Assembly (NCBI GenBank): GCA_005503065.1
Contig: SCOE01000003.1
Location: 1-64,000 of the forward strand
Source of the DNA: Comamonadaceae bacterium ALPHA2B
GTDB lineage: Bacteria > Pseudomonadota > Gammaproteobacteria > Burkholderiales > Burkholderiaceae_C
Reading direction: 5' to 3'
DNA length: 64,000 bases
This document shows positions 1-64,000 of this stretch, in pieces; position 1 is the first letter of the stretch; every line of letters begins with the position of its first letter. The translations under genes were made by a program, and so were the position numbers. The notes below the pieces were generated by a model. That model worked only from the letters and a program-made list of their open reading frames with translations. It ran no database searches and had not been told where the DNA came from.

Positions 1-74
1 GGCCCGACTTGAGCCGGTTCATCCAGCCCCGGCCCCCGAGCGCCAGGGCTGGATGAACCGGCTCAAGTCGGGCC
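1..74. repeat. Perfect 29-bp inverted repeat at the window edge, inside ftsY
   Basis: Bases 1-29 are the exact reverse complement of bases 46-74, with a 16-base loop between them. The right arm is normal ftsY coding sequence (residues M-N-R-L-K-S-G). The left arm read in the ftsY frame gives a peptide unlike FtsY. A fold-back read, hairpin or contig-end artefact is the simplest explanation; a real terminal inversion is the alternative. Confidence 0.85.
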
Positions 75-970
75 TGAAGAAGACCGGCAGCGGCATCCAG
101 GCGGTGTTCGTCAACGCCACCATCGACGACGAGTTGTACGAGCAGCTCGAGGACGCCCTGCTGATGGCCGACACCGGCATCCCGGCGGCCGCGCACATCC
201 TGCAGGACCTGCGCGACCGCGTCTGGGCCGCCAGCGCGACCCGGCCCGAGCAGGTGCGGGCCCTGCTGGTCGACGCCGTGGCCGAGGTGCTCAAGCCGCT
301 CGAAAAGCCGCTCGAGGTCGGCCGCTACACGCCGACGGTGATCATGGTCGCGGGCGTGAACGGCGCCGGCAAGACGACCTCCATCGGCAAGCTGACCAAG
401 CACCTGGCCAACGAGGGCTGCACGGTGCTGCTGGCCGCGGCCGACACCTTCCGGGCGGCGGCGCGCGAGCAGCTCGCCGTGTGGGCCGACCGCAACCTGG
501 TCGAGATCGTGAGCCAGGAAGGCGGCGACCCGGCCGCCGTGAGCTTCGATGCCGTGAATGCCGGCAAGGCGCGCGGCAAGGACGTGGTGCTGGTCGACAC
601 CGCCGGACGGCTGCCGACGCAGCTGCACCTGATGGACGAGTTGAAGAAGATCAAGCGCGTGGTGACCAAGGCGGACGCCACGGCGCCGCACGAGGTGCTG
701 CTCGTCATTGATGGAAATACGGGGCAGAACGCCCTGCAGCAGGTCAAGGCCTTCGACGAGGCGCTGGACCTCACGGGTCTGGTCGTGACCAAGCTCGACG
801 GCACGGCCAAGGGCGGCGTGCTGTGCGCCATCGCGCAATGGGGTGTGGAGCGGGCCAAGGCCCAGCCGGGCAAGAAGCCGGTGCCGGTCTACTTCATCGG
901 CGTCGGCGAGAAGCTGGAAGACCTGGAAACCTTCGATGCGCGCGAGTTCGCGCAGGCGCTGGTGGGCTGA
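2..970 (+). CDS. ftsY: Signal recognition particle receptor FtsY (5' partial)
   Basis: FtsY is the SRP-receptor GTPase that docks ribosome-nascent chain complexes at the inner membrane. The NG domain is complete. Counting from the in-frame Met codon at 53, the P-loop GVNGAGKTT lies at residues 101-109. It is followed by DTFRAAAREQ (G2), DTAGR (G3) and TKLDGTAKGG (G4). The reading frame is open leftwards to base 2 without a stop. FtsY normally carries an N-terminal acidic A domain before the GW..RLKSGLKKTG helix, so Met 53 is probably internal and the true start lies outside the window. The first 29 bases are an exact inverted copy of bases 46-74, so residues encoded before about base 30 may be an assembly artefact rather than FtsY sequence. 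The stop at 968-970 is followed by a short A-rich stretch. Confidence 0.95.
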   Translation, partial: ARLEPVHPAPAPERQGWMNRLKSGLKKTGSGIQAVFVNATIDDELYEQLEDALLMADTGIPAAAHILQDLRDRVWAASATRPEQVRALLVDAVAEVLKPLEKPLEVGRYTPTVIMVAGVNGAGKTTSIGKLTKHLANEGCTVLLAAADTFRAAAREQLAVWADRNLVEIVSQEGGDPAAVSFDAVNAGKARGKDVVLVDTAGRLPTQLHLMDELKKIKRVVTKADATAPHEVLLVIDGNTGQNALQQVKAFDEALDLTGLVVTKLDGTAKGGVLCAIAQWGVERAKAQPGKKPVPVYFIGVGEKLEDLETFDAREFAQALVG

Positions 971-1025
971 AAAAGAAAAAGAAAAAGAAGCCGGGCGCCG
1001 CGCAGGCGCGCTGCGCAGCGGCGGC

Positions 1026-1355
1026 TCAGATCGCCGGAGCGACCGTCGTCTCGCGCTGGGGTTCGACGTTGCCGTCGATATAGCGGATGTCCCAGTCGCC
1101 CACGCGGATCACGTCGCGGTGACGCAGCAGGTGCCGCTCGATCTTGCGGCCGTTGACGAAGGTGCCGTTGCTGCTGTCCAGGTCGCTCACGTAGACCCCG
1201 TCGCGGCGCGCCGACAGCAGGGCGTGCACGCGGCTGGCCAGGGGCGTTTCGACCGGAAGGTCGCTGCCCGGCGCGCGACCGATGGTCATGCGGGGCCGAT
1301 CCAGGTCGATCAGCTTGCGGCCGCCATGGCGGCTGGTGACGATCAATTTGTCCAT
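1026..1355 (-). CDS. FHA-domain protein
   Basis: A 109-residue protein that is almost entirely one forkhead-associated (phosphothreonine-binding) domain. The conserved FHA signature is present in order: TIGRAPGSD near residue 25, SRVHA near residue 42, DLDSSNGTFVNG near residue 60. No kinase or secretion domain is attached. The start is the ATG at 1355 that opens MDKLIVTSR, preceded by purine-rich GGAGCGAGGGAG; a longer frame upstream has no FHA-like sequence. It is convergent with ftsY and divergent from the DUF962 gene. Neighbours do not reveal its phosphoprotein partner; a role as an adaptor for a Ser/Thr kinase encoded elsewhere is inference. Confidence 0.85.
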   Translation of the reverse strand: MDKLIVTSRHGGRKLIDLDRPRMTIGRAPGSDLPVETPLASRVHALLSARRDGVYVSDLDSSNGTFVNGRKIERHLLRHRDVIRVGDWDIRYIDGNVEPQRETTVAPAI

Positions 1356-1548
1356 GAAGTATTCCACTCCCTCGCTCCTTGAATGTCGCCGGGGCATCGA
1401 AGCCTTGTGTCCGATGCCGGCGAGGCGTACTGTGCGCTCAGCAGGCCGCCGCCGTGAGTGAATAGTTGACGAAATGTTGCCTTTAGTTTCACATTTGAAC
1501 TGCACCGTGACGAATTGACGGTCACGCCGGATCTTCAGGAGCTTCCCC

Positions 1549-2016
1549 TTGGACACCATCGCCGCCCCGCTGGAGCACGCCTCTCCTCAACGCCGCGTGG
1601 ACCGCCTGCTGGCCCACTATGCCGAAAGCCATCGCCATCCCACCAATGAGTTGATCCACGTCGTGGCCATCCCGGCGATCATGCTCAGCATCGTCGGCCT
1701 GCTGTTCGCCATCCATCCCTTGGTGGCCTACGCTTTCGTGGCGGTCAGCCTCGTGTATTACGCGCTGCTGCGCTCGCCGGTGTTCTTCGTGGTGATGCTG
1801 GCCTGGACCGGCGTGCTGCTGGCCGCCGTCCACGTGCTGGGCAGCCTGGTGCTGCCGGTGTCCGCGACCGTCTTCGTGGTCGGCTGGATCTTCCAGTTCA
1901 TCGGCCACAGGATCGAAGGCAGGAAACCTTCCTTCTTCGAGGACCTCCAATACCTGTACGTCGGACCGCTGTTCGTGGCCGAACTGGGGTTGAAGAAGCT
2001 GGGAATCCGGCCCTGA
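1549..2016 (+). CDS. DUF962 / Mpo1-like integral membrane protein
   Basis: A 155-residue membrane protein of the DUF962 (YGL010w/Mpo1-like) family. Yeast Mpo1 is an iron-dependent dioxygenase of 2-hydroxy fatty acids; the bacterial members are uncharacterised. Family marks are the N-terminal HYAESHRHPTNELIH segment with several histidines, three to four hydrophobic helices (about residues 38-60, 63-85, 88-120) and the C-terminal IGHRIEGRKPSFFEDLQYLYVGP. Translation most likely starts at TTG 1549, because AGGAG lies about ten bases upstream and no ATG is available before the conserved N-terminal block. It is a single gene upstream of rpoH, separated from it by the CIRCE operator. Confidence 0.85.
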   Translation: MDTIAAPLEHASPQRRVDRLLAHYAESHRHPTNELIHVVAIPAIMLSIVGLLFAIHPLVAYAFVAVSLVYYALLRSPVFFVVMLAWTGVLLAAVHVLGSLVLPVSATVFVVGWIFQFIGHRIEGRKPSFFEDLQYLYVGPLFVAELGLKKLGIRP

Positions 2017-2070
2017 CGGGGCTTCGGCAAAAAGCTATCGACCCGATACGTTTTATTGGGAACTCCCGCT

Positions 2071-2097
2071 TTAGCACTCCCTCTAACCGAGTGCTAA
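2071..2097 (+). promoter_or_regulatory. CIRCE operator (HrcA site) in front of rpoH
   Basis: TTAGCACTC at 2071-2079 and GAGTGCTAA at 2089-2097 are separated by exactly nine bases. This is the canonical CIRCE inverted repeat with no mismatch, the binding site of the heat-shock repressor HrcA. It ends 28 bases before the rpoH start codon and sits in the only intergenic space upstream of rpoH. The sequence therefore indicates that HrcA represses the sigma-32 gene. Confidence 0.95.
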
Positions 2098-2125
2098 TAT
2101 GAATGCCAACCAAGGAGTTTCCCCT

Positions 2126-3067
<942 letters not shown>

Positions 3068-3091
3068 TCGCCCTTCACCACGCTGCGACGA

Positions 3092-3116
3092 AGCCCGGCC
3101 CAGTGCCGGGCTTTTT
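3092..3116 (+). terminator. Rho-independent terminator of rpoH
   Basis: AGCCCGGC at 3092-3099 pairs perfectly with GCCGGGCT at 3105-3112 around a five-base loop, followed by a run of T to 3116. It starts 25 bases after the rpoH stop codon. Confidence 0.9.
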
Positions 3117-3122
3117 CAATTC

Positions 3123-3235
3123 GGGCAGCCGAACGCAGAGGGCGCAAAGGTTTCGCAGAGGACGCAGAAGAGAAATTCAAAAGGATTTCTCTGCGTCTTC
3201 TGCGTAGCTTCTGCACCCTCTGCGTTCGGCTGCCC
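3123..3235. repeat. Long palindromic intergenic repeat, CGCAGAGG family, copy 1
   Basis: Outer arms of 20 bp, 3123-3142 and 3216-3235, are exact reverse complements (ends GGGCAGCCGAACG and CGTTCGGCTGCCC). Between them are short iterations of the CGCAGAGG/CGCAAAGG type, mirrored as CTGCGTCTTCTGCG. A second diverged copy of the same family lies at 58971-59087. It has no open reading frame. The structure would fold into one long hairpin in RNA. Confidence 0.85.
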
Positions 3236-3245
3236 GCCTCTCAAT

Positions 3246-3302
3246 GCCAAATCAGCCTTGAGCGCCCATCGTGCGGGCGCGTGCCGCTATGGTTTCGATA
3301 GC
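3246..3302 (-). repeat. GCTAT-N7-ATAGC intergenic repeat, copy 1 (full)
   Basis: Read on the minus strand this is a 17-bp palindrome of the form GCTAT-N7-ATAGC (3286-3302), then a GC-rich hairpin GCGCCCG...GGGCGC, then a GCTGATTTGGC tail. Related copies lie at 16472, 20837, 28098, 37471 and 57653. This copy overlaps the last five codons and supplies the TAG stop of the AlkC-like gene. Confidence 0.8.
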
Positions 3303-4102
3303 GTTCGCAGCGCCCGTTTGACGATGTAGCGCGTGGCCGGCGCGTCGCTATCGGCCAGCCAGCGGTCGGCCACGGCCTGCACCCACGGGCCCTGGCTCTT
3401 GCTGGCGTCGTTGAGCCAGTTCGCGACCGAGTTCTGCACGTAGCGGCTGCCGTCGGCGCGCAGCGGCTCAAGCAGCGGCAACGCGCGCCAGGGTTCGCGC
3501 TGCAGCGGCGGGATGGGTGCGCACCAGACGCCGCGCGGGCGCGTGAGCTCGCTGGCGAAGCGGCGGATGTTCTCGTCGGCATCGGCCGTCCAGGGCACGA
3601 GCACGGCCACGGCAGCGTCGACGTCGGCGATCACGGCATCTCGCACGGCCATCCATGCGAACTCGCGCACGCCGAAGTGCGGGTCGGCGGCGAAGCGGCG
3701 TACGGCCTGCAGGCGCGCCGCCAGCGGCAGGCCGGCGAACTGCACCCACTGCACGGCCCAGCTGCGCGCCACGTCGCTGGCGTGCGTGGCCAGGCGATGG
3801 GCGACGGCATCGCGCTCGGGGTGCGCGGCGGTCAGGTCGTACAGCGCCCGGGCGATGTGCGTGTGGCGCTGCATGGGCTTGAAGGCGTCGAGCATGGCCA
3901 GGGTGTCGGCCAGCCGATCGTGCGCGGGGTCGAGGCCGATCTGGGCGGCCACGGCGCGCGCCAGGCGCGGGGTGTCGAGCGCCAGGAACTCGTTGAGGTT
4001 GACGGTCTCGAGCAGGCCGTCGTTCAGCGCAGCCAGCACCTCGGGCGGGATCAACGCGATGCGGAACGCGCCCTTGCGCGTGCGCAGGTGCTCGACCGAC
4101 AC
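3287..4102 (-). CDS. AlkC-like DNA alkylation repair HEAT-repeat protein
   Basis: A 271-residue all-helical protein resembling the AlkC/COG4335 family of 3-methyladenine DNA glycosylases. Diagnostic stretches are DENIRRFASELTRPRGVW near residue 180 and YVQNSVANWLNDASK near residue 225, ending with TRYIVKRALRTL. The frame extends further upstream, but that part overlaps the SCO1 gene and looks random, so the start is placed at GTG 4102 opening VSVEHLRTRKGAF, 19 bases after the SCO1 stop. Its last codons and stop lie within a repeat element. The glycosylase activity is inferred from family resemblance only. Confidence 0.75.
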   Translation of the reverse strand: MSVEHLRTRKGAFRIALIPPEVLAALNDGLLETVNLNEFLALDTPRLARAVAAQIGLDPAHDRLADTLAMLDAFKPMQRHTHIARALYDLTAAHPERDAVAHRLATHASDVARSWAVQWVQFAGLPLAARLQAVRRFAADPHFGVREFAWMAVRDAVIADVDAAVAVLVPWTADADENIRRFASELTRPRGVWCAPIPPLQREPWRALPLLEPLRADGSRYVQNSVANWLNDASKSQGPWVQAVADRWLADSDAPATRYIVKRALRTLSKP

Positions 4103-4121
4103 GGCGGCTGGCGCGGGCCGA

Positions 4122-4748
4122 TCAGGCCGCGCTGGAGCCCAGCAGCGCCTTGATGTCGGCGACCATCGGGTCGACCCCGGCGCCGTAGCGCGCATACAGG
4201 CGCAGGCGGCCCTGCGGGTCGTAGATGTACTGCGCGGCCGAGTGGTCCATCGAGTAGCTGGTGGGCGTCTTGCCGTCGACCTTCTTGTAGTAGACCTTGA
4301 AGTCCTTCGCCACGGCAGCGAGTTGCTCGGGCGTCGGGATCAGGGCGACGAAGGCCGGGTCGAAGGCACCCATGTACGCCTTCATGATCTCGGGCGTGTC
4401 GCGCTCCGGGTCGACGGTGATGAACACGACCTGCAGCTTGTCGCCGTCCTTGCCCAGCTTCTGCTTGACCTGCGCCATCTCGGTCATGGTGGTGGGACAC
4501 ACGTCGGGGCACTGCGCGTACCCGAAGAAGACCACGACCACCTTGCCCTTGAAGTCGCCCAGGGTGCGCACCTGGCCGCTCATGTCGGTGAGCTTGAAGT
4601 CACGGGCGTATTCGGCGCCGGTGAGGTCGACGGCGTTGAAGGTGGGCTTGGACTCGGTGCAGCCCGAAAGGCTCAAGCCAAAAAGGCCTGCAGCGCCCGC
4701 CCAGCCTGCGCCACCAGCTATCAATTTAAGAGCATTTCGCTTGTGCAT
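4122..4748 (-). CDS. SCO1/SenC copper chaperone lipoprotein
   Basis: A 208-residue thioredoxin-fold copper chaperone for the CuA centre of cytochrome oxidase subunit II. The N-terminus has a lipobox (LSGC, Cys30), so the mature protein should be a periplasm-facing membrane-anchored lipoprotein. The copper ligands are all present: CPDVC (Cys80 and Cys84) and His169 in SMDHSAAQYIY. The gene follows ctaB by seven bases on the same strand and ends the assembly operon that starts with SURF1. Confidence 0.93.
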   Translation of the reverse strand: MHKRNALKLIAGGAGWAGAAGLFGLSLSGCTESKPTFNAVDLTGAEYARDFKLTDMSGQVRTLGDFKGKVVVVFFGYAQCPDVCPTTMTEMAQVKQKLGKDGDKLQVVFITVDPERDTPEIMKAYMGAFDPAFVALIPTPEQLAAVAKDFKVYYKKVDGKTPTSYSMDHSAAQYIYDPQGRLRLYARYGAGVDPMVADIKALLGSSAA

Positions 4749-4755
4749 GGAAGTG

Positions 4756-5658
4756 TCAGCGCAGGTAGTGGTCGATCAGCAGCGCGGCGAAGAGCACGCT
4801 CAGGTGGATCAGCGAGAAGCGGAAGGTCTTGCGGGCGAGCGCATCGGAATAGCGGCGCCACAGCGCGACGCCGTAGCCGCAGAAGCCGATGCTCACGGCG
4901 AAGGCCACGACCAGGTACAGCCAGCCGCTCATGCCGTAGATGAAGGGCATGAGGCAGGCGGCGAACAGGATCAGCGTGTAGAGCAGGATCTGCAGCCGCG
5001 TGAACTCGTTGCCGTGCGTGACCGGCAGCATGGGCAACCCGGCCTTGCGGTAGTCCTCGACGCGGTACAGCGCCAGCGCCCAGAAGTGCGGCGGCGTCCA
5101 CAGGAAGATGATGAGGAACAGGATCAGCGCCTCGGGGCCGACCTCGCCCGTCATCGCGGCCCAGCCCAGCACCGGCGGCATGGCGCCCGAGGCGCCGCCG
5201 ATGACGATGTTCTGCGGCGTCAGCGGCTTGAGCACGACGGTGTAGACGACGGCGTAGCCGACGAAGGTGGCGAAGGTCAGCCACATGGTCAGCGGGTTGA
5301 CGGCGAACCAGAGGACGGCCGAGCCGAGCAGGCACAGGCCGGCCGAGAACAGCAGGGTCTGCCGGTCGCTGAGCTCGCCGCGCGCCGTGGGGCGCCAGGC
5401 GGTGCGCTTCATCTTGGCGTCGATGCCCTTCTCGACCAGGCAGTTGAAGGCTGCGGCCGCACCCGCCACCAGCCAGATGCCGAAGCAGGCGATGAAGGCG
5501 CGCCAGACGTCTTCCATCGACGGCACGCCGGGCACGGCGAGCACCATGCCGATGAGCGCGCAGAAGACGATGAGCTGCACCACGCGCGGCTTGGTGAGCG
5601 CGTAGAACTGGCGCAGCACGTTGGCCATGGGGGTGCTGTGGGCGATGGGGGCGCTCAT
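4756..5658 (-). CDS. ctaB: Protoheme IX farnesyltransferase (heme O synthase)
   Basis: A 300-residue UbiA-superfamily prenyltransferase that adds a farnesyl group to heme b to give heme O, the precursor of heme A. It has about nine hydrophobic segments. The first Asp-rich type motif is [19 protein letters not shown], and the second conserved block is [17 protein letters not shown]. The start ATG at 5658 is preceded by GGAGG and overlaps the ctaA stop in an ATGA, which argues for translational coupling. It acts directly before CtaA in heme A synthesis. Confidence 0.95.
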
Positions 5659-6857
5659 CGGGCGGCCTCCAGCCGGCGCGTGGGTGGCGGCACGTGGGCG
5701 AGCGGCGAGCGTGCGCCCGCGGCTTCGCGCCGGCTCTCGCACAGCGTCCAGGTCAGCACCACCGCCATGGCGGCGGCGCCGCCGGTGTGCAGCACGGCGG
5801 CGACCAGCGGCCAGCCCAGCAGCACGTTGCCCAGGCCGGTGGCCAGCTGCAGCAGCGCCAGCCCGGCCAGCCAGCGGCCCTGCGCACGCAGCGCGGGCAG
5901 GCGCATCAGCCGCACCGCCAACACACCCAGCACGGCGAACACCAGGTAGGCCGCCAGCCGGTGCGTGTAGTGGATGGCCGTGAGCGCCGCGAACTCCAGC
6001 GGCACGCCGGCCTGCGTCTCGCCCAGTTCGCGCCAGATCTCGAAGGCCTGCGAGAAGTTCATGGGCGGCCACCAGCTGCCCTGGCAGGTCGGGAACTGGG
6101 TGCAGGCCAGCACGGCGTAGTTGGTGCTGACCCAGCCGCCCAGGGCGATCTGCAGCAGCAGCAGTGCGGCGCCGGCCCACAGCAGGTTGCGCAGGCCGTT
6201 CGGCACCGCGGTGGGCAAGCGCCCCTCGGCCGCCTGGCGGTAGCGCACGGCCTGGATGCACAGCAGCGCCAGCAGCACCACCGCGCCCAGCAGGTGCAGC
6301 GTGACGATGGCCGGGTAGAGGCGCCAGGTGACGGTCAGTGCCCCGAAGGCGCCCTGCAGGCAGACCCAGACCAGTGTGGCCGCGGGCCACCACGCCGACA
6401 GGGTCGCCTGTGCATGACTGACGGGCGCCGCCCGCTGGCGCCGCCGTGCCAAGGCCGTGGCCACGGCCAGCACCAGGATCAGCGCGCCGACGCCGGTGGC
6501 CAAATACCGGTGGACCATCTCCACCCAGGCCTTGGAATGGGTGACGGGGCCGGTCGGCTGCGCGGCCTGGGCCATGGCGATCTCGTGCCGCGCGCCCAGC
6601 GGGCTGGCGTTGCCGTAGCAGCCCGGCCAGTCGGGGCAGCCCAGGCCCGAATCGGTGAGCCGGGTGAAGGCGCCGAAGAGCGTCAGGTCGAAGGTGAGGA
6701 AGAGCGTGAGCACGGTGAGCGCATGCAAGCGCCGAGCGGGCCCCGTGCCCGCGTGGCGCCACCACACCCACGCCACCGGCCCCACGGCCAGCAGCACGCC
6801 CACCGCCAGCAGCCAGGCGATCGGCGCGAGGTCGTAGAGGGGCTGGCTGCTGTTCAT
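5655..6857 (-). CDS. ctaA: Heme A synthase (COX15/CtaA family)
   Basis: A 400-residue, roughly eight-helix membrane enzyme converting heme O to heme A. Conserved blocks are [34 protein letters not shown] with a heme-ligand-type His, [18 protein letters not shown] and [13 protein letters not shown] 6857 opens [10 protein letters not shown]; a GTG nine bases earlier in frame is possible, but the family usually begins at the later Met. It shares its stop with the ctaB start (ATGA) and lies 16 bases downstream of the SCO-like gene. Confidence 0.94.
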
Positions 6858-6873
6858 CGGCGGCACCGATCGG

Positions 6874-7584
6874 TCAACGCCCCGCCTCGTCCCACGAGGA
6901 CGAGGCGCGCAGCAGGCGGTCGAGGTCGCGCTTGGCCCTGGCGGCGCCTGCCATGTCCATGCGGGCGGGGAAACGCATCATCCAGTTGCCCATGGGATCG
7001 ACCACGTAGAGGTGCTCGCCGACCGCGTGGCCGGCCTGCGGTGCCAGCCACTGCGCGATCTGCGCCGCCGGCACCCGAAGCACCGTGGCGCCGTGCAGGC
7101 CGTTGGCCAGGCGCTCGGGGATCGGCGCCGCATCGGACACCAGCCAGACGCGATCGACCCGGTCCTTCTCGCGGCCCAGGGTTTCGCGCAACTGGCGCTG
7201 CAGGTAGAGCTGCTGCTCGCACAGCGCGTCGCACGAGGCATCGGCCACGGCAACGAGCAGCCACTGGCCCTTCAGGCTCTGCAGGTTGACTTGGGCACCA
7301 TCGGGTGCACGGGCCACGAACGAGGGCACGGGCCGCTGCGGATCGATGAGTTGGCCATAGACGCTGCGCCCCTCGGGCCGCACGACGTAGTAGGTGAAGT
7401 ACGAGGCGATCACCGGCGCCGCGCAGCACAGCAGCACCGCCACCATCTTCCACCGGCCCAGCACCGTCCGGCGGCCGGCATCGAGCTCGCCCATCGCCTC
7501 GCGCGGCGTGGGCAGCGAATGCACCGTCAGGCCGAGCGGTTCGTCAGCCACGGCGGCGGGGAGCGATGAGTTGGAACCAGACAT
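6874..7584 (-). CDS. SCO-like single-pass membrane protein with CxxxC motif
   Basis: A 236-residue protein with one transmembrane helix (about residues 50-70) followed by a periplasmic thioredoxin-like domain. SLKGQWLLVAVADASCDALCEQQ has the position and spacing of the SCO copper site, including CxxxC, and a later HLYVVDPMGNWMMRF resembles the SCO region around its third ligand. The third-ligand His itself is uncertain. The start ATG at 7584 overlaps the end of the SURF1 gene by 41 bases. Its position between SURF1 and heme A synthase indicates a role in oxidase assembly. Names used for relatives are uninformative; the copper or thiol function is inferred. Confidence 0.8.
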   Translation of the reverse strand: MSGSNSSLPAAVADEPLGLTVHSLPTPREAMGELDAGRRTVLGRWKMVAVLLCCAAPVIASYFTYYVVRPEGRSVYGQLIDPQRPVPSFVARAPDGAQVNLQSLKGQWLLVAVADASCDALCEQQLYLQRQLRETLGREKDRVDRVWLVSDAAPIPERLANGLHGATVLRVPAAQIAQWLAPQAGHAVGEHLYVVDPMGNWMMRFPARMDMAGAARAKRDLDRLLRASSSWDEAGR

Positions 7585-8365
7585 AGAGGATGACCAGGAC
7601 GGCCGCGAGGCCGAACCACTGGAAGGCGTAGCCATAGTGCTTCTCGATGCCCAGCGCGGGCGCCGGCCACTCGCGCTGCAGCCCTTCCGAGGGCGCACCC
7701 ACCTGCTGCAGCGAGATGTCGGTTCGCAGCGGCAGGCCGGTCTCGGCCTTGAAGGCGGCGAGGTCCAGATTCTGCCGGATGCGCGATGCCCCTACATCGG
7801 CCGCCTTGGCCGGCCCGGGCGCGGCGGTCGAAGCCGGCTGCGCCGGCGGATCGGCGCCCAGTTGCAGCAGGTGCGCGGGCGGCGGCTCGATGCGCGCCTC
7901 CACGTCGACCAGGCCAGCGGGCGTGTCGATGGCCGGTACCTGCGTGCGGTCGATGAAGTTGCGCTGCACCCAGCCGCGCTGGACCATGACCGTCTGCTCG
8001 GTGCCCTCGAGCGCCAGCGGCGTCAGCACGTAGAAGCCCGGCGTCCCGTGCATCTGGCGGTTGTCGAGCAGCACCGTCTGCGTCGGAAGCCACAGGCCGC
8101 GCAGCTTCACGCGCCGGTGCAGTTCGCTGGGCATGTCCTCGACCGACAGGAAGGCGGAGGCATCGAGGGGCGGGAACGCCTCCTGGGCTGCGGTGCGCGC
8201 CTGCAGCGCCTCCTTCTGTGCGGCCCGCGAGAGCTGCCAACGGCCGAGCGACAGCGTCACGGCGATCATCGCCAGCGTGGCCAGCGTCATGATCCAGAAA
8301 CGCGTGCGGCTGCGGCGGCGGCGCGCCGGGCCGCCTTCCGACGGGGTCAGCGGCACGTCGCGCAT
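7544..8365 (-). CDS. SURF1 family cytochrome oxidase assembly protein
   Basis: A 273-residue SURF1 protein needed for heme A delivery to subunit I. It has the family layout: an N-terminal transmembrane helix (about residues 23-42) ending in LGRWQLSRAAQKE, a large periplasmic domain with RRVKLRGLWLPTQTVLLDNRQ and PGFYVLTPL, and a C-terminal helix after HYGYAFQWFGLAAVLVILYVWF. ATG 8365 (MRDVPLTP) is chosen because upstream sequence enters the divergent DUF2909 gene. It opens the run SURF1, SCO-like protein, ctaA, ctaB, SCO1, in which neighbouring genes overlap or nearly touch. Confidence 0.92.
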   Translation of the reverse strand: MRDVPLTPSEGGPARRRRSRTRFWIMTLATLAMIAVTLSLGRWQLSRAAQKEALQARTAAQEAFPPLDASAFLSVEDMPSELHRRVKLRGLWLPTQTVLLDNRQMHGTPGFYVLTPLALEGTEQTVMVQRGWVQRNFIDRTQVPAIDTPAGLVDVEARIEPPPAHLLQLGADPPAQPASTAAPGPAKAADVGASRIRQNLDLAAFKAETGLPLRTDISLQQVGAPSEGLQREWPAPALGIEKHYGYAFQWFGLAAVLVILYVWFQLIAPRRRG

Positions 8366-8401
8366 GGGGTCTGCCGACGACTGCGGCCGATAATGGAGGT
8401 C

Positions 8402-8623
8402 ATGAAATACCTTGTCGCCCTGGCCTTCGTCGGCATCCTGGCGAGCCTGGGCTGGGCGCTGTTCTACATGCTGAAGGACGGGCGCGACGGCCGCGCCAAA
8501 TCGGGCGGCATGGCGCGCGCCCTCACGGTTCGGATCGGCCTGTCGGTGCTTTTGTTCCTGTGCATCCTGCTGGCGTGGAAGCTCGGGTACATCCAGCCAG
8601 GGGGCCTGCCGGTCGGCAAATGA
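8402..8623 (+). CDS. Twin transmembrane protein (DUF2909)
   Basis: A 73-residue protein made of two hydrophobic helices (about residues 1-20 and 43-63) joined by a basic loop GRDGRAKSGGMARALTVR, matching the small DUF2909 family. GGAGG lies just before ATG 8402. It diverges from SURF1 across a 36-base gap, so the two genes must share an overlapping promoter region. Found regularly beside oxidase assembly genes in Burkholderiales, but no function is known. Confidence 0.85.
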   Translation: MKYLVALAFVGILASLGWALFYMLKDGRDGRAKSGGMARALTVRIGLSVLLFLCILLAWKLGYIQPGGLPVGK

Positions 8624-8670
8624 GGCGAGCCGATGGGCATCGGCATCGCCGCCGATACCCAGCCATGAAA

Positions 8671-8692
8671 AAAAGCGCCTTGCGGCGCTTTT
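8671..8692. terminator. Bidirectional terminator between DUF2909 gene and ctaE
   Basis: AAAAGCGCC at 8671-8679 pairs with GGCGCTTTT at 8684-8692 around a four-base loop, with A-run upstream and T-run downstream. It therefore works as a U-tailed hairpin on both strands and separates the convergent DUF2909 gene and cytochrome oxidase operon. Confidence 0.9.
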
Positions 8693-8716
8693 TTCTTTGT
8701 GAGTCATGCGCTTGGC

Positions 8717-9598
8717 TTACATCCAGTAGACGAGGACATACAAGCCCAGCCACACCACGTCGACGAAGTGCCAGTACCAGGCCGCCCCCTCGAAGCCGAA
8801 GTGGCGCTCGGGCGTGAAGTGACCCTTCATCAGCCGCAGCGTAATGAACAGCAGCATCAGCATGCCCACGAACACGTGCAGGCCGTGGAAGCCCGTGAGC
8901 ATGAAGAAGGTGGAGCCGTAGGTGCCGGAGCTGAGCTTGAGGTTCAGCTCGGTGTAGAGGTGGTGGTACTCGTAGATCTGCACGCCGAGGAAGACCACGC
9001 CCAGCAGCACCGTGAGCCACATGAAGCGGATGCACTGGGCGCGGTGGTCGGCGCGCAGCGCATGGTGCGCGATGGTGAGCGTCACGCCCGAGGTCAGCAG
9101 CAGCGCGGTATTGATGGTCGGCAGCCAGAAGGGGCCGACGGTCTGGAAGGGCTCGACGATGCCGGCGGGCGAACCGGTCGCACCGGCCTGCATGCTGGGC
9201 CACACGGCCTTGAAGTCGGGCCAGAGCAGCGCATTGTCCAGGCTGCCGAGGTTGGGCAGCGCATGCGTGCGGGCCCACCACAGGGCGGTGAAGAACGCGC
9301 CGAAGAACATCACCTCCGAGAAGATGAACCAGCTCATGCTCCAGCGGAACGAGAGGTCGATCTTGTGGCCGTAGCGGCCGCTCTCGCTCTCGCGCACGGC
9401 CTCGCCGAACCACTGGTACAGCACCATCCACCACCACAGCAGGCCGAAGCCCAGCGAATAGGCGCCCCAGGTGTGGCCATTGATCCACTGCCCGGCACCG
9501 AGGATGACGAAGAACAGGCCGATGGCCGCCATCACCGGGTGCCGCGAAGGCCCGGGCACGAAGTAGTAAGGCGTGGCGCCGTGGGTGGTCGAACTCAT
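8717..9598 (-). CDS. ctaE: Cytochrome c oxidase subunit III
   Basis: A 293-residue seven-helix core subunit of the aa3 oxidase. Typical blocks are PYYFVPGPSRHPV, WWWMVLYQWFGEAVRES, SEVMFFGAFFTALWW, and the C-terminal GFHGLHVFVGM and HFGFEGAAWYWHFVDVVWL. The ATG at 9598 (MSSTTHG) is chosen because CAGGAG lies upstream; a TTG further out lacks one. It is the last gene of the run ctaC-ctaD-(36 aa)-ctaG-DUF2970-ctaE and is followed by the terminator at 8671. Confidence 0.97.
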   Translation of the reverse strand: MSSTTHGATPYYFVPGPSRHPVMAAIGLFFVILGAGQWINGHTWGAYSLGFGLLWWWMVLYQWFGEAVRESESGRYGHKIDLSFRWSMSWFIFSEVMFFGAFFTALWWARTHALPNLGSLDNALLWPDFKAVWPSMQAGATGSPAGIVEPFQTVGPFWLPTINTALLLTSGVTLTIAHHALRADHRAQCIRFMWLTVLLGVVFLGVQIYEYHHLYTELNLKLSSGTYGSTFFMLTGFHGLHVFVGMLMLLFITLRLMKGHFTPERHFGFEGAAWYWHFVDVVWLGLYVLVYWM

Positions 9599-9662
9599 TT
9601 CAGCTCCTGGGCTTTCTCTTCTCTTCTGACTCAATCAAACCATTGCGGACACGTGCACCGGC

Positions 9663-9875
9663 TCAGGCCACGGCGAACTTGACCAGCGCGACCAGCACCC
9701 CGATGAAGACCAGCACCGCGACGAAGCCCACGGCCACGATGTGCAGGGGCGACAGGCTCGCGATGTCCTTCTGGTATTCGCTGTTCTTGCGCACGCCGAA
9801 GAAGCCCCAGGCCACCGCCTTCACGGTGCGCCACAGGGAAGCCTTCTTGTCCGGGCTGCCGTCGACCTGCGTCAT
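9663..9875 (-). CDS. DUF2970 small membrane protein
   Basis: A 70-residue protein with an N-terminal cytosolic part (LWRTVKAVAWGFFGVRKNSEYQ, the DUF2970 signature) and one C-terminal transmembrane helix (about residues 47-68). It starts at ATG 9875 in an ATGA overlap with the ctaG stop, so it is translationally coupled to a copper-insertion factor. Placement inside the oxidase operon suggests an assembly or stability role, which is inference. Confidence 0.85.
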   Translation of the reverse strand: MTQVDGSPDKKASLWRTVKAVAWGFFGVRKNSEYQKDIASLSPLHIVAVGFVAVLVFIGVLVALVKFAVA

Positions 9876-10489
9876 GAGCGCGGCTCCGCGGGCAGTTGCG
9901 TGGCGCCGGCGGTCGGCGCCGCGGGGGTCTTGCCGCCCACTTCGAAGAAGGTGTACGACAGCGTGATCGTCTTCACGTCCTTGGAAATCTTGGGGTCGAT
10001 CACGAAGGCGACCGGCCACTGCTTCTTCTCCCCGGCGTCCAGCGTGTACTGGTTGAAGCAGAAGCACTCGAGCTTGTTGAAGTACGGTGCCGCCTGCTGC
10101 GGGGCGTAGCTCGGGATCGCCTGCGCGGCCATGCGCCGGTTCTGGGTGTTCTGGAACTCGTACATCACGGTGTGCAGTTCACCGGGATGCACCTGCATCG
10201 AGCGCTGGGCCGGAGCGAACTCCCACAGGCCGCGCGCATTGGCATCGAACTCCACCGTGATCGTCCGCGAGGTGTCGACCTGCGTGTTCGCCGGCAGCTT
10301 GACCTGCGCGCCGCCCTTGGCACCGCCGGGCACCTCGAGCTCGGAACGGGCCAGCACGTTGATGCCGGTCACCTCGCAGATCGCGCGGTACAGCGGGACC
10401 AGCGCGTAGCCGAAAGCGAACATGCCCGCCGCCACGACGGCCAGCTTGCCGACCATGCGGACGTTGGCGCGGCGCAGGCGGGAGACCAT
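9872..10489 (-). CDS. ctaG: Cytochrome c oxidase assembly protein CtaG/Cox11
   Basis: A 205-residue single-pass protein delivering copper to the CuB site of subunit I. The transmembrane helix is at about residues 13-33, followed by a periplasmic immunoglobulin-like domain. The copper-binding CFCF motif is present in KLECFCFNQYTL (Cys142 and Cys144), and Cys38 after the helix is also conserved in Cox11. The start codon overlaps the stop of the 36-aa assembly protein by one base (TGATG); the stop overlaps the DUF2970 start. Confidence 0.96.
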   Translation of the reverse strand: MVSRLRRANVRMVGKLAVVAAGMFAFGYALVPLYRAICEVTGINVLARSELEVPGGAKGGAQVKLPANTQVDTSRTITVEFDANARGLWEFAPAQRSMQVHPGELHTVMYEFQNTQNRRMAAQAIPSYAPQQAAPYFNKLECFCFNQYTLDAGEKKQWPVAFVIDPKISKDVKTITLSYTFFEVGGKTPAAPTAGATQLPAEPRS

Positions 10490-10599
10490 CAGTGCCCCAC
10501 CCAGACCATGCGAACGATGAAACCGATGAAGAACATCAGCGCGATGGAGGCCAGCGTGAGCCCCATGCGGCGGTTGTTCCTCTTCTGCTCGGGCGTCAT
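10489..10599 (-). CDS. Cytochrome oxidase small assembly protein (36 aa)
   Basis: A 36-residue gene starting MTPEQKRNNRRMG and continuing as a single transmembrane helix (about residues 13-32) ending RMVWVGH. It matches the short cytochrome oxidase assembly protein found between subunit I and CtaG in betaproteobacteria. The stop TGA shares its last base with the ctaG ATG, and the start lies 19 bases after the ctaD stop. It is small enough to be missed by default gene calling. Confidence 0.85.
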   Translation of the reverse strand: MTPEQKRNNRRMGLTLASIALMFFIGFIVRMVWVGH

Positions 10600-10618
10600 G
10601 GACGTCTCGTTGTCCGGA

Positions 10619-12253
10619 TCAGCCGATCACCTTGGTGGCGGTCGCGTCGAGCTTGGGCGGGTTCTCGAAGGTGTGGAAGGGCGCCGGCGACGGCACTTCC
10701 CATTCCAGGCCCTCGGCCGCTTCCCAGGGCTTCTGCGGAGCGGGTTCGCCCTTGCCGCGCATCGTGGGCAGCACGACGAACAGGAAGAAGTACACCTGCG
10801 CGAGGCCGAAGCCAAAGGCACCCACGGTGGCGATGGCGTTGAAGTCGGCGAACTGCATGGGGTAGTCGGCATAGCGACGCGGCATGCCGGCCAGTCCCAG
10901 GAAGTGCATCGGGAAGAAGGTGATGTTGAAGGAGATCAGCGACCACCAGAAGTGGATCTTGCCGCGCGTCTCGTTGTACATCACGCCCGTCCACTTGGGC
11001 GCCCAGTAGTAGTAGCCCGCGAACATGGCGTAGAGCGAGCCGGCCACCAGCACGTAGTGGAAGTGGGCCACCACGTAATAGGTGTCCTGCAGCTGGATGT
11101 CGATCGGCGCCACGGCCAGGATCAGGCCGGTGAAGCCGCCCATCGTGAACACGAAGATGAAGCCGACGGCGAACAGCATCGGCGTCTCGAAGGTCATCGA
11201 GCCCTGCCACATGGTCGCGATCCAGTTGAAGATCTTCACGGCCGTGGGCACCGCGATCAGCATGGTCGCGTACATGAAGAAGAGCTGGCCCGTCACCGGC
11301 ATGCCGGTGGTGAACATGTGGTGCGCCCAGACGATGAAGCTCAGGATGGCGATGGAGCTGGTGGCGTACACCATCGAGGCGTAGCCGAAGAGCTTCTTGC
11401 GCGCGAAGGCCGGCACGATCTGGCTGATGATGCCGAAAGCCGGCAAGATCATGATGTAGACCTCGGGGTGGCCGAAGAACCAGAAGATGTGCTGGTACAT
11501 CACCGGGTCGCCGCCGCCGGCGGGGTTGAAGAAGCTGGTGCCGAAGTGGCGGTCGGTCAGCGTCATGGTGATCGCGCCGGCCAGCACGGGCATCACGGCG
11601 ATCAGCAGGTAGGCGGTGATGAGCCAGGTCCAGCAGAACATCGGCATCTTCATCAGCGTCATGCCCGGCGCGCGCATGTTGAGGATGGTGACGATGATGT
11701 TGATCGAGCCCATGATCGAGCTCGCGCCCAGGATGTGCATCGCGAAGATGCCGGCGTCCATCGAGGGGCCCATCTGCAGCGTGAGCGGTGCGTAGAGCGT
11801 CCAGCCCGCAGCGGGCGCGCCGCCGGGCATGAAGAACGAGCCCACGAGCATGAGGGCCGCGGGGATCATCAGCCAGAAGCTGAAGTTGTTCATCCGCGCG
11901 AAGGCCATGTCCGAGGCACCGATCTGCAGCGGGATCATCCAATTCGCGAAGCCCACGAAGGCCGGCATGATGGCGCCGAACACCATGATCAGGCCGTGCA
12001 TGGTCGTGAACTGGTTGAACAGCTCCGGGTTCACCAGCTGGAGGCCGGGCTGGAACAGCTCGGCGCGGATCAGCAGGGCCAGCACGCCGCCCACCATGAG
12101 CATGGTGAACGAGAACAGCAGGTACAGCGTGCCGATGTCCTTGTGGTTGGTCGCGAACACCCAGCGGCGCCAGCCGTGCGGATGGTCGTGGTGCTCGTCG
12201 TGGACGTGGTCGCCGTGGCCGGCGTGGCCGTGGGGATCGAGGACTGCGCTCAT
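10619..12253 (-). CDS. ctaD: Cytochrome c oxidase subunit I (aa3 type)
   Basis: The 544-residue catalytic subunit holding heme a and the heme a3-CuB centre, with twelve transmembrane segments. Visible hallmarks are [15 protein letters not shown], the D-channel region [20 protein letters not shown] plus NNFSFW, and GHPEVY (CuB His, channel Glu and cross-linked Tyr). [10 protein letters not shown] holds two CuB histidines, and VAHFHYVL holds the heme a and a3 ligands. The N-terminus has a His-rich cytosolic stretch ([20 protein letters not shown]), common in this group. It is 40 bases downstream of ctaC. Confidence 0.98.
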
Positions 12254-12292
12254 GGGGACTGTCTTCCTTGGCTATTCGTCGTCGGCGGCGGC

Positions 12293-13462
12293 TTACTTGC
12301 CGCGCTGGGCCAGCACTTCGGCGGGCTGGACGATCTGGCCGGTCTTGTTCGACCAGCTGTTCTTGGTGTAGCTGGCCACGGCGGCAAGGTCGGTGTCGCT
12401 CAGCTGCTTCCAGGACGGCATCGCACCGTTGTTCTGGCCGTTGAGCAGCACGTGGATCTGCTTGGCATGGTCGGTGTCGAGCACCACGGGCGAGCCGTCG
12501 AGCGGCTTGATCGGGCCGCCGCCCTTGCCATTGGCCTGGTGGCAGGCCGCGCAGTTGGCGGCGTAGACCTTCTCGCCGCGTGCCAGGATGTCCGGCAGCG
12601 TCCAGACCTTGGTCGGGTCGTCGAGCTTGGCCGCGGCCTCCTTCTTCTTGGTGTCGACCCAGACCTTGTAGTCGGCGGCCGAGACCACCTTCACGTGGAT
12701 CGGCATGTAGGCGTGTTCCTTGCCGCACAGCTCCTGGCACTGGCCGTAGTAGTCGCCGACCTTCTCGGCGCGGAACCAGGTGTCGCGCACGAAGCCGGGG
12801 ATCGCGTCCTGCTTGATGCCGAACTGCGGCACGGCGAAGGCGTGGATCACGTCGTTGGCCGTGGTGATGATGCGGATCTTCTGCTTCTCGGGCACGACCA
12901 GCGGGTTGTCGACCTTGAGCAGGTAGTCGGCGGGCACGTCGCCCTTGGCGCCGGCATCGGACAGGGCGCGGTGCGAGCTGTCCAGCGTGGAGATGAAGGA
13001 CAGGCCCTCGCCCTCGCCCTTGATGTAGTCGTAGCCCCACTTCCACTGGTAGCCGGTCACCTTGATCGTGAGGTCGGCGTTGGTGGTGTCCTTCTGGGCC
13101 ACCAGCACCTTGGTGGCGGGCAGGGCCATGAGGATCACGATGATGAAGGGCACGATGGTCCAGATGACTTCGACCACCACCGATTCGTGGAAGTTGGCGG
13201 CCTTGTGGCCCACCGACTTGCGGTGCTTCCAGATCGAATAGAACATCACCGCGAACACGGCGACGAAGATGACGCTGCACAGCACCAGCAGGGCGTTGTG
13301 CAGGAAGTGCTGCTCTTCGGAGATCTTGGTCACGCCCACCGGAAGGTTGAGCTGACGCACGGCCGGGCCGCCGGGCAGGTCGTTCACCGCATGTGCCGCA
13401 CTGCTGAACGCTGCGCCGGCCACCAGCAGAAGCGCTGCCGGTTGGGTCCAAATGCTCTTCAT
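12293..13462 (-). CDS. ctaC: Cytochrome c oxidase subunit II with fused cytochrome c domain
   Basis: A 389-residue caa3-type subunit II. A signal peptide ends near residue 25 (AAHA), and two transmembrane helices follow (about 55-78 and 95-115). The CuA domain has His207 (DVIHAFAVPQFG), Cys242, Cys246, His250 and Met253 in CQELCGKEHAYM. The C-terminal domain carries heme c (CAACH, Cys304, Cys307, His308) with a later Met in NGAMPSW. ATG 13462 (MKSIWTQ) gives the normal signal peptide; a Met ten codons upstream would lengthen it. First gene of the oxidase operon. Confidence 0.96.
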   Translation of the reverse strand: MKSIWTQPAALLLVAGAAFSSAAHAVNDLPGGPAVRQLNLPVGVTKISEEQHFLHNALLVLCSVIFVAVFAVMFYSIWKHRKSVGHKAANFHESVVVEVIWTIVPFIIVILMALPATKVLVAQKDTTNADLTIKVTGYQWKWGYDYIKGEGEGLSFISTLDSSHRALSDAGAKGDVPADYLLKVDNPLVVPEKQKIRIITTANDVIHAFAVPQFGIKQDAIPGFVRDTWFRAEKVGDYYGQCQELCGKEHAYMPIHVKVVSAADYKVWVDTKKKEAAAKLDDPTKVWTLPDILARGEKVYAANCAACHQANGKGGGPIKPLDGSPVVLDTDHAKQIHVLLNGQNNGAMPSWKQLSDTDLAAVASYTKNSWSNKTGQIVQPAEVLAQRGK

Positions 13463-13528
13463 CGTGTTCACTTCTTCAAGGCTTCCAATCAATCCACCGG
13501 CTCCGCCGCTCGCCGGCCCGCGGGCGCT

Positions 13529-14005
13529 TCACGCGCCGCGCAGGGCCATGCGAATCTCCCTCGCCAGCGCAGCACGCAATTCGGGGCGCACGTAGCGCCC
13601 CACCCGCACCGACCGCCCCTGGCCCGAGACCTCGATCAGCGAACGGTCGCTGGCCTGAGGTTCCACCCGGACCTGGTGCTGCAGGAATTCGGCGCGCTCC
13701 ACGGTCCCGCCGTTCTCGAGCTCGACGACCAGGCGTCCCTGCTCGAGGGCGATGCGTTCGCCGTCCGTGGCGTGGCGCGCGTAAAGGATGAAGGCCAGCC
13801 CGACCGCAGCCAGTTCGAGCCAGGCGAAAGGAAGCACGAGGCGGGCGCCATGCACCCAGAAGACCAGCCCGATGCCCATCGACACCACGCACAGCGACGC
13901 GTACAGCCAGCCCAGCTGGCTCGGCGTGATCGAGCAGTTGCGCCTCAGGAACCAGTGGACGTTCTGGCCCGAGACGGTGGCGAAGCGAAACACGGAATTC
14001 GGCAC
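13529..14005 (-). CDS. DUF2244 membrane protein
   Basis: A 158-residue protein of the DUF2244 family. The conserved N-terminal block WFLRRNCSITPSQLGWLYASLC leads into two transmembrane helices (about residues 35-52 and 57-75). A cytosolic or periplasmic domain follows, containing RHATDGERIALEQGRLVVE and the family ending VRVGRYVRPELRAALAREIR. No ATG precedes the conserved block, so GTG 14005 is used and is uncertain. It lies upstream of ctaC on the same strand, 66 bases away, as in many Comamonadaceae. Function unknown. Confidence 0.8.
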   Translation of the reverse strand: MPNSVFRFATVSGQNVHWFLRRNCSITPSQLGWLYASLCVVSMGIGLVFWVHGARLVLPFAWLELAAVGLAFILYARHATDGERIALEQGRLVVELENGGTVERAEFLQHQVRVEPQASDRSLIEVSGQGRSVRVGRYVRPELRAALAREIRMALRGA

Positions 14006-14241
14006 GTGCGAGTTCAGCAGATCGGGTGGTGCGCCAAGCCGGGCCGGACGGGAATCCGGGGACTTTGGTCAGGGGACCATCCCCCGAGGTTCACGCAACG
14101 AAGGATTGTAGCGCGGGCATCCTGCGATCCCGGCGCCCGCGCACCGCTGCGGGGCACGTGTGAGTCCGCTGCGCGACGCCCTGCGCGAAGCGATGCGGCG
14201 ACTCTCGGGGATTACCCTGTGCTGCCCCGACCGCGAGGGAG

Positions 14242-15156
14242 TCAACCGGGCCGGCCGCGGCCCAGCATCGCCTTCATGTCGCGCAGCGAGACCGCGCTCT
14301 CGCTCGCCACCGACACCCGGGCGGCCGGCCGGAAGGCGTGGCCGTAGATGACCTCGAAGGTCAGTGCGATGCGACCGTCGTGCTCGCCCGGAACGGCGAG
14401 GCCGCCCAGCGCCTCCATCAGCGCACCCTTCCAGCCGCGGCCGCGCAGCGCGGGGAACCGCGCCGGGTGCAGGTTGCGGCCCAGGGTGCGCAGTTCCGCC
14501 AGCGCGGCCTCGGGCGAGCCCCAGGTGAGCACGATGCGCTCCATGTCCATCACCGGCTCGGCGAAACCCGCGTGGACCAGCATGTCGCCCCAATCGTGCA
14601 TGTCGGTGAAGTCGTGGCCGGCGGGCTCACCGCCCAGGCGGGCGTGCACGGCGCGCAGCTCGCGCACTGTGTCGGGCCCGAGGCAGGAGAACATCAGGAA
14701 GCCGTCCACCGCGACCTGCCGGTGCCACCGGCCGATGAGCTCCTCGGGGTCGGCCGCCGTGTGCAGCGCCATGTTGGCCCAGAGCAGGTCGACGCCACCC
14801 TCGGGCAGCGGCTCGAACAGGTGCGTGCGGCCGCCGCGCCAGCGCTTCGCGCTCCACCAGGGCGCCGCCAGCGCCTGCGCCGTGGCCGGTCGCAGTGCCG
14901 GTTCGGGCTCGACGACCCAGCACTGCGCGTCGGGATAGCGCTGGGCGACCAATGCATGCGCCTCCAGCCCGCCGCGAAGCGGCGACCAGTCGGCCCATTG
15001 GCGCGGCCGCGCCTTGATCCATTGCAGCCGGTCTTCCATGCGCCGACCGACCTCCTCGTGCAGCCAGGGCGAGCCCTCGGCCGGCACGCGACGGGCCCAG
15101 CGCAGCGCGGCCACGGGGTCGATGGTCGGCGGGCGCCGGTGGGATTCGGTGGACAT
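14242..15156 (-). CDS. BioC-like SAM-dependent methyltransferase
   Basis: A 304-residue class I methyltransferase resembling BioC, the malonyl-ACP O-methyltransferase that starts the biotin pimelate moiety. The family-specific run FLMFSCLGPDTVRELRAV, then FTDMHDWGDMLVHAGFAEPVMDMERI, is present, and VDLLWANMALH matches motif post-I. The glycine-rich motif I is not obvious: the expected hh.hG.G stretch is replaced around WADWSPLRGGLEAHALV. No other bio gene is nearby; the divergent neighbour is comF. BioC activity is plausible but the weak motif I leaves it open. Confidence 0.75.
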   Translation of the reverse strand: MSTESHRRPPTIDPVAALRWARRVPAEGSPWLHEEVGRRMEDRLQWIKARPRQWADWSPLRGGLEAHALVAQRYPDAQCWVVEPEPALRPATAQALAAPWWSAKRWRGGRTHLFEPLPEGGVDLLWANMALHTAADPEELIGRWHRQVAVDGFLMFSCLGPDTVRELRAVHARLGGEPAGHDFTDMHDWGDMLVHAGFAEPVMDMERIVLTWGSPEAALAELRTLGRNLHPARFPALRGRGWKGALMEALGGLAVPGEHDGRIALTFEVIYGHAFRPAARVSVASESAVSLRDMKAMLGRGRPG

Positions 15157-15238
15157 GGAGCGAAAAGGTCACGAACGCCGGTCAAAACCCATGGACGGGG
15201 GAGCGCGGCGCCGCGAAAGCGCGCCAGTATAGGAAGCC

Positions 15239-15952
15239 ATGCACGCCCTTTCTCCCGCACGGCTGTTCCGGCACTGGCTCGGCGGCTTGCCCAGCCAGTG
15301 CGCCGCCTGCCACGCCTGGCCCGCCCGCACCCTGTGCGATGCCTGCGTGGCCCGATTCGCCCAGCCGGCGGCGCGCTGCCGCACCTGCGCGCTGCGCGTG
15401 CCGGCAGGCGTGACGCAGTGCGGCGCGTGCCTGCGCCACCCGCCGCCGCTGGACAGCTGCCTGGCCGCCTGCGACTACGCCTGGCCCTGGACCGACTGCA
15501 TCGCCCGCTTCAAGTTCCAGGGCGAGGCCGGCTGGGCCGCACCGCTGGCGACGCTGATGCGCGCCACGCCCTGGGCCGAGCCCGCCCTGGAGGCCGCCGA
15601 CTGGGTCCTGCCCATGCCGCTCCACGTCCAGCGCCTGCGCGAGCGCGGCTTCAACCAGGCCCTGGAACTCGCCCGCCGGCTGGCGCCCGGGCGCTGCGAC
15701 CCCGCCCTGCTCCTGCGCCTGCGCGACACCCCGTCGCAGGCCGGCCTGCCGCGGGCACAGCGCCTGCGCAACCTGCGCGGCGCCTTCGCCCTCGAGCCGC
15801 TGCGCCGGGCCGAGTTCGACGGGCGCCGCGTGCTGCTGGTCGACGACGTGATGACCACCGGCGCCTCGCTTGCCGCCGCCGCGCAGGTGCTGCGCGAGGC
15901 CGGCGCGCGGCACGTCGACGCCCTGGTGCTGGCGCGCACGCCGGCGCCGTGA
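15239..15952 (+). CDS. comF: ComF family phosphoribosyltransferase-like protein
   Basis: A 237-residue ComF homologue, the cytosolic competence or DNA-uptake accessory protein. The N-terminal zinc finger has paired cysteines (CAACHAW, CDACVARF, CRTC, CGAC between residues 21 and 64). The C-terminal phosphoribosyltransferase fold has the PRPP-binding motif VLLVDDVMTTGAS near residue 200 and the ERGFNQALELAR block. It diverges from the BioC-like gene and is followed by trmL 55 bases downstream. Confidence 0.92.
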   Translation: MHALSPARLFRHWLGGLPSQCAACHAWPARTLCDACVARFAQPAARCRTCALRVPAGVTQCGACLRHPPPLDSCLAACDYAWPWTDCIARFKFQGEAGWAAPLATLMRATPWAEPALEAADWVLPMPLHVQRLRERGFNQALELARRLAPGRCDPALLLRLRDTPSQAGLPRAQRLRNLRGAFALEPLRRAEFDGRRVLLVDDVMTTGASLAAAAQVLREAGARHVDALVLARTPAP

Positions 15953-16007
15953 CGGCTCGACCGGCAGGGGCGGCTATCCTTCGCGCCCCACCCTCCCGCA
16001 CCCATTC

Positions 16008-16487
16008 ATGTTCCACATCGTCCTGGTGGAGCCCGAGATCCCGCCCAACACCGGCAACGTGATCCGGCTCGCCGCCAACACCGGCTGCGACCTGCACCTG
16101 GTCGAGCCCCTGGGCTTCTCGATGGACGACCGCCTGCTGCGCCGTGCCGGGCTCGACTACCACGAGTACGCCGAGGTGCGCCGCCATGCGGACTGGGACG
16201 CCTTCCTCGCCGCCTGCCGGCCCGATCCGGCCCGGCTCTTCGGCCTGAGCACGCGCGGCACCGGAAGCGTGCACGACATGGCCTTCCGACCTGGCGACTG
16301 GCTGGTCTTCGGCGCCGAGACACGCGGTCTCGCCCCCGAGCTGCGCGAGCGCTTCCCCCCAACCCAGCTGCTGCGCCTGCCGATGCGGCCGGGCCAGCGC
16401 AGCCTGAACCTGTCGAACGCCGTCGCGGTCACGGTGTTCGAGGCCTGGCGGCAGAACGGCTTCGGCGACTCGCTATCGAATTCATAG
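16008..16487 (+). CDS. trmL: tRNA (cytidine/uridine-2'-O-)-methyltransferase TrmL
   Basis: A 159-residue SPOUT methyltransferase for the wobble ribose of tRNA-Leu. It begins MFHIVLVEPEIPPNTGNVIRLAANTGC, then has LVFGAETRGL, and ends with the trefoil-knot SAM site LPMRPGQRSLNLSNAVAVTVFEAWRQ. ATG 16008 matches the family start exactly. Its last codons and TAG stop lie inside a GCTAT-N7-ATAGC repeat, so the C-terminal DSLSNS is repeat-derived. Confidence 0.95.
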   Translation: MFHIVLVEPEIPPNTGNVIRLAANTGCDLHLVEPLGFSMDDRLLRRAGLDYHEYAEVRRHADWDAFLAACRPDPARLFGLSTRGTGSVHDMAFRPGDWLVFGAETRGLAPELRERFPPTQLLRLPMRPGQRSLNLSNAVAVTVFEAWRQNGFGDSLSNS

Positions 16488-16528
16488 CATCCTGCACAGG
16501 CAGGGCGGGCGCTGCAGCCCGATTCGGC
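16472..16528 (+). repeat. GCTAT-N7-ATAGC intergenic repeat, copy 2
   Basis: The 17-bp palindrome GCTATCGAATTCATAGC (16472-16488) is followed by a GC-rich stretch and the CCGATTCGGC tail seen in the full-length copies. The palindrome codes for the last codons and stop of trmL. Confidence 0.8.
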
Positions 16529-16635
16529 TTGAAAACCGGTCGCTCGCTGAATCCGCACCGGCGCCCGGGCCGTATGGACAGGGGTGGCGCGCTGCGCGCC
16601 ACGACACCCTTCGTCCACCCTCACAGGAGTCCGCC

Positions 16636-16923
16636 ATGAAGCGCACGTCACTCAGCCTCGCCGCCCTCGCCCTCGTCGCCGCCACTGGCGCCCAGGCCTT
16701 CCAGGGCGAACAGAGCCCCAACCCGCCCGCGCCCTTCCAGTCGACGCTCTCGCGCGCCGAGGTGCAGGCCCAGGCGCGCCAGGCGCAGCCGATCGGCAAT
16801 GGCGGCACCGGTGTCCAGCGCCCGACCGCCGGCAACGTCGACCGCGAGGCCGTGCGCGCCGGCGCGGTGGCCGCAGCCCGCCGCGGCTCGGCCAGCTACG
16901 GCACCATCGGCATGCCGATGTGA
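16636..16923 (+). CDS. Small secreted DUF4148 protein
   Basis: A 95-residue protein with a clear Sec signal peptide (residues 1-21, cleavage after AQA) and a short polar, Ala/Gln/Arg-rich mature part containing TLSRAEVQAQARQAQ. This matches the DUF4148 family of small periplasmic proteins expanded in Burkholderiales. AGGAG lies nine bases before ATG 16636. A paralogue with the same TLSRA-EVQA core lies at 39923. Function unknown; it appears to be a single gene. Confidence 0.85.
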   Translation: MKRTSLSLAALALVAATGAQAFQGEQSPNPPAPFQSTLSRAEVQAQARQAQPIGNGGTGVQRPTAGNVDREAVRAGAVAAARRGSASYGTIGMPM

Positions 16924-16942
16924 GCCGGCGCGGCGCCGGTCC

Positions 16943-17404
16943 TCACGGGTAGCGGCGCACCACCGATTCGGCCACGCAGGCCGGCTTGGTCGCGCCCTCG
17001 AGCTCGATGGTGGTTTCCCACACCATCTGCATGCCGCCGCCGTCGATGGGCTCGCTCGACAGCAGCTTCATGTGGCCGCGCAGCCGGCTGCCCACCGGCA
17101 CCGGCGACATGAAGCGCACGCGGTTGAGGCCGTAGTTCACGCCCATGCGCGACTCGACCACCTCGATGCCGGCCTCGAAGATCTTCGGCAGCAGCGACAG
17201 CGTGAGGAAGCCGTGCGCGATCGGCGCGCCGAAGGGCCCGGCCTTGGCCCGCTCGACGTCCACGTGGATCCACTGGTGGTCGCCCGTGGCCTCGGCGAAC
17301 TGGTTCACCTGCGCCTGCGTCACGGTGATCCAGTCGCTGGTCGCCACCTGCTGGCCGACGCAGGCGGCCAGGTCCTGAAGGGTCTGGAAGGTCTTCTTCG
17401 TCAT
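16943..17404 (-). CDS. MaoC-like (R)-hydratase / dehydratase
   Basis: A 153-residue single hot-dog domain protein. The hydratase-2 signature is present: FAEATGDHQWIHVDVERA with the Asp-His catalytic pair, then GAPIAHGFLTLSLLP. ATG 17404 (MTKKTFQTLQDL) matches related proteins; an ATG nine bases earlier is possible. Convergent with the DUF4148 gene. It probably hydrates enoyl-CoAs, but the substrate cannot be read from the sequence. Confidence 0.88.
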   Translation of the reverse strand: MTKKTFQTLQDLAACVGQQVATSDWITVTQAQVNQFAEATGDHQWIHVDVERAKAGPFGAPIAHGFLTLSLLPKIFEAGIEVVESRMGVNYGLNRVRFMSPVPVGSRLRGHMKLLSSEPIDGGGMQMVWETTIELEGATKPACVAESVVRRYP

Positions 17405-17476
17405 GCGGCGCATTCTGGCGCCGGCGGTGCAGGCCGCGATGTCGGCGCCGCGACAAAGCCGGCTCAGGGATTCACC

Positions 17477-18100
17477 TCAGCGCGCGTCCAGCCAGGCCGT
17501 CAGGGGCTGCCACTGCTCCAGGTCGCGCTGCACGCGGCCCGGCGCGATGTCGTAGAGCGTGAGCCCGCGCGCGGCCAGTTGCACATAGTTCTGCGTGTCG
17601 CGCAGTTCGGCGACCACGGGCAGGCCGAGCTGGCCGACGAACTCGCGCAGCCGCTCGGCCGCCAGGGTGCGTGCGTCCACGCGCATGCCGACCAGCCCGA
17701 CCCGCGTGCGCGTGCCCGCCGTGCGCTCGGCCAGCCGGTCGAGGAAATCGCGCGTGGCGTAGATGTCGAAGATGCTCGGCTGCAGCGGCACGACCACCGC
17801 GTCGGAAAGCGCCAGCACCTCCTTGAGCCGCTTGCCGTGCAGTCCGGCCGGGGAATCGAGCACCGCGTGGGTGGTGCCGGGCGGTGGCTTGAGGAGGTCG
17901 CCGTCGGCATTCGCATCCCAGCTGCGGATCGGCGCGGCGGCCGGCGGCCGCAGCCCCAGCCACAGGCGCGAGGACTGCTGGCGGTCGATGTCGCCCAGCA
18001 TCACGGCGTGGCCCTGGCTGGCGAAATAGCCCGCGATGTTCGTCGCGAGCGTGGACTTGCCCACGCCGCCCTTGGGATTGGCGACCAGAACGACCGGCAT
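17477..18100 (-). CDS. Orphan ParA family ATPase
   Basis: A 207-residue P-loop ATPase with the deviant Walker A motif NPKGGVGKST at residues 8-17, LGDIDRQQSS as the Walker A-prime-like Asp motif, and AVLDSPAGLHG as the Walker B region. No parB-like gene or parS cluster is nearby, so chromosome segregation is unlikely. Such orphan ParA proteins often position protein complexes or act in plasmid-like systems. Start ATG 18100 is directly at the P-loop strand. Confidence 0.88.
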   Translation of the reverse strand: MPVVLVANPKGGVGKSTLATNIAGYFASQGHAVMLGDIDRQQSSRLWLGLRPPAAAPIRSWDANADGDLLKPPPGTTHAVLDSPAGLHGKRLKEVLALSDAVVVPLQPSIFDIYATRDFLDRLAERTAGTRTRVGLVGMRVDARTLAAERLREFVGQLGLPVVAELRDTQNYVQLAARGLTLYDIAPGRVQRDLEQWQPLTAWLDAR

Positions 18101-18204
18101 GGCAGCGACTCCTGCGATGTGCGATGGGTCTCGATGGTAGGGGCAAGTCCGCGACGCTGTCCTGCGCGCGGCGCGGGCGGCCGGCTTGCGCTATGTTCGC
18201 GGCC

Positions 18205-18957
18205 ATGACGACAACAACACAGACCCCAGGGAGCGGTGCGTCCATCTACCTGCTGGCCGCGCACCCGCGCTGGCGGGACTCGCGCGTGAACCACCGGCTG
18301 CTGGCGGCCGCCCGCGAGGTGCCGGGCGTGGACATCAACGACCTGTACGCCACCTATCCCGACTACACCATCGACGTCGAGGCCGAGCAGGAACGGCTGG
18401 CGCGGGCCGACCTGCTGGTGATGCTGCACCCGATCCAGTGGTATTCCATGCCGCCGCTGCAGAAGCTCTGGCTCGACGACGTGCTCGCCTACGGATGGGC
18501 CTACGGCCACGGCGGGCACGCGCTGCGCGGCAAGGATCTTTGGCTGGTCGCCACCACCGGCGGCCCGGAGGCGAGCTACCACCCCACGAGCTACAACCGC
18601 TATTTCTTCGACGCCTTCCTGCCCCCCTACGAGCAGACCGCGGCGCTGTGCGGCATGCGGTTCCTGCCGCCGCTGGTGCTGCATGGCGCGCGCAGCGCGC
18701 CCGAGGCCGAGGTGGCCGCCCACGTGAAGACCTTCTCCGACCGGCTCGCCAGCTACCCGCATTGGCCCGAGATGGACGAGCTGGGCGTCTGCCCGACCTG
18801 CGAGGTGCCGGACTCCGACCGCCCGGCCGATGCCACGCGCGCGGGCGACCATCCTGCGGGCCGCGCCTTCTTCACGGCCCTGCAGGACACGCTGGGCCGC
18901 GCGAACGCGTCGGGTGCCGACACGGCACATGGCACCCAGGCACCGGAGGCGCGCTGA
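18205..18957 (+). CDS. KefF-like NAD(P)H quinone oxidoreductase
   Basis: A 250-residue flavodoxin-fold oxidoreductase of the KefF/MdaB family, the cytosolic activator of glutathione-gated potassium efflux. The conserved stretches HPRWRDSRVNHRLL, LMLHPIQWYSMPPLQKLWLDDVL and TTGGPEASYHPTSYN are visible. The stop codon overlaps the start of the KefB-type transporter by one base (TGATG), so the pair is translationally coupled. The C-terminus is extended by about 60 residues, including a CPTC pair, beyond the usual KefF length. Confidence 0.88.
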   Translation: MTTTTQTPGSGASIYLLAAHPRWRDSRVNHRLLAAAREVPGVDINDLYATYPDYTIDVEAEQERLARADLLVMLHPIQWYSMPPLQKLWLDDVLAYGWAYGHGGHALRGKDLWLVATTGGPEASYHPTSYNRYFFDAFLPPYEQTAALCGMRFLPPLVLHGARSAPEAEVAAHVKTFSDRLASYPHWPEMDELGVCPTCEVPDSDRPADATRAGDHPAGRAFFTALQDTLGRANASGADTAHGTQAPEAR

Positions 18958-20813
18958 TGGAACATGCGCCCGCCTGGCTGACCAACAGCCTCATCTACCT
19001 CAGCGCGGCCGTCATCGTGGTGCCGCTGTCGCGCGCCCTGGGACTGGGCGCCATCATCGGCTACCTGGTGGCCGGCATCGCGATCGGCCCCTCGGGCCTC
19101 GGGCTGGTCTCGAGCGTGGAGGACGTGCTCCATTTCGCCGAGTTCGGCGTCGTGCTGATGCTCTTCCTCGTCGGCCTGGAGCTCGAGCCCAGGCGGCTGT
19201 GGAACCTGCGGCGGCCCATCTTCGGCTGGGGCACGGCGCAGGTGCTCAGTTGCGCTGCGGTATTGTTCGCCGTCGGCTGCGCGCTGGGCGCGGACTGGCG
19301 CGTGTCGCTGGTGGCGTCGCTGGGACTGGCGTTGTCGTCCACCGCCATCGCACTGCAGGTATTCGGCGAACGCAACCTGCTCAAGACGGCCAGCGGCCAG
19401 GCCGGCTTCTCGATCCTGCTGTTCCAGGACGTCGCGGCCATTCCGATCCTGGCCTTGCTGCCGCTGCTGGCCGGCAGCGCCGACCATGCGCCCATCGCCG
19501 CGGCGGACCGCGCCATCGAGGCGGCCAAGATCGTCGGCGTGATCGCCGGCATCATCCTCGGCGGCCGCCTGCTGCTGCGTCCGCTGCTGCGCTGGATCGC
19601 GCGCAGCAACACGCCCGAGATCTTCACCGCCACCGCGCTGCTGCTGGTGGTGGCGATCGCGGCGCTGATGCAATTCGTGGGCCTGTCGATGGCGCTGGGC
19701 GCCTTCCTGGCCGGCGTGCTGCTGGCCGAGAGCGAGTACCGGCGCGAGCTGGAGACCGACATCGAGCCCTTCAAGGGCCTGCTGCTGGGGCTGTTCTTCA
19801 TCGCCGTGGGCATGACGATCGACTTCGGCGTGGTGCTCGCGCACCCGCTGCTGATCGCCGGCCTGGTGCTCGGCTTCATGGCGGTGAAGTTCGTCGTCAT
19901 CTACCTGCTGGCCAAGGCGATGGAGATTCCCGAGGTGCAGCGGCCGGTGTTCACGCTCCTGCTGGCGCAGGGCGGCGAGTTCGCCTTCGTCGTGTTCCAG
20001 GCCGCCGGCCCGCAGGTGCTCCCGGCCGAGACCACCTCGCTGCTGATCGGCGCGGTGGCGCTGTCGATGCTGGTGTCGCCGCTGCTGCTGGTGGCCATCG
20101 ACCGCTACGTGCTGGCGCGCTACCGCGAGAAGCCGCGCACCGAGATGGAGGAGATCGCCGAGCAGCAGGACGCCAAGGTGCTGATCTGCGGCTTTGGCCG
20201 CTACGGCCAGATCGTCGGCCGCGTGCTGCTGTCGCAGGGCATGGGCGTGACGGTGCTGGACCACGACCCCGACACGGTGGAAGGCCTGCGGGAGTTCGGC
20301 TTCCGCGTCTTCTACGGCGACGCGACGCGCCTGGACCTGCTGCGCATCGCCGGCGGCGGCTCGGCCAAGGTGATCGTGGTGGCAGTGGACGAGATCGAGA
20401 CCTCGCTGGAGATCGTCGACCTGGTCCGGGAGAACTTCCCGCAGGCGAGGATCGTCGCGCGGGCACGCAACCTGGGCCACTACTACCAGTTGCGCGACCG
20501 CGGCGTGGAGATGGCCGAGCGCGAGGTGTTCGAGTCCTCGCTGCGCAGCGCGCGCTCGGTGCTCGAATCGCTGGGCTGGCCGGCGCACGAGGCGCGCGAG
20601 GCGGCGATGCGCTTCAGGTCCCGGAACATCAAGATCGCCGAGGCGAGCTACCCGCACTACAAGGACCGCGCGAAGCTCATCGCGGTGGCCAAGGAAGGCC
20701 GCCAGCAGTTCGAGGAACAGATGGCCCGCGAGCGCGAGGAGCGCCGGGAGCGCACGCAGCGCGACTGGGGCACCGACCACAGCGACGATTCTTCGAGCGA
20801 AATCGCCCGCTGA
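18957..20813 (+). CDS. KefB/KefC-type glutathione-regulated potassium/proton antiporter
   Basis: A 618-residue CPA2 antiporter. Residues 1-390 hold about twelve transmembrane helices, with GYLVAGIAIGPSGLG and LGAFLAGVLLAESEYRRELETDIEPFKGLLLGLFFIAVGM. Residues from about 400 form a RCK/TrkA-N domain with the NAD-binding VLICGFGRYGQIVGRVLL. It excretes potassium, acidifying the cytoplasm during electrophile stress, under control of glutathione adducts and KefF. The immediate upstream kefF-like gene supports this. A charged C-terminal tail (REREERRERTQRDW) follows. Confidence 0.92.
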   Translation: MEHAPAWLTNSLIYLSAAVIVVPLSRALGLGAIIGYLVAGIAIGPSGLGLVSSVEDVLHFAEFGVVLMLFLVGLELEPRRLWNLRRPIFGWGTAQVLSCAAVLFAVGCALGADWRVSLVASLGLALSSTAIALQVFGERNLLKTASGQAGFSILLFQDVAAIPILALLPLLAGSADHAPIAAADRAIEAAKIVGVIAGIILGGRLLLRPLLRWIARSNTPEIFTATALLLVVAIAALMQFVGLSMALGAFLAGVLLAESEYRRELETDIEPFKGLLLGLFFIAVGMTIDFGVVLAHPLLIAGLVLGFMAVKFVVIYLLAKAMEIPEVQRPVFTLLLAQGGEFAFVVFQAAGPQVLPAETTSLLIGAVALSMLVSPLLLVAIDRYVLARYREKPRTEMEEIAEQQDAKVLICGFGRYGQIVGRVLLSQGMGVTVLDHDPDTVEGLREFGFRVFYGDATRLDLLRIAGGGSAKVIVVAVDEIETSLEIVDLVRENFPQARIVARARNLGHYYQLRDRGVEMAEREVFESSLRSARSVLESLGWPAHEAREAAMRFRSRNIKIAEASYPHYKDRAKLIAVAKEGRQQFEEQMAREREERRERTQRDWGTDHSDDSSSEIAR

Positions 20814-20836
20814 CGCCCGTCCAGCCTGCGGAAGCA

Positions 20837-20853
20837 GCTATCGTTTCGATAGC
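20837..20853. repeat. GCTAT-N7-ATAGC repeat, copy 3 (palindrome only)
   Basis: GCTATCGTTTCGATAGC lies between the convergent stops of the KefB-type gene and the amidohydrolase. Upstream GCCCGTCCAGCCTGCGGAAGCA resembles a decayed GC-rich arm of the family. Confidence 0.7.
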
Positions 20854-20863
20854 AGAGACTGCG

Positions 20864-21739
20864 TCAGGCGGCCGCTGCGCCCAGCTTGAGCAGCCGCATC
20901 GCGTTGCCCTTGAGGATGCCGGGCATCACCTCGGGCTTGAAGCCGGCGTCCTCGAAGTCCTTCATCCAGCGGTCGGGCGTGATGAGCGGGTAGTCGCTGC
21001 CGAAGAGGATGCGGTCCTTCAGCAGCGTGTTGGCGTACTGCACCAGCTGCTTCGGGAAGTACTTGGGGCTCCAGCCCGAGAGGTCGATCCACACGTTGGG
21101 CTTGTGCGTGGCGACCGACAGCGCCTCGTCCTGCCACGGGAAGCTGGGGTGGGCCATGATGATCTGCATGTCGGGAAAGTCGATCGCCACATCGTCCAGG
21201 TGCATCGGGTTGCTGTACTCCAGCCGCAGGCCGCCGCCGCAGCGCATGCCCGAGCCGATGCCGCTGTGACCGGTGTGGAAGACGGCCGGCAGGTTGTATT
21301 CGGCGATCACCTCGTAGATGGGCCAGGCCATGCGGTCGTAGGGGTGGTAGCCCTGCACCGTGGGGTGGAACTTGAAGCCCTTGACGCCGTGCTCCTCGAT
21401 CAGCCGGCGCGCCTCGCGCGCGCCCATCTTGCCCTTGTGGGGGTCGATGCTGCCGAAGGCGATCATGACGTCGCTGTTCTTCTGCGCCGCCTCGGCGATC
21501 TCCTCGTTGGGAATGCGGCGGCGGCCCATGTTCGACTCGGCATCGACCATGAACATCACCAGCCCGATCCTGCGCTCCCGGTAGTAGTCGATGCTTTCCT
21601 GGATGGTCGGTCGGCGGCCCGACTTGAAGTACTTGTCGGCTGCGCGGTCGTATTCCTCGCCGTAGTTGTCGAAGGGGTTCCAGCAGCTCACCTCGGCATG
21701 GGTGTGCATGTCGATGGCGATGAGGTTGTCGATGTCCAT
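20864..21739 (-). CDS. Amidohydrolase, candidate aryl beta-ketoacyl-CoA hydrolase
   Basis: A 291-residue metal-dependent TIM-barrel hydrolase (amidohydrolase-2 type). Metal and active-site motifs are present: MHTHAEV (His12, His14), FKFHPTVQGYHP, VFHTGHSG, MAHPSFPW and FGSDYP. It diverges from an enoyl-CoA hydratase, CoA ligase and SDR set. In actinobacterial p-coumarate clusters (CouO of Rhodococcus, PhdC of Corynebacterium) an amidohydrolase in the same company cleaves the aryl beta-ketoacyl-CoA hydrolytically. By context that is my preferred role here. A decarboxylase of the ACMSD type is the alternative. Confidence 0.75.
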   Translation of the reverse strand: MDIDNLIAIDMHTHAEVSCWNPFDNYGEEYDRAADKYFKSGRRPTIQESIDYYRERRIGLVMFMVDAESNMGRRRIPNEEIAEAAQKNSDVMIAFGSIDPHKGKMGAREARRLIEEHGVKGFKFHPTVQGYHPYDRMAWPIYEVIAEYNLPAVFHTGHSGIGSGMRCGGGLRLEYSNPMHLDDVAIDFPDMQIIMAHPSFPWQDEALSVATHKPNVWIDLSGWSPKYFPKQLVQYANTLLKDRILFGSDYPLITPDRWMKDFEDAGFKPEVMPGILKGNAMRLLKLGAAAA

Positions 21740-21791
21740 GGCGTGTCTCCGAGGTTCGGGTAATTACTGAGCCGGCAGGCCGGTGCGGCGC

Positions 21792-21824
21792 TTGAATTGA
21801 TTATTTTCCATAACCATAATCGAT
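21792..21824 (+). promoter_or_regulatory. Promoter with overlapping palindromic operator for the phenylpropanoid operon
   Basis: TTGAAT at 21792-21797 and CATAAT at 21815-21820 are separated by 17 bases, a good sigma-70 promoter upstream of the enoyl-CoA hydratase gene. An inverted repeat, ATTGATTAT (21796-21804) and ATAATCGAT (21816-21824), with eight of nine pairs matching, covers the spacer and the -10 box. Size and placement suit a dimeric MarR repressor; the MarR gene at 29930 is the candidate. Confidence 0.65.
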
Positions 21825-21854
21825 TCACTCCCAGACCGCAATGATGACGCCCCC

Positions 21855-22631
21855 ATGAGCACTTCCGCAGATCTCCAACTCGACCTCCAGGGCGACATCG
21901 CCATCGTGCGCCTGACCCGCGCGAGCAAGCGCAACGCGCTGAACGACGCGCTCATCCTCGCACTGCGCGACACCTTCCAGAACCTGCCTTCGTCGGTGCG
22001 TGCCGTCGTGATCGACGGCGACGGTCCGCACTTCTGCGCCGGGCTCGACCTGTCGGAGATCAAGGAGCGCGACGCCGGCCAGGGCATGATGCATTCGCGC
22101 ATGTGGCACCAGGCGCTGGCCTGCATCGAGCAGGGCCCGGTGCCCGTGGTGGCCGCGCTGCACGGCGCGGTGGTCGGCGGCGGGCTGGAGCTGGCGAGCG
22201 CCTGCCACATCCGCGTGGCCGACGCCTCCACCTTCTATGCGCTGCCCGAAGGCTCGCGCGGCATCTTCGTGGGCGGCGGCGGCTCGGTGCGCATCCCCAA
22301 GCTCATCGGCGTGGCCCGCATGACCGACATGATGATGACCGGCCGCGTCTACAACGCCGAGGACGGAGAGCGTGCCAACTTCGCCCAGTACCTGGTGCCA
22401 GAGGGCGCCGCGCTCGACAAGGCCATCGAGATCGCCCGCCGCGTCGCCACCAACGCGCCGCTGACCAACTACGCGCTGATGCACGCGCTGCCGCGCATCG
22501 CCGAGCAGCCGGCCGACCACGGCTTCTTCACCGAGGCGCTGATTTCCGGCATCGTGCAGGATGCGCCCGACGCCAAGGAACGCGTGCGCGCCTTCCTCGA
22601 AGGCAAGGCCGGCAAGGTCACCAAGAGCTGA
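21855..22631 (+). CDS. Crotonase family enoyl-CoA hydratase (phenylpropenoyl-CoA hydratase)
   Basis: A 258-residue crotonase. The oxyanion-hole motifs HFCAGLDLSEI and HGAVVGGGLELASACHIR are intact, with both acid/base glutamates in place (Glu112 in GGGLE and Glu132 in LPEGSRG). First gene of the operon leading into the feruloyl-CoA synthase 32 bases downstream. It should hydrate feruloyl- or coumaroyl-CoA. Whether it also performs the retro-aldol split to vanillin (Ech activity) cannot be decided from sequence, but the following dehydrogenase suggests simple hydration. Confidence 0.88.
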   Translation: MSTSADLQLDLQGDIAIVRLTRASKRNALNDALILALRDTFQNLPSSVRAVVIDGDGPHFCAGLDLSEIKERDAGQGMMHSRMWHQALACIEQGPVPVVAALHGAVVGGGLELASACHIRVADASTFYALPEGSRGIFVGGGGSVRIPKLIGVARMTDMMMTGRVYNAEDGERANFAQYLVPEGAALDKAIEIARRVATNAPLTNYALMHALPRIAEQPADHGFFTEALISGIVQDAPDAKERVRAFLEGKAGKVTKS

Positions 22632-22663
22632 CGCGCATCCACACACACTCGACGGAGATCGAC

Positions 22664-24559
22664 ATGACGGAGACAACGATGGCGGCCGCCGGCCGCACGC
22701 AGGCGGCTGCGCCCAAATACCGGCCCCTGGCCTTCGGCGTGACGCGCGGCGTGCTGCGGGAGGGCGAGGGCGGCGTGCAGTACCTGGCGGCCGAGACGCC
22801 GCTCGGCCCGCATGCCCACCGCATGACCGACCGGCTCGTGTACTGGGCCGCCATGGCGCCGGAGCGCACCTTCATCGCCCGCCGCGCGCGCAATGCCGAC
22901 GGCAGCACCGGCGACTGGGTGCGCGTCAGCTACCGCGAGGCACTGGCCAAGGCGCGCGCCATCGGCCAGGCGCTGCTGGACCGCGGGCTCTCGGCCGAGC
23001 GCCCCGTGGCGATCCTGAGCGAGAACGGCATCGAGCACGCGTTGCTGGCGCTGGGCTGCCTCTACGTGGGCATTCCGCACTGCCCGGTCTCGCCGCCCTA
23101 CTCGCTGGTGAGCAAGGACTACGAGAAGCTGCGCCACGTGATGGCCACGCTCACGCCGGGCCTCGTGTTCGCAGCCGACACGCGCTATGCGGCCGCCATT
23201 GCCGCCGCCGTGCCGGCCGACACCGAAGTGGTGCTGGCCGGCGGCGCGCTCGAGGGCCGCCGCGTCACGCCGCTGTCGGAGCTGCTCGCCGCCGAGCCGA
23301 CATCCGCGGTCGAGACCGCGATGCACGGCACGCACCCGGGCACGATCACCAAGTTCCTCTTCACCTCGGGCTCCACCAAGAACCCGAAGGCGGTCGTCAA
23401 CACGCACCGCATGTGGTGCGCCAACCAGGCGCAGCTGCGCGCCTCCATTCCCGCGCTGGGCGAGGAGCCGCCGGTGCTGGTCGACTGGCTGCCGTGGAAC
23501 CACACCTTCGGCGGCAACCACAACGTGGGCATCGTGCTGGACAACGGCGGCACGCTGTACATCGACGACGGCAAGCCCACGCCGGCCGGCATCGCCGAGA
23601 CGCTGCGCAACCTGCGCGAGATCGCGCCGACCGTCTACTTCAACGTGCCCACCGGCTTCGAGTACGTGGCGCAGGCCATGGAAGAGGACGCGGTGCTGCG
23701 CAGGAAGCTGCTGTCGCGCTGCCGCATGTTCTTCTACGCCGGCGCGGCGCTGCCGCAGGCCGTGTGGGACCAGCTGCATCGCATCCAGGAAGCCGAGGTC
23801 GGCGAGCGCCTGGTGATGGGCACCGGCCTGGGCATGACCGAATCGGGCCCCTTCGGCCTGTACATCACGCGGCCCGAGGTGCAGACCGGCGACCTGGGCC
23901 TGCCCACGCCGGGCATGGAGGTCAAGCTGGTGCCCACCGACGGCAAGGTCGAGATCCGCTACCGCGGGCCGAACGTCACGCCGGGCTACTGGCGCATGCC
24001 CGAGGCCACGCACGACGCCTTCGACGAGGAAGGCTTCTTCAAGACCGGCGACGCCGTGACCTGGATCGACCCGGACAACATCCACCTGGGCCTGCGCTTC
24101 GACGGCCGCATCGCCGAGGACTTCAAGCTCGCCACCGGCACCTTCGTCAGCGTGGGCCCGCTGCGCGCCAAGGTGATCGCCTTCGGCGCGCCGTACATCC
24201 AGGACGTGGTGCTCACCGGCCTGAACCTGAAGGAAGTCGGCGCGCTGATCTTCCCGACGCAGGCGGTGCGCGAGCTGTCGCGCCTGCCTGCCGGCGCGCC
24301 GCTGAAGGACGTGCTCGAGAGCGCCGAGGTGCAGGAGCATTTCCAGAAGGTGGTCGACCGCCTGGCCGGCGACGCCACCGGCAGCGCCAACCGCATCGCC
24401 CGCGCCGTGCTGGTGTCTCAGCCACCGTCCATCGACAAGGGCGAAGTGACCGACAAGGGCTCGATCAACCAGCGCGCCGTGCTCAAGCACCGCGACGCCG
24501 AGGTCCAGGCCCTGCACGGCGACACCCTGCCCTTCACGCTCAAGCCGCAGTGGCAATGA
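22664..24559 (+). CDS. fcs: Feruloyl-CoA synthase
   Basis: A 631-residue ANL-superfamily acyl-CoA ligase activating ferulate and related hydroxycinnamates. The AMP-binding P-loop is TSGSTKNPKAV (from residue 234). Later come YAGAALPQAVWDQL, GTGLGMTESGPF (adenine site), FFKTGDAV and GRIAEDFKLATGTFVSVGPLR (the hinge and A8 region). The long form with the FKLATGTFVSVGPLR variant is characteristic of Fcs rather than medium-chain ligases. Start ATG 22664 follows GGAGATCG. It is the committed step of the island. Confidence 0.92.
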   Translation: MTETTMAAAGRTQAAAPKYRPLAFGVTRGVLREGEGGVQYLAAETPLGPHAHRMTDRLVYWAAMAPERTFIARRARNADGSTGDWVRVSYREALAKARAIGQALLDRGLSAERPVAILSENGIEHALLALGCLYVGIPHCPVSPPYSLVSKDYEKLRHVMATLTPGLVFAADTRYAAAIAAAVPADTEVVLAGGALEGRRVTPLSELLAAEPTSAVETAMHGTHPGTITKFLFTSGSTKNPKAVVNTHRMWCANQAQLRASIPALGEEPPVLVDWLPWNHTFGGNHNVGIVLDNGGTLYIDDGKPTPAGIAETLRNLREIAPTVYFNVPTGFEYVAQAMEEDAVLRRKLLSRCRMFFYAGAALPQAVWDQLHRIQEAEVGERLVMGTGLGMTESGPFGLYITRPEVQTGDLGLPTPGMEVKLVPTDGKVEIRYRGPNVTPGYWRMPEATHDAFDEEGFFKTGDAVTWIDPDNIHLGLRFDGRIAEDFKLATGTFVSVGPLRAKVIAFGAPYIQDVVLTGLNLKEVGALIFPTQAVRELSRLPAGAPLKDVLESAEVQEHFQKVVDRLAGDATGSANRIARAVLVSQPPSIDKGEVTDKGSINQRAVLKHRDAEVQALHGDTLPFTLKPQWQ

Positions 24560-24587
24560 TCCCAACCATTCCGAGGAGACGAACCCC

Positions 24588-25352
24588 ATGAAGATCGAAG
24601 GACAGAGCGCCCTGGTGACGGGCGGCGCGTCGGGCCTGGGCGAGGCCACCGCACGCGAACTGGCGCGTCTGGGCGCGAAGGTGGCGGTGCTCGACCGCAA
24701 CATCGAGCAGGCCAGGAAGGTCGCCGCCGACATCGGCGGTGCGGCCTTCGCCTGCGACATCACCGACACCGCCAGCGTCGAAGCGGCGCTGGCCGGTGCC
24801 GAAGCCGCGCACGGCCCGGCGCGCATCCTGATGAACGTGGCCGGCATCGGCAGCGCCAGGCGCATCGTCGGCAAGGACGGCAGCGCGGCGCCGCTGGAGG
24901 ATTTCGAACGCGTCATCCGCGTCAACCTGCTGGGCACCTACAACATGAGCCGCCTGTTCGCGGCGCGCTGCGCGAAGCTGGACCCGCTCGAGGGCGGCGA
25001 GCGCGGCGTGATGATGTTCACCGCCTCGGTCGCGGCCTTCGACGGCCAGGTGGGCCAGCAGGCCTACAGCGCCTCCAAGGGCGGCCTGGTGGGCATGACG
25101 CTGCCGATGGCGCGCGACCTGGCGCAGCACGGCATCCGCGTGTGCACGGTGGCGCCCGGCATCTTCGCCACGCCGCTCCTGCTGGAGTTGCCCGAGCCGG
25201 TGCAGCAGTCGCTGGCGGCGTCGATCCCCTTCCCGCCGCGCCTGGGCAAGCCCTCGGAATTCGCCGAGCTGGCCTGCCACATCGTCACCAACGGCCACCT
25301 CAACGGCGAGGTGATCCGCCTCGACGGCGCCCTGCGCATGGCGCCCCGCTGA
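24588..25352 (+). CDS. Short-chain 3-hydroxyacyl-CoA dehydrogenase
   Basis: A 254-residue classical SDR with cofactor motif TGGASGLG (11-18) and the catalytic triad Ser147, Tyr160 and Lys164 (YSASKGG). Sequence and length resemble type II 3-hydroxyacyl-CoA dehydrogenases (HSD17B10-like), including the APGIFATPLLLELPEPVQ block. In this operon it would oxidise the beta-hydroxyl formed by the hydratase to a beta-ketoacyl-CoA. GAGGAG precedes ATG 24588, 29 bases after fcs. Confidence 0.88.
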   Translation: MKIEGQSALVTGGASGLGEATARELARLGAKVAVLDRNIEQARKVAADIGGAAFACDITDTASVEAALAGAEAAHGPARILMNVAGIGSARRIVGKDGSAAPLEDFERVIRVNLLGTYNMSRLFAARCAKLDPLEGGERGVMMFTASVAAFDGQVGQQAYSASKGGLVGMTLPMARDLAQHGIRVCTVAPGIFATPLLLELPEPVQQSLAASIPFPPRLGKPSEFAELACHIVTNGHLNGEVIRLDGALRMAPR

Positions 25353-25381
25353 CCCCATTTCCGACCCACAAGGAGACAAGC

Positions 25382-26368
25382 ATGCAACACCGTCGTCAGT
25401 TCCTCCACACCCTGGGCGGCGCGGCCGCCCTGGGCGCCCTTTCGCCCCTGAGCGCCTTCGCGCAGGCCATCGAGCAGGTCAAGATCATGTACGGCTTCCC
25501 GGCCGGCAGCGCCGGCGACAGCGTGGCGCGCCGCGTGGCCGAGAAGATCGCCGGCACGCCCTACGCCAAGGGCGCCTTCGTCGAGAACAAGCCCGGCGCA
25601 GGCGGCCGCATCGCGGTCGAGACACTGAAGAACTCGCCCGCCGACGGCTCGGTGCTCACGCTGGCGCCGGTGTCGGCCCTTTCGGTCTACCCCTACATCT
25701 ACCCCAAGCTCGCGTACAAGCCCGAAGACGTCACGCAGGTCTCCATCGGCGCCATCATGTTCCATGGCCTGGCCGTGGGACCGGCGGTGCCGGCCGAGGT
25801 GAAGACGCTGAAGGACTTCCTCGCCTGGGCCAAGGCCAACCCCGGCCAGGCGAGCTACGGCTCGCCCGGTGCCGGCTCGATGCCGCACCTGCTGGGCGCG
25901 TTGCTGGGGCTGCGCTCGGGCGTGGAGCTCAAGCACGTGCCTTACCGCGGCACGGTGCCGAGCATCACCGACCTGGTGGGCGGCCAGATCGCCGCCGCGA
26001 TGAACCCGAGCGGCGACTACCTGCAGTACATGAAGAACGGCCGCGTGCGCGTGCTCGCCACGTCGGGCAGGAAGCGCTCGCCCTACCTGCCCGACGTGCC
26101 GACCTTCACCGAGCTGGGCTACCCCGACGTGACCTCGGAGGAGTGGTTCGGCTTCTACGCGCCGGCCAAGACGCCGGCCGCCACCATCGCCTCGGCCAAC
26201 GCGGCGATCACCACCGCGCTGAAGGACAGGTCGGTCATCGATTCGCTGGCGCTGGTGGGCCTGGTGGCGCACGGCAGCACGCCGCAAGAGATGGCGGCCG
26301 ACCAGAAGGCCGAATACGACCGCTGGGGCCCCCTGGTCAAGCAGATCGGGTTCACCGCCGAGTCCTGA
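25382..26368 (+). CDS. Tripartite tricarboxylate transporter family substrate-binding protein (Bug family)
   Basis: A 328-residue periplasmic binding protein with a twin-arginine-like signal (RRQFLHTLGGAAALGAL, cleavage after AFA). The Bug-family core is present: YGFPAGSAGDSVARRVAEKI, VENKPGAGGRIAVE and GSPGAGSMPHLLG with the following VPYRG. AAGGAG precedes ATG 25382. Position within the operon suggests it binds a hydroxycinnamate or its breakdown product. No TctA/TctB permease is adjacent; a permease pair lacking its own binding protein lies at 53323-55288. Confidence 0.92.
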   Translation: MQHRRQFLHTLGGAAALGALSPLSAFAQAIEQVKIMYGFPAGSAGDSVARRVAEKIAGTPYAKGAFVENKPGAGGRIAVETLKNSPADGSVLTLAPVSALSVYPYIYPKLAYKPEDVTQVSIGAIMFHGLAVGPAVPAEVKTLKDFLAWAKANPGQASYGSPGAGSMPHLLGALLGLRSGVELKHVPYRGTVPSITDLVGGQIAAAMNPSGDYLQYMKNGRVRVLATSGRKRSPYLPDVPTFTELGYPDVTSEEWFGFYAPAKTPAATIASANAAITTALKDRSVIDSLALVGLVAHGSTPQEMAADQKAEYDRWGPLVKQIGFTAES

Positions 26369-26373
26369 TCGCC

Positions 26374-28086
26374 ATGCGCGCGGCGCTCCGCACCACCCTG
26401 GCCGCCGGGGTTGCCCTGGCGTTGGCCGCCTGCGGCGGCCGTCCCGATGCGGGCGCGAGCCTGCCCCGCCTGGCTGCGGCTCAGCCGGGCGCGCTGCAGC
26501 ATTGCGCCGACCTGGCGCGCGGCGCCCTGCCTGCCGGCACGCGCCTGACGCGGGTCGAATCCGTGGCGGCGGGCACGGTGCAGGCCGGCGGCGCGGCCGT
26601 CGCCGTGCCGTCACACTGCCTCGTGCAGGGCCAGCTCAACGAACGCACCAGCCCGGTCGACGGCCAGCGCTACGCGATCGGCTTCGAGCTGCGCCTGCCC
26701 GAGGCCTGGAACGGCCGCTTCCTGCACCAGGTCAACGGCGGGCTCGATGGTGCGGTGGTGCCGGCCATGGGGCAGATCGGCGGCGGCGCGCCGACGCACA
26801 CCGCCCTGCAGCAGGGCTTTGCCGTGGTGAGCTCCGACGCCGGCCACAGCGGCGCGCAGAACCCGCGCTTCGGCCTCGACCCGCAGGCGCGGCTGGACTA
26901 CGGCTACAACGCCGTCGCGCAGCTCACGCCGGTGGCCAAGCAGCTCATCGCCTCCGCCTACGGGCGCGGCCCGGACCGCTCGTACATCGCCGGCTGCTCC
27001 AACGGCGGACGCCATGCCATGGTCGCCGCGGCGCGCCTGCCGGGCGAATACGACGGCGTGCTGGCCGGCAACCCCGGCTTCCAGCTGCCGCGCGCCGCCG
27101 TGGCGCAGCTGTGGGGCGCGCAGCAGTACGCGAAGATCGCGACGAGCCGCACGGCAGCAGGGCAACCCGACCTGCAGACCGCGTTCACGCCGCAGGAGCT
27201 CACGCTGGTGGCCGATCGCATCCGCGCACGCTGCGACGCCCTCGATGGATTGGCCGACGGCATCGTCGGCGACGTGCAGGCCTGCCAGAAGCAATTCGAC
27301 TTCTCGCGCGACGTGCCGGCTTGCACCGGCGAGCGCAACGGCCAGTGCCTCACGCCGGCGCAGAAGGACACCCTCACCCGCGTCTTCGCCGGCGCGCGCG
27401 ACGGACGCGGCCAGTCGCTCTACAGCGCCTTCCCGGTCGACCCGGGCCTCGCGGGCCAGGACTGGCGCGACTGGAAATTCGCCTCGCCCGGCACGCGCGA
27501 CGCGGCCGCCGTGGCCTTCATCTTCAGCACGCCACCGCTGGCCGACCGGGCGCAGGGCCTGCCCTTCGCGCTGGGCTTCGACATGGACCGCGACGCGCCG
27601 CGCATCGCCGCCACCGACGGCACCTACCGCACGTCGGCGCTGGATTTCATGCGGCCGCCGGCCGGCGATCTGTCGGCGCTGCGCCACCGCGGCGCCAAGA
27701 TGATCGTCTACCACGGCACCGGCGACGGCGTGTTCTCGGCTTCGGACACCGCACGCTGGTGGAGCGAGCTGGACGCCGCGCAGCGAGGCGGCGCACCGGC
27801 GTTCGCGCGCTACTACCCGGTCCCGGCCATGAACCACTGCCGCGGCGGCCCGGCCACCGACCAGTTCGACCTGCTCTCCCCGCTGGTCGCCTGGGTCGAG
27901 CAGGGGCAGGCGCCCGTGGCCGTGACGGCCCGCGTACGCGGCGTCGGCACGCCGGTGCCCAACCCCGAGGTGCCGGCCAACTGGTCGCCGCAGCGCAGCC
28001 GTCCGCTGTGTCCCTTCCCCCAGGTGGCGCGCTACCGGGGCGGCGACATCGAGCGGGCCGAGAGCTTCGCCTGCACATCGCCCTAG
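26374..28086 (+). CDS. Tannase/feruloyl esterase family lipoprotein
   Basis: A 570-residue exported esterase of the tannase family. The signal peptide ends in a lipobox (LAAC, Cys20), so it should be anchored on the outside of the inner membrane or the outer membrane. The CS-D-HC catalytic arrangement is visible: AGCSNGGRHA (Cys208, nucleophile Ser209), Asp in YHGTGDGVFSASD, and His in MNHCRGG. It would hydrolyse feruloyl or galloyl esters and supply free acid to Fcs. It starts five bases after the binding-protein stop. Confidence 0.9.
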   Translation: MRAALRTTLAAGVALALAACGGRPDAGASLPRLAAAQPGALQHCADLARGALPAGTRLTRVESVAAGTVQAGGAAVAVPSHCLVQGQLNERTSPVDGQRYAIGFELRLPEAWNGRFLHQVNGGLDGAVVPAMGQIGGGAPTHTALQQGFAVVSSDAGHSGAQNPRFGLDPQARLDYGYNAVAQLTPVAKQLIASAYGRGPDRSYIAGCSNGGRHAMVAAARLPGEYDGVLAGNPGFQLPRAAVAQLWGAQQYAKIATSRTAAGQPDLQTAFTPQELTLVADRIRARCDALDGLADGIVGDVQACQKQFDFSRDVPACTGERNGQCLTPAQKDTLTRVFAGARDGRGQSLYSAFPVDPGLAGQDWRDWKFASPGTRDAAAVAFIFSTPPLADRAQGLPFALGFDMDRDAPRIAATDGTYRTSALDFMRPPAGDLSALRHRGAKMIVYHGTGDGVFSASDTARWWSELDAAQRGGAPAFARYYPVPAMNHCRGGPATDQFDLLSPLVAWVEQGQAPVAVTARVRGVGTPVPNPEVPANWSPQRSRPLCPFPQVARYRGGDIERAESFACTSP

Positions 28087-28097
28087 TTTTTTCTTAA

Positions 28098-28154
28098 GCC
28101 GAATCGGCCTGTAGCGCCCGCGGGACGGGCGCAAGCAGCTATCAAATCAATAGC
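28098..28154 (-). repeat. GCTAT-N7-ATAGC repeat, copy 4 (full)
   Basis: Full element in reverse orientation: GCCGAATCGGCC tail, GCGCCCG-CGGGACGGGCGC hairpin, then the palindrome GCTATCAAATCAATAGC at 28138-28154. It ends four bases before the acyl-CoA dehydrogenase ATG, so it occupies the whole ribosome-binding region of that gene. Confidence 0.85.
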
Positions 28155-28158
28155 ATCC

Positions 28159-29868
28159 ATGGATTACCAGCCGCGCCCCGACGACATCCTGCCCCTGCTC
28201 CACGGCGTACTCGGCGCGCCAGCGCAGTTGCAGGCGTTGCCGCCCTTCGCCGAGGCCGATGCCGACCTGCAGGCCCAGGTGCTCGAAGAAGCCGGCAAGT
28301 TCGTCGCCGAGGTGATCGCGCCGCTGAATCGGGCGGGTGACGAGACCGGCTGCCGCTTCGAGGCCGGCCGCGTCACCACGCCCCCCGGCTTTGCCGACGC
28401 GTATCGCGCCTTCTGGCAAGCCGGTTGGCCGGCCCTCTCGGCCGCGCCCGAAGACGGCGGCCAGGGCCTGCCGGCCGTGCTCGAGGCGGTGCTTTACGAA
28501 TGGCTGGCTGCGGCCAACCACGGCTTCACCATGGCGCCCGGGCTGCTGCACGGCGCCTACGAATGCCTGCGCCACCACGGCAGCGACGCCCTCAAGATCC
28601 GCTACCTGCCCAAGATCGCCACCGGCGAATGGTTGGCCACGATGTGCCTGACCGAGGCGCACGCGGGCAGCGACCTGGGCCGCGTGCGCACGAAGGCCGT
28701 GCCACAGGCGGATGGCAGCGTGCGCCTCGACGGCAGCAAGATCTTCATCTCGGGCGGCGAGCACGACCTCACCGACAACATCGTGCACCTGGTGCTGTGC
28801 CGGCTGCCCGATGCGCCACCGGGGCCGAAGGGCCTGTCGCTGGTGCTGGCGCCCAAGGTGCTGGACGACGGCACGCGCAACGCCATCCACTGCGAACGCA
28901 TCGAGGAGAAGATGGGCCTGCACGGCAGCCCCACCTGCGTGATGCGCTTCGACGCGGCGACCGGCTGGCTGGTGGGCGAGCCGGGCCAGGGCCTGGCGGC
29001 CATGTTCGTGATGATGAACTCGGCCCGGCTGCATGTGGCGCTGCAGGGGATCGGTCTGCTCGACGCCGCGTGGCAAAAGGCACGGGCCTACGCCGACGAA
29101 CGGCGGCAGATGCGAGCGCCGGGGGCCACCGGCCCGGACGCCAGCCTCATCGCCGAGCACCCCGCCATCGCCCGCATCCTCGACACCCAGCGCGCGTGGA
29201 TCGACGGCGCACGCCTCATCGCCTACCGCACGGGCCTGCAGCTCGACGTGGCGCGCCACCACCCCGACGCCAAGGCGCGCGCGGCCGCGCAGCAGTGGTG
29301 CAGTTATGTCACGCCGGTGCTCAAGGCCGCCTGCACGCAGCAGGCCTTCGAGGGCGCGAGCGCGTGCCTGCAGGTCTTCGGCGGCCACGGCTACGTGCGC
29401 GAGTGGGGCATCGAGCAGGTCGTGCGCGACGCCCGCGTGACCATGATCTACGAGGGCACCAACGAGATCCAGGCCATCGACCTGCTGGTGCGCAAGGTGC
29501 TGCCCGATGCGGGTGCCGGCTTCGCCCGCACGCTGCTGGCGCTGCGCGACGAGCTGGACGCCTCGCGCGAGAGCGACGCCGATGCGCAGCGCCGCTTCGC
29601 GCAGCTGCGCTACCTCACCACGCAGCTCGCCATGGCCGCGCAGGCCGCGCCGCGCCTGCCCTACGAGGTGGCCGACGACTACCTGCGCATCGTGATGCTG
29701 GCGATGCTGGCCTGGGCCTGGTGCCGCATCGAGGCCGCGCCCGGCGCCACCGCTGCGCAGGCCACGAGCGCGGCGGCCTTCCGGCGCTGGGTGCTGCCCG
29801 AATTCGAGATGCGCGCGGGCATCGTCAAGAAGGCCTGCGAGTCGGTCATCGCGCCGGTGGCGGGGTGA
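28159..29868 (+). CDS. Acyl-CoA dehydrogenase, candidate dihydro-phenylpropenoyl-CoA dehydrogenase
   Basis: A 569-residue flavoprotein acyl-CoA dehydrogenase. TMCLTEAHAGSDLG and KIFISGGEHDLTDNIVHLVLCR form the FAD and substrate region, FGGHGYVREWGIEQ is the C-terminal FAD site, and the catalytic base is Glu432 in MIYEGTNEIQ. The length is that of the long DmdC/FadE5-like group with an extra C-terminal helical domain. Within this cluster it could desaturate phenylpropanoyl-CoAs (dihydroferulate, phloretate) to enter at the hydratase. Its start codon follows a repeat and lacks a recognisable ribosome-binding site. Confidence 0.88.
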   Translation: MDYQPRPDDILPLLHGVLGAPAQLQALPPFAEADADLQAQVLEEAGKFVAEVIAPLNRAGDETGCRFEAGRVTTPPGFADAYRAFWQAGWPALSAAPEDGGQGLPAVLEAVLYEWLAAANHGFTMAPGLLHGAYECLRHHGSDALKIRYLPKIATGEWLATMCLTEAHAGSDLGRVRTKAVPQADGSVRLDGSKIFISGGEHDLTDNIVHLVLCRLPDAPPGPKGLSLVLAPKVLDDGTRNAIHCERIEEKMGLHGSPTCVMRFDAATGWLVGEPGQGLAAMFVMMNSARLHVALQGIGLLDAAWQKARAYADERRQMRAPGATGPDASLIAEHPAIARILDTQRAWIDGARLIAYRTGLQLDVARHHPDAKARAAAQQWCSYVTPVLKAACTQQAFEGASACLQVFGGHGYVREWGIEQVVRDARVTMIYEGTNEIQAIDLLVRKVLPDAGAGFARTLLALRDELDASRESDADAQRRFAQLRYLTTQLAMAAQAAPRLPYEVADDYLRIVMLAMLAWAWCRIEAAPGATAAQATSAAAFRRWVLPEFEMRAGIVKKACESVIAPVAG

Positions 29869-29929
29869 TGCGACCGACAGGGAAGGTCCCTGCGCCGGCG
29901 CGCGCCGCGCTGCGGTAGGCTTGTCGGCA

Positions 29930-30418
29930 ATGCCCTCGACGCTCCCTCGCCCGCGCCCGCGCGCCAAGCCCGCTTCCACCGAGGCAGGCAACGACCGCCT
30001 CGACAGCCACGTGCTCGAAAGCCTCGTCGGCTACAACACGCGGCGTGCCTTCCTCGTCATCGGCGCCGTGTTCGCCGAGCGCATGGCGGCCTACGGGCTC
30101 AAGCCGGTGGATTTCTCCGTGCTCTCGTTGCTGGCCCACAACCCCGGCGCCACCTCGCGCCAGCTGTGCGCCAAGCTCGACATCCTGCCGCCCAATTTCG
30201 TCAACATCGTCGCGGCCATGGACCGCCGCGGTTTGATCGAGCGCAAGCCGCACCCTTTCGATGGCCGCGCGGTGGGCCTGCACCTCACGGCCGCGGGCGA
30301 AGCACTGGTCAAGGAAGCCGAACGCGCCGTGATCGAGCTGGAGGCCGAAGCCAGCAGCAAGCTCACGGCGCGCGAGCGGGAGACGCTGATCCGGCTGCTG
30401 CAGAAGATCTACCTGTAG
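29930..30418 (+). CDS. MarR family regulator, candidate phenylpropanoid repressor
   Basis: A 162-residue winged-helix regulator. The MarR core is GATSRQLCAKLDILPPNFVNIVAAMDRRGLIERKPHPFDGRAVGLHLTAAGEALV split over helices and wing (about residues 65-125). In other bacteria MarR proteins (FerR/FerC, CouR, PhdR) repress hydroxycinnamate genes and are released by the aryl-CoA thioester. It closes the island 61 bases after the dehydrogenase. The palindrome at 21796-21824 is the probable target. ATG 29930 is chosen over a TTG three codons earlier. Confidence 0.88.
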   Translation: MPSTLPRPRPRAKPASTEAGNDRLDSHVLESLVGYNTRRAFLVIGAVFAERMAAYGLKPVDFSVLSLLAHNPGATSRQLCAKLDILPPNFVNIVAAMDRRGLIERKPHPFDGRAVGLHLTAAGEALVKEAERAVIELEAEASSKLTARERETLIRLLQKIYL

Positions 30419-30525
30419 CGGCAGGCTCCGTGTCAGGGCCGGAGTTCGTGCCGGCAACGCAACGGGTCGGGTGCCTCGCCTTTTTTGTGCACCCGCATTG
30501 AAAACGAACGTATTAGACTGAGCCG

Positions 30526-31971
30526 ATGGCCACGACGGTGCTGTCGGAGCGTGAGAACGAGTCCTGGGACTTGGGCGATCAGCGCTGGTCGCGCGATCCG
30601 GCCACGGGTGCGTTCGAACTACTCGGCTATCGACAGCTCGGCACCCCGGGCGCCGCGGCCGATCCGCTGGATTGGGCCGGCCTGGTGGGCGCCCGGCTCA
30701 GCCAAGACCCCGCGGACTGCGCCGGCCGACCCCTGGCGCTCTTTCCCGGCGAGTTCTGCTATTCGCCCACCACCGGCCAACCGCTCGCGGCTGCGCCTCA
30801 TCGGGGCACCGAGGTCTGGCTGCCTCCCTTCGGGGGCGAACGCGACGGCGCGCAGCGGCTGCAGGGCCTGCGGCTCACCTCCGCTCGGCTGTCGCTGCCC
30901 GGCAGCCTCACCCCCGAAGCGAACCCCGACGACGAACTGCCCCCGCCCTGCGAAGGCCCGTGCCACTTCATCGTCGCGGCGTTCTCGGCCTGCGAATCGC
31001 GCCTGGTGGCCCTGGACGTCGCACGCGGGGCGCTGCACCAATGGCTGCCCCACTCGCGTCGCTGGGCCGACCTGGCGCCCGTGGGTGAGGCGAGGCTGGG
31101 CCCCAGCGCGCTCGGCGACGACGCCTGGTCCCTCGCGGCGCTGGAGCAACAGGGCACGCTGCGGCTGTTCCTGCCCAGCGACGACGGCCTGGCCGTGGTC
31201 GGCATCAACCTCCTGGCAGGGCACTGCGAGGTGCACACGCTGGGCTCGGCCTGTGTCGGCGCGCCGGTGCTGTGGCGCGGGCGGGTGCACGTGCCCATGC
31301 TCGATCGTGAAGGGGTGGTGTTCGTGCAGGCGGTCCGGCCCGACGACCTCGCCCTGGAGCGGATGCCGGTGAGCGGGCTCGACCCGGCGGCCCACCGCTG
31401 GCTGCGGCCGGTGGCGGATCCGCAGCACATCGTCTGGATGGGATCGCGCGGCCAGTTGCTGGTGCGTGCCGAGCCCGCCGGGACGGCTGGCGCGGCGTCC
31501 TTCCTGTCCTGGCCTCCGGGCGTTTCGCCGCGCTTCGACCTCGGCGGCCCGAGCCTCGCGGCCGGCCGACTGTGGCAGCCCTGCTTCCTGCGCGACGCGC
31601 AGGGCGGGCGGGTGGTGTCGGTCCAGCTGGGTGCGGCCGGCCCGGCCCTGCGGGACCCGGCCGGCGACGACACCGACGAGGACGACGACGAGAGCACCGC
31701 GGCCAGGGAGCGCAGCGCGATCCTGCTGGCCTCGACCACCAGCTCCGCCACCCTGCGTGCGCGCCTGGACGATGCGCGGCGCGTGAGCAGCGGCTTCGGG
31801 ACGAAGGAAAGCTACCTGACGACGTTCGAGCTGGCCGGGGAAGACACGGTGGCCTTCTTCGCGGCGCGCCTGAGCCGCCCCTGGGCGACGCAGGCCTTTC
31901 TCTATGCGGGGCGCCTGTACCTCCACCATCCCGAACTCCCCGTGCTGCCAGGCTGGCAGTGCGCCGCCTAG
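30526..31971 (+). CDS. Conserved large soluble protein of unknown function (possible beta-propeller)
   Basis: A 481-residue protein I cannot assign. It has no signal peptide or membrane helix. It contains repeated short strands rich in Leu, Trp and Gly, such as RLVALDVARGALHQWLP, GPSALGDDAWSLAALEQQGTLRLFLPS and GAPVLWRGRVHVPMLD, which suggests a propeller-like or beta-sandwich fold. An acidic run (DDTDEDDDES) follows near residue 385. Its stop lies two bases before the zinc-ribbon gene, and the TAXI gene follows 24 bases after that, so the three genes look like one operon. Possibly a sensor or scaffold; this is a guess. Confidence 0.7.
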   Translation: MATTVLSERENESWDLGDQRWSRDPATGAFELLGYRQLGTPGAAADPLDWAGLVGARLSQDPADCAGRPLALFPGEFCYSPTTGQPLAAAPHRGTEVWLPPFGGERDGAQRLQGLRLTSARLSLPGSLTPEANPDDELPPPCEGPCHFIVAAFSACESRLVALDVARGALHQWLPHSRRWADLAPVGEARLGPSALGDDAWSLAALEQQGTLRLFLPSDDGLAVVGINLLAGHCEVHTLGSACVGAPVLWRGRVHVPMLDREGVVFVQAVRPDDLALERMPVSGLDPAAHRWLRPVADPQHIVWMGSRGQLLVRAEPAGTAGAASFLSWPPGVSPRFDLGGPSLAAGRLWQPCFLRDAQGGRVVSVQLGAAGPALRDPAGDDTDEDDDESTAARERSAILLASTTSSATLRARLDDARRVSSGFGTKESYLTTFELAGEDTVAFFAARLSRPWATQAFLYAGRLYLHHPELPVLPGWQCAA

Positions 31972-31973
31972 CC

Positions 31974-32705
31974 ATGGCCGCGCTGCCGCTGGACCTCGAA
32001 CCCGCACACCGGCCGTTGACGCGGGCGTGCGGCCATTGCCTGCACGTGCTGCAGGGGCCGGTCGCGTTCTGTCCCTACTGCGGCACGCCGGGCGAGTCGT
32101 CGCTGGCACCAGCAGGGCGCGCGCTGGCGCCATCCGCCGCGGTGCCGATGCCGCCCCTCGTGTCGCCCTCGTCGCCCACGGCGGATGCCAGCGTCCCAGG
32201 CACGCCCGCACCCGTTTCACAGCCTGGCGATCCGCAGGCGCCGGCACGCCGGCTGGTGATCGCCCTCACGGCGCTGGTCGTGGCGCTCGCCGCGGTCATC
32301 GTCCATCTCGCCTGGGTCGACGCACCGCCCGAGCCCGCTGCGGCGCAAGGGCCGAGCCGGCCGACGCAGGCATCCGGCACCCAGGCACCGTCGCCACAAT
32401 CTTCAACTGCACCGCCCGCACCGCCACCTGCGGCGGCATCCCCTGCGCCGCTGGTTCCGCTCACGCCCGCACGGGTGCGCGCGCCACCGCCGTCCTCGTC
32501 CGCCGAGCTGCCGCCACCGGCCGCGGCGGCGAATCCATCGCCGCCCGCCGCAGCGCCTGCACCGCCCGCTCCGGCCTCGATCCCCGCCACCGCACCGGAG
32601 CCGCCGCCGGGTGCCGAACCTTTCGCAGGCCCGCCGGCATCGGCGCCCGCCGCCTGCCCCGGCGCCCTGGCAGCGCTGTCACTGTGCACACCCGCGGGCC
32701 GCTGA
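31974..32705 (+). CDS. Zinc-ribbon single-pass protein with long Pro/Ala-rich region
   Basis: A 243-residue protein. Residues 19-36 form a zinc ribbon (CGHC...CPYC, Cys19/22/33/36), residues about 93-115 one transmembrane helix, and residues 116-225 an extreme Pro/Ala/Ser-rich tract that should span the periplasm. The C-terminus is ACPGALAALSLCTPAGR, whose A-C-x9-C pattern recurs at the end of the next protein. Orientation would place the zinc ribbon inside and the tail outside. No enzymatic domain; a tether or adaptor is the natural reading. Confidence 0.75.
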   Translation: MAALPLDLEPAHRPLTRACGHCLHVLQGPVAFCPYCGTPGESSLAPAGRALAPSAAVPMPPLVSPSSPTADASVPGTPAPVSQPGDPQAPARRLVIALTALVVALAAVIVHLAWVDAPPEPAAAQGPSRPTQASGTQAPSPQSSTAPPAPPPAAASPAPLVPLTPARVRAPPPSSSAELPPPAAAANPSPPAAAPAPPAPASIPATAPEPPPGAEPFAGPPASAPAACPGALAALSLCTPAGR

Positions 32706-32729
32706 ACGAGAGAACAGGAGACACACCCC

Positions 32730-33812
32730 ATGCGAACCGACTTCCTCCTCGCCGCCCTGCTCCTGTTCGCGGCCACGACGCTGGCGGTCGCCGCGCCCAC
32801 CCGGGCGCAGTACAAGATCGTGACGGCGTCCAAGACCGGCACCTATATCCAGATCGGCCGCGACCTCGCGCGCTACGTGGCCGAGCCGGCCGGCTTCGAT
32901 CTGGAGGTGCTGGAGTCCAAGGGCTCGGCCGAGAACGTGAACCGCATGCGCTTCGAGCCGGGCGTCAAGCTGGCGCTGGTGCAGTCCGACGTCTACCAGG
33001 CCTTCCTGGACGAAGCCAAGGCCGGCAACGCCGACGCGGCCAACATCATCCGGCCGCTGCGCCTGCTGCTGCCGCTGTACGACGAGGAGATCTACTTCGT
33101 CGCCCGCGCCGATTCGCCGCTCGAGTCCATTCACCAGATCAAGGGCAAGGCGCTGGGCGTCGGGCCGCTGGGCAGCGGCACCGCGCTGAGTGCGCGCACC
33201 CTCTACCAGCTCATGTTCGGCGAGCCGCTGGCGCCTTCGAATGCCCACTACCTCAGCAACGAGGAGGCCCTGGCCAAGCTCACCGTGGACAAGAGCATCG
33301 ACGTCGCGATCATCGTCGCCGGCCAGCCGGCCAAGCTCTTCGCGGACATGAAGCCCGAGGCGCGCAACTACATCAAGATCCTGCGGCTCGACGAGAGCGC
33401 ACCTGAAACCGCACGTGCCAGGCGGACCTACTTCCCCGGCACGCTGCGCGCGTCGAGCTACCCGTCATGGCTCGCCAGCGACATCCCCACGCTCACGGTG
33501 AAGGCCTACCTCGTGTCGTACGACTACGCCCTGCAGTCCACCGTGGGCAGCCTGCGGCGATTCGCCGACTCGCTGTGCGCCAACTTCGACCGCCTGCAGG
33601 CCGAGGGACATCCGAAGTGGAAGCAGGTCAAGCTCGAGCTGCCGCCCCTGCAGCGCGGCTGGCTGTACTACCCGCCGGTGGAGAGGCAATTGCGCGCCTG
33701 CATCGCCGAGCGCAGCGCACGGGCGCCATCGTCGTCCTTGCCGCCCGCGGCCACGCCGAGCCTGCGCGCCTGCACCGAGCAGGAGCGGGTGCTGGGCATC
33801 TGCCGGCGCTGA
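32730..33812 (+). CDS. TAXI family TRAP-type solute-binding protein, orphan
   Basis: A 360-residue periplasmic receptor with a signal peptide (residues 1-21). The TAXI core is clear: YKIVTASKTGTYIQIGRDLARYV, ALVQSDVYQAFLDEA, GKALGVGPLGSGTALSARTLYQL and the late YDYALQSTVGSLRRFADSL. No TRAP permease (DctQ/DctM) is nearby. After the binding fold a Ser/Pro linker leads to ACTEQERVLGICRR, an A-C-x9-C tail like the one ending the preceding zinc-ribbon protein. AGGAG precedes ATG 32730. Possibly a sensor input rather than a transport receptor. Confidence 0.85.
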   Translation: MRTDFLLAALLLFAATTLAVAAPTRAQYKIVTASKTGTYIQIGRDLARYVAEPAGFDLEVLESKGSAENVNRMRFEPGVKLALVQSDVYQAFLDEAKAGNADAANIIRPLRLLLPLYDEEIYFVARADSPLESIHQIKGKALGVGPLGSGTALSARTLYQLMFGEPLAPSNAHYLSNEEALAKLTVDKSIDVAIIVAGQPAKLFADMKPEARNYIKILRLDESAPETARARRTYFPGTLRASSYPSWLASDIPTLTVKAYLVSYDYALQSTVGSLRRFADSLCANFDRLQAEGHPKWKQVKLELPPLQRGWLYYPPVERQLRACIAERSARAPSSSLPPAATPSLRACTEQERVLGICRR

Positions 33813-33830
33813 GCGAGCGGCGGGCGCGGC

Positions 33831-34772
33831 TCACATCCCCTCGCCGGCCACGCCGGCATCGACCTCGCTGTCGGCCGTGCGCAGGCAGTCGAGCATTGCC
33901 GCCACCGCGGCGCGGTTCGCGCCGGCCACGTTCCAGTACATCGACACCGAGCCGAAGCCCGACAGCCGCAGCGGCAGGATGCGCATGGCCCCGAGCCGCG
34001 CGAAACGCTGCGCCGTGCGATGCGAGGCGATGCCGACCATCGGGCTGCTGTTGAGGAGGGTCAGGTTCACGGCCACCGAATTCGATTCGACGTGGTCGCG
34101 CGGCAGGTGCTGGCCGGCCTCCGCGAGGGCCGCTTCCAGCGCGTTGCGGATCGGCGTGCCGCGCGGCCACACGACCCAGCGGTAGTCCATCAGGTCGGCC
34201 CAATCCAGCGCCGCGCGCTTGAACAGCGGGTGCTGCGGCCGCGCGACGAAATGCAGCGGCTCCATGTAGAGCATCTCGGCGCGCACCTGCTCGTGGTGGT
34301 GCTCGCTCGTCGTGCGTCCGACGACGATGTCGAGTTCGCCATGCGCGAGGCGGTTCATCAGCAGGTCCATCGTGCTCTCGACCAGCCGCAGCTGCGCGCG
34401 TGGCATGCGCTGCAGCAGCTTGAGCGTGGCCAGCGGCACGGTGTCGGAGGCGGAGGCGCCCGAGGTGCCGACCACGACGAGGCCGCTGCCGCCCGCGCGC
34501 AGCGCCGCCATGTCGTCGCGCGCGGTGTCGAGTTGCGCCTCGATGCGGCGGGCATGCGCGATGAGCGCCTCGCCGTGCGCGGTGGGGTGCAGTCCGCGCG
34601 CATGTCGCTCGAAGAGCGGCAGGCCGATGTCGTCCTCGAGTTCCCGGAGCCATTTCGACAGGCCGGGCTGCGTGGTGTGCAGCTCCTGCGCCGACTGGCT
34701 CATGTTCCCGGTGCGCGCCAGGCTCAGGAGCAACTGCAGGTGCCGCAGGCGCAAACGCTGGGTCCAATCCAC
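33831..34772 (-). CDS. LysR-type regulator of the gentisate operon
   Basis: A 313-residue LysR protein: the N-terminal helix-turn-helix (residues 10-60, with NMSQSAQELHTTQPGLSKWLRELED) and a periplasmic-binding-fold effector domain. It resembles the GbpR/galactose-binding-protein-regulator subgroup. It starts at GTG 34772, with AAGGG eight bases upstream, and diverges from the gentisate dioxygenase gene over 137 bases, the standard layout for a LysR activator. An aromatic inducer such as gentisate or salicylate is likely but not shown. Confidence 0.9.
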   Translation of the reverse strand: MDWTQRLRLRHLQLLLSLARTGNMSQSAQELHTTQPGLSKWLRELEDDIGLPLFERHARGLHPTAHGEALIAHARRIEAQLDTARDDMAALRAGGSGLVVVGTSGASASDTVPLATLKLLQRMPRAQLRLVESTMDLLMNRLAHGELDIVVGRTTSEHHHEQVRAEMLYMEPLHFVARPQHPLFKRAALDWADLMDYRWVVWPRGTPIRNALEAALAEAGQHLPRDHVESNSVAVNLTLLNSSPMVGIASHRTAQRFARLGAMRILPLRLSGFGSVSMYWNVAGANRAAVAAMLDCLRTADSEVDAGVAGEGM

Positions 34773-34806
34773 GGGTTAACCCTTAGAGCAATACTTTTTG
34801 GCGTAT
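34773..34806. promoter_or_regulatory. Palindromes in the LysR/gentisate dioxygenase intergenic region
   Basis: A perfect palindrome GGGTTAACCC (34773-34782) abuts the LysR start codon, and ATAC-N8-GTAT (34791-34806) lies beyond it. The second resembles a LysR T-N11-A box with one extra spacer base. Both fit sites for autoregulation and activation. No clear -10/-35 pair is visible. Confidence 0.4.
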
Positions 34807-34909
34807 GGACGAGAAGAAATGATGATTTTACGGAGCATGTCTCGCATCGAATAATGGCCGCACGCCCCGGCAACCCTGCGCCGGCACCCAGAACAGCTGG
34901 AGACTGAAC

Positions 34910-35959
34910 ATGTCCGCCCTTCCCGTTGCCGACAACGGCCGCGCCGCGTACTACGAGCGCATCGGCCGCCAGAACATGGCGCCGCTGTGGGAGTCGCTGC
35001 ACGCCCTGGTGCCGCCCCACCCGCGGCCCAAGGCCGTTGCGGCCCTGTGGAAGTGGAACGACGTGCGCCCGCTGGTGATGCAGGCCGGCCAGGTCATCAG
35101 CGCCGAGGAGGCGGTGCGACGCGTGCTCATCCTCGAGAACCCGGGCCTACCGGGAAGTTCGAGCATCACCTCCACCCTCTATGCCGGCCTGCAACTCATC
35201 CTGCCGGGCGAGATCGCGCCCAGCCACCGCCACACGCAGTCGGCGCTGCGCTTCATCGTCGAGGGCCAGGGCGCGTGGACGGCGGTGAACGGCGAACGCA
35301 CGACCATGCATCCGGGCGACTTCATCATCACGCCCTCGTGGAACTGGCACGACCATGGCAACGCCACGGTGGACGAAGGCGGCGAGCCCGTGGTGTGGCT
35401 CGACGGCCTGGACATCCCCCTGATCCAGCACCTGGACGCCGGCTTCGCCGAGAACCACAGCGCCTCCACGCAGGCGGTGGTGCGGCCCGAAGGCAGCAGC
35501 TGGGCCCGCTTCGGCCACAACATGGCGCCGGTGCGGCACCGCGTGACCGACCCCAGCTCGCCGATCTTCAGCTACCCGTATGCCCGCACGCGCGAGGCGC
35601 TCGACGCGCTGTACCAGCGTGGCGAGATCGATGCGTGGGATGGGGTGAAGCTGCGCTACGTGAACCCCGCCACGGGCGGCTGGCCGATGCCCACGATGGC
35701 GACCTTCATGCAGTTCCTGCCCAAGGGCTTCCAGGGCAAGACCTACCGCACCAGCGACGCCACGGTGTTCAGCGTGGTCGAAGGCCATGGCACGGCGCGC
35801 ATCGGCGAGCAGCAGTTCCGCTTCGAGCCCCGCGACGTGTTCGTGGTGCCTTCCTGGCAGCCGGTGCAGCTCGCGTCGGTCGACGACGCGGTGCTGTTCA
35901 GCTATTCGGACCGGCCGGTGCAGGCCGCCCTGAATCTGTTGCGCGAAGAGCGGCTGTAA
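34910..35959 (+). CDS. Gentisate 1,2-dioxygenase
   Basis: A 349-residue bicupin Fe(II) ring-cleavage enzyme turning gentisate into maleylpyruvate. The N-terminal cupin has HRHTQSALRFIVEGQG (His106, His108) and WNWHDHGN (His147, His149), supplying the iron ligands. The second cupin (SVVEGHGTARIGEQQF, DVFVVPSWQPVQL) lacks the full ligand set, as is usual. TGGAGA precedes ATG 34910. Followed by fumarylpyruvate hydrolase and maleylpyruvate isomerase, giving the complete lower gentisate pathway to fumarate and pyruvate. Confidence 0.93.
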   Translation: MSALPVADNGRAAYYERIGRQNMAPLWESLHALVPPHPRPKAVAALWKWNDVRPLVMQAGQVISAEEAVRRVLILENPGLPGSSSITSTLYAGLQLILPGEIAPSHRHTQSALRFIVEGQGAWTAVNGERTTMHPGDFIITPSWNWHDHGNATVDEGGEPVVWLDGLDIPLIQHLDAGFAENHSASTQAVVRPEGSSWARFGHNMAPVRHRVTDPSSPIFSYPYARTREALDALYQRGEIDAWDGVKLRYVNPATGGWPMPTMATFMQFLPKGFQGKTYRTSDATVFSVVEGHGTARIGEQQFRFEPRDVFVVPSWQPVQLASVDDAVLFSYSDRPVQAALNLLREERL

Positions 35960-35970
35960 GCCGACCCCAT

Positions 35971-36030
35971 CCGTTCACGCCGAAGCTGTCGACACGCCGC
36001 GCAGGGCTTCGACAGGCTCGGCCCGAACGG
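35971..36030. repeat. Intergenic inverted repeat of the CTTCGACAGGCTC type
   Basis: CCGTTCACGCCGAAGC-TGTCGA on the left and TCGACAGGCTCGGCCCGAACGG on the right form an imperfect inverted repeat of about 22-base arms between the dioxygenase and fumarylpyruvate hydrolase genes. This GAAGC-TGTCGA/TCGACAGGCTC type of element is a common mobile-looking intergenic repeat in GC-rich proteobacteria. Only this copy is seen here. Confidence 0.65.
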
Positions 36031-36101
36031 TCCAGGGCGGTTCGGTCCCGCCTCTGCATCCTCGTTTCTTCATCGATCGGCAGTCAATGCCAGGACATCC
36101 C

Positions 36102-36800
36102 ATGGCCCTCGTCTTTCCCGCCCCCGCTCCCGTCACCCTTCCCGTCGTCGGCAGCGACGACCGCTTCGCCGTGCGCCGCGTCTACTGCGTCGGCCGCAAC
36201 TACGCGGCGCATGCGCGCGAGATGGGCTTCGACCCCGACCGCGAGCCGCCCTTCTTCTTCTGCAAGCCGTCCGATGCAGTGGTGCCCGTGGCGGAGGGCC
36301 AGACGCTGGAACTGCCCTACCCCGCGCAGACCGCCAACTACCACTACGAGGCCGAGCTGGTCGTGGCGATCGGCCAGGCCGGCTCGGACATCCCGGCCGG
36401 CCAGGCACTCGAGCATGCCTGGGGCTACGCGGTGGGACTGGACATGACCCGCCGCGACCTGCAGATGAAGATGCGCGAGATGGGCCGTCCCTGGGAGATC
36501 GGCAAGGCCTTCGATGCCTCCGCGCCCACGGGCCCGCTGCACAAGGCGAGCGAGGTCGGCCACTTCACCGACGCCGCGATCTGGCTGACGGTCAACGGCG
36601 ACGACCGGCAGCGCAGCAACGTGTCGCACCTGATCTGGTCGGTGGCCGAAACCATCGCCGACCTGTCGCGCTATTTCCGCCTGGAGCCCGGCGACCTGAT
36701 CTTCACCGGCACGCCCGAAGGCGTGGGTGCGGTGAAGGCCGGCGACCTGATGACGGTGGGCATCGACCGGCTGGGCGAACTCGCGGTGCGCGTGGTGTGA
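36102..36800 (+). CDS. Fumarylpyruvate hydrolase (FAH family)
   Basis: A 232-residue fumarylacetoacetate-hydrolase-fold enzyme cleaving fumarylpyruvate to fumarate and pyruvate. Metal site and core motifs are YCVGRNYAAHAREMG, PFFFCKPSDAVVP, YHYEAELVVAIG (metal Glu residues), GYAVGLDMTRRDLQ and LIFTGTPEGVGAVKAGD. The dipeptide DMTRRD matches the gentisate-pathway group. ATG 36102 (MALVFPAP) follows AGGA; an ATG five codons earlier is less likely. The stop overlaps the next start by one base. Confidence 0.9.
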   Translation: MALVFPAPAPVTLPVVGSDDRFAVRRVYCVGRNYAAHAREMGFDPDREPPFFFCKPSDAVVPVAEGQTLELPYPAQTANYHYEAELVVAIGQAGSDIPAGQALEHAWGYAVGLDMTRRDLQMKMREMGRPWEIGKAFDASAPTGPLHKASEVGHFTDAAIWLTVNGDDRQRSNVSHLIWSVAETIADLSRYFRLEPGDLIFTGTPEGVGAVKAGDLMTVGIDRLGELAVRVV

Positions 36801-37438
36801 TGCAGCTCCACAGCTTCTTCAACAGCTCCACCTCGTACCGGGTGCGGATCGCACTCGCGCTCAAGGGGCTGCCGTACGACTACCTGCCGGTCGACATCCG
36901 CAAGGGTGCGCACCGCGCGGCGGACTACGTGGCCGGCGTCAACGCCTCGGCCTCGGTACCGGCCGTCGTGGACGGCGACCTCCACCTGGGCCAGTCGATG
37001 GCCATCATCGACTGGCTCGACCAGGTGCATCCCGAACCGCGGCTGATCCCGCTTCAGACGCAGGCGCGCGCCCGTGTGCTGGAACTCTCGAACGTGATCG
37101 CCTGCGACATCCACCCGGTGAACAACCTGCGCGTGCTGCGCTACCTGCAGGAGGTGCTGAAGGTCACGCCCGAGCAGAAGACCGCCTGGTACGCCCACTG
37201 GGTGGCGGATGGCCTGGCCATGGTCGAGCGCCTGCTGGCGCAGCACGGCCATGGCGCCTGGTGCTTCGGCGATGCGCCCACGCTGGCCGACTGCTGCCTG
37301 GTGCCGCAGGTGGCCAATGCGCGCCGCATGGGCTGCGACACCGACGGCTTCGAGCGCATCACGCGCGTGGTCGCGCATGCGATGGCCCAGCCGGCCTTCC
37401 AGGCCGCCGCCCCACAGCGCCAGCCGGATTTCGTCTGA
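36800..37438 (+). CDS. Maleylpyruvate isomerase (zeta-class GST)
   Basis: A 212-residue zeta-class glutathione S-transferase that isomerises maleylpyruvate to fumarylpyruvate. The active-site motif SSTSYRVRIALALKG is at residues 9-23 and ASASVPAVVDGDLHLGQSMAIIDWLD binds glutathione. ATG 36800 shares a base with the preceding stop (TGATG), so expression is coupled. It completes the three-enzyme gentisate route. Confidence 0.92.
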   Translation: MQLHSFFNSSTSYRVRIALALKGLPYDYLPVDIRKGAHRAADYVAGVNASASVPAVVDGDLHLGQSMAIIDWLDQVHPEPRLIPLQTQARARVLELSNVIACDIHPVNNLRVLRYLQEVLKVTPEQKTAWYAHWVADGLAMVERLLAQHGHGAWCFGDAPTLADCCLVPQVANARRMGCDTDGFERITRVVAHAMAQPAFQAAAPQRQPDFV

Positions 37439-37470
37439 ATCGGCAGGCACGGCGGAGAGCGCGCCGGAAT

Positions 37471-37529
37471 GCTATGGAATTGATAGCTGCTCGCGCCCAT
37501 CCAGCGGGCGCTGGCGGCCGATTTCGCCA
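37471..37529 (+). repeat. GCTAT-N7-ATAGC repeat, copy 5 (full)
   Basis: Complete element: palindrome GCTATGGAATTGATAGC (37471-37487), TGCTC, hairpin GCGCCCATCCAGCGGGCGC, and the GCGGCCGATTTCGCC tail. It sits between the convergent maleylpyruvate isomerase and GAF genes, where it may serve as a terminator-like hairpin. Confidence 0.85.
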
Positions 37530-37535
37530 AGAAAC

Positions 37536-38066
37536 TCAGGTGCCCAGTTCCTCGATCAGCCGCGTGGCGAGCTGCGCCGCCATCTCCAGGCGTCGCAGGT
37601 CGCGCTGGCCCAGGTCCTCGTTGGGCGCGAAGCTGAAGCAGCACAGCACGCCATAGATGCGGCCGCCCTGCAGACGCAGCGGCACGCTGAGGTAGCTGCC
37701 GATCGGAAAGTCGAAGGTGGGCAGGCGCGAGAAGTCCTCGCGTGCCGGGACGTTGCGTTCCAGCGGCGGCAGCCGGCCGTCGACCACCCGCTGGCAATAG
37801 CTGCGCTCGCGGGCGCACGCTTCGCCGACAGCCATCACGCGCCGGCCGGGCCGCGCCTCCACGTGGCGGAAGACGCTGTTTTCGCCAACGAACTGGGCGA
37901 CGAAGACGACGTCCATGCCCAGGTGCTCGCGCACCAGCCGGAGCACGGGCGACAGCAGCATCGACAGCCCGCCGCTGCCGCCGTCGGCCGTGGCCACCTG
38001 CAGGCGGGCGAGTTCGGCCTCGAAGTCTTGGCCAGAGGGTCGTTCGGGACGGGATGCGCGCGCCAT
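37536..38066 (-). CDS. GAF-domain protein
   Basis: A 176-residue protein that is essentially one GAF domain, with GMDVVFVAQFVGENSVFRHVEA, YCQRVVDGRLP and IGSYLSVPLRLQGGRIYGVLCCFS in canonical order. The GEAC..ERSYCQRVVDG stretch is shared with GAF domains fused to EAL or histidine kinase modules, but no output domain is attached. It is likely a stand-alone ligand or redox sensor. Cysteines at the usual GAF positions are noted. The SDR gene upstream is 82 bases away. Confidence 0.85.
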   Translation of the reverse strand: MARASRPERPSGQDFEAELARLQVATADGGSGGLSMLLSPVLRLVREHLGMDVVFVAQFVGENSVFRHVEARPGRRVMAVGEACARERSYCQRVVDGRLPPLERNVPAREDFSRLPTFDFPIGSYLSVPLRLQGGRIYGVLCCFSFAPNEDLGQRDLRRLEMAAQLATRLIEELGT

Positions 38067-38148
38067 TCTTCTTTTCCTCCGGATTCAACGCCGGGCAGGC
38101 GGCCGGAGTGGACAGGGCGCCGGGCCGCCGACGTAGGCGGCCACCGCG

Positions 38149-38904
38149 TCAGGGCTGGCGTACATCGCCCACAGGCTGCGCACCGAAATCGGAGCGTTCG
38201 AGCCACGCCAGCACCTTGCGCGCCGCCGCTTCGGGCGAGTCGAGCAGGCCGTCGGCCTTGAGTTTCTCGAACCGGCCGCGGTCGGGGAAGAGCGCGGCAT
38301 CCGTGCCGCGCAGCTGCACCTGCATGTCGGTGTCGATCACGCCCGGCGCCAGCGAGACGATCCGCGCGCCGCCCTCGCCCTGCTCCTCGAGCGCCACGGC
38401 GCGGGAGAAATGGTCCATGCCGGCCTTGGCCGCACAGTACGGTGCCTGGCTGCCCAATGCGTTGCGGCCCAGGCCCGAGGAAATGTTCAGCACCTGGCGC
38501 CGGCCCGGCCAGCCGGCGGTGGCGCCGAGGAAGGCTGCCGCGAGCAGCAACGCCGCCTCCAGCCCCACGCGCAACGACTGCGACAGTTCGGCCAGCGAGG
38601 CCTTGGCCAGCGGCGCCGGGTGGCCCACCGTGCCCGCGTTGTTGATCAGCGTGGCCGAGCGGAAACCCGCGCCGCCCTGGCCCGCGAGCCAATCCCGCAC
38701 GCGCTCGGCGGCCGGCAGCGGATCGGCCAGGTCGACCTGCCATTGCTCGGCAAGACTGCCGACGCCGGTGGGCCCGCTCTCCAGCGAGGCATCGCGCCCG
38801 CGCGAGAGGCACAGCAGCCGCACGCCGTCGCGCTGCAGCAGTTGCGCAGCCATGGCGCGGCCCATGCCGCGCGAGGCGCCGGTGAGGATGAAGAGGTCGG
38901 ACAT
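38149..38904 (-). CDS. SDR family oxidoreductase (sepiapterin-reductase-like)
   Basis: A 251-residue short-chain dehydrogenase. The cofactor motif is LTGASRGMGRAMA (residues 8-20), an NNAG motif (LINNAGTVG) follows, and the catalytic Ser and YCAAK lie near residues 145-160. The overall pattern is closest to NADPH-dependent sepiapterin-reductase or benzil-reductase-like SDRs. It lies 36 bases downstream of the TauE/SafE gene on the same strand. Substrate unknown. Confidence 0.85.
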   Translation of the reverse strand: MSDLFILTGASRGMGRAMAAQLLQRDGVRLLCLSRGRDASLESGPTGVGSLAEQWQVDLADPLPAAERVRDWLAGQGGAGFRSATLINNAGTVGHPAPLAKASLAELSQSLRVGLEAALLLAAAFLGATAGWPGRRQVLNISSGLGRNALGSQAPYCAAKAGMDHFSRAVALEEQGEGGARIVSLAPGVIDTDMQVQLRGTDAALFPDRGRFEKLKADGLLDSPEAAARKVLAWLERSDFGAQPVGDVRQP

Positions 38905-38940
38905 CGAAAACTCCTGATGAAGATGAGGGGGAGGAGCGCG

Positions 38941-39705
38941 TCAGCCGCCAAAGCCATCCCACACGAGCTTGAGCCCGGTGAGCAGCATGCCGGCGTAGAC
39001 ACAGCGGTAGAACCAGGTGGGGTCGATGCGCCGCGCCACGCGCACGCCGATCCACACGCCCAGGGGCGCAAGCGGCATCAGCACCAGCGAGGTCGCGAGG
39101 TTGCGCATGTCCAGCAGGCCCAGCCAGGCGTAGGGCACCCACTTGCTGAGGTTCACGACGAAGAAGAGGTACGCCACCGTGGCCGTGAACACGAGGGGCG
39201 ACAGGCGCAGCGGGATCAGGTAGGCATTGAGCGGCGGCCCGCCCGCATGCGAGATGAAGCTGGTGAAGCCCGACACCACCGTGAGCAGCGCGCCCAGCGG
39301 CTTCGGCGGCGGCGGATCGTCGGGCCGCGGCGGGCGCAGGAGCCGCTGCGCCAGGAAGACCAGCGTGAACACGCCCACGATCCCCGCCACCGTGTGCGCC
39401 GGCAGCGCGCGGAACAGCACGGTGCCGGCCACGGTACCCACCAGCGCCCAGGGCAACAGGAAGCGCAGCAGCCGGCCGTCGAAATCGCGGCGGAAGGCGG
39501 CCAGGCCCAGCAGGTCCATCACCAGCAGCAGCGGCATCATGATCGCTGCGGCCTGCGGCACCGACACCGCCAGCGACATGAGCGGCACCGCCAGCGAGCC
39601 GAAGCCGGCACCGAAGCCGCTCTTGCTGATGCCCAGCAACAGCACCGCCGGAACGGCGACGGCATAGAAGGCGGGGTCGGTGATGAGCGGGAAAGCGAAG
39701 GTCAA
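38941..39705 (-). CDS. TauE/SafE family permease
   Basis: A 254-residue eight-helix transporter of the sulfite/organosulfonate exporter family. Two family repeats are seen: LLGISKSGFGAGFGSLAVPLMSLAV near the N-terminus and GFTSFISHAGGPPLNAYLIPLRLSPL in the second half. TTG 39705 is taken as the start because the family begins close to ...TFAFPLITDPAFYAVAVPA and no ATG fits; the longer upstream frame is not membrane-like. Substrate unknown. Confidence 0.85.
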   Translation of the reverse strand: MTFAFPLITDPAFYAVAVPAVLLLGISKSGFGAGFGSLAVPLMSLAVSVPQAAAIMMPLLLVMDLLGLAAFRRDFDGRLLRFLLPWALVGTVAGTVLFRALPAHTVAGIVGVFTLVFLAQRLLRPPRPDDPPPPKPLGALLTVVSGFTSFISHAGGPPLNAYLIPLRLSPLVFTATVAYLFFVVNLSKWVPYAWLGLLDMRNLATSLVLMPLAPLGVWIGVRVARRIDPTWFYRCVYAGMLLTGLKLVWDGFGG

Positions 39706-39922
39706 GGCGGGATCGGGAATTGGGCGGCGCAAGGGCGGGCGGCGCCTTCGTGCTGCAGGGGGTCCGCATTGTCGCGGGCGGGCGCGACTTGCGTGCGCGT
39801 GTGCGTAAACGCACTTTCGCAGGCGGCAGCGCTGCCCAGAATTCCTTCCATTGCTCCGGCCGGGCGGTCGTTCGATCCACCCGCCGGCCTTCCCACCCCA
39901 CCCTCTCAACAGGAGCTTCATC

Positions 39923-40330
39923 ATGAACAGGTCCATCGCCATGGCCGCCGCCGCGCTTGCCGCCGCACTGGGTGCGGCACCCGCCTTCGCCGAATCGCAG
40001 GCCGACTACGTCCAGCAGAACCGCACGCCCTTCATCGGGACGCTGTCGCGTGCCGACGTGCAGGCCGGGCTGGCCCAGGCCGCGCAGCGCGGCGAACTGC
40101 TCGGTGCCGGCGAAGCGCTGGGCAACGAGAACCGTGCGCCGACGCTGGCCGCCGCCCGCGACCGCGCCGGCGTGCGCGCCGAGGCGGTGGCCGCCGCCCA
40201 CGCGCCCAACCAGAACCTGGACCGCAAGGCCTTCTTCAACAGCACGGTGCCAGCCGAATACACGCGTGGCAGCGTCGGCACGCGCGACGCGCAGGCCGCC
40301 ACGCCGGCTGCCGCGGCCGACCGCCTGTGA
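39923..40330 (+). CDS. Secreted DUF4148 protein, second copy
   Basis: A 135-residue protein with signal peptide (residues 1-25, cleavage after AFA) and a DUF4148 mature region including FIGTLSRADVQAGLAQAAQRGELLGAGE. The tail has repeated AEAVAAAHAP-type stretches. AGGAG lies upstream of ATG 39923. It shares the TLSRA-[ED]-VQA core with the gene at 16636 but is longer. It precedes a DoxX gene by eight bases, suggesting co-transcription. Function unknown. Confidence 0.85.
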   Translation: MNRSIAMAAAALAAALGAAPAFAESQADYVQQNRTPFIGTLSRADVQAGLAQAAQRGELLGAGEALGNENRAPTLAAARDRAGVRAEAVAAAHAPNQNLDRKAFFNSTVPAEYTRGSVGTRDAQAATPAAAADRL

Positions 40331-40338
40331 GCCCGGCC

Positions 40339-40797
40339 ATGACGACCGCCACCACGCTGCCCGCGGCCCCTGCCGCGCAAGACCAAGGAACCGCCTTCAC
40401 GCGCGACGACGCCGGCAAGCTCGTGCTGCGCCTGTCGGTGGGACTGCTGGTGCTGCTGCACGGCATCTTCAAGCTGGACACTGGCCCGGGCTTCGTCATC
40501 AAGATGCTCGGAGCCGCGGGGCTGCCCGGCGCGCTGGGCTACCTCGTCTACGTGGGCGAGATCGTGGCGCCGGTGCTGATGATCATCGGCCTGTGGACGC
40601 GCGCCGCGGCCGGCGTCGTCGTCATCAACATGCTCTTCGCGTTCGGCCTGGTCCACATGGGCCAGCTGTTCGCGATGACCGGCCAGGGCGGCTGGGCCCT
40701 GGAGCTGCAGGGCCTGTACCTCTTCGGCGCCCTTGCCATCGCCCTGCTGGGCGCAGGCCGCATCGGCATCGGCGGCGCGCAGGGCCGCTTCAACTGA
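40339..40797 (+). CDS. DoxX family membrane protein
   Basis: A 152-residue protein with four hydrophobic helices and the DoxX core LRLSVGLLVLLHGIFKL, LVYVGEIVAPVLMIIGLWTRAAAGVVVINML and GWALELQGLYLFGALAIALLGAGR. DoxX proteins are redox-linked membrane proteins of poorly known role. Its stop overlaps the convergent Crp/Fnr gene by eight bases. Confidence 0.9.
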   Translation: MTTATTLPAAPAAQDQGTAFTRDDAGKLVLRLSVGLLVLLHGIFKLDTGPGFVIKMLGAAGLPGALGYLVYVGEIVAPVLMIIGLWTRAAAGVVVINMLFAFGLVHMGQLFAMTGQGGWALELQGLYLFGALAIALLGAGRIGIGGAQGRFN

Positions 40798-41527
40798 GCG
40801 GGCCGCCCGAGGCCGTTGGCGCGCTCTCGCCGCGCACCTCGGCCACCATGCGGGCGAGCCGGTCGACATCGACGACCACGAGCGCGCCGGCCTCCTTTCG
40901 CAGGAGCCCGGCGCGTGCCAGCGCATTCAGCTCGCGCGTGACCTGCTCGCGGTTGGTGCTGATCTGGCCGGCCAGGTCCACATGGCGCGGCGCGGGCGCC
41001 AGGCGCGCGGCATTGCCCGATGTGCCTGCCGCGCGCGCCATGCGCAGCAGCTCGGCGTGCAGCCGGTTCTGCACGCCGAGCGTGCTCAGGTCGATGACGC
41101 GCTCGGACAGCTGGCGCACCAGCTGCGCCAGCCGCTGCATGACGCGCAGCGCCAGCTCGGGCACCTCGCGCAGCAGTGCGAGGAAGGTGGCCCGATCGAG
41201 CACGGCGACCACGCTGTCCTCGAGCGTGACGACGTCCGCCGAGCGCGGCTGGCCGTCGATCGCCGCGATGTCGCCCACCAGCTCGCCGGCCGCGGTGTCG
41301 CGGAAGGTCACCTGCCGGCCGTTGGCCGCGTAGGTGGTGACCCGCACGCGACCGTCCACCAGGAAGAAAACCTCCCCACGGTCCTGTGCGCGCAGCAGCA
41401 GGGGCTGATCCGCCGGAATCCGGTGCCATGCGCAGGCCTGGGCGATGCGATCCAGGCGCGCGTCGTCCAGGCCTTCGAGCAGGGCGATGCGACGCAGGGC
41501 AAGGCTGGAGCGGACGGGGGCGTTCAT
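40790..41527 (-). CDS. Crp/Fnr family transcriptional regulator
   Basis: A 245-residue regulator with an N-terminal cyclic-nucleotide-binding domain and a C-terminal winged helix (LAGQISTNREQVTRELNALARAGLLRKE). The phosphate-binding cassette GELVGDIAAIDGQPRSADVVTLED keeps the Gly-Glu and Arg-Ser positions that bind cAMP, and no Fnr cysteine cluster is seen. It diverges by 36 bases from an adenylate cyclase fusion, so it is the likely receptor of that enzyme's product. Convergent and overlapping with DoxX. Confidence 0.92.
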   Translation of the reverse strand: MNAPVRSSLALRRIALLEGLDDARLDRIAQACAWHRIPADQPLLLRAQDRGEVFFLVDGRVRVTTYAANGRQVTFRDTAAGELVGDIAAIDGQPRSADVVTLEDSVVAVLDRATFLALLREVPELALRVMQRLAQLVRQLSERVIDLSTLGVQNRLHAELLRMARAAGTSGNAARLAPAPRHVDLAGQISTNREQVTRELNALARAGLLRKEAGALVVVDVDRLARMVAEVRGESAPTASGGPLS

Positions 41528-41563
41528 GGGGGGTGATCGGCGGCGGATTATGCTCGGCGGCAC

Positions 41564-43222
41564 ATGATTGCAGGCCCACGTCCACGCCCGTCCGCATGGC
41601 CTTCGCGCCGCGACCTGCGATGGGGCAGCGGACTGGTGCTGATGGCCTATGTGGGCCTGCACCTGCTGAACCATGCCATGGGACTGGTGTCGCTCGCGGC
41701 CGCCGAGGCGGTGCTGGCGGTGGCCCGCGCCGTCTGGCACAGCCTGCCGGGCACGGTGCTGCTGTATGGCGCGGCGTCGGTGCACATCGGCATGGCCGTG
41801 GCCGCACTGTGGGAGCGCCGCACCCTGCGCATGCCCTGTATCGAGGCGGTCCGCCTGGTACTGGGGCTCTCGCTGCCGCTGCTGCTGGCATCGCACCTGA
41901 CGGCGATGCGCTGGGCGCACGAGGCCTACGGCATCGACGGCTCCTACCTGCGCGTGGTGGGCGGGCTGTGGGACACGCCCGGCGCAGTCTTCCAGCTCTC
42001 GATGATGACGGCGGCCTGGACCCATGGCTGCCTGGGGCTGCACCTGGCCCTGCGGTCGCGCGCGCCGTGGCGCCGCGCCGCGCCAGCGCTGTTTGCGCTC
42101 GCGCTGCTGCTGCCGCTCTCGGCCGCTGCGGGCTTCATGGCCATGGGGCGCGAGATCGCCCGGATGGCGGCGCCCGCCGCGCCGCCGCATGGGCACTGGG
42201 AAGCACTCGATGCCGCCGCGGAGCGCGCGCGCTGGGCCTACGCCGCGGCACTCGCGGCCTTGCTGCTCGCCCGCACCGCCCGCGGCCTGGCCGGCCGGCT
42301 GGCGGGCACACCGATGCTCACCTTCCGCTACCCGGGCCGCGCGGTGCCCGTGCCGCGCGGCTGGTCGGTGCTGGAGGCCAGCCGCGCGCACCGCATCGCG
42401 CACCTGTCCGTCTGCGGCGGACGTGCACGCTGCTCCACCTGCCGCGTGCGCGTGCGCGCGGCCCCGGGGACCCTGCCCGCACCCTCGGCCGAGGAAGCCC
42501 GCACGCTCGCGCGCGTCCATGCGCCTGCGGATGTGCGGCTGGCCTGCCAGTTGCGCCCGCACGCCGACATCGACGTGCTGCCGCTGTTTGCGCCGCCGTC
42601 GACCCTGCCTCCGCGGCGCTTCGGCACGGAACGCGAAGTGGCCGTCCTGTTCGTCGACCTGCGGCGCTGGTCGGGCCTTGCCGAGCGGCAATGGCCGTTC
42701 GACCTCGTGTATGTGCTGGACCGGTATTTCTCGCTGGTGGGCGAGGCCGTGCGGGCGAGCGGCGGCGTGCCCAACCAGTTCATCGGCGACAGCGTGATGG
42801 CGATCTTCGGCCTGGAAAGCGGCCTGCCTGCGGCCTGCCGCGCCGCCATCGACGCCGCCCTGCGCATCGACGCCGAACTGAGCGCCTGGGGCGACGGGTT
42901 CGCCTCCGAGTTCGGACAGCAACTGGACTTCGGCATGGGCCTGCACGCAGGGCGCGCGGCCGTGGGCGAGGTGGGTTATCTCGACACGACCACCCTCACT
43001 GCCGTGGGCGAAGTGGTGAACACCGCGAGCCGGCTGCAGGACCACAGCAAGGTCGCGGGCGCGCGGCTGGTGCTTTCGGAGTTCGCCGCCACGCAGGCGG
43101 GCCTCGCCCTGGAGGGCCAGCCCCGGGTAGACCTGGCCATCCGCGGCCGCACGCGGCCATTGAAGGTCTGCACGCTCGGTGCCGACGCACTGGCCGGTTT
43201 GCGGCCGGCGCCAGCCGCCTGA
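41564..43222 (+). CDS. Membrane/ferredoxin/class III adenylate cyclase fusion
   Basis: A 552-residue three-part protein. Residues 18-240 hold about six helices with recurrent His (His33, 37, 74, 111, 154, 160), reminiscent of diheme succinate-dehydrogenase-type cytochrome b anchors. Residues 250-345 form a [2Fe-2S] ferredoxin domain with Cys284, Cys290, Cys293 and Cys328 (Cx5Cx2C...C). Residues 355-545 form a class III nucleotide cyclase with metal Asp residues in VLFVDLRRWSGL (Asp365) and FIGDSVMAIFG (Asp409). The layout implies cyclase activity controlled by quinone or redox state. The divergent Crp/Fnr gene is the obvious partner. Confidence 0.88.
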   Translation: MIAGPRPRPSAWPSRRDLRWGSGLVLMAYVGLHLLNHAMGLVSLAAAEAVLAVARAVWHSLPGTVLLYGAASVHIGMAVAALWERRTLRMPCIEAVRLVLGLSLPLLLASHLTAMRWAHEAYGIDGSYLRVVGGLWDTPGAVFQLSMMTAAWTHGCLGLHLALRSRAPWRRAAPALFALALLLPLSAAAGFMAMGREIARMAAPAAPPHGHWEALDAAAERARWAYAAALAALLLARTARGLAGRLAGTPMLTFRYPGRAVPVPRGWSVLEASRAHRIAHLSVCGGRARCSTCRVRVRAAPGTLPAPSAEEARTLARVHAPADVRLACQLRPHADIDVLPLFAPPSTLPPRRFGTEREVAVLFVDLRRWSGLAERQWPFDLVYVLDRYFSLVGEAVRASGGVPNQFIGDSVMAIFGLESGLPAACRAAIDAALRIDAELSAWGDGFASEFGQQLDFGMGLHAGRAAVGEVGYLDTTTLTAVGEVVNTASRLQDHSKVAGARLVLSEFAATQAGLALEGQPRVDLAIRGRTRPLKVCTLGADALAGLRPAPAA

Positions 43223-43228
43223 AGGGAA

Positions 43229-46225
43229 TCAGCCCGGGCTGACCAGCTCGACGTCGAGCTCGCGTTCCAGTTCGTCGATGTCCAGCGGACGGCCGAACAG
43301 GTAGCCCTGGAACAGGCGGCAGCCGTGGCGCTCCAGGAAGGCCAGCTGTTCGGGCGTCTCGACGCCTTCGGCCACCACCTCGAGGTCGAGGCTGCGCGCC
43401 ATGCCGATGATGGTCTGGATCAGCAGTTCGAGCTTGGGGCTGCTGCCGATGCCGCCGACGAAGAACTTGTCGATCTTGACCTGGTGCAGCGGCAGCTGCG
43501 CCATGTACGACAGCGACGAGTAGCCGGTGCCGAAGTCGTCCATCGCGAAGCGGACGCCGATGGCGGCCAGGGACTTCATCTTGCGGATGGTCTCCTCGAC
43601 CTTGTCCTGCAGCAGGCTTTCGGTCAGCTCGATCTTCAGCCGCGAGGGGTCGGCGCCGGTGCGGATGAAGACCTCGCGCACCTGGTCGGCGAAGTCCTCG
43701 CGCTGGAACTGTCGCGCGCTGACGTTGACGGCCAGCTGCAGGTGCCGGCGACGCGGATGGTGGCTCCACTGCTCCAGCTGCCGGCAGGCCTGCTCGAGCA
43801 CCCAGATGCCGATGGGCACGATGAGGCCGGTGCCCTCGGCGACGTCGATGAAGGCGGCCGGGGGAATCAGGCCGCGGTGCGGATGGCGCCAGCGGATCAG
43901 CACCTCGGCGCCGGTGATCTCGCCGGCGGCCGCAACCTGGCGCTGGTAGTGCAGCGTGAACTGGTGGCCCTTGAGGGCGGCGTGCAGCTCGTTCTCGAGC
44001 GTGGCGCGCGCGGTGATGGTGGTCTGCATCGGCGCCTCGAAGAAGCGCAGCCCGTTGCCGCCCGCCTGCTTGGCGTGGAACATGGCGATATCGGCCTGCT
44101 TGAGCAGCTCGTCCAGCGACTGCGATCGGTCGCCGAAGACCGTCGCGCCGATGCTGGTGGTGCCATGGTAGGTGTAGCTGCCCAGCTGGTAGGGCCGTCC
44201 CAGGTCGGCCAGCACACCTTCGCCGAAGGCCTGCGTCTGCACGGCCGCGCGGACCGGGTCGATGCCGAGGTTGTCGACCAGGATCACGAACTCGTCGCCA
44301 CCCAGCCGCGCCACCGTGTCACCCACGCCGAGCAGGGCGCGCAGCCGGTCGGCCACCTGCCGCAGCAGCACGTCGCCCATGGCCTGGCCCTGCGCGTCGT
44401 TGAGCGTCTTGAAGTGGTCCAGGTCAAGGAACAGCAAGGCCCCCTGCCGCCCGCGGTGCGCGTTGTTCTCGACCACGGCCTGCAACCGGTGCAGCAGCAG
44501 CCGCCGGTTGGGCAGGCCCGTGAGCGTGTCGTAGAAGGCGAGGTGCTCGATCTCCTGGGCAGCGGCCTTGTGCTCGGTGATGTCGCGCAGCATGACGATG
44601 AAGCGCGCGTCCTGACCCTCGCCCACGTCCATCCGCGAAACCGAGAGTTCGAACCACGCCGTGCCGTGCTCGGCGCGGCGCTCGATCTGCTGGCCGGCCG
44701 ACAGGCCCTGCTGGTAGGCCTCGCGCAGCGCGTTCATGATCTGGCTCGCCGCGTCGGGTGCGAACAGGTCCGCCAGCGTGCGTCCAACGGGGTCGCCTGG
44801 AAACGGGGCCGTGACCGAGGCCGTGCGCGGCGGGTGGTAGCGGTGGCAGCGGCCGTCCAGGCCCACCTCCAGCATCGCGTCGGGGACCGCGTCGAGCGTG
44901 GCCTGGAGCTGGGCCCGGCCTTCCACCACCTCGGCGATCTGCCGCAGCCGCTCCGTGACGTCGCGGAACACGCCGACCTGCCCACCGTCGGGCGTGGGGC
45001 TGCGCATGGCCAGGATGCGCCGGCCATCCTCGAGGCGAAGCTCGTACTCGCCGTCCCCCAGCCCCACGGCGCCGGCATTCGCGCGCGCGGGATCGGCGCC
45101 GGGCAGCTGGAACGTCGCCGCACTGCCGACGAACGGCTCGATGCCCGGGAACAGGTCCAGGAGCCGCTGGTTCCACACCTGGGCCCGGCCCTCGGCATCG
45201 AGCAGGACGAAGCCGTCGCTCATCGCGTCGAGCGCCTGGTCGAGCGTGGCCTTCGATCGCTGCAGGCTCGCGCGGTGCGCCCACTGCCGGCGCAACTGGT
45301 GAAGCGCGAAGGCCGCCACCGCCAGCACCATCAGCACCAGCACGACGGCCACGCCGATGATGAAGTCGCGCTGAACCTCCCAGTCGGCCAGCGCCACATC
45401 CAGCGGGATGCCGGCCACCACCAGCAGGTTGCGGTGCAGCGTGGGCCGGTACACCACCACGGCCGGCACGCCGGTCAGCCGCGAGGTCATGAATTTCGGA
45501 TGCCCGTCGGCCTCGCGTTCGTTCAGCGGTTGCCGCGCCGCCCGCACGGACGGATCGTCCCGCGGCGGCATGCTGGCAAGCACGGCGCCGCCGCTGCGCT
45601 CCAGCGTCACCTCCAGCCCGGCGATGTCGGCGCCCTGGGTGAGGATGGTGGTGAAGGTGGAAACGGGCACCTCGGCCACCGCCACCAGCCGCGTGCCGTC
45701 CTGCAGGTCCAGGGCGCGTGCCAGGTAGAGCACGCGCTGGCTGCTCACGGGGCTCACGCGCGGATCGCTCACCTGCAGGCTCGACACCGGCTGGGCCAGG
45801 ACTTCGCGCACGAAGCCTTCGGGCAGCTCCAGCGGGGTCGCCATGCCTTGCGCCGTCGCGGGCGCAAGGATGCGGCCATCGGCCTGCACCAGAGCGAACT
45901 GCCGCACCAGCAGGCTCTCGCGCGCCATTTCGCGCATGACCGAGTTGACGCGGCTGCGCGTCGCCTCACCCCGCACCTGCTCCGCAGTGCTGTCGGCGAG
46001 GACGGCGCCCAGGCTGGCCAGCAGGACGTCGGCGCCCACCAGGCTGCGGTTGATCGCGGCCTCGGCGCCACTGGCGAAGCGTGAGGCCTGGCCCTCGGTG
46101 TCCGCCAGGGCACTCTCGCGCATCTGCCAGAGCATCGCCGCAGCCGCCACGACCACGGCGACCACGAGCGCGGCCGCGCCACCGTACAAGGCCGCGCTGA
46201 CACGCAGGGGCAGCTTTCGCCTCAT
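43229..46225 (-). CDS. Membrane-anchored sensor diguanylate cyclase/phosphodiesterase (PAS-GGDEF-EAL)
   Basis: A 998-residue c-di-GMP enzyme. A transmembrane helix (about 10-33), a periplasmic Cache-like sensor (40-280) and a second helix (288-308) precede two PAS-type domains (about 325-430 and 440-560). A GGDEF domain follows with intact GGDEF at 642-646, then an EAL domain in which the signature reads EVL (774-776), with DDFGTGYSSL further on. Both activities look possible. ATG 46225 is preferred over a GTG eight codons earlier. It begins four bases after a DctP-like receptor gene, suggesting ligand input through that protein. Confidence 0.92.
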   Translation of the reverse strand: MRRKLPLRVSAALYGGAAALVVAVVVAAAAMLWQMRESALADTEGQASRFASGAEAAINRSLVGADVLLASLGAVLADSTAEQVRGEATRSRVNSVMREMARESLLVRQFALVQADGRILAPATAQGMATPLELPEGFVREVLAQPVSSLQVSDPRVSPVSSQRVLYLARALDLQDGTRLVAVAEVPVSTFTTILTQGADIAGLEVTLERSGGAVLASMPPRDDPSVRAARQPLNEREADGHPKFMTSRLTGVPAVVVYRPTLHRNLLVVAGIPLDVALADWEVQRDFIIGVAVVLVLMVLAVAAFALHQLRRQWAHRASLQRSKATLDQALDAMSDGFVLLDAEGRAQVWNQRLLDLFPGIEPFVGSAATFQLPGADPARANAGAVGLGDGEYELRLEDGRRILAMRSPTPDGGQVGVFRDVTERLRQIAEVVEGRAQLQATLDAVPDAMLEVGLDGRCHRYHPPRTASVTAPFPGDPVGRTLADLFAPDAASQIMNALREAYQQGLSAGQQIERRAEHGTAWFELSVSRMDVGEGQDARFIVMLRDITEHKAAAQEIEHLAFYDTLTGLPNRRLLLHRLQAVVENNAHRGRQGALLFLDLDHFKTLNDAQGQAMGDVLLRQVADRLRALLGVGDTVARLGGDEFVILVDNLGIDPVRAAVQTQAFGEGVLADLGRPYQLGSYTYHGTTSIGATVFGDRSQSLDELLKQADIAMFHAKQAGGNGLRFFEAPMQTTITARATLENELHAALKGHQFTLHYQRQVAAAGEITGAEVLIRWRHPHRGLIPPAAFIDVAEGTGLIVPIGIWVLEQACRQLEQWSHHPRRRHLQLAVNVSARQFQREDFADQVREVFIRTGADPSRLKIELTESLLQDKVEETIRKMKSLAAIGVRFAMDDFGTGYSSLSYMAQLPLHQVKIDKFFVGGIGSSPKLELLIQTIIGMARSLDLEVVAEGVETPEQLAFLERHGCRLFQGYLFGRPLDIDELERELDVELVSPG

Positions 46226-46229
46226 GGGA

Positions 46230-47315
46230 TTATTCGGGTCCCTGGGCACGCACGCCGGCCTGTGCGGCCAGCGTGCTGTTCCACAGCGTGACGCAGTTGG
46301 CGCCGCATCGCTTCATCCACGCAGGCACCACACGGCGCGCGAAGATCTCGCGACGGCGTGCCTCGTCCTCCGCCGTGGGTCGGCTTGCGACCATGCTGCC
46401 CTTGCGGGGCCGGTCGCAGCCGTCGGTGCCGGTGCTGCAGGCCACGCCGACGTCGGTCTCGCGGGCCGATTCGGCCCATACGGCAGCTTCCAGCCTGGGC
46501 ATTTGCGCCTCGATCAGTTCCTGAAGCGCCGGGGGATAGGAGTTCCAGCTCTGCTCGTTCACCACCGCCAGCGCCAGGCCCCACGAGATCGGCATGGTGA
46601 AGAGCGAACGCGTCACCCTGTCCAGCCCGAGCGTGTGCCCCGACATCGAACCGGTCACCGCGCACTCCGCATTGCCGGCCTGCACATTGGCCACGATGTC
46701 GGCAAATTCGGTGAACACAGGCGTCGCCTTCAGCGCCTGCACGAAGTCGGCCTGGCTCATGCCGGAGACCCGCACACGCCGGCCCGCCAGGTCGGCCAGG
46801 TGGGCGATGGGTCGTTGGCAGAACAGCATCTGCGCCGGATAGATGTAGACGGCCAGCAGGCGTGCACCGAAACGCTCATGCAGGATCTGCGCCATCGATG
46901 GCCGCAGGGCTTGCAGCGTCCTGCGCAATGTCGCGACGTCGGGGTTCTGGCCCGCCATGTCGACCATGCCGAGGTCGGGATCCTCCACCGCAGCCTGGCT
47001 CAGCAGCACGGTGCCGATGGGGATCACACCAAGGCGCACGAGATTGAGCATGTCCTGCGCCGCCAGGCCCGCCTCGTTGAAAGGGACGATGCTGGCGCTG
47101 TAGCGTCCGCCGCTGAGCCGGGCGAGGTCCTCGGCCCAGAAGCGCCGCTCGTGCCGGGTGTACTGGCTGATGCCCGCCAGTCCGCCCACCACCCGCAGGC
47201 GCACCTCCGGTGCCGCCGATGCCGACCACGCCGGGCCGCCGACCAGCAGCAGCGGCAGGCACAGGGCCACGGTCCGCGCAAGCGGCCGGACGAGTCTGCG
47301 CAAGGTCTGGATCAT
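46230..47315 (-). CDS. DctP-like TRAP family solute-binding protein coupled to a c-di-GMP enzyme
   Basis: A 361-residue periplasmic receptor with a long basic signal peptide (cleavage near residue 33). The DctP family core is seen in FWAEDLARLSGGRYSASIVPFNEAG, IGTVLLSQAAVEDPDLGMVDMAG, LADLAGRRVRVSGMSQADFVQALKATPV and FADIVANVQAGNAECAVTG. Extra cysteines occur near the C-terminus (CSTGTDGC and CGANC). No DctQ or DctM gene is near; the next gene, four bases on, is the Cache-PAS-GGDEF-EAL protein, so a sensory rather than transport role is likely. Confidence 0.88.
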   Translation of the reverse strand: MIQTLRRLVRPLARTVALCLPLLLVGGPAWSASAAPEVRLRVVGGLAGISQYTRHERRFWAEDLARLSGGRYSASIVPFNEAGLAAQDMLNLVRLGVIPIGTVLLSQAAVEDPDLGMVDMAGQNPDVATLRRTLQALRPSMAQILHERFGARLLAVYIYPAQMLFCQRPIAHLADLAGRRVRVSGMSQADFVQALKATPVFTEFADIVANVQAGNAECAVTGSMSGHTLGLDRVTRSLFTMPISWGLALAVVNEQSWNSYPPALQELIEAQMPRLEAAVWAESARETDVGVACSTGTDGCDRPRKGSMVASRPTAEDEARRREIFARRVVPAWMKRCGANCVTLWNSTLAAQAGVRAQGPE

Positions 47316-47519
47316 GGGCCTGGTGGCACTTTCTGGTGACGGCACACCGCGTGCCGGCCGTGGCAATTGTCGCGGCAACTGCCCATGCCGAGACCGCGGC
47401 CGATGCATGGCTCCAACATCAACTGAAAGTATTCATGCCGACGGCGCACGTGAAGCAGTTGCCGCCGCGAGCGCCGAGAGCGCGGCGCGCTGCTAGCATA
47501 CTTCCGGTGTAGGGGAGTC

Positions 47520-49049
47520 ATGACCGGCCGCAGGCCGGCAAGCCGCGCGGCGAAGAAAACGCGTCCGCGATGCCCGTACGCTTCCGCCATGCCGCCCTCC
47601 GACGACCACAGCTCCATGTTCGACCTCGCGCCCGTTTCGCTGTGGCTCGAGGACTGGAGCGGACTGAAGGCCCTGTTCGATCGCTGGCGCGCCGAGGGCG
47701 TGGCCGACATCCGTGCCCACCTGGAGGCCGACCCCGACCGCGTCGCGCAGTGCATGGCCCAGCTCAAGGTGGTGCAGGTCAACCGCCAGACGCTGCGGCT
47801 GCTGGGTGCGGCGAGCCAGGAAGAGCTGGTCCAGCGGCTCGGCGAGGTGTTCCGGGACGAAATGGCCGAGCCGGTGCTGTACGAACTCACCCAGCTGTGG
47901 CAAGGCAACCTGGACTTCGACAACCAGTCGGTCAACTACTCGCTCGACGGCCGGCGCCTGGACGTGCACGTTCGCATCCGCGTGCTGCCCGGGCACGAGG
48001 CGCGCTGGGACCGCGTGCTCGTCTCGCTGGACGACATCTCCGAGCGCGTGCGGGCCGAGGCCGCACGCGACGCCAACGCCAGCTATGCGCGCGGACTCTT
48101 CGAGCGCTCGCCCGTGTCGCTCTGGGTGGAGGACTTCAGCGCCATCAAGCAGTTGCTGACCGGCGTGCGTGCGCAGGGCATCCAGGACTTCGGCACCTTC
48201 CTCAAGGTACACCCTGAATTCGTGAACCGATGCATGCAGGAGATCCGCGTGCTGGACGTGAACGAGGAGACGCTGCGGATGTTCGGCGCCACCGACAAGC
48301 AGCACCTCCTGCGCAACCTGCCGCACATCTTCCGCGACGAGATGGAGGATTCCTTCGCCGAACAGCTGCGCGACCTGTGGGACGGCAAGACACTGCAGCA
48401 GCGCGAAGTCCTCAACTACAGCCTGGGCGGCGAGCCGATCCACATCTACATGCAGTTCGCGGTGCTGCAGGACCACCTCGAGGAGTGGGACCTGGTGCTG
48501 GTGTCCCTGGTCGACATCACGGCGCGCAAGCGGGCCGAGGCCTACCTGGAGTACCTGGGCACGCACGACGTGCTGACCCAGCTGCGCAACCGCACCTATT
48601 ACTCCGAAGAGATCAAGCGCCTTGCGCGCAAGGGCCCGTGGCCGGTGTCGGTGCTGGCCATCGACATGAACGGGCTGAAGCGGGTGAACGACGAAGTCGG
48701 CCATGCGGCCGGTGACGCGCTGCTGCGCCGTGCCGGCGAGGTGCTTTCGAAGGTGGTCGACGCCCCGGCGTGCGCGGCCCGCGTGGGCGGGGACGAATTC
48801 GCCGTGCTGCTGCCCGGCACCGAGGAGCGCGGCGCCGCCGCGGTGCGCGAGCGCCTGCAGTCGCTGCTCGACATGAACAACCAGTTCTACGTCGGCACCA
48901 GCGGGCACCACCTGAGTTTCGCCGTCGGTGCGGCCACCTGCCTCGCCGGCGAATCGCTCGAGGCCGCACTGCAGCGTGCCGACCGTGCCATGTACGTGGA
49001 CAAGGCGCGGCACTACGACCTGCCCGCCCACTCCCGCGGGGCCTCATGA
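47520..49049 (+). CDS. Tandem-PAS diguanylate cyclase
   Basis: A 509-residue soluble protein with two related PAS-like sensor domains (about residues 36-178 and 196-338). They are offset by 160 residues: PVSLWLEDW/PVSLWVEDF and NYSLDG/NYSLGG recur at matching positions. A GGDEF domain follows with intact RVGGDEF (GGDEF at 423-427). The protein looks competent to make c-di-GMP. The start at ATG 47520 has GGGGAG only two bases away; ATG 47589 or 47616 is possible. The stop overlaps the next start in ATGA, coupling it to an EAL protein. Divergent from the DctP-like gene. Confidence 0.88.
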   Translation: MTGRRPASRAAKKTRPRCPYASAMPPSDDHSSMFDLAPVSLWLEDWSGLKALFDRWRAEGVADIRAHLEADPDRVAQCMAQLKVVQVNRQTLRLLGAASQEELVQRLGEVFRDEMAEPVLYELTQLWQGNLDFDNQSVNYSLDGRRLDVHVRIRVLPGHEARWDRVLVSLDDISERVRAEAARDANASYARGLFERSPVSLWVEDFSAIKQLLTGVRAQGIQDFGTFLKVHPEFVNRCMQEIRVLDVNEETLRMFGATDKQHLLRNLPHIFRDEMEDSFAEQLRDLWDGKTLQQREVLNYSLGGEPIHIYMQFAVLQDHLEEWDLVLVSLVDITARKRAEAYLEYLGTHDVLTQLRNRTYYSEEIKRLARKGPWPVSVLAIDMNGLKRVNDEVGHAAGDALLRRAGEVLSKVVDAPACAARVGGDEFAVLLPGTEERGAAAVRERLQSLLDMNNQFYVGTSGHHLSFAVGAATCLAGESLEAALQRADRAMYVDKARHYDLPAHSRGAS

Positions 49050-49873
49050 GCGGCGCCCGCGCCTGTGTCGACCTGCGGGGCGAACTGGTACAGGCGCTGG
49101 GCCGTGGCGAACTGTTCCTGCTGTTCCAGCCGCAGGTCGACCTCTGCCGCGGCCGGGTGGTCGGCGCCGAAGCCCTGTGCCGCTGGCAGCACCCCCGGCA
49201 CGGCCTCTTGCAGCCGGAGGATTTCCTGGGTTCGCTGGACGGCGACGCGGACGCCGGCCTGGCCCTTGCCGACTGGGCCCTGGGCGAGGCGCTGCGATGC
49301 GCGACCGGATGGCATGCCCAGGGGCACGGCCTTCAGGTCGGCGTCAACGTGGGCGCAGCCCAGTTGCTCGACGCCAGGTGGCCGGCACGGTTCGACGCGC
49401 ATCGGCAGGCCCTGGCGGGCATGCCCTCGGCCAGGCTCGAACTGGAGTTGCTCGAATCCAGCCTCATCGAGGATTTCGCGCTCATGGTGCAGCGCATCGA
49501 GGCGTGCCAGCAGGCAGGCGTCGGCGTGGCGCTGGACGATTTCGGTGCCGGGCACAGTTCGCTGGCCTGGCTGCGCCGCCTGCCGGTGTCCTCGCTCAAG
49601 CTCGACCGCGCCTTCATCGCCGGACTGCCGCACCGCGCCGCGGACACCGCGATCGTGCGCCACCTCGTCGCCCTGGCGAAGGAACTGCGCCTGGCCGTGG
49701 TGGCGGAAGGCGTGGAATCACAGGCGCAGGGCGATTGCCTGATCGCGCTCGGCTGCACACTCGGGCAGGGCTTCGCGATCGCGCCGCCTTTGCTGCCCAC
49801 CGACTTCCTGCCCTGGCTGCGCCGCTATGAAGCAGCGCCGCAGTGGGTGCGGCGCCCCGCAGCCGCCGCTTGA
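49046..49873 (+). CDS. Stand-alone EAL domain phosphodiesterase
   Basis: A 275-residue EAL-only protein. EAL is at residues 42-44 (AEALCRWQHP), Asn101 in VNVGAAQ, the loop-6 motif reads DDFGAGHSS (164-172) instead of DDFGTGYSS, and later SSLKLDRAFI and AEGVES supply Lys and Glu. Catalytic residues are kept, so c-di-GMP hydrolysis is possible despite the altered loop. It overlaps the tandem-PAS diguanylate cyclase by four bases (ATGA). Together they behave like a GGDEF-EAL protein split in two. Confidence 0.88.
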   Translation: MSGARACVDLRGELVQALGRGELFLLFQPQVDLCRGRVVGAEALCRWQHPRHGLLQPEDFLGSLDGDADAGLALADWALGEALRCATGWHAQGHGLQVGVNVGAAQLLDARWPARFDAHRQALAGMPSARLELELLESSLIEDFALMVQRIEACQQAGVGVALDDFGAGHSSLAWLRRLPVSSLKLDRAFIAGLPHRAADTAIVRHLVALAKELRLAVVAEGVESQAQGDCLIALGCTLGQGFAIAPPLLPTDFLPWLRRYEAAPQWVRRPAAAA

Positions 49874-49883
49874 GAAGGCGCGC

Positions 49884-52388
49884 TCACACGTTGCTCGTAG
49901 CGCGCACCTCCTCGATCGTCGTCTGACCTGCAAGCACCTTCTCGATGCCGTCCTGCCGCAGGGTACGCATGCCCTCGCGCAGGGCCGTGGTCTGCAGGAC
50001 TTCGGCGCGCGACCCGGTCTGGATCAGGTGGCGCAGCTCGCGCGAGACGAGCATCAGTTCGTGCAGGCCCACGCGGCCGCGGAAGCCGGTGTCGGCGCAG
50101 GCGGCGCAGCCGGGGCTCGCATGCATCTGCAGCCGGCCGTCGTGTGCATGCCGGCCCGACCAGCGCGCAAGCACCTCCTCGCGCGATTCGGGTGCGTCCT
50201 GGGCCGGATAGGCGTGCACGTAGTCGTCCAGCAGTTCGGTGATCTCCTCGTCGGTGGCCGGGCGCCGGGTCAGGCAGTCGGGGCACAGGCGCCGCACCAG
50301 GCGCTGCGCCAGCACGGCCAGCAGCGAGTCAGCGAAATTGAACGGGTCCATGCCCATGTCCAGCAGCCGTGTCACCGTCTCCGGCGCGCTGTTGGTGTGC
50401 AGCGTCGACATCACCAGGTGCCCCGTGAGCGACGCCTCGATGGCAACCTTGGCCGTCTCCTCGTCGCGGATCTCGCCGACCATGACCACGTCCGGGTCGG
50501 CGCGCAGGAAGGAGCGCAGGGCCTTGGCGAAGGTCCACTCGATGCGCGGATTGACCTGCACCTGCCGCAGTCCGGACTGGGTGATCTCGATCGGATCCTC
50601 CGCGGTCCAGATCTTGCGCTCGGGCGTGTTCAGGTGGCTCAGGGCCGAATGCAGCGTGGTGGTCTTGCCCGAGCCGGTCGGCCCCACGCACAGCACCATG
50701 CCGTAAGGCCTTTCGATCGCGCCGCGCAGCCGCTCGAAATTGGCGGGCGTCAGGCCCAGCCGGTCCAGCGGCAGCGGCCGGGCCGAGGCCAGGATGCGCA
50801 TCACCACGTCCTCGAGCCCGTTGTTGGTGGGAATCGAGGCCACGCGCAACTCGATGCGATGCTGCGGCGAGAAGCGCGCGAAGTTGATCTTCCCGTCCTG
50901 GGGCTTGCGCCGCTCGCTGATGTCCAGTTCCGCCATGATCTTGATGCGCGCGATCATGGCGTTGCGGTAGTTGGACGGCAGCTCCAGGTAGGTGCGCAGG
51001 ATGCCGTCCTTGCGGAAGCGGATGCGGATCTTCTCGCGCCCCGGGTAGCTTTCGATGTGGATGTCCGACACGCCCTCGGCATGCGCCTCCACCACCATGC
51101 GGTTGATCATGCGCACGAGAGAGTTATCGGACTGCTCGATCTGCGCGTCCTCGGCCCCGTCGCGCTCCTGCTGGCCTTCCTTCTCCAGCGTCTGCAACAG
51201 TGCGCTGGTGTCGCCCGGATCGAAATCGATCGGCGCCAGCGCCACGACACCGCGGCCGTCGCCCGCCGCCCCGATCTTGTCGTAGGCCTGGTGCAGCACG
51301 CGATCCAGGTCACGGTACTGGCCCAGCACCGGCGCGAGCTTCATCTGCGCACTGAACTCGACCTCGTCCAGCGCCGTGCGCCGGTTGGCCGGGTCGTCCA
51401 GCGCCACGACCAGGCGCCCGTCGACGATGGCCAGCGGCATGACCTGCAGGCGCTGCGCCGCAGCGTAGCTCAGCTTGCGCAGCGCCTCGGCCTCGGGTTC
51501 GTAGCGCTCGAGATCGACGAGCGGATAACCCATCTTGCGGGTCAATGCCGTCTGCAGGTCGCCGCGCGAAACCACACCGCGGCGCACCAGCACCTCGCCC
51601 AGGGGCATGCCGCCTTCCTCGCGCTGCTGCACGAGCGCGTCCTCGAGCTCCTGCGCGCTGACCATGCCGAGCGCCTGCAGCGCCTCACCGATGCGCACGA
51701 TGGGCATGCGCGCCTGGAAGTCCAGCGCGTCCACCAGGGCCTCGCGCGTGAGCACCGTCTGCGACAGCCGTGGTGCGTCGATGCCGCCTGCCGGGCTCGA
51801 CGCCGCCGCTGACGCGTCGTCGCCCGCCCCGTCGGCGTCAGGCCCCATGCCGGGCTCCGGTGCCAGCGTTGCGCGCTCGACGTGGTCGTAGGCCACCCGC
51901 GGGACGAAGGTGCAATGCACCGCGCCGGCATCGCCCACGGTGGGGAACAGGAACAGGCCGTAGGCCGTCTCCACCTGCCCGACCGTGCGGCAGTTCAGCA
52001 CCGCCGCCTTGCCGAGCCTGACCCGGACCTTGGCACTGCCGGGCATGAGCCGCTCGCCTTCGGGCGAGACGAAGGGAGGCGGGGCCAGCGGCTCGACCCG
52101 CTCGACCAGCGTGAGGGCACGGAACTGGCCGAAGCGCAGGGTCAGCGCGTTGCGCCCGCGCTGCAATTGCACATCGACCGTCGCCGCGGCAGGGTCGAAG
52201 GCGCTGATGCGGCCTTCGACACGCGTGCCGTTGAGGCCGATGATCTCGCACGCCACGGCTTCGCGCAGCGGCCGCGCAGGGGGGTACAGCCCCCCGGGCG
52301 GCCTGGGCCATTCGAAGGCCGCGGACGATGCGCTGGCAGGAGGGGTGACGGCCTCGAGGGTCCAGTCGGGCGACGAAGGAGTCGGCAT
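49884..52388 (-). CDS. GspE/PilB family ATPase, orphan
   Basis: An 834-residue secretion/pilus ATPase. Residues 1-175 are an unusual N-terminus with a beta-rich segment (AVACEIIGLNGTRVEGRISAFDP onward) that resembles a PilZ-like barrel. Residues 210-370 contain MshEN-type repeats (PLGEVLVRRGVVSRGDLQTAL), the kind that binds c-di-GMP in MshE. The motor has Walker A GPTGSGKTT (569-577), the Asp and His boxes, and a zinc site (CPDC and CAAC). No other type II or type IV pilus gene is near, so its machine is encoded elsewhere. The adjacent c-di-GMP genes converge on it. Confidence 0.88.
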   Translation of the reverse strand: MPTPSSPDWTLEAVTPPASASSAAFEWPRPPGGLYPPARPLREAVACEIIGLNGTRVEGRISAFDPAAATVDVQLQRGRNALTLRFGQFRALTLVERVEPLAPPPFVSPEGERLMPGSAKVRVRLGKAAVLNCRTVGQVETAYGLFLFPTVGDAGAVHCTFVPRVAYDHVERATLAPEPGMGPDADGAGDDASAAASSPAGGIDAPRLSQTVLTREALVDALDFQARMPIVRIGEALQALGMVSAQELEDALVQQREEGGMPLGEVLVRRGVVSRGDLQTALTRKMGYPLVDLERYEPEAEALRKLSYAAAQRLQVMPLAIVDGRLVVALDDPANRRTALDEVEFSAQMKLAPVLGQYRDLDRVLHQAYDKIGAAGDGRGVVALAPIDFDPGDTSALLQTLEKEGQQERDGAEDAQIEQSDNSLVRMINRMVVEAHAEGVSDIHIESYPGREKIRIRFRKDGILRTYLELPSNYRNAMIARIKIMAELDISERRKPQDGKINFARFSPQHRIELRVASIPTNNGLEDVVMRILASARPLPLDRLGLTPANFERLRGAIERPYGMVLCVGPTGSGKTTTLHSALSHLNTPERKIWTAEDPIEITQSGLRQVQVNPRIEWTFAKALRSFLRADPDVVMVGEIRDEETAKVAIEASLTGHLVMSTLHTNSAPETVTRLLDMGMDPFNFADSLLAVLAQRLVRRLCPDCLTRRPATDEEITELLDDYVHAYPAQDAPESREEVLARWSGRHAHDGRLQMHASPGCAACADTGFRGRVGLHELMLVSRELRHLIQTGSRAEVLQTTALREGMRTLRQDGIEKVLAGQTTIEEVRATSNV

Positions 52389-52641
52389 GGCAAAAAACGG
52401 TGGCGGGACGTAACCCGCTCAACAGGCGCGCATGGCGCGCGCAGAACTCCCTTGGCTCGGCACTGTATCAATGGCGGAGCCACTATGCGCACCGATGGCC
52501 GCGCGGATTGCAGGACAACAACGCAATGCGGCCCTGGCGCCGCATGCCCGCCGCGCGCAATGGATACGAAAGTGCAAAACCGCCGGACGGGCGCCGGCGC
52601 CTGCCTACACTGAAGGCCTTGCCCCCTCGGCCGACCCGTCC

Positions 52642-53247
52642 ATGGAATTCCTTGCCCTGATGGCCTTCGCCATCCTCGGTGCCTACATTCTCAAGAACCG
52701 CGAGCAGCAGCGCCGCATCGCCCTGCTCGGCAGCGCGCTGGGCAAATACCAGATCGAGCAGTTGATGGAGAACCTCACCGAAGGCTACCTGCGCTGGCTG
52801 GACGAGAAGGACCCGGAGCGCCGCGAGCAGGTCTGGGGCGTGCTGCAGGGCACCGAGCAGGCGCTGGCGAAGCAATTCGACAGTTTCGTGGCCGACTTCT
52901 CGAAGATCGAGGCGCCGCTGGCGCAGGTGAGCAAGCTGCCCTTCGCCATTCCCTATGCGCAGCCGCTGCTGCCGGGCTACCGCCTCTTCGATGCGCGCAA
53001 GGTCTTTGCCGTGCACGCCCGCGGCATCGAGGCCAGCGCCAACAACGCACTGGACCTGCCGCCCAAGTCCAAGGCCTACATGATGACCGCCGAGCTGTAC
53101 CTGATGCAGCACACCTGCCACTGGTTCTGCCGCTCGAAGACGGTGGCCTCGGCGCGGCTGCTGTCACGCCACCGGACGCCGTACCAGCAGGTGCTGGACT
53201 CGGTGTCGCCGCACACGCGCGCCGCTTACGAGGCGCTGGTGCGCTGA
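52642..53247 (+). CDS. Conserved hypothetical membrane-anchored protein
   Basis: A 201-residue protein with a short N-terminal hydrophobic segment (MEFLALMAFAILGAYILK) and a soluble remainder predicted mostly helical, with YLRWLDEKDPERREQVWGVLQGTEQALAKQF and a Cys-containing AELYLMQHTCHWFCRSKTVASARLLSRH block. I recognise no family. The ATG 52642 is preferred because the segment upstream in frame is not protein-like. The 252 bases upstream, shared with the divergent GspE-type gene, show no convincing promoter. Confidence 0.75.
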   Translation: MEFLALMAFAILGAYILKNREQQRRIALLGSALGKYQIEQLMENLTEGYLRWLDEKDPERREQVWGVLQGTEQALAKQFDSFVADFSKIEAPLAQVSKLPFAIPYAQPLLPGYRLFDARKVFAVHARGIEASANNALDLPPKSKAYMMTAELYLMQHTCHWFCRSKTVASARLLSRHRTPYQQVLDSVSPHTRAAYEALVR

Positions 53248-53270
53248 CGCGCACCGATCGGGGAAAAACG

Positions 53271-53300
53271 AAAAAGGGCCGGTCGCCCAGGCGCCGGCCC
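53271..53300 (-). terminator. Terminator of the tctBA operon
   Basis: GGGCCGG (53276-53282) pairs with CCGGCCC (53294-53300) with additional TCGCC/GGCG pairing in the loop. On the minus strand the hairpin is followed by TTTTTCGTTTTT, so it terminates transcription leaving tctA; on the plus strand the T-run is weak. Confidence 0.8.
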
Positions 53301-53322
53301 TCTTCGTACGCTTGCGGTGCGC

Positions 53323-54852
53323 TCAGTGCGCGTCGGCCAGCGGCGGCGTGACTTCGGCCTCCGGCGCATTGCGGCGCTTGCGTGCGGCGAGCACGAAGGC
53401 GACGACCTGCCACACGATGAACACGGCGATCAGCCCCAGCAGGCTGCCGCTGATGGGCCGCGACACGAAGACGCCGAAGCTGCCGCGGCTGATGAGCAGC
53501 GCCCGGCGGAAGTTCTCCTCCAGCATTGGCCCGAGGATGAAGCCCAGCATCAGCGGCGCCGCATCGAGCTTGAGCCGCATGAAGGCGAAGCCCAGGATGC
53601 CGAACACCGCCGTGATGTAGATGTCGTCGAGGCTGTTGTTCACGCTGTACGTGCCGATGCAGCAGAAGAACAGGATCGCCGGGAACAGCACGTTGTACGG
53701 GATCTTGAACACCGACAGCCAGTAGCGCACCAGCGGCACGTTCAGGATCAGCAGGAAGCAGCCGCCCACCCACATGCTCGCCACCAGGCCCCAGAAGAGC
53801 TCGGGATGGCCGGCGATCATGTTCGGGCCAGGCTGGATGCCCTTGATGATGAAAGCCGCCATCATCAGCGCCATCACCGGGTTCTCGGGGATGCCGATGC
53901 TCATCAGCGGGATGAAGCTGGTGCGCGATGCCGCTTCGTCGGCCGCGGCCTGGCCGGCCACGCCCTCGATGCAGCCGGTGCCGATCTCGTGCTTGTACTT
54001 GCTCAGCTTCTTGTCGGCGGCATAGGCCGCGAACTGCGCGATGGCCGGGCCGCCGCCGGGCAGGATGCCCAGGAAGGAACCGATGATGCTGCCGCGCAGT
54101 GCGCTGGGCCAGATGCGCTTGAACTCCGGCCACGTGGGCATGAGGTGGATCTTGCCGTTGAAGGGCGAGCGCTCCTCGCGCGCGTCGAGGTTCTTGGTGA
54201 TCTCGGCGATGCCGAAGCAGCCCAGCGCGATGCTCACCAGCCCGACGCCGTCGGCCAGGAAGGGCAGGTCCATCGTGTAGCGCTGCATGCCGCTGTTCAC
54301 GTCGGTGCCGATCTGGCCCAGCAGGATGCCGACCATGCACATCGCCAACCCGTTGATCAGGCTGCCGGTGGTCACGAAGCTCACGCAGACGAAGCCCACC
54401 AGCATCAGCGCGCAGTAGTCGGCCGGGCCGAACAGGAAGGCCACCTCGCCCAGCTTGGGCGCCAGGAAGGTGAGCACCACGATCGCCACCGTGCCGCCGA
54501 TGAAGCTGGAGAAGCCCGCCGTGAAGAGCGCCAGGCCCGTCTTGCCCTTGAGCGTCATCGCGTACCCGTCGATGCAGGCCACGATGGAACTGGCATGCGG
54601 GATCTTCATCGTGATGGCCGACACGCTGTCGCCATACTGCGCCCCGTAGTAGATGCCGGCCAGCATGATCAGCGCGCCGGTGGTGTCGATGGAATAGGTC
54701 AGCGGCAGCAGCAGGCTGATGGTGGCCAGCGGGCCGAGGCCGGGCAGCAGCCCGACCAGCGTGCCCACCACGCAGCCGATCGCGCAGTACATCAGGTTGT
54801 GGATGGTCAGCGCGTGCTCGAAGCCGAACGCCAGGTTGTGGAGTGCTTCCAT
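53323..54852 (-). CDS. tctA: Tripartite tricarboxylate transporter large permease TctA
   Basis: A 509-residue permease with about eleven to twelve transmembrane helices. The TctA signatures GTLVGLLPGLGPLATISLLLPLTY, SAITMKIPHASSIVACIDGYAM and GIPENPVMALMMAAFIIKGIQPGP are present, with the mid-protein GILPGGGPAIAQFAAYAAD. It follows tctB by ten bases and ends before the terminator at 53300. No tctC-type binding protein is in the operon. Confidence 0.95.
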   Translation of the reverse strand: MEALHNLAFGFEHALTIHNLMYCAIGCVVGTLVGLLPGLGPLATISLLLPLTYSIDTTGALIMLAGIYYGAQYGDSVSAITMKIPHASSIVACIDGYAMTLKGKTGLALFTAGFSSFIGGTVAIVVLTFLAPKLGEVAFLFGPADYCALMLVGFVCVSFVTTGSLINGLAMCMVGILLGQIGTDVNSGMQRYTMDLPFLADGVGLVSIALGCFGIAEITKNLDAREERSPFNGKIHLMPTWPEFKRIWPSALRGSIIGSFLGILPGGGPAIAQFAAYAADKKLSKYKHEIGTGCIEGVAGQAAADEAASRTSFIPLMSIGIPENPVMALMMAAFIIKGIQPGPNMIAGHPELFWGLVASMWVGGCFLLILNVPLVRYWLSVFKIPYNVLFPAILFFCCIGTYSVNNSLDDIYITAVFGILGFAFMRLKLDAAPLMLGFILGPMLEENFRRALLISRGSFGVFVSRPISGSLLGLIAVFIVWQVVAFVLAARKRRNAPEAEVTPPLADAH

Positions 54853-54862
54853 GGCGGTTGCC

Positions 54863-55288
54863 TCAATACAGGGGAAGGTTCAGGCCCAGCAGGCGCTGGA
54901 AGCCGAAGGCGAACAGCACCAGCACCACCGCCACCTTGACGTTGCGCCACCACGAGTAGTTGGTGCCTGCCAGCGCGGCGATGAAGACCATCAGCACGAT
55001 GCCGGCGATCATGTTCACGTGCTCGGACACCACCGCGAAAACCACCAGGCTGCCGACGATGATGCCGATGTTCTTCAGGTTGATCTCGAGCCGCTCGGGC
55101 TTGGTGAAGCGCGAGCGGACGATCATCGCGATGCCGATCACACCGAGGATGCACGACACCATCGTCGGGAACAGACCCGGGCCGCCGCGCGCGAAATTGC
55201 CGATGGGATAGTGGAGGACTGCGGGCACGCCGAAGAGGATGGCGAGCAGCAGGACGAAGATGCCTCGTGCCAGGTTTTTGTCGATCAT
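54863..55288 (-). CDS. tctB: Tripartite tricarboxylate transporter small subunit TctB
   Basis: A 141-residue four-helix membrane subunit of a TctABC transporter. It begins MIDKNLARGIFVLLLAILFGVPAVLHYPIG and has GPGLFPTMVSCILGVIGIAMIV, typical of TctB. ATG 55288 is preferred; a GTG at 55351 would add 21 non-hydrophobic residues. Upstream lies a divergent ornithine-cyclodeaminase-like gene instead of tctC. Confidence 0.88.
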   Translation of the reverse strand: MIDKNLARGIFVLLLAILFGVPAVLHYPIGNFARGGPGLFPTMVSCILGVIGIAMIVRSRFTKPERLEINLKNIGIIVGSLVVFAVVSEHVNMIAGIVLMVFIAALAGTNYSWWRNVKVAVVLVLFAFGFQRLLGLNLPLY

Positions 55289-55444
55289 GGAAAGGACGCG
55301 GCCGGTGAAGGACTCGCGCGGTGAAGAAGTCCGGTGATGGTCAGCTTTCACGCCTGATCGCCGTCTGACCGAGCGAGCGTGGGAAGTACGTAAGGGTTGT
55401 CCCTAGCGCCAACCCGCTGGCACGGCCGCGGCCATACTCGGTCC

Positions 55445-56386
55445 ATGCAGACCTTCGACGCCGCAGCGACCCGCGCCGCCCTGCCCTTCGATGCGCTGGT
55501 GCCGGCACTGCGCGCGGCCTTCGCGTCGCCCGCGACCGTCGTGCCGACGCGCCACGTGCACGCGCTCGGCCAAGGCACGTCCAGCCCGGGCACGGTGCTC
55601 GTCATGCCGGCGTGGAACGAGGCCTTCCTCGGCATCAAGACGATCAACATCTTTCCGGCCAACACCGCGCGCGGCCTGCCGGGCCTGCACGCGACCTATG
55701 TGCTGTACGACGCCACCACCGGGGCGCCGCTGGCGATGATGGACGGCGACGAGATCACCGCCCGTCGCACGGCCGCCGCAGCCGCGCTGGCGGCCTCCTT
55801 CCTGGCACGCGCCGACGCACGCCGGCTGCTGGTGCTGGGCAGCGGGCGCGTCGCCAGGCTGCTGCCGGCCGCCTTCGCCAGCGTGCGCGCCATCGACCAT
55901 GTGCGCGTGTGGAACCACCGGCCGGCGGGTGCCGAAGCCCTGGCCGCACAGTGGCGGGCCCAGGGGGTCGACGCGCAGGCCGTGGCCGACCTGCCGGCCG
56001 CCGTGCGCGCCGCCGACATCGTGAGTTGCGCCACGCTGGCCACCGCGCCCCTGGTGCAAGGCGCGTGGCTGGCACCGGGCACGCATCTGGACCTGGTCGG
56101 CAGCTTCACGCCGCAGATGCGGGAGGCCGACGCCACTTGCTTCGAGGGGGCGCGCGTCGCCATCGACACCGAGGAAGCGCTCGCCAAGGCCGGCGACCTG
56201 CTCGATGCCCGGGCTGCGGGCGCGCTCGCGGCCGGCAGCGCGCCCGACACCCTGGCGCAACTGTGCCGCGGCGAGCGTGCCGGCCGGCAGAACGCGCAGG
56301 AGCGCACCGTGTTCAAGGCGGTGGGCAGTGCGCTGGAAGACCTCGCGGCGGCCACGCGGGTGTGGCAGCAGGCACCGAGGGGCTGA
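55445..56386 (+). CDS. Ornithine cyclodeaminase/mu-crystallin family protein
   Basis: A 313-residue NAD(P)-dependent protein. ARRTAAAAALAASFLARADARRLLVLGSGRVARLLPAAFASV is the family's NAD-binding region, with the GSGRVA glycine turn near residue 136. LPGLHATYVLYDATTGAPLAMMDGDEITARRTAA and HLDLVGSFTPQMREAD are other conserved blocks. ATG 55445 opens MQTFDAAATRAALPF, the family start. Members deaminate ornithine or reduce cyclic imino acids; the substrate is uncertain. Convergent with the Lrp gene. Confidence 0.9.
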   Translation: MQTFDAAATRAALPFDALVPALRAAFASPATVVPTRHVHALGQGTSSPGTVLVMPAWNEAFLGIKTINIFPANTARGLPGLHATYVLYDATTGAPLAMMDGDEITARRTAAAAALAASFLARADARRLLVLGSGRVARLLPAAFASVRAIDHVRVWNHRPAGAEALAAQWRAQGVDAQAVADLPAAVRAADIVSCATLATAPLVQGAWLAPGTHLDLVGSFTPQMREADATCFEGARVAIDTEEALAKAGDLLDARAAGALAAGSAPDTLAQLCRGERAGRQNAQERTVFKAVGSALEDLAAATRVWQQAPRG

Positions 56387-56398
56387 GCGCGCAACCCG

Positions 56399-56872
56399 TC
56401 AGCGCGAGCCGCCGGGCGGCACCAGCCCGCGGCGCGCGATGGGCGTGGAGAACACGATCGAGGTGCGCGTCTCGCCGTAGCCGTTGATCGAGGCCAGGAA
56501 GCGCTCCAGATCCTCCAGGCTGCGTGCCACCACGGTGAGCAGGTACGAGTCGGCGCCCGCCACATGGTGGCACTCCAGCACCTCGGGCGCACGTCGCAGC
56601 TTGTCGATGAAGCCTTTCTTGCCCGGCTGGTGCACCGTGACGCCGACGATCGCGCGCACCGGATAGCCGGCGCGCGCGGCGTCGATCTCGGCGCTCACGC
56701 CCTGCACGACGCCGGCGTCCTGCAGGCGCTTGAGCCGTTCGGCCGTGGCCGGCACCGACAGGCCGGCGGCCTCGGCCAGGGCCTTCAGCGGCGCACGGCC
56801 GTCCTGCTGCAGCGCCAGCAGCAGCTTCCAGGCCCGGGAGTCGAGCTGCGTCGGCGGCGAAGATTCGGCCAT
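56399..56872 (-). CDS. Lrp/AsnC family transcriptional regulator
   Basis: A 157-residue regulator. The helix-turn-helix is LDSRAWKLLLALQQDGRAPLKALAEAAGLSVPATAERLKRLQDAGVVQG, split over residues 10-58, and the C-terminal RAM ligand-sensing domain includes VLECHHVAGADSYLLTVVARSLEDLERFL. ATG 56872 follows AGGACC. It diverges from a LysE exporter by 93 bases, the common arrangement in which the regulator senses the amino acid that the exporter removes. Confidence 0.9.
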   Translation of the reverse strand: MAESSPPTQLDSRAWKLLLALQQDGRAPLKALAEAAGLSVPATAERLKRLQDAGVVQGVSAEIDAARAGYPVRAIVGVTVHQPGKKGFIDKLRRAPEVLECHHVAGADSYLLTVVARSLEDLERFLASINGYGETRTSIVFSTPIARRGLVPPGGSR

Positions 56873-56965
56873 GGCGAGGTCCTGCCTGAAAAATCGAAAG
56901 CGATCGGCCATTCTTGCCTGAAATCCCGCCTGGGCAGCACCGGGACGGCTTCGCACAATCCCGGC

Positions 56966-57595
56966 ATGGAGTCCGCCCCCACGCTCACGCTGTTCTGGCA
57001 GTCCCTGCTCATCGGCCTGTCGATCGCCGCGCCGGTCGGGCAGATCGGCGTGCTCGCCATCCAGCGCACCATCGACTATGGCCGCGCCGCCGGTCTGGCG
57101 ACCGGCCTGGGTGCCGCGCTGGCCGATGCGGTGTACGGCGCCATCGGCGCCTTCGGCGTCACCACGCTCGTCGCCTGGCTGCTGGGCCTGCGCCTGTGGC
57201 TGGCACTGTTCGGCGCCGCGTTCCTGCTGTGGATGGCCTGGCGCATCGCCACGAAGCCGGCCATGCCGCGCAGCGGCGAGCGCGCCTCGGCCCGCTCGCT
57301 GTTGCGCTACCTGTCGGGCACCTTCGTGCTGACGCTGTCCAACCCCAGCACCATCCTGTCCTTCGTCGCCGTCTTCGGTGCGCTGGCCGGCCGGGCACCC
57401 GCGGTGCCGGCGTCGCCCTGGGCCATGGTCTCGGGGGTGCTGGTGGGCTCGGCGCTGTGGTGGCTGCTGCTCTCGACCGGGGTCGGCCTGCTGCGCGAGC
57501 GCTTCGACGCACGCTGGCAGCGCGCCATCAACCTGTGCTCGGCCGCGATGCTGGCCGGACTGGCGTTGTGGCAGTTGGTGCAGCTGATGCGCTGA
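56966..57595 (+). CDS. LysE family amino acid exporter
   Basis: A 209-residue six-helix exporter of the LysE/RhtB family. The signature LIGLSIAAPVGQIGVLAIQRTIDYGRAAGLATGLGAALADAVYG is split across helices 1-2, and the later LSNPSTILSFVAVFGALAG is also typical. The start ATG 56966 matches the family. Probably regulated by the adjacent divergent Lrp protein. Substrate not determinable; the neighbouring mu-crystallin-like enzyme hints at a basic or cyclic amino acid. Confidence 0.9.
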   Translation: MESAPTLTLFWQSLLIGLSIAAPVGQIGVLAIQRTIDYGRAAGLATGLGAALADAVYGAIGAFGVTTLVAWLLGLRLWLALFGAAFLLWMAWRIATKPAMPRSGERASARSLLRYLSGTFVLTLSNPSTILSFVAVFGALAGRAPAVPASPWAMVSGVLVGSALWWLLLSTGVGLLRERFDARWQRAINLCSAAMLAGLALWQLVQLMR

Positions 57596-57652
57596 CCGGC
57601 GCTTCCTTCAGGCCTGGCGCGTCGGGCACAAGATCCCGAAAGCCAAAAGTGC

Positions 57653-57695
57653 AATCGGCCGCCAGCGCCCGTGCAGCGGGCGTTGCGGCCGAATT
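57653..57695. repeat. GC-rich half of the GCTAT-family repeat, copy 6
   Basis: AATCGGCCGC...GCGGCCGAATT encloses the AGCGCCCGTGCAGCGGGCG hairpin, matching the GC-rich part of copies 1, 4 and 5, but the GCTAT-N7-ATAGC palindrome is missing. It lies between the convergent LysE and pcaF genes. Confidence 0.7.
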
Positions 57696-57729
57696 CGTCA
57701 CGAACGTGACGATCTGCTGATGCGGCGAA

Positions 57730-58935
<1,206 letters not shown>

Positions 58936-58970
58936 GTGTTGCGTGTCTCGATGAGAGTGGTGAATACGGG

Positions 58971-59087
58971 GCCAGAACGCAGAGGTCGCAAAGATTACGT
59001 AGAGGGCGCAGAGGAATCCAAGATAAGTTTGGCTTTTTACTTCTGCGTCCTCTGCGGAACCGCTGCGCCCTCTGCGTTCGGCTGCCC
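58971..59087. repeat. Long palindromic intergenic repeat, CGCAGAGG family, copy 2
   Basis: The left part has GAACGCAGAGGTCGCAAAG and GAGGGCGCAGAGG; the right part has CTGCGTCCTCTGCGG and GCGCCCTCTGCGTTCGGC, giving an imperfect inverted repeat closely related to 3123-3235. It lies inside the pca operon between pcaJ and pcaF and ends four bases before the pcaJ stop codon. Confidence 0.85.
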
Positions 59088-59091
59088 GCTT

Positions 59092-59733
59092 TTAGTAAGC
59101 GATCGGCAGGCCCACGAGCCTTTCCAGTTCGGCGTGGTCCAGCCCGTCGACCTTGTCGATGAGCTTCAGGCCCTGCGGCGTGCACTCGAGTGTCGCCAGG
59201 TCGGAGTACACGCGCTTGACGCAGCCGATGCCGGTGAGCGGATAGCTGCAGCGCTCGACGACCTTGCTCTCGCCTTTCTTGGTGAGCAGGTCCATCATGA
59301 CCCAGGTCTGCTTGGCGCCGATGGCCAGGTCCATGGCGCCGCCCACGGCCGGGATGGCGCCGGGCTCGCCGGTGCTCCAGTTGGCCAGGTCGCCGGTGGC
59401 CGAGACCTGGAAGGCGCCCAGGACGCAGATGTCGAGGTGGCCGCCGCGCATCATCGCGAAGCTGTCGGCGTGGTGGAAGTACGCGCCGCCGGGCAGCAGC
59501 GTCACGGGCTGCTTGCCGGCGTTGATGAGGTCGTAGTCCTCGGCGCCCTCGGATGGGGCCGGCCCCATGCCGAGGATGCCGTTCTCGCTGTGCAGGACGA
59601 CCTCGCGGCCCGCGGGCAGGTGATTGGCCACCAGCGTGGGCTGGCCGATGCCGAGGTTGACGACGGCACCGTCGAAGATGTCCTGCGCCACGCGGGCGGC
59701 AAGCTGGTCCTTGGTGCGGCGTTGGTAAGCCAT
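59092..59733 (-). CDS. pcaJ: 3-oxoadipate CoA-transferase subunit B
   Basis: A 213-residue beta subunit of the succinyl-CoA:3-oxoacid CoA-transferase. The catalytic Glu lies in LHSENGILGMGP, and VNLGIGQPTLVANHLP, GGHLDICVLGAFQV and GAKQTWVMMDL are conserved. It pairs with the alpha subunit 12 bases upstream. Given the adjacent 3-oxoadipyl-CoA thiolase and IclR regulator, the substrate is most likely 3-oxoadipate. Confidence 0.92.
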   Translation of the reverse strand: MAYQRRTKDQLAARVAQDIFDGAVVNLGIGQPTLVANHLPAGREVVLHSENGILGMGPAPSEGAEDYDLINAGKQPVTLLPGGAYFHHADSFAMMRGGHLDICVLGAFQVSATGDLANWSTGEPGAIPAVGGAMDLAIGAKQTWVMMDLLTKKGESKVVERCSYPLTGIGCVKRVYSDLATLECTPQGLKLIDKVDGLDHAELERLVGLPIAY

Positions 59734-59745
59734 GGCGTGTCTCCT

Positions 59746-60447
59746 TCAGGCGGCCTTCTTGAAGCCGCCGGCCTGCGTGGCGACGCGCTCGATCTTCACG
59801 ATGCGGCTCACGAAGATGCCGGGCGTGACGATGGCCTCGGGGTCCAGGCCGCCCAGCTCGGCGATCTCGTGCACCGTGGCCACGGTCTTCTTCGCCGCCA
59901 TCGCCATCACCGGGCCGAAGTTGCGCGCGGCCTTGCGGTAGACGAGGTTGCCCCAGCGGTCGCCGCATTCGGCCTTGATGAGCGCCAGGTCGCCGTGGAT
60001 GGGGTACTCGAGCACGTAATGCCTGCCGTCGATCATGCGCGTCTCGCGCTCGCCCGCGAGTTCGGTGCCATAGCCCGTGGGACAGAAGAAGGCGCCGATG
60101 CCGGCGCCGGCAGCGCGGATGCGTTCGGCCAGGTTGCCTTGCGGCACGAGTTCGAGTTCGAGCTTGCCGCTGCGATACAGGCCGTCGAACACGTGGCTGT
60201 CGGCCTGGCGCGGGAAGCTGCAGATGATCTTGCGCACGCGCCCCGCCTTGAGCAGCGCCGCCAGGCCGGCATCGCCGTTGCCGGCGTTGTTGTTGACGAC
60301 CGTGAGGTCCTTCGCGCCCTGCTCGATCAGGCCGTCGATCAGTTCGTTGGGGATACCGGCCGTGCCGAAGCCGCCGATGAGCACGGTGGCGCCGTCGGAC
60401 GTATCGGCCAGCGCGTCGGCCACCGAGCGAGCAATCTTGTCGATCAT
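59746..60447 (-). CDS. pcaI: 3-oxoadipate CoA-transferase subunit A
   Basis: A 233-residue alpha subunit of a class I CoA-transferase. The CoA-binding motif GGFGTAGIPNELIDGL is near residues 25-40, with VVNNNAGNGDAGLAALL and GIGAFFCPTGYGTELAG following. It is the first gene of the pca operon; ATG 60447 follows the divergent operator region shared with the IclR regulator. Confidence 0.92.
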   Translation of the reverse strand: MIDKIARSVADALADTSDGATVLIGGFGTAGIPNELIDGLIEQGAKDLTVVNNNAGNGDAGLAALLKAGRVRKIICSFPRQADSHVFDGLYRSGKLELELVPQGNLAERIRAAGAGIGAFFCPTGYGTELAGERETRMIDGRHYVLEYPIHGDLALIKAECGDRWGNLVYRKAARNFGPVMAMAAKKTVATVHEIAELGGLDPEAIVTPGIFVSRIVKIERVATQAGGFKKAA

Positions 60448-60557
60448 TGGGAAGCGGTCTCCAGGCAAAGGGAATCGCAGGGCAGGCGGAACCGGGCGGC
60501 AAGGCACATCCAGGCTGGATGCCTTGCCCCGGTTCGACTCATCGGCCCGATCCAATT

Positions 60558-60587
60558 GTTCGTATGTCGAACATGTGTTCGTATAAT
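60558..60587. promoter_or_regulatory. IclR-type operator and promoter between pcaI and pcaR
   Basis: GTTCG-TATGT-CGAAC at 60558-60572 is a perfect inverted repeat with five-base arms. GTTCG recurs as a direct repeat at 60577-60581, 19 bases after the first. TATAAT at 60582-60587 is an ideal -10 box for the plus-strand regulator gene. Three GTTCG-type half-sites on a promoter match the three-repeat operators of PcaR/PcaU/PobR regulators. A sharp minus-strand promoter for pcaI is not evident. Confidence 0.7.
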
Positions 60588-60612
60588 GAATTCTAGACCC
60601 GGCACACTCCCC

Positions 60613-61419
60613 ATGGCAACCCGCAGCAAGACACCGCGCGACAGCGCCCCGACGCCCGACGTCCCCGTTCCCGGGGACAGCTACGTGCAGTCCTTCGCGC
60701 GCGGGCTCCAGGTGATCCGGTCGTTCAGTGCGCAGGCGCCCAGGCAGACGCTGAGCGACGTGGCAGCCGCGACCGGCCTCACGCGCGCGGGCGCCCGCCG
60801 CATCCTGCTCACGCTGCAGACGCTGGGTTATGTGGAAAGCGACGGCCGGCTCTTCGCCCTCACGCCCCGCATCCTCGACCTGGGCTTCGCCTACCTGTCG
60901 TCGATGCCGATCTGGAGCCTGGCCGAACCGGAACTCGAGGCGCTCGCGCGGCAGGTGCAGGAGTCCTGCTCCATCGCCGTGCTCGACGGCACGGACGTGG
61001 TCTACGTGATGCGGGTGCCGGTGCAGAAGATCATGCGCGTCACCCTGGGGGTGGGCTCGCGCCTGCCGGCCTGGTGCACCTCGATGGGCCGCCTGCTGCT
61101 GGGCGGCCTGCCCGAGGCCGAGGCCCGCGCGCGCCTGGCGGCGTCGCAGATCCAGGCCTTCACCCGCCACACGCTGACCGACCCGGCCGCGATCGAGGCA
61201 CGCATCGCCCAGGCGCGCCGCCAAGGCTGGACGCTGACCAACCAGGAGCTGGAGGAAGGCATGATCTCCATCGCCGCGCCCATCGTGGACCGCGCCGGGC
61301 GCGTGGTCGCGGCGCTGAACATCAGCGGCCAGGCCAACCGCACCAGCGCCAAGGTGATGCAGGAGACGATGCTGCCGCCGCTGCAGGCCGCAGCACAGCG
61401 CATCTCGGCGATGCTCTGA
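60613..61419 (+). CDS. pcaR: IclR family regulator, PcaR/PobR type
   Basis: A 268-residue IclR protein. The N-terminal winged helix is SFARGLQVIRSFSA...LSDVAAATGLTRAGARRILLTLQTLGYVESDG (residues 28-80) and the effector domain has DVVYVMRVPV, SMGRLLLGGLP and EEGMISIAAPIVDRAGRVVAALNIS. The opening YVQSFARGLQVIRSF is that of the PcaR/PcaU/PobR subgroup. It diverges from pcaI across an operator with GTTCG repeats, so it should control the pca operon in response to 3-oxoadipate. Its stop abuts that of the DUF4189 gene. Confidence 0.88.
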   Translation: MATRSKTPRDSAPTPDVPVPGDSYVQSFARGLQVIRSFSAQAPRQTLSDVAAATGLTRAGARRILLTLQTLGYVESDGRLFALTPRILDLGFAYLSSMPIWSLAEPELEALARQVQESCSIAVLDGTDVVYVMRVPVQKIMRVTLGVGSRLPAWCTSMGRLLLGGLPEAEARARLAASQIQAFTRHTLTDPAAIEARIAQARRQGWTLTNQELEEGMISIAAPIVDRAGRVVAALNISGQANRTSAKVMQETMLPPLQAAAQRISAML

Positions 61420-61803
61420 TCAGCGCGGCGAGCAGGCGCGCACCACCACCTTGCAGGGCTCGGTGGGCAGGTGGTTGTCGCACTGCTTCGCGGCCGCCTG
61501 CGCGGCCTCGGTCGTGTTCGGTGCCACGGCCGCGCCCCATTCGCCGAAATTGCCCTGCGCGTAAGCGGCGCAGGCGCGCTCGAAAGTCGTGCGCACCTCG
61601 CAGCCCGCGGGCTTGCGCGCGTTGCGCCGGCACTGGTTGAGCGCCTCGTGCTCGGCCGCCCCACGCGTGGGATGCTCGAAGGCGTAGCCGTACGCGGGAT
61701 AGCTGGAGGCGATGGCGCCCCAGCTGGGGCGCGTCGGCGACGCAGGCTGCGCCACGGCCATGAACGGCATGAGCGCCAGCGCGGCGCAGAGAAGTCTTCG
61801 CAT
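61420..61803 (-). CDS. Secreted DUF4189 protein
   Basis: A 127-residue protein with a signal peptide (about residues 1-18, ending MAVAQP) and a DUF4189 domain: WGAIASSYPAYGYAFEHPTRGAAEHEALNQC, then CEVRTTFERACAAYAQGNFGEW. Several cysteines probably form disulfides in the periplasm. It starts five bases after the ketosynthase stop and may be co-transcribed with it. Function unknown. Confidence 0.85.
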   Translation of the reverse strand: MRRLLCAALALMPFMAVAQPASPTRPSWGAIASSYPAYGYAFEHPTRGAAEHEALNQCRRNARKPAGCEVRTTFERACAAYAQGNFGEWGAAVAPNTTEAAQAAAKQCDNHLPTEPCKVVVRACSPR

Positions 61804-61808
61804 GGCGC

Positions 61809-63038
61809 TCAGGCCTGCTCGAACAGCAGCACGGCGTTGCTGCCGCCGAAGGCGAAAGAGCTGCTCACTGCGGCCGCGAGTGCAGGGGCCGCCTCGCCCT
61901 GGGCGCCCACGAGGTTCAGCTGGCAGGCCGGATCGACCGCGGCGCAGTGCGCGTTGGGCGGCAACTGCCGCTGCTGCAGCGCCAGGATGGTGATCACGGC
62001 TTCCAGCGCGCCGGCCGCGCCCAGCAGGTGGCCGTGCAGCGCCTTGGTCGAGCTGACCTTGAGCCCCTCGAGCGCATCGCCCCACACCAGCGCCAGCGCG
62101 TCGCGCTCGATCGGGTCGCCGATCTTGGTCGCCGTGCCGTGGGCGTTGCAGTAGCCGACGTCCTGGGGCTGCAGGCCGGCCATCGCCAGCGCCGCGCGCA
62201 ACGCCCGCGCCTGGCCCGGGGCATCGGGCTTGGTGAGGTGCGTGGCGTCGCAGCTGTGGCCCCAGCCGGAGAGCAGCGCGTAACGCCTGGCCTGCCGCGC
62301 ACGCGCGCGCTCCTCGGACTCGACCACGAGGAAGGCGGCGCCCTCGCCCAGCGCGAAGCCGCTGCGGTCGGCGGCGAAGGGCTTCACCGCCGTGGCCGCC
62401 GCCGGCGCGTCGCCTGCCGGGAACGCCGCCAGCGTCTGCATGGCCTGCCAGGCCATCACCACGCCGGGCACGATGAGCGATTCGGCGCCGCCGGCGATGG
62501 CCACGTCGACCTCGCCGCGCGCCACGGCCTTGGCGGCCTCGGCGATCGCGACGGCCGACGAGGAGCAGGCCACGGAATAGGTGAAGACGGGGCCCTGTGC
62601 CCGCTGGCGCATGGCGACCTGCGAGGCCGGCGCGTTGGGCATGAAGGCCGGGATGGTGAGCGGCGGCACGCGGCCGCCCGCCGTGGCCATGCCACCGCGG
62701 TAGGCGGCCTCGAGGGCCGTGGCCCCGCCCATGCCGCAGCCGCCGAAGACGCCGAGCCGCTCGGGGTCGACATCGAGCGCGCCGGCGTCCTTGACGGCGA
62801 AGTCGGCCGCCGCCACGGCCATCTGGCTCACGCGGTCGACGCCGGCCAGCTGCAGCTTGGTGAACCAGCGGCTCTCGTCGAAGTCGATGGTGGCCGCCGC
62901 GGCCGGCTTGGCCAGTTCGGGAAAGATGGGCTTGAGTGCCGATGCGCCGCGCATCAGCGCCGCGAACATGGCCTGCGGGTCCTCGCCGTGGGGCGAGACG
63001 ACGCCCAGGCCGGTGACCGCAACCCGCACTTCGGCCAT
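61809..63038 (-). CDS. Beta-ketoacyl-ACP synthase
   Basis: A 409-residue FabF-like ketosynthase. The catalytic triad is complete: Cys158 (YSVACSSSAVAIA), His300 (CNAHGTAT) and His337 (STKALHGHLLGAAG, with Lys332). Start ATG 63038 overlaps the ACP stop by one base, so the pair is coupled. No acyltransferase, ketoreductase or dehydratase gene is within the window, suggesting an accessory condensation system rather than core fatty acid synthesis. Confidence 0.9.
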   Translation of the reverse strand: MAEVRVAVTGLGVVSPHGEDPQAMFAALMRGASALKPIFPELAKPAAAATIDFDESRWFTKLQLAGVDRVSQMAVAAADFAVKDAGALDVDPERLGVFGGCGMGGATALEAAYRGGMATAGGRVPPLTIPAFMPNAPASQVAMRQRAQGPVFTYSVACSSSAVAIAEAAKAVARGEVDVAIAGGAESLIVPGVVMAWQAMQTLAAFPAGDAPAAATAVKPFAADRSGFALGEGAAFLVVESEERARARQARRYALLSGWGHSCDATHLTKPDAPGQARALRAALAMAGLQPQDVGYCNAHGTATKIGDPIERDALALVWGDALEGLKVSSTKALHGHLLGAAGALEAVITILALQQRQLPPNAHCAAVDPACQLNLVGAQGEAAPALAAAVSSSFAFGGSNAVLLFEQA

Positions 63039-63307
63039 CAGGCGGCGGGCTGTTGCTGCTGTTCGGCCGAGGCGGCGGCCTCGGCGCGCACGCGGTCGAC
63101 GACGGCGGCCAGGCCGGCCAGCGTCTCGATGCTCGGGTCGGGGTCGGGCATGGAGATCTTGAAGCGGTCCTCGATCTCGAACAGGAATTCGACGATGGCC
63201 AGCGAATCGAAGCCCTTGTCGCGCATGGACTCGTTCGGGTCCAGCGTGGCCGGGTCGATGCCGTACTTCTCCTGGATCAGGTCCTGCAATTCCTTCAGCG
63301 AACTCAT
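63038..63307 (-). CDS. Acyl carrier protein
   Basis: An 89-residue carrier protein. The phosphopantetheine site is Ser35 in RDKGFDSLAIVEFLFEIEDRF; helix I is LKELQDLIQEKYGIDPATL. The tail (AEAAASAEQQQQPAA) is low-complexity and longer than in AcpP. It is the dedicated partner of the coupled ketosynthase. ATG 63307 is chosen because upstream in-frame sequence is not ACP-like. Confidence 0.9.
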   Translation of the reverse strand: MSSLKELQDLIQEKYGIDPATLDPNESMRDKGFDSLAIVEFLFEIEDRFKISMPDPDPSIETLAGLAAVVDRVRAEAAASAEQQQQPAA

Positions 63308-63416
63308 GTGTGCGGGGTCCGTCCTCGTCGCGGCCCGGCGCCGCAGGGGGTCGCCGGCCGGGCCCATTCGTCTGTGATGTGTCGACCTGCCGGCAACAAG
63401 GGCGTACGCCCGCAGG

Positions 63417-63998
63417 TCACTGTCGGCTCATGATAGCCGTTCGAGGTGCCGCAACAGGGCCTGGCCGTTCGGCCGGGCGCCAGCGCAGCGAGGCCGCCGC
63501 GAACACACCGCCGAGGGCCGCACCGGCCAGCACATCGAGCGCCACGTGCTGCTTGACGGCCAGCGTCGACCAGGCGATGGCCAGGAACCAGGCGACATTG
63601 CCGAGCCGCAGCCACGCCGGCGCCCCGGCGCGGCGCAGGAGATGCTCCACCCACAGGACGGTGAAGGCCGAGATGGCCACGTGCATCGACGGGCAGGCAT
63701 TGCCGGCGGCGTCGATGCCCTGCAGCAGCGCGAAGCCCGGGGCCGTGGGATCGACCGGCATGGGTGGGATCTGGGTCGGCCAGAAGTGGAAGATGCCCAG
63801 GCCCACGGCGCACAGGGCGGCCGCCCACAGGCCATAGACGAGCAGCGGCCGGAAGCCCCGTTGCAGCCCCGGTGCGATGCCCACGTACAGCCACAGCGAC
63901 AGGTAGGGCACCAGCGCCGCGGGCTGGAAGGGCACCCACTGATCCACCCAGGTCAGCGGCATCACCGTCACCGGGTACGCCGGGTGGCGCAGCATGTG
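63417..63998 (-). CDS. PAP2 superfamily phosphatase (5' partial)
   Basis: A membrane PAP2-type phosphatase, at least 193 residues. Motifs two and three are CPSMHVAISAFTVLWVEH and AWSTLAVKQHVALDVLAGAALG; motif one is less clear. About five hydrophobic helices are visible. The frame is open to the window edge, and the segment HPAYPVTVMPLTWVDQWVPFQP is normally internal in relatives, so the Met at 63995 is probably not the start. It may belong with the ketosynthase/ACP pair downstream, possibly in lipid metabolism. Confidence 0.8.
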   Translation of the reverse strand, partial: HMLRHPAYPVTVMPLTWVDQWVPFQPAALVPYLSLWLYVGIAPGLQRGFRPLLVYGLWAAALCAVGLGIFHFWPTQIPPMPVDPTAPGFALLQGIDAAGNACPSMHVAISAFTVLWVEHLLRRAGAPAWLRLGNVAWFLAIAWSTLAVKQHVALDVLAGAALGGVFAAASLRWRPAERPGPVAAPRTAIMSRQ

Positions 63999-64000
63999 GA

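What the first reader, a model, noticed from the sequence alone, without database searches (positions are those of the whole stretch)
40790..43222. Redox-gated adenylate cyclase divergent from its likely Crp/Fnr receptor
One protein joins a His-rich cytochrome-b-like membrane part, a plant-type [2Fe-2S] ferredoxin and a class III cyclase. A Crp/Fnr regulator with a preserved cyclic-nucleotide cassette is transcribed divergently 36 bases away. This is a compact system that could turn quinone or electron-transport state into cAMP signalling.
Basis: partly seen in the sequence, partly recalled or inferred. Interest (0 to 1): 0.7.

Follow-up and report, generated by a model that had tools for sequence, protein, structure and literature searches.

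The report
Redox-sensing cyclase with Crp-family partner
The window holds a membrane enzyme that probably senses the state of the respiratory chain through heme and an iron-sulfur cluster and makes a cyclic nucleotide; it belongs to a family already characterised in a nitrogen-fixing bacterium, but this branch differs at one substrate-binding residue and usually sits beside its own regulator gene.

Summary
Window 41564-43222 (+) encodes one 552-aa protein: a six-helix membrane domain with four invariant His, a four-Cys [2Fe-2S] domain and a class III cyclase domain. A Crp/Fnr gene (40790-41527, -) diverges 36 nt away. The kind is already known: CyaC of Sinorhizobium meliloti is published as a diheme-B, quinone-responsive adenylate cyclase, and a ferredoxin-cyclase cluster was described in 2016. 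Two details of this Burkholderiales branch appeared in none of my paper-search listings. (1) The substrate Lys (K410 of CyaC) is Gln (Q405), with the other catalytic residues kept; 101 of 123 sampled rows have Q, 17 have K. (2) A divergent Crp gene is present in 71 of 74 deduplicated Burkholderiales rows, and was not found beside five beta-proteobacterial members with decayed cyclase sites. This suggests, without proving, that it reads the product. Two reader claims need softening: the ferredoxin has adrenodoxin-like, not plant-type, Cys spacing; and the regulator's ligand pocket is only partly canonical (G85, R95, S96 kept; E86 is D; T140 is L). Heme, cluster, redox gating, product and ligand are inferred; none was measured here.

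The parts
41564..43222 (+). CyaC-type membrane-bound nucleotide cyclase, 552 aa
41564..42298 (+). six-helix membrane domain (aa 1-245), cytochrome-b-like; AlphaFold2 model of aa 1-247 pLDDT 93.7
41660..41662 (+). H33, predicted heme ligand, invariant in the 50-sequence alignment
41783..41785 (+). H74, predicted heme ligand, invariant in the 50-sequence alignment
41894..41896 (+). H111, predicted heme ligand, invariant in the 50-sequence alignment
42023..42025 (+). H154, predicted heme ligand, invariant in the 50-sequence alignment
42338..42559 (+). [2Fe-2S] ferredoxin domain (aa 259-332), Cys 284, 290, 293, 328 (CX5CX2CX34C)
42632..43051 (+). class III cyclase core matched by Pfam (aa 357-496); D365, D409, T479, N486, R490 kept
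42776..42778 (+). Q405, at the place of the substrate-specifying Lys (K410 of S. meliloti CyaC)
41528..41563 (.). 36-nt divergent intergenic region
41547..41555 (.). ATTATGCTC, conserved core between the two genes; possibly overlapping -10 elements for both directions (inference)
40790..41527 (-). Crp/Fnr-family regulator, 245 aa, candidate receptor of the cyclase product
41168..41398 (-). cNMP-binding domain (aa 44-120); G85, D86, R95, S96
40847..41065 (-). HTH_Crp_2 DNA-binding domain (aa 155-227); R193-E194-x3-R198

Best explanation
This is the Burkholderiales form of CyaC. The six-helix domain binds two heme b through H33, H74, H111 and H154 and exchanges electrons with the ubiquinone pool. 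The redox state is passed through the [2Fe-2S] domain to the dimeric class III cyclase, switching cyclic-nucleotide synthesis (probably cAMP). The divergently encoded Crp-family regulator binds that product and controls target genes, plausibly including the shared promoter. Shown here: the architecture, the conserved ligand and catalytic residues, the conserved gene pairing, and the lack of that neighbour beside five decayed cyclases. Inferred by homology: heme, cluster, quinone input, redox gating. Inferred from context only: that the Crp reads this cyclase's product, and what it regulates.
For: Domains. Four His invariant in 50 aligned sequences; four Cys kept in 123 of 123 rows. Q405-T479 spacing is 74, as K410-T484 of CyaC, and N486/R490 are spaced as N491/R495. 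CyaC is reported as diheme-B, quinone-responsive and interacting with a Crp-like regulator. Best PDB fold match of the membrane domain is W. succinogenes FrdC 1e7p_C (prob 0.98, TM 0.52); D. gigas QFR C is rank 16 (prob 0.77). The cyclase fold matches class III cyclases. dN/dS of the cyclase domain is 0.14 and 0.10 against the two nearest relatives. A divergent Crp is present in 71 of 74 deduplicated Burkholderiales rows. In 250 family genomes 13 have both genes, in all 13 within 0.5 kb on divergent strands; 8 have only the cyclase-like protein, 7 only the Crp, 222 neither, Fisher p 7e-12. Five decayed cyclases have no such Crp in the 1.4-3.7 kb held upstream. Best PDB sequence match of the Crp is 7pza, the cAMP/cGMP receptor Clr of S. 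meliloti.
Against: The substrate Lys is Gln; CyaC with the double change K410A/T484A showed very low background activity. The Crp pocket has D for E86 in 73 of 86 rows and L for T140 in 85 of 86, one gap. Foldseek E for the membrane domain is weak (0.36). Pfam Sdh_cyt hits 4 of 49 members, best E 0.0089, while an unrelated DUF998 hits one member at 3.4e-5; the only PDB profile hit has E 0.77. dN/dS of the cyclase domain is higher, 0.26-0.41, against three more distant relatives. Intact cyclases without a nearby Crp exist: L108, L164, L165, and loci outside the Burkholderiales block, Gln-type ones included. The five decayed rows lie in one clade, so they are about one evolutionary event.
Confidence: 0.65

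Rival explanations
1. The Gln branch is not a strict adenylate cyclase: with Gln in place of Lys it makes cGMP, both cAMP and cGMP, or another cyclic nucleotide, and the neighbouring Crp has a matched pocket.
For: All 85 loci with the divergent Crp have Gln at this place and none has Lys; 100 of 101 Gln rows read N-Q and 17 of 17 Lys rows read D-K. Guanylate cyclases have Glu instead of Lys there. The Crp pocket is altered too (D86, L140). The nearest solved relative, Clr, responds to both cAMP and cGMP.
Against: Thr479 is kept as in CyaC, which is reported to make cAMP. Twelve Gln rows outside the Burkholderiales block have no such Crp neighbour, so the two traits are not strictly linked. An N-Q motif is also present in another cyclase of this genome, so Gln alone is no sign of an unusual product. 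Nothing was measured.
Confidence: 0.2
2. The Crp-family gene is a local regulator of the cyclase gene that answers to some other ligand, and the cyclase product is read elsewhere, for instance by one of the other cNMP-binding proteins of this genome.
For: This genome has 13 cNMP-binding matches including P0003. The pocket of P0003 departs from Clr at E86 and T140. In S. meliloti the genes beside cyaC are a TetR regulator and a LysR regulator, and the partner Clr has a distant locus number. Members of this Crp group occur without the cyclase in 7 of 250 family genomes.
Against: R95 and S96 are kept in 86 of 86 rows. The Crp neighbour was not found beside five cyclases with decayed active sites, which a mere regulator of the gene would not predict.
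Confidence: 0.2
3. The heme/Fe-S part has a further function of its own, and the cyclase domain is a secondary or dispensable output.
For: Nine homologues with altered cyclase sites keep all four Cys and, where the sequence is complete, all four His (L019, L134, L138, L161-L163, L050, L060, L061), and three homologues of the membrane domain alone keep the four His (L166-L168).
Against: In the window and its two nearest relatives the cyclase domain is under purifying selection, and all catalytic residues but the Lys are kept.
Confidence: 0.07

Closest known systems
CyaC (SMc01818) of Sinorhizobium meliloti
   Same: Six-helix diheme-B-type membrane domain, [2Fe-2S] domain, class III cyclase domain, catalytic residue spacing; a Crp-like regulator in the pathway.
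   Different: Gln instead of the substrate Lys; neighbour gene is a divergent Crp-family regulator instead of TetR CycR and a LysR gene. CyaC itself was not aligned here; only its published residue numbers were used.
Ferredoxin-associated class IIIb cyclase cluster 1 (R. palustris Q132R4), eLife 2016, PMC4821796
   Same: Same domain order; four spaced membrane His predicted to hold two hemes; 30 sequences from alpha- and beta-proteobacteria.
   Different: In the passages seen it is a sequence cluster without a tested function, and the Lys position and gene neighbours are not discussed.
S. meliloti Clr (7PZA/7PZB), cAMP and cGMP receptor
   Same: Best PDB sequence match of P0003 over its length (E 1.9e-19); G85, R95, S96 kept.
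   Different: E86 is D, T140 is L, T141 is S; P0003 keeps R-E-x3-R as in E. coli CAP, where Clr lacks the Glu.
Wolinella succinogenes fumarate reductase subunit C (1e7p_C)
   Same: Best fold match of the membrane domain; a diheme cytochrome b (heme content recalled).
   Different: Anchor of an enzyme complex, with no ferredoxin or cyclase; weak E-value (0.36).

Membership tests
CyaC-type redox-regulated adenylate cyclase | six-helix membrane domain with tetra-His signature | tested here: met
   H33, H74, H111, H154 invariant in 50 aligned sequences; model helices 15-41, 61-84, 92-122, 139-163 carry them
CyaC-type redox-regulated adenylate cyclase | binuclear Fe-S domain between membrane and cyclase | tested here: met
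   Fer2 E 7.7e-7; four Cys in 123 of 123 rows; the cluster itself was not measured
CyaC-type redox-regulated adenylate cyclase | catalytic Thr, Asn, Arg and two metal Asp | tested here: met
   T479, N486, R490, D365, D409
CyaC-type redox-regulated adenylate cyclase | substrate-specifying Lys (K410) | tested here: not met
   Q405; so filed as a variant, not as a canonical CyaC
CyaC-type redox-regulated adenylate cyclase | two heme b bound | not testable with these tools
   needs spectra
CyaC-type redox-regulated adenylate cyclase | cyclase activity responds to quinone redox state | not testable with these tools
   needs assay
CyaC-type redox-regulated adenylate cyclase | TetR regulator CycR next to the gene (S. 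meliloti context, not a defining feature) | tested here: not met
   Crp gene instead
Succinate/fumarate:quinone oxidoreductase cytochrome b fold | fold or sequence similarity to diheme FrdC/SdhC | tested here: inconclusive
   prob 0.98, TM 0.52, E 0.36; Pfam Sdh_cyt 4 of 49, best E 0.0089; SdhC 6lum_C E 0.77
Crp-Fnr regulators that bind cyclic nucleotides | cNMP domain plus Crp-type HTH | tested here: met
Crp-Fnr regulators that bind cyclic nucleotides | phosphate/sugar contacts G85, E86, R95, S96 (Clr numbering) | tested here: inconclusive
   G85, R95, S96 in 86 of 86; position 86 is D in 73, E in 8, V or L in 5
Crp-Fnr regulators that bind cyclic nucleotides | base contacts T140, T141 on the dimer helix | tested here: not met
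   position 140 is L in 85 of 86 (one gap); position 141 is S or T in 85 of 86
Plant-type [2Fe-2S] ferredoxin | CX4CX2C spacing (recalled) | tested here: not met
   CX5CX2CX34C; PDB hits include adrenodoxin homologue, putidaredoxin, NqrF

The most novel reading that the evidence does not exclude
The Burkholderiales branch is a private redox signalling channel. A Gln-type cyclase, gated by the quinone pool, makes a cyclic nucleotide with relaxed or changed base preference, and a co-inherited Crp-family receptor with a reshaped pocket (Asp86, Leu140) reads it, insulated from the cell's other cAMP circuits. Side branches lost the cyclase chemistry but kept every heme and Fe-S ligand, and in one distant group such a dead cyclase sits beside a stand-alone cNMP-binding protein.
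Probability: 0.15. Interest if true: 0.7.

Novelty: new variant of a known kind. Interest (0 to 1): 0.42.

Why it matters
CyaC showed that an adenylate cyclase membrane anchor can be a receptor that reads the respiratory quinones. This branch adds a candidate dedicated receptor gene next door in most sampled Burkholderiales genomes that have an intact cyclase of this kind (13 of 15), which would make the whole path from quinone to gene expression testable in one two-gene cassette. It also offers a natural experiment on the substrate-binding Lys, and on what the heme and Fe-S parts do when the cyclase site decays.

Tried and rejected
Categorically new redox cyclase: rejected, since CyaC and the 2016 ferredoxin cluster are in print. 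Plant-type ferredoxin: rejected on Cys spacing. Chance gene neighbourhood: rejected on conservation. Sigma-70 promoter scan of 41400-41700: 0 sites; the conserved ATTATGCTC (54 of 71 distinct upstream stretches; TTATGCT in 58 of 71, in 0 of 70 control stretches, and in a mean of 0.18 of 71 shuffled stretches) is therefore only suggestive. No Crp palindrome stood out by eye in the part of the intergenic alignment that I printed. A single origin of Gln could not be fixed: the tree (membrane plus Fer2 parts, quick method, long branches) needs 6 changes for Q, at least 2 forced by well-supported branches. Strict tie of the Crp to intact cyclases, or of the Crp to Gln: not claimed, since L108, L164 and L165 are intact without it and 12 Gln rows outside the Burkholderiales block lack it. 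L143 scored as decayed, but its motif residues T, N, R continue in another reading frame, so I counted it as frameshifted. The Rv0386 Gln comparison is recalled, and my look-ups did not confirm it. Predicted base preference from sequence: not attempted.
Full report
What is there. The window lies in a genome whose near relatives include Xenophilus (L067, X. aerolatus DSM 19424, 90% identical; L066, a MAG, 92%). ORF 41564-43222 (+) gives 552 aa; ORF 40790-41527 (-) gives 245 aa; the gap is 41528-41563, 36 nt. Pfam finds Fer2 and Guanylate_cyc in the first and cNMP_binding plus HTH_Crp_2 in the second. Flanking genes are DoxX, TauE, SDR, FAA hydrolase and GST on one side, and a GGDEF-EAL protein, a DctP solute-binding protein and a GGDEF protein on the other; none obviously belongs to the pair.

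The sample. Family rows: 14 full-length matches (L006-L019, out of 60 relatives' genomes), 29 of the 44 other full-length matches (398 genomes of the phylum; the 15 weakest of these, and 10 genomes that match by the ferredoxin part alone, were not taken), and the best 80 of 277 relatives. That makes 123 rows, not deduplicated and weighted towards Burkholderiales; L020-L035, which match by the cyclase domain alone, were left out.

Membrane domain. In 50 aligned sequences the only invariant His of this part are H33, H74, H111 and H154; H37 is nearly invariant. In the 123 rows the four are kept wherever a letter is present, save one R at H74 in L125, a truncated row. AlphaFold2 gives the whole protein pLDDT 89.8, pTM 0.65, and the first 247 residues pLDDT 93.7, pTM 0.87. 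Foldseek of the latter against the PDB gives subunit C of W. succinogenes fumarate reductase first (prob 0.98, TM 0.52, E 0.36) and the D. gigas homologue at rank 16 (prob 0.77, TM 0.50); no match reaches E 0.001. By sequence the support is thin: Pfam Sdh_cyt in 4 of 49 members, best E 0.0089, next to a DUF998 hit in one member at 3.4e-5, and one PDB hit, SdhC 6lum_C, at E 0.77. The published statement that such anchors resemble succinate dehydrogenase/fumarate reductase cytochromes and the biochemistry of CyaC carry more weight.

Ferredoxin domain. C284, C290, C293 and C328 are kept in 123 of 123 rows. The spacing CX5CX2CX34C and PDB hits such as adrenodoxin homologue, ferredoxin VI, putidaredoxin and NqrF point to the adrenodoxin-like kind, not the plant kind (type spacings recalled).

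Cyclase domain. It matches class III cyclases in sequence and fold (first is S. platensis CyaC 1wc1, a different protein with the same name). D365, D409, T479, N486 and R490 are present. The substrate Lys is Q405. The spacing Q405-T479 is 74 residues, that of K410-T484 in S. meliloti CyaC, so the place is right. Of 123 rows, 101 have Q, 17 K, 5 other; 100 of the 101 read N-Q and 17 of 17 read D-K. dN/dS of the cyclase domain is 0.14 and 0.10 against L007 and L008, and 0.26, 0.41 and 0.41 against the more distant L009, L011 and L017, below 1 throughout. Another cyclase of this genome, on contig C35, also has an N-Q motif, so Gln as such is not rare.

The Crp neighbour. phmmer with P0003 finds a strong divergent homologue (E under 1e-30) beside 85 of the 123 loci; the only other hit is a weak one on the same strand in L061. 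L125, L136 and L138 hold too little upstream sequence to tell. All 85 have Gln at 405; of the 16 Gln rows without it, 12 lie outside the Burkholderiales block. In the deduplicated Burkholderiales rows (76 rows; L125 and L138 dropped for short upstream sequence; a row with short upstream was kept if a Crp was seen, as L110), 70 are intact with Crp, 1 intact without (L108), 1 decayed with Crp (L143, on inspection a frameshift) and 2 decayed without (L019, L134): 71 of 74 have the Crp. Further genomes added L161, L162 and L163, decayed and without Crp, and L164 and L165, intact and without Crp, with at least 3 kb upstream held. Moving L143 to intact gives 71 intact with Crp, 3 intact without, 0 decayed with, 5 decayed without (Fisher p 2.5e-6; 3e-7 without L164 and L165). 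The decayed rows lie in one clade of six together with L138, so this is about one evolutionary event and the p-values overstate it. In 250 genomes of the family, 21 match the membrane/ferredoxin model (E 1e-40 or better) and 20 have a Crp of this group (E 1e-50 or better). Thirteen have both, in all 13 within 0.5 kb on divergent strands by position. Eight have only the cyclase-like protein (3 decayed, 3 with the membrane domain alone, 2 intact) and 7 only the Crp (Fisher p 7e-12; genomes are related, so this is descriptive). No such Crp was found in the 1.4-3 kb held upstream of the loci outside the Burkholderiales block.

What the decayed members keep. L019, L134, L161, L162, L163, L050, L060 and L061 keep all four His and all four Cys; L138, truncated, keeps three His and the four Cys. 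L166, L167 and L168 match by the membrane domain alone and keep the four His. So the redox parts are under constraint without the cyclase chemistry in some lineages.

The Crp pocket. By the alignment P0003 shares numbering with Clr around the pocket. Clr contacts are G85, E86, R95, S96, T140 and T141. P0003 has G85, D86, R95, S96, L140, S141. In 86 rows (P0003 counted twice, as window and L006, and some genomes twice) G85, R95 and S96 are in all; position 86 is D in 73, E in 8, V or L in 5; position 140 is L in 85 with one gap. The HTH keeps R193 and R198 in 85 and E194 in 84 of 86, the pattern of E. coli CAP R180, E181, R185 given. So it looks like a cyclic-nucleotide receptor with a non-standard base pocket; the ligand cannot be told from sequence. 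This genome has 13 cNMP-binding matches, of which P0003 is the only one in its group at E 1e-50.

Intergenic region. ATTATGCTC is present in 54 of 71 distinct upstream stretches; TTATGCT is in 58 of 71 and in 0 of 70 control stretches. It could be overlapping -10 elements for the two directions; the consensus scan called no promoter.

How it most likely works. Quinone redox state, sensed by two heme b, passes through the [2Fe-2S] domain to the cyclase dimer; the product acts on the divergent Crp. For S. [quoted passage not shown] A direct complex between this cyclase and P0003 is therefore worth testing, but nothing here shows it.

Papers. Klein et al. 2023 (PMC10463352): parts 1 to 4 of 5 read. 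Beltz et al. 2016 (PMC4821796): start of abstract and passages. Clr structure paper (PMC10127613): start of abstract and passages. Ma1120 paper (PMC4215837): abstract in part and passages. PMC2447327: start of abstract only; the look-up found no passage. Wissig et al. 2019 is not held and is known here through Klein et al. and recall. Searches for this Burkholderiales pairing: searches gave 0 papers; the listed titles (20 of 96; 12 of 209; 3 of 3) show none on it. Subscription journals are mostly not held, so this is no proof of absence from print.

Noticed in passing
L019, L134, L138, L161, L162, L163: A beta-proteobacterial clade has lost cyclase active-site residues but keeps the four Cys and, where complete, the four membrane His; the five members with upstream sequence have no Crp neighbour.
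   Followed up: partly
L050, L060, L061 (upstream of the cyclase-like gene): Three homologues from other unnamed families of the phylum, with altered cyclase sites, follow, on the same strand, a 287-311 aa protein without Pfam hit and a 140-159 aa stand-alone cNMP-binding protein.
   Followed up: partly
L166, L167, L168: Matches to the membrane domain alone, without ferredoxin or cyclase nearby, that keep the four His; in L167 a 290-aa ORF.
   Followed up: partly
L004 (G000 contig C35): A second cyclase of the same genome, with an N-Q motif, lies just downstream of a 218-aa Crp-like gene on the same strand.
   Followed up: no
window 43229-46249 and 47520-49049: A PAS-GGDEF-EAL protein converges on the cyclase gene and a PAS-GGDEF protein lies further on, so c-di-GMP genes lie near the cyclase.
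   Followed up: no
L143: Ramlibacter montanisoli copy: the cyclase frame breaks inside the domain although its Crp neighbour is kept.
   Followed up: partly
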